Positions 1 to 23,771 of a DNA stretch of 23,771 nt are shown here, piece after piece (the first letter of the stretch is position 1; each line of letters opens with the position of its first letter). The position numbers and the translations under genes were made by a program. Below the pieces are notes generated by a model, which saw only the letters and a program-made list of their open reading frames with translations, was not told where the DNA came from and ran no database searches. The DNA lies in IMG/VR virus record IMGVR_UViG_3300030450_002886, positions 2,730 through 26,500 of that record, one strand, 5' to 3'. This stretch comes from a virus.

Positions 1-560
1 TTATTAGCAATTTTTTTTCTTGGTTGTTTTCCTGTGTATTTAGTAAAATCATAATCATGATATTTTGAAAGTCTTAAAACTATATCTTTAGATAAACCTC
101 TTGATAATTCTGGATTTTTTCTCTCTTTTATGCTATTAGGTAAATTAAAATTAGTCCAATATAAATGTCTACCTCTTTTCTTAGCAGGAATCAAAGGTTG
201 GTAAAATGGTATGACATTTTCAACACAATATTTACCATTAAAAAAAGTATCTAAAAATATTATCTCTTGATACAAGTCCATATTTGGGTATCTCATTTTT
301 AGTACTGTTTTCATTGACAAATTAAATCTACTATGTGTAGGACAAGGAGGACTACTCCATATAAAATCATATTCTTTATAATGGTCTAATAAATATTGGT
401 GTGCGTCTGCTACAATTACTTTATCATTTGGAAATCTCTCTTGATATAGTCTTGCGCATTCCTCATCTAATTCTACCGCAGTTACTTCTATATCATCTTT
501 GACTTCGTTCCATTTATATCTATTACCACCTAAGCAAGCGTATAAATTTAATATCTTCAT
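1..560 (-). CDS. Phage DNA cytosine-C5 methyltransferase (3' end beyond window)
   Basis: Probably transfers a methyl group from S-adenosylmethionine to cytosine C5 in phage DNA. The 186 visible residues open with the AdoMet-binding motif I variant NLYACLGG (residues 5-12), and an acidic residue after the second strand (VELD, 29-32) fits cofactor binding. The catalytic motif IV is SSPPCPTHSR (69-78, nucleophile Cys73). Motif VI is CVENV (112-116). A KRGRHLYW stretch (128-135) resembles motif VIII. The start is ATG at 560, overlapping the upstream stop as ATGA, so translation is probably coupled. The C-terminal part, where the target-recognition domain would lie, is off the window, so specificity cannot be read. 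It is last in the early/replication operon; self-protection against host restriction is the likely role, which is inference. Confidence 0.85.
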   Translation of the reverse strand, partial: MKILNLYACLGGNRYKWNEVKDDIEVTAVELDEECARLYQERFPNDKVIVADAHQYLLDHYKEYDFIWSSPPCPTHSRFNLSMKTVLKMRYPNMDLYQEIIFLDTFFNGKYCVENVIPFYQPLIPAKKRGRHLYWTNFNLPNSIKERKNPELSRGLSKDIVLRLSKYHDYDFTKYTGKQPRKKIAN

Positions 561-907
561 TTTAATAGTTTTTGTTCTCTATAATGAGGTACTTGTTTAG
601 GATCAGCTCCATTCCTAACTTGATACTCTGCATCCCATAATATATCTCTCCATATCTTTATCCATTTATACCAAGTTTTTGCATTGATGCTAAATTCTTC
701 TGTATTCCTTATTCCATTCCAGAAAGCATCTTTAATATCATCAAAGTATAATGAGCCAAATGTTTTATGTAGGTCATGAGCTAAACTCTGAGCCATTATT
801 ACTTTACTCTCAGCATCTACGTTATGCTGTCCTAAATCTAAAAAGGCTCTGCTTAATAGCTCTAAGCATTTATCCTCTAATTCTTCTCTTGTTATTGTTT
901 TTATCAT
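557..907 (-). CDS. Unknown 116-residue protein of the replication module
   Basis: I do not recognise a named family. The protein is predicted largely alpha-helical, with a charged N-terminal half and a Trp-rich segment (WYKWIKIWRDILW, about residues 80-92). The central FDDIKDAFWNGIRNTEEF followed by INAKTWYKWI resembles a pattern I associate with helper proteins encoded beside replication genes in Bacteroidota phages; this is memory of a pattern, not a search result. Both ends overlap their neighbours by ATGA (upstream HTH protein, downstream methyltransferase), so the three are probably translated as one coupled unit. Helicase loader or primosome-like accessory are possible roles but unproven. 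Confidence 0.7.
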   Translation of the reverse strand: MIKTITREELEDKCLELLSRAFLDLGQHNVDAESKVIMAQSLAHDLHKTFGSLYFDDIKDAFWNGIRNTEEFSINAKTWYKWIKIWRDILWDAEYQVRNGADPKQVPHYREQKLLK

Positions 908-1548
908 CCTCTTGATTGTTTTAGTAATTCTTTAGCTTTATAATGAGAAGATAGATGTTTATGCATTTTACTCATTCCTTTCTCCTCTTTTCTGCCCTCC
1001 CATGTCCTAACAGCCGCTTTCCAATTCTTCATTTTGTTTTTACCTATCATCCATCCTTTTGATTCATAGTAATCATAAAATCTCTCAGCATTAATATTAT
1101 TTTTTCTCTCTAAACAATATTCTTCAATATCTTCAATTTTTGGTTTTTTAAACCTATTATTATTATTAACTGTATTATTAAGTATTGTATTATTATCTTT
1201 ATCATTTTCTAAATACCCCCCTTTAATATTTTTACTACCCTCTAATTCTTTATTAACTACCCTATTTAATTTATTAACTACCTTTATTATACGATGAGTA
1301 ATTACTTTACCATCCCTCTCAAAATGTATGTTTATTAGTTTCTTTTCTTGTAAAGCACTAATGACTTGACTACATCTCCCCTTTGTTATTCCAAAGAACT
1401 CTGCAAAGTATTTATTTGAAGCATAACATCCATCCTCATTATCTAATGAATCTATCTCTACTAAAAATATCTTCTCTATTAGTTTAAGATTGTTATTAAG
1501 CCAAATCTCTTTAGGTATCCAGATGCCTTTAAAATCTCTTGTTTTCAT
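904..1548 (-). CDS. Winged-helix replication protein (DnaD/replisome-organizer-like layout)
   Basis: A 214-residue protein with two recognisable parts. Residues about 5-95 form a helix-turn-helix/winged-helix DNA-binding domain: a KYFAEFFGITKGRCSQVISAL recognition region, then the wing LINIHFERDGKVITHRIIKV. A low-complexity Asn-rich linker (about 100-130, including an NNTILNNTVNNNN run) leads to a C-terminal segment (about 135-195) with IEEYCLERKNNINAERFYDY and the WKAAVRTWE motif. That motif is typical of DnaD/DnaT-type and phage replisome-organizer C-termini. The likely role is to bind phage DNA and recruit helicase or primase. It overlaps both neighbours by ATGA, inside the cluster with the DnaA-domain-IV and SSB-like genes. 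The layout is seen; the exact partner is inferred. Confidence 0.75.
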   Translation of the reverse strand: MKTRDFKGIWIPKEIWLNNNLKLIEKIFLVEIDSLDNEDGCYASNKYFAEFFGITKGRCSQVISALQEKKLINIHFERDGKVITHRIIKVVNKLNRVVNKELEGSKNIKGGYLENDKDNNTILNNTVNNNNRFKKPKIEDIEEYCLERKNNINAERFYDYYESKGWMIGKNKMKNWKAAVRTWEGRKEEKGMSKMHKHLSSHYKAKELLKQSRG

Positions 1549-1916
1549 TCAAATAATGTTGTTTGCCCTGTTCCACCAAACATAATCTCCTGTTTCTCTA
1601 AGCTATTCAATACCTTAACTTGAGTAGCTATCCTCTGCTTTAAAGATATACAGCAATCCTCTAATTCATTAAGATTCTCTGCTATATAATATCCATTACT
1701 GCTACTACATAATCCAAAGATTAGATCATTAACTCTAATATAGCTAATCATCTTTCTTAATCTTGGAGCGTCTATATTCATAGCCTCACAAATTTTGGTG
1801 CTTGTAACAGCATTAGCTTTGCCTTTTTTAGTAACTAACCCTTTGATGATAGTTGGTAACAATTCCATCTCATCTTTAGTTAATTCAAAAGTTATATGCT
1901 CAAATCCTTTTATCAT
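1545..1916 (-). CDS. Small winged-helix protein
   Basis: A 123-residue protein. Residues about 10-80 look like a winged-helix fold: LPTIIKGLVTKKGKANAVTS, then KICEAMNIDAPRLRKMISYIR as the HTH, then a short hairpin LIFGLCSSSNGYYIA as the wing. The C-terminal third is helical (LKQRIATQVKVLNSLEKQE) and ends FGGTGQTTLFE. Proteins of this shape occur next to replication genes in Bacteroidota phages, where they probably bind DNA as replication or regulatory factors. It shares ATGA overlaps with the next HTH gene and a 17-base overlap with the DnaA-like gene before it. It could be a transcription regulator instead; no operator was identified. Confidence 0.65.
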   Translation of the reverse strand: MIKGFEHITFELTKDEMELLPTIIKGLVTKKGKANAVTSTKICEAMNIDAPRLRKMISYIRVNDLIFGLCSSSNGYYIAENLNELEDCCISLKQRIATQVKVLNSLEKQEIMFGGTGQTTLFE

Positions 1917-2319
1917 CTTTTTTGATTTTTTTGAGTAATTCTTTTACCTCTTTCTGCATCTCTACAATCTCTTGTTTTTTAATCTCAAGCTGTTCTAATT
2001 TATCATTAAATTCTCCAGCCTCCTCTCTAAATTTTAAATATTTACGTTTAGTATCTTTTTCTCTTTGTAGGAAGAAATCTAATTTTCTACAATGATAGAT
2101 GCTTGTACTATGACATAGATTATCTATAAAATCTTTCATGTGATAATGTTTTATATATAGATGATTATGCATATAGTGTACCAACATTCTTCTTGCATCT
2201 GGGATTGGTCGTGGTCTGCAACGTACATTGAGTACATGATTCCTTTGTACCCCATATACTTGACATACTGCTTCAATAGCTCTATCTACTTTTTTATATG
2301 TTAATTTAGAATGGTGCAT
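1900..2319 (-). CDS. Stand-alone DnaA domain IV-like DNA-binding protein
   Basis: Resembles only the C-terminal origin-binding domain of the initiator DnaA. The run from about residue 4 (LTYKKVDRAIEAVCQVYGV) to HSTSIYHCRKLDF matches the domain IV plan: helix, basic R-x-R-P-I turn (RCRPRPIPDARRMLVHYM), then the HTH ending in the signature DHxT-like loop, here CHSTSIYHCRK. There is no AAA+ domain. The C-terminal 60 residues are a charged coiled coil (EQLEIKKQEIVEMQKEVKEL). I place the start at ATG 2319 (MHHSKL), with an A-rich leader and a 14-base overlap with the upstream stop. An in-frame ATG at 2361 would add 14 lysine-rich residues and a 56-base overlap. Probable role: phage origin binding or interference with host DnaA, both inferred. 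Confidence 0.7.
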   Translation of the reverse strand: MHHSKLTYKKVDRAIEAVCQVYGVQRNHVLNVRCRPRPIPDARRMLVHYMHNHLYIKHYHMKDFIDNLCHSTSIYHCRKLDFFLQREKDTKRKYLKFREEAGEFNDKLEQLEIKKQEIVEMQKEVKELLKKIKKDDKRI

Positions 2320-2734
2320 TATTTTCTTCTTTTTCTTGTTTTTTATCATTTTCAAAATCATTCATTCCCCCCATACAATATGCTACCATCTTATCTGCTA
2401 ATAGAAATATATCGCTTTCTTTTCCTTTTGTATTTATTATAAAATCAGTAGCGGTTTTTAATGAGGATTGTCTTATTATATATCTTTGTGTACGTTTATC
2501 ATATCCTTTATCTTGGAATTTTTCTGGAAATCTTTTCTCATATCCTGTTTGGACTTTGATTGTTCCTTTATCGTTTTTTGTATATGTAATCGTTTCTCCT
2601 ATTTGTACTCCAGAATCATCTCTTTTTTTATATACTTTTCCACTATCTCCATTATCTAATTCTATCTCAAATTTATACAAGTCGTTAAACATTCCATCTC
2701 CTTGTATGTTAGTTACTTTAGCTTCTTTTTGCAT
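2306..2734 (-). CDS. Putative OB-fold single-stranded DNA-binding protein
   Basis: A 142-residue protein. The N-terminal 60 residues read as a beta barrel (VTNIQGDGMFNDLYKFEIEL, then GKVYKKRDDSGVQIGETITY and GTIKVQT). A conserved-looking helix follows: RYIIRQSSLKTATDFII (about 84-100) and LLADKMVAYCMGG. The C-terminus is acidic and polar and ends ENNAPF, recalling the SSB tail whose terminal Pro-Phe docks replication proteins. An OB-like domain, a helix and a -PF tip beside DnaA-like and HTH replication genes support an ssDNA-binding role. The tail is less acidic than in E. coli SSB, and no classic SSB motif is visible, so the family call is tentative. Confidence 0.55.
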   Translation of the reverse strand: MQKEAKVTNIQGDGMFNDLYKFEIELDNGDSGKVYKKRDDSGVQIGETITYTKNDKGTIKVQTGYEKRFPEKFQDKGYDKRTQRYIIRQSSLKTATDFIINTKGKESDIFLLADKMVAYCMGGMNDFENDKKQEKEENNAPF

Positions 2735-2752
2735 TGTTTTATTATTTTAAAT

Positions 2753-2989
2753 TTATATTCTTACTAAGGCTTCTAAGATTAATACTCCTATTCCTAAAAA
2801 TGTTAATACTATTACTATATGTTGTAATATGTTTTTTATTTTATCTTTCATACTTGATTTAGTGTATGAATCATAAGTGTATGAGGTCCACTCATTATGT
2901 CTTAAAAAGTTTGAAAATTCCTCATCATTCATTTTATCTCTTGCTACCATACCATCTTTGTTAGTAGCTTTCCATAATATTTTTTTCAT
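2753..2989 (-). CDS. Small membrane protein at head of the early operon
   Basis: A 78-residue protein of no recognised family. It has a charged N-terminal two-thirds and one C-terminal transmembrane helix (about residues 54-75, ILQHIVIVLTFLGIGVLILEAL). I chose the ATG at 2989: an in-frame TTG at 3016 would lie inside the -7 promoter box and so upstream of the expected transcript start. It is the first gene after the promoter at 3014-3021 and would therefore be expressed early. A single-pass membrane protein in that position could serve in superinfection exclusion or host take-over, but nothing in the sequence decides this. Confidence 0.6.
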   Translation of the reverse strand: MKKILWKATNKDGMVARDKMNDEEFSNFLRHNEWTSYTYDSYTKSSMKDKIKNILQHIVIVLTFLGIGVLILEALVRI

Positions 2990-3013
2990 TTTAGTTATTG
3001 TTTTTTGTTGCAA

Positions 3014-3021
3014 CAAATATA
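3014..3021 (-). promoter_or_regulatory. Bacteroidota-type -7 promoter box TATATTTG
   Basis: On the minus strand this reads TATATTTG, an exact match to the Bacteroidota -7 consensus TAnnTTTG. It sits 24 bases before the ATG at 2989, leaving a short leader. I see no good TTTG -33 element at the usual distance; the upstream stretch is only AT-rich. It is the only exact TAnnTTTG match I found in the intergenic gaps of the window, and it fits as the promoter of the early/replication operon. Confidence 0.6.
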
Positions 3022-3060
3022 AATAGATTTTAACAATTTAGATAAATTCTGTTGAATAGA

Positions 3061-3082
3061 TATTAACATACTTATTAACATA
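3061..3082. repeat. 10-bp direct repeat upstream of early promoter
   Basis: TATTAACATA occurs at 3061-3070 and again, identically, at 3073-3082 (12-base period, 2-base spacer). The copies lie about 40-65 bases upstream of the -7 box, where an activator or repressor could bind on about one helical turn. The sequence is AT-rich, so chance is possible. Confidence 0.4.
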
Positions 3083-3090
3083 AATGAGAA

Positions 3091-3114
3091 TAGGCAAGCG
3101 AGGATGCTTACCTA
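3091..3114 (-). other. Stem-loop between phosphoesterase gene and early promoter
   Basis: TAGGCAAGC (3091-3099) and GCTTACCTA (3106-3114) are complementary around the loop GAGGAT. Read as minus-strand RNA the stem is 9 bp with a G.U wobble, whereas plus-strand RNA would have an A/C mismatch, so it fits a minus-strand transcript. No U-tract follows. It lies 51 bases downstream of the phosphoesterase stop and may be a transcript end structure or regulatory hairpin. Confidence 0.45.
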
Positions 3115-3164
3115 ATTCCCAAAACAAGTATCATGTTACGACTAATAACTAAAATTATACTAAT

Positions 3165-4391
3165 CTAAACAATTATTTTAAATACAGTTTCTTTTTTATA
3201 AGTTTTTTCTAAACTTTTTGCATTATAAGAAGCAAGCTCTAAATCTATTGGATAACCCTTAAAATTACTATGTTGTAAATCTATCCTAATATCATGCCTT
3301 CCATCATCCATCATTACATATATATTCTGTGCTGCTCTACTATATAGATTCAAAGCGTTTTCACTATAAGCATTAGCTCCTACCAAACTACTTGATCTTG
3401 CTAAAGTATCTGTTATCATCGTTTCGTGCAGATGCCCACATATAATGAAATCTATAGTAGTACCTTTTCTTGCGTATTTACTAATAACTTTCCCAACTTG
3501 GTTGCTATCCATTTTACCTAATTGATGCCCATGTATTAATAATACATTTTGATTTGCTACATTTACTACCAGCTCTAAGCTACTCCCCCTAATAAATGTA
3601 ATATCTGGTAATAATAATCTAAGCATCTCAAAGATTGTAAAATCATAATTATCTGATGCTACTATATCTACCCATCCCAACTCCTCATTTACTCTTGATT
3701 CGTTTCCTGTAACACAGGCTACACTAATATTAGCTACTTGGTTAATATCAAGGATAAAATGCTTGAGTAGATGCGTTCCTAAAAAGGTTGCTTTAGCCCT
3801 GTTTGTAGCCATACTGAGCTTCTCATCCAATCTTCTATCAGAGTTCAGTAAATCGCCTGTAATAGCTATTAGAACGTTTTTTACATTATAGAATGTAACG
3901 TACTTTTTAATATAATGAGCAAACTTCTCTAATCTTTTAGATGCGATATTAAAATCATATTTATTGCAATCTAAATCCACTAATTCGTTAAAATGAGTAT
4001 CTGCTATCTGTACTATTAAAGCTCCTTTAGTTTTGTCTTTGTGTATTTTTACTTTTGTATTTAAAGAATGCTCATGTAGAATATTTATTAATTCATTATT
4101 ATACTCTACTAAAGCATTTTCTAATCTTGTATGCTCTCTAAATGATTTCCTCTCTATTCTTTGGAGGTCTTGTAGCCTTTGTTTTTGTTTAGATAATCTG
4201 AGATTATATTGTACTATCTCCTTATCTGCAATAGTGAATTTTACTATGGCTTTTACTGATTTTCTTAGATGGTCCACAGTTACATCTATATGATGCCTAT
4301 CTATCAGTATCTGGGCTATGGCTGAATAGCTATTACCCATCTCAAATAATTCAACTATCTCATTTTGAAATACTAAATATTTGTTCTTCAT
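3165..4391 (-). CDS. HTH / coiled-coil / calcineurin-like metallophosphoesterase
   Basis: A 408-residue three-part protein. Residues 1-50 form a helix-turn-helix (EIVELFEMGNSYSAIAQILI). Residues about 60-108 are a charged coiled coil. Residues 122-375 form a calcineurin-like phosphoesterase with metal ligands in order: D131-x-H133 (IADTHF), D180 (ITGD), N230 (TGNES), H287/H289 (LLIHGHQ), H320/H322 (CGHLHE). The family hydrolyses phosphodiesters or phosphomonoesters with a two-metal centre; Mre11/SbcD nucleases belong here. The usual GNH(D/E) motif reads GNES, so the His normally acting near the leaving group is absent although all metal ligands remain. The gene stands alone, separated from the late operon by a terminator that touches its ATG. 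A DNA-related substrate is inferred from the HTH. Confidence 0.8.
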   Translation of the reverse strand: MKNKYLVFQNEIVELFEMGNSYSAIAQILIDRHHIDVTVDHLRKSVKAIVKFTIADKEIVQYNLRLSKQKQRLQDLQRIERKSFREHTRLENALVEYNNELINILHEHSLNTKVKIHKDKTKGALIVQIADTHFNELVDLDCNKYDFNIASKRLEKFAHYIKKYVTFYNVKNVLIAITGDLLNSDRRLDEKLSMATNRAKATFLGTHLLKHFILDINQVANISVACVTGNESRVNEELGWVDIVASDNYDFTIFEMLRLLLPDITFIRGSSLELVVNVANQNVLLIHGHQLGKMDSNQVGKVISKYARKGTTIDFIICGHLHETMITDTLARSSSLVGANAYSENALNLYSRAAQNIYVMMDDGRHDIRIDLQHSNFKGYPIDLELASYNAKSLEKTYKKETVFKIIV

Positions 4392-4432
4392 AAAAAAAGC
4401 AAAGGGTAGGAATTGTTAGCCTACCCTCTGCT
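4392..4432 (-). terminator. Intrinsic terminator at the end of the late operon
   Basis: On the minus strand a 13-bp stem (AGCAGAGGGTAGG with CCTACCCTTTGCT, one G.U) encloses a 9-base loop and is followed directly by seven U residues: the classic rho-independent form. It lies just after the stop of the 74-residue hydrophobic gene, closing the lysis module. The U-tract ends at base 4392, directly against the ATG (4391) of the phosphoesterase, so that gene needs read-through or has the hairpin in its leader. Confidence 0.9.
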
Positions 4433-4443
4433 ATAAAAGGAGT

Positions 4444-4668
4444 TTATTTTCTCTCCAATAATTGATATACTACTACCAATGCAATAATTCCTACTACCCC
4501 ATTACTCCCAAATAAAGATATTATATTCATTACTCCCTCTATTACTGATAATCCTAAAACAGGACCGCCAAATAATACCTCTGCTATAATACCTAAGCTC
4601 ATTATTGATATTAATAAATTTGTTAATTTACCTACGAAATTTCCTACTTGATTAAATATATTTTCCAT
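4444..4668 (-). CDS. 74-residue two-helix hydrophobic membrane protein
   Basis: An almost entirely hydrophobic small protein with two probable transmembrane stretches (about residues 15-45, LTNLLISIMSLGIIAEVLFG and onward, and 55-70, NGVVGIIALVVVYQLL), a short amphipathic N-terminus and a C-terminal ERK. No family is recognised. Size and hydrophobicity suit a holin, antiholin or pinholin. It lies at the 3' end of the lysis module, next to the M15 endolysin and a separate 3TM holin, so it may be a second membrane factor tuning lysis. It is the last gene before the late-operon terminator. The lysis role is inferred from context only. Confidence 0.65.
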   Translation of the reverse strand: MENIFNQVGNFVGKLTNLLISIMSLGIIAEVLFGGPVLGLSVIEGVMNIISLFGSNGVVGIIALVVVYQLLERK

Positions 4669-4696
4669 TTTTTATGTATGTTTTTAAAATTAATAA

Positions 4697-5104
4697 TTAA
4701 AATTTGTATGCTACTCCTAATTTAAACTCTCCACTTCTTTCTCCCTCATCATTCTCTTTCATTCGCATAGAGTAATTAGGCTCTAAATATAGCTTTTTAC
4801 CTAAATCTACTGAGTATCCTACTCCTACTCTCATGTTATCAGTAGAATCCATTGATGATTGCATGGAGATATACATATTGTTGATAATATATCTACCCCA
4901 TAAATCGTAATCTTCCCCGTTTTTTACAGCTCCAATTATGATCTTATCATTTACTTCATAACCTATCCCTAAGTTATCAGTAAAGTTTTCCATTCCCCAA
5001 CTCTCATTTTCTTCTGGCATATCTACTGTTGTAACTACCATAAATTGTGCCGAAGCAACTAAAGTTGTAAATGCTAATATATATGTTAAAAATAATTTTT
5101 TCAT
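4697..5104 (-). CDS. Secreted small outer-membrane beta-barrel protein
   Basis: A 135-residue protein with a clear signal peptide (MKKLFLTYILAFTTLVASAQ, cleavage likely after ASA). The remainder alternates polar and hydrophobic residues in beta-strand style (IGYEVNDKIIIGAVKNG, WGRYIINNMYISMQ, NMRVGVGYSVDLG, LYLEPNYSMRM). It ends FKLGVAYKF, an aromatic-terminated last strand like the beta-signal read by the BAM machinery. The size suits a small barrel of about eight strands. It lies between the endolysin and the small hydrophobic gene in the lysis/surface module, with an A-rich leader before the ATG. Possible roles are masking a receptor against superinfection or weakening the outer membrane at lysis; both are inference. 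Confidence 0.65.
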   Translation of the reverse strand: MKKLFLTYILAFTTLVASAQFMVVTTVDMPEENESWGMENFTDNLGIGYEVNDKIIIGAVKNGEDYDLWGRYIINNMYISMQSSMDSTDNMRVGVGYSVDLGKKLYLEPNYSMRMKENDEGERSGEFKLGVAYKF

Positions 5105-5128
5105 TTTTATTTGTTTTTAAATTTATAA

Positions 5129-5512
5129 TTAGTAAAGCCAGAAAACTGCCTCTACTTTATTGTCCTTCCCCTCTAATCTATCTGCCATATCCACATGGAT
5201 AAATGTCTTGGCTATCCCTATTCTACTAAATCCTGCTTCTAATAAGCCACATAGAATCAATGCTCGTTGCCTACTTTCGGTACAATGAATATCAGCGGCT
5301 GCACCTACTATATGAGTAGAGCTTGATACTCCACCTATTTTTTTATTATGCTTTTCGCACCTATATCCACTATTAATCACAAAAGGAGTATTACTATATT
5401 CTCTTGCCACCCTTAATGTATCTATGAATAACTGATTCATCTCATTTTTACCACAGCAAGGACAGTTAAATTCTACATATACCCCTTTTACTTTCCTAAA
5501 ATATTCTTTCAT
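5129..5512 (-). CDS. Endolysin, peptidase M15 (zinc D,D-peptidase-like)
   Basis: A 127-residue single-domain M15-type peptidase expected to cut peptide cross-links or stems of peptidoglycan at the end of infection. The zinc-site pattern is complete: SGYRCEKHN...IGG (48-61), SSSTH with ligand His67, GAAADIH with ligand Asp74, and FIHVD with ligand His106. The N-terminus carries FNCPCCG (15-21), a Cys cluster often seen in phage M15_3 proteins. No signal peptide is present, so export needs a holin, and a 3TM holin gene lies two micro-genes upstream. Length is normal for a minimal M15 endolysin. Bond specificity cannot be read from sequence. Confidence 0.88.
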   Translation of the reverse strand: MKEYFRKVKGVYVEFNCPCCGKNEMNQLFIDTLRVAREYSNTPFVINSGYRCEKHNKKIGGVSSSTHIVGAAADIHCTESRQRALILCGLLEAGFSRIGIAKTFIHVDMADRLEGKDNKVEAVFWLY

Positions 5513-5517
5513 TGATT

Positions 5518-5640
5518 TTATTTTTTAAATATTGCATAAATTTTAGCTCCTTTTACTTCTCTAATTAATTTTTTATCAACATCCTCTTGTTCAATTTTAA
5601 GGTAACGAGGATTTTTACTGTTTAATTTACGCTTTTTCAT
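5518..5640 (-). CDS. 40-residue basic micro-protein
   Basis: An open frame of 40 residues, MKKRKLNSKNPRYLKIEQED to ...AIFKK, rich in lysine. Its ATG (5640) overlaps the stop of the 26-residue frame before it as ATGA, the arrangement used by confirmed genes of this genome. It ends five bases before the endolysin ATG. No family is recognised. The support is tight packing and coupling: without it, about 200 bases of this compact genome would be empty. Confidence 0.45.
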   Translation of the reverse strand: MKKRKLNSKNPRYLKIEQEDVDKKLIREVKGAKIYAIFKK

Positions 5641-5717
5641 GAGCATTTTTTACACCATCCAAAACATATTTTTTTGTTAGTGATTTTATATAATATATTA
5701 CAAATTAATTTTTTCAT
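5637..5717 (-). CDS. 26-residue cysteine-rich micro-protein
   Basis: ATG at 5717 opens a 26-residue frame, MKKLICNILYKI followed by a tail with CFGWCKKC. It has four cysteines in total and is strongly basic. The stop TGA overlaps the next ATG (5640). It lies between the holin and endolysin genes. The Cys pattern could bind a metal, but the peptide is very short and may act only as a translational leader for the 40-residue frame. Confidence 0.35.
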   Translation of the reverse strand: MKKLICNILYKITNKKICFGWCKKCS

Positions 5718-5721
5718 TTTT

Positions 5722-6111
5722 TTATTTTTTTATTTTTTCAAATGATCTACCCCCAAAATAAGCTCCAATAACTGTTATTAATACCAACTGTAACAAATCT
5801 ACCCATGATGCTTTTACCTCAAATGTAATAACTCCTGCATCTATAAATATTAATAATACTGTTGAAACACATAAAAATATTAATACCAATGGTCTTATGT
5901 TTTTTGTGAGCCAACTTCCTTGATTGTCCGAAAGCCATCTTGCAGTAACCTCTTTCTGCATTTTAGCCTCATATTCTCTAAACATTGTTTCAATCTTATT
6001 TTTTGCTTCTAATCTTTCCTCATCTGTTGTTACTAAATCATCTACAACAGAGCCTACTGACTTTACTAAATCGCCTCCTGCTGCACTAAATATACTACTC
6101 AATATACTCAT
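5722..6111 (-). CDS. 3TM-type phage holin (GTA_holin_3TM-like)
   Basis: A 129-residue protein with the layout of the 3TM holin family first described in gene-transfer agents. An N-terminal amphipathic helix (SSIFSAAGGDLVKSVGSVVDD) is followed by a charged helical region (EERLEAKNKIETMFREYEAK). The family hallmark WLSDNQGSWLTKNIRPLVLI comes next. Transmembrane helices lie at about 75-92 and about 105-120, ending YFGGRSFEKIKK; G-G-R-S-x-E is typical. It would sit in the inner membrane and release or trigger the M15 endolysin encoded downstream. Position between the thioredoxin-like gene and the endolysin supports the lysis role. Confidence 0.8.
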   Translation of the reverse strand: MSILSSIFSAAGGDLVKSVGSVVDDLVTTDEERLEAKNKIETMFREYEAKMQKEVTARWLSDNQGSWLTKNIRPLVLIFLCVSTVLLIFIDAGVITFEVKASWVDLLQLVLITVIGAYFGGRSFEKIKK

Positions 6112-6112
6112 C

Positions 6113-6517
6113 TTAAAATTTGTTAATTAATAATCCTTCCACTACTTTTTTTATCTTTTTTGGTGTTCTTTTAGGGCATAATTTGAACGATAAATCTCCC
6201 TCAAATCTTTTAATTTCTTCCCCATTATTAAACACTATTATTGTTGGTAATACATTAATTTCATACTCTTTAGCGGTTTCACTTTCTAAATTAATACGAA
6301 AACTTTTAGTATTATCAATACTTGTAATCCAATTACACTCATTATCTTTATTCCATTCTGCCCAAAATTCTACCAATGTAATACCTTGATTTGTTTTGCT
6401 AAAACTCTTATCAGTTACAATAGTTTGTGCTGATGCAAAAGTACCAATCAAAAGCATTATTACTATAATGAAACAATATATACCCCATATTGCCCACTTT
6501 TCAATTTCGTGTTTCAT
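6113..6517 (-). CDS. Secreted or membrane-anchored thioredoxin-fold protein lacking CxxC
   Basis: A 134-residue protein. Residues 9-29 are a hydrophobic segment ending ASAQ, either a cleaved signal peptide or an anchor. The rest follows the thioredoxin plan: ITLVEFWAEW (46-55), a middle strand FRINLESE, and the cis-proline motif INVLPTIIVFNNGEEIKRFE (P91). In active thioredoxins WAEW is followed by CGPC; here residues 56-59 are NKDN, so both redox cysteines are missing. The remaining cysteines (61, 114) are not in CxxC spacing. It probably folds like thioredoxin in the periplasm without disulfide exchange, serving as a binding scaffold or inhibitor. It overlaps the coiled-coil gene by ATGA and lies next to the holin. 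Confidence 0.7.
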   Translation of the reverse strand: MKHEIEKWAIWGIYCFIIVIMLLIGTFASAQTIVTDKSFSKTNQGITLVEFWAEWNKDNECNWITSIDNTKSFRINLESETAKEYEINVLPTIIVFNNGEEIKRFEGDLSFKLCPKRTPKKIKKVVEGLLINKF

Positions 6518-6804
6518 AAGCTAAATAGTTTCTGTTCTATTCTATCAATCTTTTCATCCATTTTAGATTGAGTTTCTTTTATCTCCTCTACATCTTCTTT
6601 GGTATTTATGATGGTTTCTCTTATCATCTTATCCTTTAAATCAAATTCTGTTCTTGATATTTCTGGCTTTGGTAATTCTTTTGCCTCTGCTATATCTGCT
6701 TGTAAAGTAAAATAAAAACCTATTAATGTAGCCATCGCAAATCCTATTGCTACTAATGTTTTTACACTAATCTTAAATCCTGTATCTTCATTTAATTCTT
6801 TCAT
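6514..6804 (-). CDS. Membrane-anchored coiled-coil protein (possible spanin/accessory lysis protein)
   Basis: A 96-residue protein with one transmembrane helix (about 15-36, VKTLVAIGFAMATLIGFYFT) followed by a long charged coiled coil (about 50-96, ending MDEKIDRIEQKLFSL). The N-in, coiled-coil-out plan resembles inner-membrane spanins and XhlA-type lysis accessory proteins, but no overlapping outer-membrane partner is nested here. The preceding lipoprotein-like gene ends 2 bases upstream, and the following thioredoxin-like gene overlaps by ATGA, so all three are probably co-translated. Function is inferred from topology and place. Confidence 0.6.
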   Translation of the reverse strand: MKELNEDTGFKISVKTLVAIGFAMATLIGFYFTLQADIAEAKELPKPEISRTEFDLKDKMIRETIINTKEDVEEIKETQSKMDEKIDRIEQKLFSL

Positions 6805-6806
6805 CT

Positions 6807-7904
6807 CTATAAAAATAAATAGTTTATTCCTGTTTTTAATTCATAATTATCTATATCCCAGTACCTCTGGTATCTCCCCTCAATAAATAATCCTAATCTT
6901 GTTGTTAATTTCGTTCCTATAATTAATCCACTATCAAAATCAATAGTAGTTTTATCTTCTAATTTTAAATCTGTATAAGCATATTCTGATAATCCTTTAT
7001 GATAAGGCATTACATCTCCCCAAGAATGAATCCAAAAGTTTTTAGCATAATGATAAAATGCTATTCCCATAATTGCGGACACTTCTTGTTGTATCCCCAT
7101 CTTTTCTAATTCTCTATTATTATACTCATCAATAGCTCTACCAAAATGATACCTATAAAATTCTTGGTCAGTATCTGCAATTAAATTACCTTCAGGATCA
7201 TACCACTTCCAGTTATAATAATCATAAATATCATCTACTCCATTTTGCTCTCCATCATAATACCAATAAGAATCTTCATATCCTAAATCATAAGCAATAT
7301 TAAACCATGCATCATCTGGAGCAAAATTCATCTCAAAAGGATTTACTCCATAAACAGGATGTGAACGATGTTTTACTCCTGCTGTAAAGTCAAATTTACC
7401 CCAACTTACTCTACCTCTAATCTCTCCTCCATAATGCTTTAATTTTATCTCTTGCTTATCTTGGTAATCTCCTTTTATTAAAAAGTATTTATGAACGTAT
7501 CTGAGCCAATAATTCTGATTGGTAAATTTTTTACTTCTATCTCTTACATAAGATAATGTTGCATTATATTCAAATCCATCTACATTACCTATGGTAGCAG
7601 AATGGCTAATATTGTTTTCACTCCCATCATAAAATGTTTTGGCTTTATTCTCATAATCAAAACGTGCTATTTTTCTTATACCTATATTAAGCTGATAATT
7701 ATAAGGATGTATAACAGTTTCATCTGTTAATTCTCCTGTTTGCCTATCTATTCTGTAATGAGGTCTTTCTGTTAATGGAGATGTTAAATCTGCTGATACA
7801 TAAAGAGTAGAATATTTTAAAAAACTCTGAATTTGCCCACAGCATTTTTTAGGGGCAGTACATGATACTAAAACAATAAGTAATAAAATTAATATTTTTT
7901 TCAT
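6807..7904 (-). CDS. Exported lipoprotein or outer-membrane beta-barrel candidate
   Basis: A 365-residue protein starting MKKILILLLIVLVSCTAPKK, a hydrophobic leader with a lipobox-like L-V-S-C (Cys15). The mature part is rich in Tyr, Trp and Asp and has alternating strands (FDYENKAKTF, GFEYNATLSYV, YFLIKGDYQDK, KFDFTAGVKHRS, LFIEGRYQRYW). It ends YELKTGINYLFL, barrel-like at its C-terminus. No family is recognised. Its start shares one base with the stop of the distal tail gene (TAATG), so it is expressed with late genes. It could be a virion tail-tip component, but the export signal argues for action in the host envelope, either at lysis or to block re-infection. Two further cysteines (21-22) follow the lipobox. 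Confidence 0.6.
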   Translation of the reverse strand: MKKILILLLIVLVSCTAPKKCCGQIQSFLKYSTLYVSADLTSPLTERPHYRIDRQTGELTDETVIHPYNYQLNIGIRKIARFDYENKAKTFYDGSENNISHSATIGNVDGFEYNATLSYVRDRSKKFTNQNYWLRYVHKYFLIKGDYQDKQEIKLKHYGGEIRGRVSWGKFDFTAGVKHRSHPVYGVNPFEMNFAPDDAWFNIAYDLGYEDSYWYYDGEQNGVDDIYDYYNWKWYDPEGNLIADTDQEFYRYHFGRAIDEYNNRELEKMGIQQEVSAIMGIAFYHYAKNFWIHSWGDVMPYHKGLSEYAYTDLKLEDKTTIDFDSGLIIGTKLTTRLGLFIEGRYQRYWDIDNYELKTGINYLFL

Positions 7905-10900
7905 TATGGAGTATCTATTATTGTTACCTTCCCTCCATAGATTCTATTAGAGGTTGCAGTAGTAGTTATTTTAATCACTAAAAAATTAGTAGCAGTAGAT
8001 GCTGTATCTGTAATATCAAGCTCTGTATTTACTGTACCTGTACCAATAGCTGTACCCATTCCTGCTCCTGCATTAACATCATGCTCATATACATTTAAAG
8101 CCTTAGCATTACTTCCCCACACATCTACTTTGGTAGCTGTTTTCCCAGATGGGATACTAACAAAAGCAAACATCTCTAAAGCTCCATCTTCTGGGATTAC
8201 TCCTGTTTGTCCGCTACCATCTTTCCATGCTACACTATAAGTTGTATTATCATCATTAGCTAAGAAATCGCTTGGTAATATTTTTATATAATCTAAATCT
8301 ACCCCTATTATAGTATCTGCATCTATGGTATAAGTACCATCTCCACTTGTATATTTTATGCATCCCAACTCATCTGCATCAACAGGCATCCCAGCTATTG
8401 TTCCTGTAGTTTTATGTTGATATTGTTTTGCTACTAAATATTTATCAATAAATACTAATGCTCCTTCTTCTACATCAAATGGGAAAGTATAAGAATCAAT
8501 CGTTAATGTTTCATCAGCAGATGCTTGAGTAGCATTAATAGTTAGGCTATGCATCATACCATTACCAACATCTAACAAAGTTATAGGATCACCATCTAAA
8601 AATAAGGCATAATTAATAGCTAATATATCAAATTCTGTTCTTGCTCCTGCACTTATAGTAGCAGTAGTATTTGTAATAACCATGCCATAAGTGTTATAAT
8701 TTAACCTTCTGGCTAAAGCCGCTGTACCTGCTCCTCCTAATCCTAATCTACTTGAAAATGGGCTAATTATACTAATAGTATTAGTATTCATAGTTAGAGA
8801 TGCATCTCTGTTAAATTGAAACCACTCCCCATTCCATCTATCCTCACTTATAAAGAATGTACCTCTTTGAAAGATATAAGAATGATATGTACTATCTTCT
8901 GCTGTTTCTCTCAACTTAGTAATAGGGCTTATATATTGCTTCTGTGTAAATCCACTACCATCATTTTTAGTAAACCCGCTTTCACTCATTACTAATTCCA
9001 TAGCTGCTTTCCTAATATTTATAGAGCCACCTCTTAAATATTCTTGTAATAATAAAACATTAATTTTTATTGTACCGCTTGTTGTACCTATTCCCCATTT
9101 ACCATTAAAATCAGTACCTACCCAAGCACTACCATCCCATACTTGTATAGCTTGGTTATCAGAAGCATTAGGTACATCTCCCCATAATAAAGATGGTAAT
9201 GTTACTGAATATGTATCGGTTGTATTGGTACTCTGACTTATAGTAGATGCAGAAGATGTATTGTTTTGTATTAATACAAAAGAGCCTTTATATGGAGATA
9301 CACTTAATGGACCTCCTGTATTATTTACAAAATCTAAGTTATGAGATGGTACATTATATTGAGGTCCTATTGCAGTAGTTCCTGCAATAGTCCATTGAGA
9401 ATTTGCATTAGGTACTCCCCTAAATTCTAATCCATAAGATTCTGTTGAATAAGTATTTATAGGATTGCTTGTAGGAATGTATGTACCAGAAGATGGTCCA
9501 CACGCGGGTAACCATCCATTTAATCCTCCTGATGTTGGATTATTATGATCCCTCCATATCACAGAGGAATATACCGATGTACTCCATTCTCCTGCTGCTG
9601 GAGCGCCTAAAGCATACTCTATTTTTATAGGGTCACATAGACCTGTAAAGCCTGTTGCAGGGGATGTTGTAGTATTTATATTATAAGAGAAGGTCTGTGT
9701 TTTTGTTCCATTCTTAGGTACATTTACAAATTCTGCACATAGATATTGATTGTTTCCATAGGCAGATGTTTGCCAAACACAAGGGGCTGATGGACCTGCC
9801 TGTTTTAAATTATAAGTTGTACCTCCATGTACTAAGGTAACCTTAAAATATAATCGTAAATCAAACGCCGCCCAATCCATTCTTGTACCTGCATTACCTG
9901 TATTGATAAGAGGATTTGAATTTTGTACTGCTGATGCTTGGTCATGCGTTACTGTAAAATCAAATTCTAAGTATGCTGCTGATGCTGATGCCATATTATC
10001 TATCGGCTCTTGCTGAAAAGTTTGGGGAGCTGATCCATCGTATGGTCCTTCTGGGAATGCTGAAAAGTAATTAGTATCTCCTCCTGTTAAAGATTGTGTT
10101 TCTACTTCTTTTACTGCGGGATAGTAGTCATAAATAGTACCTGTTAATCTTTTTATATATTCAGAAACAATAGATGTGTTATTAATATCTAATTGATATT
10201 GGCTATTATATTTAGTACCGAGATAATCCTTATCGTTGGAATGCGAGCCTGTATCCGAATAGTATCTTGTATTAACATTATCGGGAGCATTAAACGTACC
10301 TCCTGCCGCTGTATCATAAGCATCTATCTGTACTATATAATAATTATGATCCCAATAAGTAATCCTACATCCCCAAAATAATAAAATAGATTTTAGAACA
10401 TCATAGCAATTTGGAGCATTATAAGTTACACTACCATCATCAGCTACTACTCTTTCATACATTATCCTGCAATCATATTTAGTTAGATATAAAGGGTCAT
10501 ATTGTTTAGTAGTGCCTTGATGTTCTTCATTGTACCAATTTACAGAGGTAGAAAATCCCCAATCCACTCCTGCCCCCTCACTTGTAGTGGCTGCTCCTAT
10601 TTTATTTAGTACCTTATATATAAGGTCGGTAATTCTTTTTTTATACAGTATCCTATCTCCCCATACATAAGGCTTTGTTGCTCCAGAATCTACGAAATCT
10701 ACCTCTTTTAATAATGATAATCCATCGGTTGCTGTAATCTGTATCTCATAAGGAGTAGATACATCCTCATCTTGAGATAAATCCATTAATACAAATCCAC
10801 TCCATATTGGACTTATACCGCTAACGCTTGATCCATGCGACCTCTTATATAGATGAATATAAGTTTTTTTATCTGCTGTAACTGTTCTTAATTCTTCTCT

Positions 10901-11140
10901 CCATGCTATTAAATCTAAGCCTCCAAGAGAATCATCAGCTATAAAAGGAATGGTTAAAGTAGAGGCAAGTATTGTGTTATACCTATCATCCTCATCCGCT
11001 TTATATTTTAATTTTGGACCACCCTTCCCTACTGTAATAGTACGAGCGCTACCTGTGTATCCATCATCATATATTTTTATTTGATATGGATGCCCTGCTA
11101 AGGAATAAAACTGACTTTCAAATCTTTTACCAAATGCCAT
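7904..11140 (-). CDS. Large distal tail / baseplate protein (1078 residues)
   Basis: It directly follows the tape measure gene (TAATG overlap), where siphophages encode distal tail or baseplate-hub proteins. The N-terminal 170 residues are Dit/hub-like in style: KRFESQFYSLAGHPYQIKIY, TLTIPFIADD, IWSGFVLMDLSQDED and YEIQITATDGLSLLKEVDF (a strand-rich domain followed by a 'TDGLSLLK' element I associate with tail-hub proteins of Bacteroidota phages). The middle is Thr/Ser/Asn-rich beta structure (about 370-700), suggestive of receptor- or glycan-binding modules. The C-terminus is again beta-rich (SIPSGKTATKVDVWGSN, then NVYEHDVNAGAGMGTAIG). No enzymatic motif was seen. It probably carries the adsorption function, since no separate tail fibre gene is visible. 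Confidence 0.65.
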   Translation of the reverse strand: MAFGKRFESQFYSLAGHPYQIKIYDDGYTGSARTITVGKGGPKLKYKADEDDRYNTILASTLTIPFIADDSLGGLDLIAWREELRTVTADKKTYIHLYKRSHGSSVSGISPIWSGFVLMDLSQDEDVSTPYEIQITATDGLSLLKEVDFVDSGATKPYVWGDRILYKKRITDLIYKVLNKIGAATTSEGAGVDWGFSTSVNWYNEEHQGTTKQYDPLYLTKYDCRIMYERVVADDGSVTYNAPNCYDVLKSILLFWGCRITYWDHNYYIVQIDAYDTAAGGTFNAPDNVNTRYYSDTGSHSNDKDYLGTKYNSQYQLDINNTSIVSEYIKRLTGTIYDYYPAVKEVETQSLTGGDTNYFSAFPEGPYDGSAPQTFQQEPIDNMASASAAYLEFDFTVTHDQASAVQNSNPLINTGNAGTRMDWAAFDLRLYFKVTLVHGGTTYNLKQAGPSAPCVWQTSAYGNNQYLCAEFVNVPKNGTKTQTFSYNINTTTSPATGFTGLCDPIKIEYALGAPAAGEWSTSVYSSVIWRDHNNPTSGGLNGWLPACGPSSGTYIPTSNPINTYSTESYGLEFRGVPNANSQWTIAGTTAIGPQYNVPSHNLDFVNNTGGPLSVSPYKGSFVLIQNNTSSASTISQSTNTTDTYSVTLPSLLWGDVPNASDNQAIQVWDGSAWVGTDFNGKWGIGTTSGTIKINVLLLQEYLRGGSINIRKAAMELVMSESGFTKNDGSGFTQKQYISPITKLRETAEDSTYHSYIFQRGTFFISEDRWNGEWFQFNRDASLTMNTNTISIISPFSSRLGLGGAGTAALARRLNYNTYGMVITNTTATISAGARTEFDILAINYALFLDGDPITLLDVGNGMMHSLTINATQASADETLTIDSYTFPFDVEEGALVFIDKYLVAKQYQHKTTGTIAGMPVDADELGCIKYTSGDGTYTIDADTIIGVDLDYIKILPSDFLANDDNTTYSVAWKDGSGQTGVIPEDGALEMFAFVSIPSGKTATKVDVWGSNAKALNVYEHDVNAGAGMGTAIGTGTVNTELDITDTASTATNFLVIKITTTATSNRIYGGKVTIIDTP

Positions 11141-13089
11141 TATGCTGACCTATATCTGTTAAATGTTGCTTTACTGTTAGATAGCCAAATATCATTACCT
11201 GCTATCCTCCCTACCACTTCTACCTGTTGATTCGTTCCTCCCATCATGCTTTTAAGTTTATCTAATGGAGCTATAACCTCTGGATTTGTTCTTGCTCCTG
11301 CATATTCTCCCATTAATCCTACTGTTGGTCCGCTTACAATACCCCCATCTGCAAATGATGGAATAAGACTATTAAAAGCAGTACGAGCTAATCCTGCCGC
11401 TAACCCTGCAATAATAGGAATCATCCAAGGTGTTGTTCCAAACATCGCTGAGTTTCTTAATGCTGCTGTTATGGCTAACGCCACCCCTTCTGCTATAATA
11501 GCTCCAATAGTATCTTTTATTACAGATTTTACCATAGACCCAAATTGAGATAAATCTTCTGCTCCTTGAGATAAGGATGCTCCAATAGATTCTCCTGCTT
11601 GAGTTAAAGCCTCATCCCAGTTAAAGATAGCCTCTGTCTGTCTTTCTCTATTTGATATTAGTAAATCTGATAATTCATTATCTATGGCAGAAACATCTAA
11701 TCCATATCTCTGATATAAAGCCTTCATATCTTCAAGATGCCCTAATTGAGATGAGTATAAAGCATCTTGCATCTGCTCCTCTGTGGTTATAATACCATCG
11801 GTCATACCTAAATATTCCTGCTTGATACTATTGGTAATCTCTCTATATGATTTTTCTAATTTTTCCTTATCAATAGCAAAGGCTTCCTCCCCTGTCATTG
11901 GTCCTTCTCCTGTGCCTCCTAATAAGTTACTGAAATCTACCTTCCCAAGATTGTTCTGTAAATTCTCAATCTCTTTACTTGTAGCACTAATAGTTTTTTC
12001 AGATTCCTTCATTATCGCATTAGTATCCTCTCCCTCAATAGTGAATTTTTCAATAAGACCTGCGGCGGTAGCCATCTCATATCCTAAAGCTCCTACTATT
12101 GCTATAATATTTAATATCTTATTTTTTGAAATAGTATTACCTAAGATAACCATAGCCTTACTAAATAATAATATAGCTGGTACTACTCCATTTACTACTA
12201 TGGTAACAAAACTTCCAAACATTAATAATACAGGTCCTAATATAGCTGCTACTCCTGCTATCTTTAATATTAATGTTTTTTTCTCATCACTTAATCCTTT
12301 AAACTCTTTAACTAAATCTCTTACTTTAGCTACTAATTTTGTAGCAATAGGTAATAATGCTTCACCTAATTCAGCTCCTAAATCTTTTATTTCTGATTGT
12401 AATTGCCTTGATTGATTTGCAAAACTATCCTGTGTTCTTACAAAATCTCCTGTTGCATTTTGAGTTTGGTCTAATACAGCTGCATATCTTACCATTATCT
12501 TTTCTTGCTGTGTTAGTTGCTTCCATGTCTTTCCTAAAGATAAAAAGTAATCTGTTTCTTTTAGTGTAGCTTCGGTAGTCATAATACCGAGCTTTTTTAA
12601 CGCTTCTGTTTCTCCTGTAAATATTCCTGCTAATGCGGTTTGGGCTACATCAACTTGTATATTTTTAAATGATGCTAAATCTCCTGCTAATCCTACCAAT
12701 TCTTTTGACATCTTAGAAGCTGATGCTTGACTAAAACCTAAAGATGTACTCATATCCCCAAACAGAGATAACATCTCTAAAGCATCTTTCTGGGCAATAC
12801 CAAAAGCTGTTGTAGTAGTTTTAGCAAAATCTTTTACACTTTGAGCAGAATCTCCAAAAGCTACATCTACTTTATTCAAAGATTCTTGAGTATCGGAAGC
12901 TAATTTTATAGATGCTATACCTACTCCTAATATTGGTAATGTTAATCCTGCTGTTAGGTTTCTACCTATGTTTGACATCTTCTTACCAAAATTACCAATG
13001 GTACGAGTAGCCTTCTTCATGGCTCTATCAAAACCTCTTAAATCAGCTCCAAATGCTATTGTTAATAATCCTACACTCTTATTTGCCAT
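11140..13089 (-). CDS. Tail tape measure protein (TP901 type)
   Basis: A 649-residue protein that sets tail length and chaperones DNA entry. The N-terminus has the tape-measure signature: TIAFGADLRGFDRAMKKA, IGRNLTAGLTLPILGVG, then KLASDTQESLNKVDVAFG, FAKTTTTAFGIAQKDALEML and LAGDLASFKNIQVDVAQTAL. Hydrophobic stretches lie near 270-310, 325-345 and 535-575. The C-terminus FADGGIVSGPTVGLMGEY is characteristic of the family. By the rule of roughly 0.15 nm per residue, a tail near 100 nm would be expected; this is an estimate. It is preceded by the frameshifting chaperone cassette, as in lambda-like phages. Its start overlaps the chaperone frame by 11 bases. Confidence 0.9.
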   Translation of the reverse strand: MANKSVGLLTIAFGADLRGFDRAMKKATRTIGNFGKKMSNIGRNLTAGLTLPILGVGIASIKLASDTQESLNKVDVAFGDSAQSVKDFAKTTTTAFGIAQKDALEMLSLFGDMSTSLGFSQASASKMSKELVGLAGDLASFKNIQVDVAQTALAGIFTGETEALKKLGIMTTEATLKETDYFLSLGKTWKQLTQQEKIMVRYAAVLDQTQNATGDFVRTQDSFANQSRQLQSEIKDLGAELGEALLPIATKLVAKVRDLVKEFKGLSDEKKTLILKIAGVAAILGPVLLMFGSFVTIVVNGVVPAILLFSKAMVILGNTISKNKILNIIAIVGALGYEMATAAGLIEKFTIEGEDTNAIMKESEKTISATSKEIENLQNNLGKVDFSNLLGGTGEGPMTGEEAFAIDKEKLEKSYREITNSIKQEYLGMTDGIITTEEQMQDALYSSQLGHLEDMKALYQRYGLDVSAIDNELSDLLISNRERQTEAIFNWDEALTQAGESIGASLSQGAEDLSQFGSMVKSVIKDTIGAIIAEGVALAITAALRNSAMFGTTPWMIPIIAGLAAGLARTAFNSLIPSFADGGIVSGPTVGLMGEYAGARTNPEVIAPLDKLKSMMGGTNQQVEVVGRIAGNDIWLSNSKATFNRYRSA

Positions 13090-13438
13090 TTTCTATATTT
13101 TTGCTATCCTCCATTTTTTTAATATATTCTGCTCTTGCTCTTAGCTTTTCATAATCTGTTTTAGTTTTCTTTTCTCCTTCAAATTTAAATAGATCGGTTG
13201 GTTTTAAAATTTTATTTTTAGGTAACTGTATATTTAATAATAAACAAGTTTGCCATCTTACTCTTTCCCATTCTCTTTTATCTCTCTCTGTTTCTAATTC
13301 AAAAAATCCCTCTACCATTGTAAAGAATTGATGTGGTAACATATCATACAACTCATCAACTCTTAATCTTAATTTACCTAATCCTACCTTCTCTATCTCA
13401 TCCCAAGATAACACTTCTGTATTAGCTTGGGCATCTAC
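13079..13438 (-). CDS. Tail assembly chaperone T-domain, read by -1 frameshift (G-T fusion)
   Basis: This frame has no ATG before the T-like domain (first possible start is GTG at 13414) but is open upstream to the slippery run GGGAAAAAAG at 13447-13438. Slipping by -1 there adds VDAQANTE, then the GTG read as Val, followed by LSWDEIEKVGLGKLRLRVDE. The region supplies 119 residues and gives a 227-residue G-T fusion. The domain is helical and charged (FFTMVEGFFELETERDKREW, WQTCLLLNIQLPK) and ends in a basic coil. In lambda, gpG and gpGT hold the tape measure protein while the tube polymerises; order and spacing here match. Frame, overlap and slip site are seen; function follows established siphophage biology. 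Confidence 0.8.
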   Translation of the reverse strand, partial: VDAQANTEVLSWDEIEKVGLGKLRLRVDELYDMLPHQFFTMVEGFFELETERDKREWERVRWQTCLLLNIQLPKNKILKPTDLFKFEGEKKTKTDYEKLRARAEYIKKMEDSKNIENGK

Positions 13439-13761
13439 TTTTTTCCCTTCTTCTGTTTTTTATTACCTCCCATGTGTTGCGATAGTATATTCATACATTT
13501 TGCTAAAGCATCATAATCATTATCAATTAAATCTGCTAAGGATTCAACATCTAATTCACATTTTTGTTTTGCTTTTCTATATCCATCTTCTATTCCTGCA
13601 TATACTAACTGCAAAGCATTTTCTAAATCCATATCTGCTCCTAATTTTTCAAGGTCAGCTAAAGTAGTACCTGTTCTTTTGCCAAACTTTCTTAAAGCAT
13701 TCATTCCAAAACGGATGGGATGTCTTTCCCCATCTATTTCTACAAAATTATAATCTTCCAT
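13435..13761 (-). CDS. Tail assembly chaperone (gpG-like)
   Basis: A 108-residue protein in the position of lambda gpG, between tail tube and tape measure genes. The fold pattern EDYNFVEIDGERHPIRFGMN then ALRKFGKRTGTTLADLEKL resembles the TAC family: a short beta hairpin followed by helices, with LENALQLVYAGIEDGYRKA in the middle. The C-terminus is a basic tail, NKKQKKGKK, encoded by the slippery run. Most ribosomes would stop at TAG (13437-13435); a minority would shift into the T frame. The ATG at 13761 sits at the edge of an 11-bp inverted repeat that could hide the initiation site. Confidence 0.8.
   Translation of the reverse strand: MEDYNFVEIDGERHPIRFGMNALRKFGKRTGTTLADLEKLGADMDLENALQLVYAGIEDGYRKAKQKCELDVESLADLIDNDYDALAKCMNILSQHMGGNKKQKKGKK
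13438..13447 (-). promoter_or_regulatory. Programmed -1 frameshift site GGGAAAAAAG
   Basis: In the zero frame the codons are GGA AAA AAG TAG. This gives two overlapping X-XXY-YYZ heptamers, G-GGA-AAA (13447-13441) and A-AAA-AAG (13444-13438). The second is the E. coli dnaX heptamer; the first resembles lambda's G-GGA-AAG. The zero-frame stop follows immediately, and the -1 frame is open into the T-like domain. Confidence 0.8.
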
Positions 13762-13832
13762 TGTTATTGAGTTTTTAGTAATCGGCTCTCCCCAAATGCT
13801 CTCTCAATAACAAAAGAGCAAGAGGGGATTAC
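13761..13832 (-). promoter_or_regulatory. Structured leader with two mutually exclusive hairpins before the chaperone gene
   Basis: TTGTTATTGAG (13761-13771) is the perfect inverted complement of CTCAATAACAA (13803-13813); that 11-bp stem would reach the start codon. An alternative fold pairs GTAAT/ATTAC (13778-13782, 13828-13832), CCCC/GGGG (13790-13793, 13824-13827) and TGCTCT/AGAGCA (13797-13802, 13815-13820), putting one arm of the first stem in its loop. The two cannot coexist. No U-tract follows, so translational control is likelier than termination. Confidence 0.45.
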
Positions 13833-13846
13833 CAATTTAATTAATA

Positions 13847-14281
13847 TTAGCTAATTGTTTGCGTTAGCTGTCCTGTTCCTTGAAAAGAAGAAGAAAAAGT
13901 AGCTGATTCTTCTGTTGGTGCTGATAGAGAAGCAGATGTCATATATACAGTACCTGTATATTTTGTATCCCCTGTTTCTGTATCAGTTGTTCCAAAAGTG
14001 ATAGTCATAGATGCTCTTGTTAATATATAAGAGTTTATCAAATCATCAGCGTTACTTACTGCTGATCCTCCATCATCTACCCATGCGTACATTCCTTCTA
14101 AATCAACTGTCCAATCTGTTAATCCTTCTTTTACTTCTTTTCTACCTAAACTATCTTTGTTGGTAGTTTCTCTTGGAGATTGATTTACGTTGATAGTACC
14201 ACTTGTTGCATAAGCTACAAGAGTACCTGCTGCATAAATTTTTATCTCCGTTCCATTTAATATTCCTGCTGGTGCTGCCAT
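13847..14281 (-). CDS. Major tail tube protein paralogue B (TP901-1-like)
   Basis: A 144-residue protein with the pattern of TP901-1-type tail tube subunits: ILNGTEIKIYAAGTLVAYAT, then a strand leading to PRETTNKDSLGR, WTVDLEGMYAW, a central helix DLINSYILTRASMTITFGT, and a final hairpin ESATFSSSFQGTG. The monomer should stack as hexameric rings around the tape measure. It aligns without gaps to the upstream-encoded 144-residue protein, with 65 identical positions by hand count, so the two arose by duplication. The ATG follows an A-rich leader. Which copy forms the main tube is not decided by sequence; this one lies closer to the chaperone and tape genes, the usual place for it. Confidence 0.8.
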   Translation of the reverse strand: MAAPAGILNGTEIKIYAAGTLVAYATSGTINVNQSPRETTNKDSLGRKEVKEGLTDWTVDLEGMYAWVDDGGSAVSNADDLINSYILTRASMTITFGTTDTETGDTKYTGTVYMTSASLSAPTEESATFSSSFQGTGQLTQTIS

Positions 14282-14315
14282 TGTTTTTTATTTTTAATTT
14301 GTTAATAATTTAATT

Positions 14316-14750
14316 TTATGTTTCATGTAGTTGTAATATACCACTCCCTTTAAAAGATACAGAAAATGTTGCAGAATCTTCTGTACCTCCTGTCATGCTT
14401 AGGTTAGTAACATAAGCATTCCCAAAATATCTTACATCTCCAGATTCCGCATCTTTAGTACCAAAATGTACCTCGACCATATTTCTGTTTCTTATATATT
14501 GTTTAAATAGATAATCCCCATTTTTAGGATTAGTACCTGCATCTGTTTCCCAAGCGTACATACCATCAGCATCTATGGACCAACTTCTTGTGCCTTCCAT
14601 ACAGCTTTCCCATGCTTGAGAATGGAAACCTGTGGTTTCTCTTGTTGCTAAATTAATAGTCAAGGTAGCAGATGTACCATACATGATTAAATCTGATCCT
14701 GTATATACTTTTATCTCTGTACCATTTAATATTCCATGTGGTCCTGCCAT
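14316..14750 (-). CDS. Major tail tube protein paralogue A (TP901-1-like)
   Basis: A 144-residue paralogue of the next gene: shared ILNGTEIK, RETT, GMYAW, Y-I-x-x-R, FGTxDxExGD and SATFSxSFxGxG landmarks in identical spacing. Differences cluster at residues 41-51 (GFHSQAWESCM against NKDSLGRKEVK) and in the last five residues, regions expected to lie on loops or subunit contacts. It would either co-assemble, form a special ring at the tail terminus or tip, or carry surface properties of its own. Its start lies one base from the stop of the 115-residue virion protein. The family assignment is firm; the separate role is not known. Confidence 0.75.
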   Translation of the reverse strand: MAGPHGILNGTEIKVYTGSDLIMYGTSATLTINLATRETTGFHSQAWESCMEGTRSWSIDADGMYAWETDAGTNPKNGDYLFKQYIRNRNMVEVHFGTKDAESGDVRYFGNAYVTNLSMTGGTEDSATFSVSFKGSGILQLHET

Positions 14751-14751
14751 C

Positions 14752-15099
14752 TTATCCTAAATATAATGCTGCAATAGTTACACTTGTTACTCCTGTATAA
14801 GTTATTGCAATTTGTTCATCACTATTATTATATGCTTGCATTTCAAATGGTCCTATAAAAGCCTCTGCACTTCCCGCAATAGCTTTAGATGCATTAGCTT
14901 TTGTTAATGTACCATAAATAGGAGAATCTACACTTGTAGTTTGGGCTGTGATTGTTACTGTAATCTCACTACCTCCTCCATTTTTAACATGAAGAAATAC
15001 CTTACCATCATTATCTACTACATCCCCATCTGCTGTTGCTGATGCATAGGTTACTGTTGTACCTGCCTCACTAATCTCTTGAGCTGTTAATGTCGCCAT
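14752..15099 (-). CDS. Small beta-rich virion protein (possible decoration protein)
   Basis: A 115-residue Thr/Ala/Val-rich protein, almost all beta strand. Key stretches are DVVDNDGKVFLHVKNGGGSE (26-45), ITVTITAQTTS, FIGPFEMQAYNN and a final VTSVTIAALYLG. The NDGKVFLHVKN...FIGPF pattern recurs in small proteins of phage structural modules that I recall as unnamed head or decoration candidates. No signal peptide or catalytic motif is present. It is encoded between the tail-completion genes and the tube proteins, so it is a structural late gene. Its 5' end overlaps the 59-residue gene by 29 bases. Confidence 0.6.
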   Translation of the reverse strand: MATLTAQEISEAGTTVTYASATADGDVVDNDGKVFLHVKNGGGSEITVTITAQTTSVDSPIYGTLTKANASKAIAGSAEAFIGPFEMQAYNNSDEQIAITYTGVTSVTIAALYLG

Positions 15100-15250
15100 C
15101 TTCTTTTACTTTTTTAGGTTTTTTACTTTTTTTCTTTCCATACCCATTTTCATCTAACCATTGAGCTAATTCTTGAGTTATATCTAAAGTTTGTCCTTCT
15201 TTAAATATTCTTCCGTTTCTATCCCAATCCTTTTGTAATTTATATTCCAT
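15071..15250 (-). CDS. 59-residue small structural-module protein
   Basis: A short open frame from ATG 15250: MEYKLQKDWDRNGRIFKEGQ, then TLDITQELAQWLDENGYG and a lysine-rich tail KKKSKKPKKVKEDGD. The first 38 residues resemble the small SH3-like 'hard-wired parameter' proteins common in phage head-tail modules (strand, NG turn, FKEGQ, strand, helix ending ENG). It lies 5 bases after the 73-residue gene and overlaps the next gene by 29 bases. Tight packing supports it as a real gene; its function is unknown. Confidence 0.6.
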   Translation of the reverse strand: MEYKLQKDWDRNGRIFKEGQTLDITQELAQWLDENGYGKKKSKKPKKVKEDGDINSSRD

Positions 15251-15255
15251 AATCT

Positions 15256-15477
15256 TTAATTTAATATCCAGCCATTCTCTGGATTGTTAATAATCTCTCT
15301 CATCTGATTTTTTGTATATTGAGTTTTACCCTCTAAAAAAGATGGAGTATCTCCTTCAAATTTTACAATAGTTTCTGAGGTATCCATACTATATCTTAAT
15401 GTATGCTGAGAAGATTCTACTACCTCAGAGAATCTTACTGTATCTACATCATCGCTATTTATAATTACATATATCAT
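15256..15477 (-). CDS. Unknown 73-residue tail-module protein
   Basis: No recognised family. The sequence alternates strands and a helix: YVIINSDDVDTVRFSEV, then HTLRYSMDTSETIVKFEG, PSFLEGKTQYTKNQMREIIN, ending NPENGWILN. It starts by ATGA overlap with the stop of the LamG-containing protein and precedes another small protein, so it is cotranslated with tail-completion genes. It is probably a minor neck/tail component or assembly factor. Confidence 0.6.
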   Translation of the reverse strand: MIYVIINSDDVDTVRFSEVVESSQHTLRYSMDTSETIVKFEGDTPSFLEGKTQYTKNQMREIINNPENGWILN

Positions 15478-16586
15478 GATGGTACGTTTCCTTGTATATC
15501 GCCACTTGCCATATTGGTCATTGTTCCATTATTACTATTAGTAGAATCATCAGGGATAGTAGGATATGTAGCTCCATCCCCATTACGCCACCATCCTATC
15601 AATCCTGTATTAGAGGCTATATCAGTAGGGCTTCCACTATTATATAAATTTGTTACTTCTGTACTACTTAATTCTTTATTCCATAAACTTACCTCATCTA
15701 TTTTTCCATCAAAATAAAAAGCACTCCTCTCTGATCTTCCCATATTTAAAGCTGCTGAGGTGTTTTCCATAGCAGTATATGTACCACTACTTGTTGCTGT
15801 TTGTGTAGCTGCTGATCCATCTACATAAATCTTTAATCCAGAAGATGAGCTGTTACCACTATAAGTACAAACTAAATGCTTCCAACTTCCTTGCCAACTT
15901 GTAACAGTAGAATCTATCTGTGTTTGTATCCAAGCTGAGGAGCTATTATCATATAACCTAAAACGTAAATAATCCCCGCTACTTACTAAGATATGATATT
16001 CAGAATTAGAGGAAGCATCTTTAGCAATCAATCCTGTGCTTGTTATATCTACTGCATCAAGCCATAAAGAGAAGCTAAATGCATCATCACTACTCCCATC
16101 TCCAAAAGTAAATGTAGTAGTATCTCCCATTGTAACATAATCATCAACTCCATCAAATTCTAATGAGTAGGAGTTTCTCCATTTCGCATTAATAACTCTA
16201 ATATCAAAATCTATTGCTTTTCTGTATATTCCATTATCTCCTGCATCATCATCAAAAATATCACTATATCCTCTATATTCTGATGATTGTATTGTAATAG
16301 TATTATATGTAGATTCAGATATTCTATCTAATGCTGTGCGTATTAATTGTGCTAAATCACAGGCTTGAGTATATGTTTCACAGTAACAGGATACCATTAA
16401 AGAGTTTATATCTAAACTACTTGCTCCATCCTTAGTATCTGTTGGTGTATCTCCCTCTACATCATAAATAATAAAAGGAAAAGTAGTAGTCTGAGGAGCT
16501 ACATTAGGGAATATCCTTGTAGATACTATATCGGTAATATCAGTATCATTACTTAAAATATTATATATTGCTAATCCTACTTTCAT
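15474..16586 (-). CDS. Tail completion/terminator domain (DUF3168-like) fused to LamG domain
   Basis: A 370-residue, two-domain protein. Residues 1-133 match the tail-completion family (DUF3168/gp17-like): GLAIYNILSNDTDITDIVST, RIFPNVAPQTTTFPFIIYDV, LMVSCYCETYTQACDLAQLI, then RGYSDIF...YRKAIDFDIRVI. Such proteins are usually about 110-140 residues and cap the tail at the neck. Residues 139-345 form a LamG/concanavalin-like domain: YSLEFDGVDDYVTMGD, FSFSLWLD, HLVCTYSGN, KIYVDGS, FYFDGKIDEVSLWNKELS and LIGWWRNGDG. This jelly-roll is a common carbohydrate-binding fold. The fusion would display up to six lectin-like domains around the neck. It shares one base with the gp10-like gene before it. 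Confidence 0.8.
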   Translation of the reverse strand: MKVGLAIYNILSNDTDITDIVSTRIFPNVAPQTTTFPFIIYDVEGDTPTDTKDGASSLDINSLMVSCYCETYTQACDLAQLIRTALDRISESTYNTITIQSSEYRGYSDIFDDDAGDNGIYRKAIDFDIRVINAKWRNSYSLEFDGVDDYVTMGDTTTFTFGDGSSDDAFSFSLWLDAVDITSTGLIAKDASSNSEYHILVSSGDYLRFRLYDNSSSAWIQTQIDSTVTSWQGSWKHLVCTYSGNSSSSGLKIYVDGSAATQTATSSGTYTAMENTSAALNMGRSERSAFYFDGKIDEVSLWNKELSSTEVTNLYNSGSPTDIASNTGLIGWWRNGDGATYPTIPDDSTNSNNGTMTNMASGDIQGNVPS

Positions 16587-17080
16587 TAGTATCCAAATTT
16601 ACCATATTTCTTTAACCTTGCTTCATGTGTTTTAATAGCTTTAGCCATTATATCTATGGCATCTTTCATAGAATTATTTAATACTATTCCTTTACCTTCA
16701 TTCCAAGCTGGACGCATATAAGGTTGATCTCCTGCCTTTGCTGGTCCTTTACCCCAAAACTTAACATCTCCCCCATACTCTATAAAAGCTCCATAGAATC
16801 CTGTTTTCTCTTTACTACGATACGCTCCTTTTACTCTTGGTCCTATATATCCTCCTAAAGACTTTCTACTCTTTTTAGTAGTAAAAAAACCTAAACTCTT
16901 TTTTAATTGCCCTGTATCTTGTTTTACTTTTGACTTAGCAATCTTTAGTATTGGCTTGGTATTCTTTCTCCAGAATCTTTGCCATACTGCTTTTTCGCTT
17001 ACCTGCTTTGGTAGGCTTTCAAACATTTCCTGTATCTCCTTAATTCCTTTTACTTCAATATCTTTTTTTCTACCAGCCAT
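16586..17080 (-). CDS. HK97 gp10-like neck protein
   Basis: A 164-residue protein of the HK97-gp10 type, acting at the head-tail joint. Landmarks: GIKEIQEMFESLPKQVSEKA near the N-terminus; KIAKSKVKQDTGQLKKSLGF (the 'DTGxLxxS' core); GAYRSKEKTGFYGAFIEYGG (the 'FYGxFxEYG' motif); and QPYMRPAWNEGKG (the 'PFxRPA' motif), followed by a C-terminal helix. It is strongly basic. Order head-tail adaptor, gp10-like, tail completion, tube is the standard siphophage arrangement, and length is normal. Confidence 0.85.
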   Translation of the reverse strand: MAGRKKDIEVKGIKEIQEMFESLPKQVSEKAVWQRFWRKNTKPILKIAKSKVKQDTGQLKKSLGFFTTKKSRKSLGGYIGPRVKGAYRSKEKTGFYGAFIEYGGDVKFWGKGPAKAGDQPYMRPAWNEGKGIVLNNSMKDAIDIMAKAIKTHEARLKKYGKFGY

Positions 17081-17081
17081 C

Positions 17082-17408
17082 TTAATCTTTATTTTCTGCT
17101 ATTAATTCTAAAAATCCTTGCCTCCCATCTACTTCATTAATTACTTTTATAAAATAATCTTTACTATCATAAGTTATCTTGGTTTGTAAAGTCAAAGAAG
17201 ATAAGCTCTGATTCCTAATATAAAAATGTACTCTACTCATCCCTGTTATTTTATCATTCTCATCTCCCTCTGTTCCTCCTTTCCATAATACGTTTGCCCA
17301 TCTTGTTGTATATAAACTCCAAGCACTAATAGCTTTTTCTCCATAACTATTAGCAGCAGTAGTGGGATTGTATAATGCTATTCTCCTATCTAACTCTCCT
17401 ATTAGCAT
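17082..17408 (-). CDS. Phage head-tail adaptor (head closure protein)
   Basis: A 108-residue protein matching the head-tail joining family (SPP1 gp16/HK97-type stopper). It begins with LDRRIALYNPTTAANSYGEK, followed by WSLYTTRWANVLWKGGTEGD, then VHFYIRNQSLSSLTLQTKI, and ends DSKDYFIKVINEVDGRQGFL-E-L. The small barrel closes the portal vestibule after packaging and binds the tail. Its first bases overlap the end of the gp6-like gene by 7, and it is followed by the gp10-like gene after one base. Confidence 0.85.
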   Translation of the reverse strand: MLIGELDRRIALYNPTTAANSYGEKAISAWSLYTTRWANVLWKGGTEGDENDKITGMSRVHFYIRNQSLSSLTLQTKITYDSKDYFIKVINEVDGRQGFLELIAENKD

Positions 17409-17980
17409 ACTTGAATTTTGTATTGGTCTAATATCATTTTAGCAGCCATAGGAATCTCTGTTGCTATTCTTCCAATAACTACTGCCTCTCTATTTTGATA
17501 CCAATGACCTACCATTAATAGTATCGCTTGTTTTATTAAATTGCTTACTTCTGTACCATCTTCTGATTCCCCTACTATATAAATAACTTCTACTGCCATC
17601 TTTCTATCTGCTAAATCTGGGAACTCTTGGTCCTCATCAAGTAGTATTCTACATGGCTTAGAGGTGTTATCTACAATATATACAGTATCTCCTAAAACTA
17701 CTTTAGTATTAGAGGTATTGTAATACTGAATCTTAGTAACAGATGATACAGGAGATTTATATAATGTATATATATCTTTCCATGTATCCCCTACCATTGT
17801 TAATGTAGTAGCAATAAAAAATCTATTGGTATAATCCTCTGCGGATTGAGTAGCCGCTTTAACAAGGTTATCTATTAAAGTATCATCATCACTTATATCA
17901 ACTTTTAGATGCGCCTTAGCTTCTGCTGTTGTAATAGGATAAGATGCTGCTGGTGTAGTAACACTATATGATCTTGCCAT
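17402..17980 (-). CDS. Head-tail connector (gp6/phiE125 gp8-like)
   Basis: A 192-residue protein. The N-terminal half has the connector motif ITTAEAKAHLKVDISDDDTL, then IDNLVKAATQSAEDYTNRFF, characteristic of gp6-like adaptor rings that stack under the portal. The remainder is a strand-rich insertion (LYKSPVSSVTKIQYYN...KCRILLDEDQEFPDL-like segment) and a terminal helix EVSNLIKQAILLMVGHWYQN followed by NREAV. The larger phiE125 gp8-type form explains the length. It is the first gene after the capsid-gene terminator. Confidence 0.83.
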   Translation of the reverse strand: MARSYSVTTPAASYPITTAEAKAHLKVDISDDDTLIDNLVKAATQSAEDYTNRFFIATTLTMVGDTWKDIYTLYKSPVSSVTKIQYYNTSNTKVVLGDTVYIVDNTSKPCRILLDEDQEFPDLADRKMAVEVIYIVGESEDGTEVSNLIKQAILLMVGHWYQNREAVVIGRIATEIPMAAKMILDQYKIQVC

Positions 17981-17996
17981 TTTAAATTTCTTTTTT

Positions 17997-18033
17997 AAAA
18001 AAAAGGGATGATGGTAAATCCACCACCCCTTTT
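17997..18033 (-). terminator. Intrinsic terminator after the major capsid gene
   Basis: On the minus strand AAAAGGGGTGGTGG (18033-18020) pairs with CCATCATCCCTTTT (18014-18001) around loop ATTTA. The 14-bp stem has two G.U pairs and is followed by four more U residues. It starts 21 bases after the capsid stop and precedes the gp6-like gene by 16 bases. As downstream tail genes show no promoter of their own, it probably terminates only part of the transcripts. Confidence 0.85.
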
Positions 18034-18054
18034 AATAATATTAATAACCTAAAC

Positions 18055-19275
18055 TTATGCTTCTAAGTTCTTCTGGAATGTTGTAGCTCTCACAGCTCCA
18101 GCATCTACTAAAGATGTTAGAACATAACGAGGCTCACCCGTTCCAGCATTGGTGTAAACATCGTAAATGACATCTAAACCACCAAATTGTGCTATATGTA
18201 CTGTTGAAAAATCTCCGAATAAAGCGGCAGTTTTAGCAGCTGTTCCCCCAGAGTTTAAATTAGATGTTACAAATGAAAAATATCCATTTAGCATCTTTTC
18301 TCTTGGGTCATATAAAGCGGATATATTAGATACTTCAACTAATGATTTAACATCAGCATAAGCCGCAGGATTTAAGATATATGCCATTCTTGCTCCTTCT
18401 AAAGAAACATCAGCAGCTAAAATGTCAGTTTCCATTTTATGAACATTAGCAGTAGAAATAACACTTGTTGCAACAGATGTAGCATCTTTGAATAATGATG
18501 TTGGTGCATTTGATACATCATCATTAGCTAAAAATGCAGATTCCATAGTTGCAGCAACGCTTTGAGCCATATTTCTTCTCAATGCCGCTTCAATAGATGC
18601 GTTTTGAGCAATAGCCTCAGCGCTAACATTAACAATAGAGATACATTTTTTAGGACTTAAAGTTAATGATGTAGCTGTTCCATTTGCAGCTGGAGCAGAG
18701 CCACCTGTTTCAGCAACGAATCCAGAGTTTATGCTTGAGAAAACAGGGAATTTCATATTGTTTACGCCAGAGTAAAAATTAGCTCCTGCTGATGCTAAAA
18801 CTAAATTAGCCTCTAATTGGTCTACCCATGACATCGCCATAGTTTCATTTCCAGCAGATGTTGCAACAGCAGCTCTTGTTAATATAGATGCTGGGATTCC
18901 AACTCCTTTATAAGATTGACCAGTATATCTTGATTCATTTCTTGCCTCTTGGTCCATCTCTTTTACTAACCCACTTAATGAGCCACTTGCAGCTTGTGCT
19001 AAAGCATCTTGGAAAGAATAATCTCTTATTTCTTTATCTTCTTTCTTACTTACTTTTTCCCCGCTAACAGCAGCAGCTGTTCTTAATGATGCTTCTACTT
19101 TTTCCATTCTTGTTATTTTGTTAGATAAATTATCTACCTCTGTAAGTAATCCATCTACTTGTGTGTTTTCATCTGTAGTTAGATCTCTCTCCTCTCCTGT
19201 TGCAACATCTTTAATGTTTTCAAGTGAAGAAATGATATCTGCTCTCTCAGATTTTAAATCGTTTGAACTTTTCAT
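18055..19275 (-). CDS. Major capsid protein (HK97 fold)
   Basis: A 406-residue HK97-type capsid subunit. Residues 1-65 form an acidic coiled coil (DLKSERADIISSLENIKDVA, then LLTEVDNLSNKITRMEKVEA), the scaffolding delta domain normally removed by the prohead protease. The shell domain follows: TRAAVATSAGNETMAMSWVD, GVNNMKFPVFSS, ETGGSAPAANGTATSLTLSP (E-loop region and beyond), ISIVNVSAEAIAQNASIEAA, and a C-terminal AALFGDFSTVHIAQFGGLDV...YDVYTNAGTGEPRYVLTSLVD. The protease gene lies immediately upstream and a strong terminator immediately downstream, suiting high expression. The exact cleavage site is not readable; it should lie between about 85 and 135. Confidence 0.92.
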   Translation of the reverse strand: MKSSNDLKSERADIISSLENIKDVATGEERDLTTDENTQVDGLLTEVDNLSNKITRMEKVEASLRTAAAVSGEKVSKKEDKEIRDYSFQDALAQAASGSLSGLVKEMDQEARNESRYTGQSYKGVGIPASILTRAAVATSAGNETMAMSWVDQLEANLVLASAGANFYSGVNNMKFPVFSSINSGFVAETGGSAPAANGTATSLTLSPKKCISIVNVSAEAIAQNASIEAALRRNMAQSVAATMESAFLANDDVSNAPTSLFKDATSVATSVISTANVHKMETDILAADVSLEGARMAYILNPAAYADVKSLVEVSNISALYDPREKMLNGYFSFVTSNLNSGGTAAKTAALFGDFSTVHIAQFGGLDVIYDVYTNAGTGEPRYVLTSLVDAGAVRATTFQKNLEA

Positions 19276-19301
19276 TTTTCTTCTTTTTTTAATTTATAAA
19301 T

Positions 19302-20075
19302 TTATTTACGTTTTGCTAATTCTATTTTTAATGATGCTAAACTTCTCATCACTAAATCTTTTTCTTCTTCTTCCTTTTCTATCTTTTCTTTATATACTGC
19401 TAATCCTCTTTGAGCTACTGTTAAATCATTAGCCTCACTATAAGCTGGATATGTTACAGGAGATACATCATACAATTTATTTATCTTTTTAATTGTTCTA
19501 ATGTTATTACCATTTTCATCTGTACTCCAATCATCCTCTTGTACTGTAAATGCAAAAGAGCTTTGTGTTATATCTCCCCGCTTCATTGATACTAATAAAT
19601 CTTTTCCATAAGATGTTTCGGGTACGCTAAATTCATAACGTAATCCTTTCTCATCTGCTTCTAATTTTAGAGTACCGCTTGTACTTCTACCTAAAATTAA
19701 ATTTTGGTCATGATTGATTAACGCTCTTACATCAGATGTTTCTATCAGCTCTGGAGTAAATGCTCCTCTCTCAATGTATTCATAAAAGCCACCGAGATTT
19801 TCTGAACGAGAATCATACAGAGAAGCGTGTCCTATAACAACAGGAGTACCATCTTCTCTTTCTTCTGTTCTTGTTTCTATTGTGTAAATTCTTTTTTCCA
19901 TGTCATTATTATTTTTATCTTCCCAAATGTTTTTTCTATTTTCTTCAAATTGAGTTTGGCATACAGCCAATCTCTGTTTTTCATCTTCAAAATCTTCTAC
20001 CATAATATCATCAGCCATGCATCTACTCATAAACGATTCTTTATCTTCGTATTTATTCGGTGTCGGTAGGGGCAT
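19302..20075 (-). CDS. HK97-type prohead protease with extra N-terminal Cys module
   Basis: The maturation protease cuts scaffold domains from the prohead. Residues 60-225 carry the fold: VVIGHASLYDSR (His83), YEYIERGAFTPELIE, ALINHDQNLILGRSTSG with catalytic His122, GLRYEFSVPETSYGKDL, DITQSSFAF with the catalytic Ser at 172 or 173, and LYDVSPVTYPAYSEAN. Ahead of it, residues 1-45 form a separate module (FMSRCMADDIMVEDF...EKQRLAVCQ) with Cys19 and Cys39. I know this module as a recurrent short 'S-R-C-M...KQRxAVC' segment in Bacteroidota phage head genes; its role is unknown. Met59 has an A-rich leader, so a short form could also be made from 19901. The start overlaps the portal gene by 23 bases. 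Confidence 0.87.
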   Translation of the reverse strand: MPLPTPNKYEDKESFMSRCMADDIMVEDFEDEKQRLAVCQTQFEENRKNIWEDKNNNDMEKRIYTIETRTEEREDGTPVVIGHASLYDSRSENLGGFYEYIERGAFTPELIETSDVRALINHDQNLILGRSTSGTLKLEADEKGLRYEFSVPETSYGKDLLVSMKRGDITQSSFAFTVQEDDWSTDENGNNIRTIKKINKLYDVSPVTYPAYSEANDLTVAQRGLAVYKEKIEKEEEEKDLVMRSLASLKIELAKRK

Positions 20076-21267
20076 CTGCTGTTAGTTTTTCTATGGTTGT
20101 CATGTTTAATTGCATAAAATGTTTATCTCCATCTTCTATGCTATTCATGTTTTCTTTTCTTCTAATCTCATTTATAGACATAGCTCCAATATTAAGCATC
20201 GTTCTATAATAATCTGATCTATCTTTTATGTTTCCTCTTAGTAATCCATTAACATTAAACTCAACAAATCTTTTTCCTAATTCATTTTTTCTAAATAATT
20301 TAAGATTCATTTGTTGTTCTATCCTTGTTAGATAAGGCATTAGAGTATAAGTTACGAACTCTTGGCTCTGCATCTCTATATTATTAAAAGATGATTTAGT
20401 TAAATCTCTTAAAAGATGAGGTGGCATATTAAAGATACGAGCCACCTCCTCTACACTAAATTGCCTTGATGCTAAGAACTGAGCCTGCTCTGCACTTATA
20501 GATACAGGCTTCCAACTTAATCCTTCCTCTAAGATTGCGGTCTTATTACTATTCTTTACTCCTCTATAAATATTATTAAAGCTATATTTTAATCTATCAA
20601 TAGCTTCTGTGGATAGTGTTCTATCGGTTTCTAATATTCCAGATAGCTGTGCGCCATTATCAAAAAACTTTCTACCAAATTCTTCTACGTTCATTCCCCA
20701 ATTAATTGCATTAGCGCATTGAGTTATTGGGGATAATCCTTTGATTCCATCTTGCGTAATTAGTTTAAAATGCAGTACATCATCCGCATCATGAGTACCT
20801 CCTTCATTAGAATCTTGATAATAGATGTAATTATCTTTTTTTAATATTGTTACCCTTTCGGCATTTAAGCAGATTAACTCTACTGGATTAGCACTATTAT
20901 CTCTAAGGATTCTTACATAGGAGTTACCATCTGTTAATAAATCTAACATTATCTTTTCAAAGAAAGTAGTTTTATCTTGATAAGAATTTGGTTGGTATTT
21001 TATAAGGTTGTATAATTTAGATGAGCTATCCTCTATCTTATCGCCATTGGCTTCTTTTTTATAAACTGAAATCGGTAATCCTGATACACTTTCGGAAAGT
21101 AATCGTATCGCTGCCCATACCGCACTAAAGGTAATAGCCTTATTTTTATTCATCCCATCCAATGAATCATATTGGCTAAAATAGTTGATAGCTCTTTCCT
21201 GTTTTTTTGATGGTACAAAGAATGCTCTGATTGAATCTAATACTCCCAAGATATTATTTTTCTGCAA
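20053..21267 (-). CDS. Portal protein (HK97 family)
   Basis: A 404-residue portal of normal length for the HK97/lambda-type family; twelve copies form the DNA gate at one capsid vertex. Recognisable stretches are ITFSAVWAAIRLLSESVSGL, PISVYKK, KLYNLIKYQPNSYQDKTTFF (the 'PNxxxT' motif), LLTDGNSYVRI, LHFKLITQDGIKGLSPI, FFDNGAQLSGILETD, ARIFNMPPHLLRDLTKSSFN and NIEMQSQEFVTYTLMPYLTR. A hydrophilic C-terminus ends NEIRRKENMNSIEDGDKHFM and beyond, as in the family. It lies between the terminase/68-residue gene and the protease. Confidence 0.92.
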   Translation of the reverse strand: MQKNNILGVLDSIRAFFVPSKKQERAINYFSQYDSLDGMNKNKAITFSAVWAAIRLLSESVSGLPISVYKKEANGDKIEDSSSKLYNLIKYQPNSYQDKTTFFEKIMLDLLTDGNSYVRILRDNSANPVELICLNAERVTILKKDNYIYYQDSNEGGTHDADDVLHFKLITQDGIKGLSPITQCANAINWGMNVEEFGRKFFDNGAQLSGILETDRTLSTEAIDRLKYSFNNIYRGVKNSNKTAILEEGLSWKPVSISAEQAQFLASRQFSVEEVARIFNMPPHLLRDLTKSSFNNIEMQSQEFVTYTLMPYLTRIEQQMNLKLFRKNELGKRFVEFNVNGLLRGNIKDRSDYYRTMLNIGAMSINEIRRKENMNSIEDGDKHFMQLNMTTIEKLTADAPTDTE

Positions 21268-21300
21268 TAATACGAATGAAAGATAATAAAATCTGTTAAA

Positions 21301-21507
21301 TCATTTTCCTTTTTTCTTTATTCTGAGATGCCTACATACTCTATAAGAATCATATCCTGCATATCTTCTCCTCCCAAAATATAACTCATGCTCATCCTCT
21401 ACTGCTTCATAAGCCTTTTTATAGGTAGGAGTTTTAGCAGATACCTCATAAAATCTCTCATCAAATCCCTCTGCTGATAATAGTTTTAATATTTTTATAT
21501 CTATCAT
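21301..21507 (-). CDS. 68-residue accessory protein between terminase and portal
   Basis: A basic small protein: KILKLLSAEGFDERFYEVSA, KAYEAVEDEHELYFGRRRYA, GYDSYRVCRHLRIKKKGK. The ExxxxxFGRRxYxxYDSYRxxR pattern is one I have seen in this exact slot in Bacteroidota phages, with no assigned function. A packaging or portal-assembly accessory role is inferred from position. It overlaps the large terminase stop by ATGA. Confidence 0.65.
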   Translation of the reverse strand: MIDIKILKLLSAEGFDERFYEVSAKTPTYKKAYEAVEDEHELYFGRRRYAGYDSYRVCRHLRIKKKGK

Positions 21508-23042
21508 AATATCAATAATCCTCTTTGATCATATACACTATCTGTATTTTCTTCTGTCATTATCTCGCCTAAAGCCATTACCAATGCTACCATTCCATCT
21601 ACTTTTTCTTTAGATTTATTTTTAGCTATCTTAATATTCCCAGCGGGGTCTTCTTGGATTGCTACGTTACTAAGCATCCAATTCATACAGGGATTATCAT
21701 TATGTATAATCTGTTTTCCTATAATTAGCTTTTCTAATTCTTTAGTAGGAGCAGACATACTAACAAAGCCTTGCCCAAAAGGCGACATATTAGCTCCATC
21801 GTTTTGTAAATCTATTACAAGTTGAGATGCATTCCATCTATCATAAGCAATAGATTGTAACCTATATTTTTTAGATAGCTCATTTATTTTTTCTTTTATA
21901 AAATTATAATCTGCTACATCGCCCTCAGTTGCTATAATATGTCCTTGATTTTTCCAAGTTACATAATCTACCCCATCTCTTTCACTTCTTTTTTTTGCGT
22001 TTTCTTCTGGAATAAAAAGATGAGGTAGGACCACATATTTATCATCTATATTAAATAATAAAACTAAAGCACTTATATCTCTTGTAGATGCGAGGTCTAA
22101 TCCTGCCCAACATTCTTTTCCCTCTAATGTAGAGTAGTCAAATTCTTGGTAGCATTCCATCCATTCATTATTTGGTATCCATACTGCTAAGCTATCGGTC
22201 CAAATATTTAACATTAATCTTTTAAAAGTATTTTGATATGATGGTACATCTACTGCTCTTTGGCTTTCAATCTCCATGTAATTCTTTTTTAAACTTACTC
22301 CATAATTAGGATTCGCTTTTTTCCATACCTCCTCATCAGTAATATCATCATCCATCTCAGCTTCAAAAATACAGGGATAAAATGTTTCATCTTTAACTGC
22401 TTGACTTTCAACTTGTTGGGCATATTTATAAATCTCATAACAGATACTATTCCTATCATATCCAGCAGTAGTAATAGCAATAGTCAATGGTTGCCTCCTA
22501 CTACCTACTGATGTAGTTAGCGTATCCCACAAATCTCTGTTGGGCTGTGTATGTAACTCATCAAAGATAATACAGTTAGCATTGAAGCCATGTTTTGTTT
22601 TGCTGTCAGAACTTATTGCTTGATAATAATTTCCTTTGCCTTCATTGATAATAGAATTACGATAGACTTTAGCTCTATTACTTAATTCGGGATTACCAAC
22701 TATCATTCCTTTTGCTATCTCATGAACTATCCCTGCTTGTTGTCTATCCCCAGCGGCAGAGTATATTTCGCTACCTCTCTCATCATCTGCAAATAACATA
22801 TATAAAGCTAAGGCAGATGCTAATGTTGATTTACCATTCTTTCTTCCAATCTGAATATAAGCTGTACGATATTTTCTTAAATCTGTTTTCTTATTCTTCC
22901 ATCCAAATAAATCTGATACTATTTTCTTTTGCCAATCCTCTAATAAAAAAGGCTTTCCACTCAGCTCTCCTTTGGTATGAGTTATAAAAGTTTCAATAAA
23001 TCCAACTGCTTTATTAGCAGCGCTTTCATCAAAGTAATACAT
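21504..23042 (-). CDS. terL: Terminase large subunit (Terminase_1 type)
   Basis: A 512-residue packaging motor and nuclease. N-terminal ATPase: Walker A GRKNGKST (66-73), Walker B CIIFDE (157-162, catalytic Glu162), and coupling motif TTAG (191-194). C-terminal RNase H-like nuclease: Asp316 in WAGLDLASTRD, Asp401 in IAYDRW, Asp482 in KVDGMVALVMAL, spaced as in the family. The length is normal and no truncation is visible. It follows the small subunit by a one-base TAATG overlap. The HK97-type neighbours suggest cohesive-end packaging, but the end type cannot be read from the protein. Confidence 0.95.
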   Translation of the reverse strand: MYYFDESAANKAVGFIETFITHTKGELSGKPFLLEDWQKKIVSDLFGWKNKKTDLRKYRTAYIQIGRKNGKSTLASALALYMLFADDERGSEIYSAAGDRQQAGIVHEIAKGMIVGNPELSNRAKVYRNSIINEGKGNYYQAISSDSKTKHGFNANCIIFDELHTQPNRDLWDTLTTSVGSRRQPLTIAITTAGYDRNSICYEIYKYAQQVESQAVKDETFYPCIFEAEMDDDITDEEVWKKANPNYGVSLKKNYMEIESQRAVDVPSYQNTFKRLMLNIWTDSLAVWIPNNEWMECYQEFDYSTLEGKECWAGLDLASTRDISALVLLFNIDDKYVVLPHLFIPEENAKKRSERDGVDYVTWKNQGHIIATEGDVADYNFIKEKINELSKKYRLQSIAYDRWNASQLVIDLQNDGANMSPFGQGFVSMSAPTKELEKLIIGKQIIHNDNPCMNWMLSNVAIQEDPAGNIKIAKNKSKEKVDGMVALVMALGEIMTEENTDSVYDQRGLLIL

Positions 23043-23518
23043 TAATCAAAGTAGTTATTTATTTGTGTATTGTTAGTAACTTTAGGAGCAGAGATGTTAG
23101 CTCTTGCAACAGGTGTTATTCCAAATTGCGTAGCAAGTTTTAAAGCATTAGCCAACGCATCGTTTTTCATTTTCATTAATGGCTTGGCTTGTCGCCTTAC
23201 TACATCCCCCTCTCCATTAAAAAATTCATCTACCCTTCCAACTTCTCTAAGTTTCATCTCACATTCAATATATAAACTCATCTCATTACAGTAGGCTTCA
23301 ATCATTTTTAAATCAACAGAATGTAACATCTCTAAATTAAATAATTGATTAGTGATCTTATCCCATTCTTCTTTGCCTATTGGAGAAAGCCATTCTGGAG
23401 CAGTAGGTAAATAATTACATAAATCTACCTGCATCTCATTCTCTACTATTCTATCTGAACGTAAAGTACCAGCCATACTCTTTAATTTAGTAGGTGTTTT
23501 CTTTCTGCCTTTAGCCAT
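23042..23518 (-). CDS. terS: Terminase small subunit (P27 family)
   Basis: A 158-residue protein that recognises phage DNA for packaging. It fits the P27 family: basic N-terminus GRKKTPTKLKSMAGTLRSDR, then LPTAPEWLSPIGKEEWDKIT, helix LEMLHSVDLKMIEAYCNEMS, and a C-terminal core RRQAKPLMKMKNDALANALK followed by LATQFGITPVAR, which is the family signature. It overlaps the zinc-ribbon gene by 8 bases and the large subunit by one base. Any cos or pac site is probably nearby but was not recognised. Confidence 0.9.
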   Translation of the reverse strand: MAKGRKKTPTKLKSMAGTLRSDRIVENEMQVDLCNYLPTAPEWLSPIGKEEWDKITNQLFNLEMLHSVDLKMIEAYCNEMSLYIECEMKLREVGRVDEFFNGEGDVVRRQAKPLMKMKNDALANALKLATQFGITPVARANISAPKVTNNTQINNYFD

Positions 23519-23696
23519 TTTTTAAAGCGCTATCATTTAAAATTATTGTTGGTATCCCAAATCCTTTATCTATGTTTTCCATAAACGTATTACAACATTT
23601 TGCTTCTTTGCTTACAATTTTATTTTCAAAAAAAATTAAAGTTGTTTTCAAAAATTCTTTTTTTGTTTTACACTTTTTACATCTGTATAATCCCAT
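23511..23696 (-). CDS. 61-residue zinc-ribbon-like protein upstream of terminase
   Basis: MGLYRCKKCKTKKEF opens with a CxxC knuckle (Cys6, Cys9), answered by a second pair KEAKCC (Cys34, Cys35), forming a short zinc-ribbon. The C-terminal part GFGIPTIILNDSALKNG is a sequence style I associate with the gene just before terminase in Bacteroidota phages. Function is unknown; a DNA-binding or packaging aid is plausible. It overlaps the small terminase start by 8 bases. Metal binding is inferred from cysteine spacing. Confidence 0.65.
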   Translation of the reverse strand: MGLYRCKKCKTKKEFLKTTLIFFENKIVSKEAKCCNTFMENIDKGFGIPTIILNDSALKNG

Positions 23697-23707
23697 CTAT
23701 ATTGGTT

Positions 23708-23770
23708 TTAGTTTGAACTTAAACTGATAGCTATACCTAAACATCTAATTATGACATCGATATAATCTCT
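23708..23770 (-). CDS. Possible 3' end of an upstream gene (partial)
   Basis: From the window edge one minus-strand frame is open for 20 residues (RDYIDVIIRCLGIAISLSSN) and ends at TAA, 11 bases before the zinc-ribbon ATG; the other two frames stop sooner. The spacing fits a preceding gene, but the fragment is too short for family recognition and may be chance. Confidence 0.3.
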   Translation of the reverse strand, partial: RDYIDVIIRCLGIAISLSSN

Positions 23771-23771
23771 A

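Follow-up and report, generated by a model that had tools for sequence, protein, structure and literature searches.

The window analysed here, a stretch of 23,771 nucleotides covering most of the 26.5-kb record of a marine phage (IMGVR_UViG_3300030450_002886), encodes on its minus strand (15474-16586) a 370-aa protein that joins a siphophage tail terminator to a LamG jelly-roll in one frame, open throughout and with zero internal stops. We propose, with a probability of roughly 0.6, that the tail terminator has gained in its C-terminal LamG a fast-diversifying, glycan-binding neck domain served by a dedicated folding or docking partner. This estimate spans both what was computed (the fusion, its recurrence, its linkage to the partner gene, the carriers and the fast LamG) and what we infer (the placement of the ring, the ligand and the function of the partner). 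A preliminary description of the same DNA had pointed out the fusion and overlooked the 73-aa gene that follows it, as well as a wider pattern: a C-terminal LamG domain followed by this orphan partner gene also occurs on a number of unrelated virion proteins, on the adjacent neck protein of a related lineage, and without a carrier.

A tail terminator and a LamG jelly-roll in one frame

The tail terminator domain occupies residues 1-133 (16188-16586, minus strand). It is matched by the Pfam family PF11367 (Tail_completion_gp17) over residues 6-130 (E 2e-7, 31.5 bits, for a Pfam cut-off of 24.5 bits) and by the PHROG tail terminator profile phrog_347 over residues 1-159 (E 5e-60). AlphaFold2 gives this half an alpha/beta fold with the helix/strand order of the terminator type, and it superposes on a 142-aa "tail completion protein" of the viral library with a TM-score of 0.80. 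About six residues further on begins the LamG, or concanavalin A-like, jelly-roll (residues ~139-370, 15477-16172, minus strand), matched by PF13385 (Laminin_G_3) over residues 145-311 (E 5e-23, 82 bits, cut-off 27.6 bits). The in-frame junction described earlier was thus borne out, as was the full jelly-roll, while the LamG part is longer than first stated (~232 instead of ~200 residues, behind a terminator of ~130).

Structure prediction, which had been suggested as a check, supports the same assignment: modelled as a monomer from a 52-sequence alignment, the protein reaches a mean pLDDT of 91.5, with values mostly above 90 in the jelly-roll. Foldseek identifies the C-terminal half as a pentraxin/LamG jelly-roll, with matches to pentraxins, laminin G and agrin modules, and also to the accessory domain D4 of the GH43 arabinanase AbnA and to a Bacteroides carbohydrate-binding protein. 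LamG folds also mediate protein-protein contacts, and sugar binding is not obligatory. The entire terminator-LamG model aligns over 364 columns with the BFVD entry A0A516M548 (405 aa). One could imagine that the LamG half is cleaved or released and works away from the virion, for instance on lysate debris or on cell surfaces. Two observations might hint at this: in other phages LamG is a protein in its own right, accompanied by the same partner, and the model is less confident around the junction (residues 131-140, pLDDT 73, below the neighbouring blocks). We regard it as very improbable, since the junction is highly conserved and shows neither a recognisable protease site nor a conserved cleavage motif.

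The fusion recurs. A search of viral contigs with the terminator part retrieved 66 loci, 62 of them with a complete 3' end, among which seven carry LamG and 55 end at 127-138 aa. Pooling the terminator-, LamG- and partner-based searches, we found terminator and LamG joined on 22 contigs, the studied one included, with terminator identities to the studied sequence down to ~36%; the profile search for the same architecture in other phages proposed in the preliminary description was therefore fruitful. In the nearest non-copies, the N-terminal domain is 61-65% identical and the LamG 54-57%. A frame error, a chimera or an assembly artefact is ruled out by the repetition of the fusion across these 22 contigs. 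Among named phages, no record found by tblastn spans 80% of the query. The phrog_347 profile (394 positions) itself extends over a LamG-like C-terminus: residues 272-424 of one relative (L080) match positions 224-394, and the LamG of another (L099) matches positions 302-394. Judging from these alignments, PHROG 347 already holds terminator-LamG fusions, uncommented; its members share the N-terminal domain of our protein, but the family name "tail terminator" is silent on the LamG half and on the partner gene.

The gene lies in a siphophage structural module on the minus strand, in the order portal, protease, capsid, adaptor (17402-17980), head closure (17082-17408, PF05521), neck protein (16586-17080, phrog_5), terminator-LamG, tail tube, tail chaperones and tape measure. 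The slot of the terminator, between the neck/head-closure and the tail-tube genes, is kept in relatives. The terminator-LamG and partner pair is followed by a 59-aa gene of the neck/tail region (15071-15250, minus strand) with a weak DUF7210/YqbF-like match, which is not specific to LamG carriers (homologues occur in L149 and L078), then by a 115-aa tail protein (14752-15099, minus strand, phrog_16194) and by two tandem tail-tube protein genes (13847-14281 and 14316-14750, minus strand, both PF06199). The doubled tail tube with the 115-aa gene is also seen in L171, L081, L079 and L080; L055, L078 and L149 have a single tail-tube copy. Elsewhere in the window, recognised by eye only, are a partial DNA cytosine methyltransferase-like gene with an SSPPCPTHSRF motif (3-560, minus strand) and a gene for a 127-aa peptidase M15-type endolysin-like protein (5129-5512, minus strand; SGYRCEKHNKKIGG...SSTHIVGAAADIH).

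In terminators of this type, six subunits make a ring atop the tail tube, as in lambda gpU and SPP1 gp17. Such a hexamer has been described for R4C (PMC10276861). By family resemblance, the terminator part of our protein would form such a ring capping the tail tube, and the LamG copies would point outward as a collar around the neck, because six domains of ~25 kDa cannot fit the DNA channel. The collar envisaged in the preliminary description thereby keeps its plausibility, with six copies expected if the protein assembles like other terminators.

A small orphan gene family linked to LamG

Directly after the LamG part, with its start overlapping the LamG stop (ATGA), lies a gene of 73 aa (15256-15477, minus strand) belonging to an orphan family; we list it as a partner on the basis of its conservation as a family, its linkage to LamG and its purifying selection. 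A homologue sits at the same place in the fused relatives and is absent from the unfused ones. Searches of viral contigs with the partner family gave at least 183 and at least 318 loci. Among the 107 distinct loci fetched by the partner family alone and having sufficient upstream sequence, a LamG ORF lies directly upstream in 104 (~97%, detected with our own LamG profile), and in 79 of these 104 the LamG domain ends at most two residues from the stop. An independent check with the Pfam LamG model matched 85 of 88 non-redundant upstream genes. Some LamG genes occur without a partner. When the whole records of 23 wider relatives were scanned, nine contained precisely one copy each of LamG and partner, and the other 14 lacked both; the records could be incomplete, and the relatedness of the phages means that the 23 cases are not independent.

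Searches with 47 diverse partners gave no credible match in Pfam, PHROG or the PDB: no Pfam or PHROG family was matched by more than two of the 47, the best E-value being 0.005. No known chaperone family was recognised in these searches. In nearly 85,000 bacterial and archaeal genomes a single match was found (L226), in a Verrucomicrobia MAG whose 44-kb contig JAOLZO010000020.1 carries the partner directly after a 253-aa LamG gene and near phage-like genes. This contig probably comes from a phage and was binned into the MAG, and a host gene family is ruled out by this one match, placed as it is beside LamG and phage-like genes. Codon comparisons between relatives indicate that the partner is under purifying selection (dN/dS 0.04-0.56).

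Two cultured isolates carry comparable arrangements. In Synechococcus phage S-SKS1 the partner follows a 960-aa multi-LamG protein, and in Flavobacterium phage immuto a longer relative of the partner follows a protein with a LamG-like C-terminus, a likeness seen by eye that the profiles did not pick up. Among titles and abstracts, we found no paper on the virion proteomics of either phage. Several LamG domains or genes stand in a row in L203 (a 125.7-kb contig), L196 and L110; L203 has three copies of the partner gene, which suggests tandem duplication. A C-terminal [VIT]P tail is present in 82 of 108 LamG with a partner versus 19 of 55 without; as a marker of partner-linked LamG, this sequence trait is suggestive only.

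Carriers and divergence of the LamG domain

In five contigs that share the module of the studied phage (L099, L100, L101, L102 and L106), LamG and partner are found on the head-closure protein: PF05521 and PF13385 lie within one 328-aa protein, and the terminator is a plain 135 aa. Other carriers of LamG with the partner are proteins with fibre-like N-termini, a collagen-like protein and a large tail protein, and in other phages LamG is stand-alone, with the same partner. The studied LamG is closest to a stand-alone one (L069, 67-68% identity, versus 54-57% for other terminator-LamGs) and is its sister in the LamG tree. On this tree, the terminator label needs four changes, all four forced by well-supported branches, and an AU test rejects a single terminator-LamG clade (p-AU 0.0055); once the L149 group is omitted, the test no longer rejects that the terminator fusion arose only once (p 0.144). 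The tree thus supports no fewer than two events of joining or exchange, and from these sequence comparisons the LamG and partner pair looks like a portable unit, not a one-off fusion. Exchange by recombination might also have left LamG as a neutral passenger, functionless at the neck, as its patchy presence among close relatives would allow. This is hardly credible, since the open frame and the fold are kept across wide divergence, and the partner is kept alongside under purifying selection.

The divergence of LamG is most informative in the L149 group, five close relatives (L149, L150, L154, L168 and L169) in which the terminator halves are 96-99% identical and the partners 88-96%, with 55-76% for LamG; dN is 0.00-0.03 for the terminator and 0.14-0.50 for LamG. 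LamG dS is also raised in several pairs (L149/L150: 0.19 against 0.55-0.72), pointing to a probable exchange of alleles as well as relaxed or diversifying selection. The variation lies in the LamG body, and conservation is found at the junction and over the final 45 residues: mean column conservation is 0.63 in residues 326-370 (the C-terminal tail nearest the partner gene, 15477-15611, minus strand) versus 0.38-0.47 in the LamG body, and the tail is almost invariant in the five sequences of the L149 group. Only the L149 group shows a clearly fast LamG. In a second group, of L054, L055, L060 and L078, LamG (78-92%) and terminator (88-92%) are about equally conserved, and there as well as in L079/L080 the partner is the most variable part in several pairs. 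LamG is also not the sole fast gene, because the adjoining neck protein of the L149 group (e.g. L149:2331-2891) varies strongly (56-89%) beside its 96-99% identical terminator.

These data bear on whether LamG merely reinforces the head-tail junction, clamping neck subunits or steadying the tail with no glycan binding. A structural role was what the authors of the R4C study read into the Ig-like domain of its neck adaptor (PMC10276861), and it would also suit the finding that another neck protein carries LamG in one related lineage. Yet one would expect a clamp to be conserved along with the proteins it contacts, whereas LamG is the fast part of the gene; 55 close relatives manage without it, and the same LamG type stands alone or on unrelated proteins. 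We thus consider a clamp unlikely, and the variation seems to fit better with a ligand-binding domain on a conserved mount. Adherence, the role put forward in the preliminary description, with glycan binding as its putative basis, becomes more plausible in view of how much faster LamG diversifies than the terminator carrying it. For the diversifying neck domain that we favour, the variable body of LamG would recognise glycans of cells or of particles, providing a weak, multivalent attachment at the neck in addition to receptor binding at the tail tip.

The conservation of the C-terminal LamG tail suggests that the partner may recognise this tail. The partner would most likely be a LamG-specific folding or docking factor acting there, in a gene order like that of tail-fibre chaperones. 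When LamG and partner of L159 were modelled by AlphaFold2 as a single chain, with one stop read through, the model reached a pTM of 0.77 and a pLDDT of 91-97 in the partner; it is compatible with a defined placement or a possible docking of the partner. The same model would equally suit a partner that remains on LamG as a permanent virion subunit and part of the binding surface, in the manner of Mu Tfa and the gp38 adhesins, downstream accessory proteins that stay on the mature fibre (PMC7289586). We hold this for possible though doubtful, since among close relatives the partner changes much less than LamG, whereas a surface that determines specificity would be expected to vary. A close co-adaptation between partner and LamG finds no support, because in the fused genes the divergence of the partner tracks that of the terminator (r 0.80) more than that of LamG (r 0.56), and overall follows LamG weakly (r 0.20). 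Taking the folding or docking factor together with the range of carriers, we see roughly even odds that the pair is an exchangeable display system of marine phages that has so far been overlooked. In it, an orphan family of ~75 aa, present on more than 300 viral contigs, would help to fold or dock a hypervariable LamG at the C-terminus of various virion proteins, including at least two neck ring proteins, this LamG changing the stickiness of the particle.

Comparison with known systems

A functional parallel is found in lactococcal phages of the 936 and P335 groups, whose neck passage structure (NPS), like the neck display predicted here, presents carbohydrate-binding domains that vary between relatives and provide a dispensable accessory adhesion; in 936 phages these domains bind host cells weakly (PMC6669499). 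Fusion to a neck ring protein would imply that LamG is exposed at the neck. The NPS, however, is a separate collar protein of 500-900 aa with a BppU-like base and a trimeric coiled-coil (PMC6669499), whereas here LamG forms one chain with the terminator and is accompanied by a partner gene; the 370-aa protein has no coiled-coil, and its N-terminal domain is a terminator and not a BppU-like ring.

Ig-like domains are likewise promiscuous beta-sandwich domains fused to various virion proteins (PMC9022992), among them the R4C adaptor (PMC10276861). They differ from LamG in their fold, and no dedicated small gene is reported for them in these studies; the five classes reviewed (fibres, baseplate, tail tube, capsid and Hoc) do not include the terminator (PMC9022992). 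The partner gene resembles the tail-fibre chaperones T4 gp38, Mu/lambda Tfa and Alteromonas phage V22 gp27 in its small size and in coming right after a binding domain that ends the preceding protein, as in V22, where the chaperone gp27 is encoded just downstream of the tail fibre gp26 (PMC7289586). These chaperones, however, are of ~20-22 kDa (PMC7289586), and the partner family is of ~8-9 kDa and tied to LamG.

In the literature, we found no paper joining a phage tail terminator or tail completion protein to a LamG or lectin domain, nor one on a LamG domain with a phage tail and a chaperone. The tail tip is where one usually looks for phage adhesion, and a diversifying lectin on a neck ring would point to a second, multivalent contact zone; the partner family, so far unannotated, can flag display domains in uncultured marine phages and is itself testable in cultured ones. 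Decoration domains as such are already known in phages; judged by the libraries and papers that we searched, what is new is a LamG domain on the terminator and on the head-closure protein, together with its orphan partner family.
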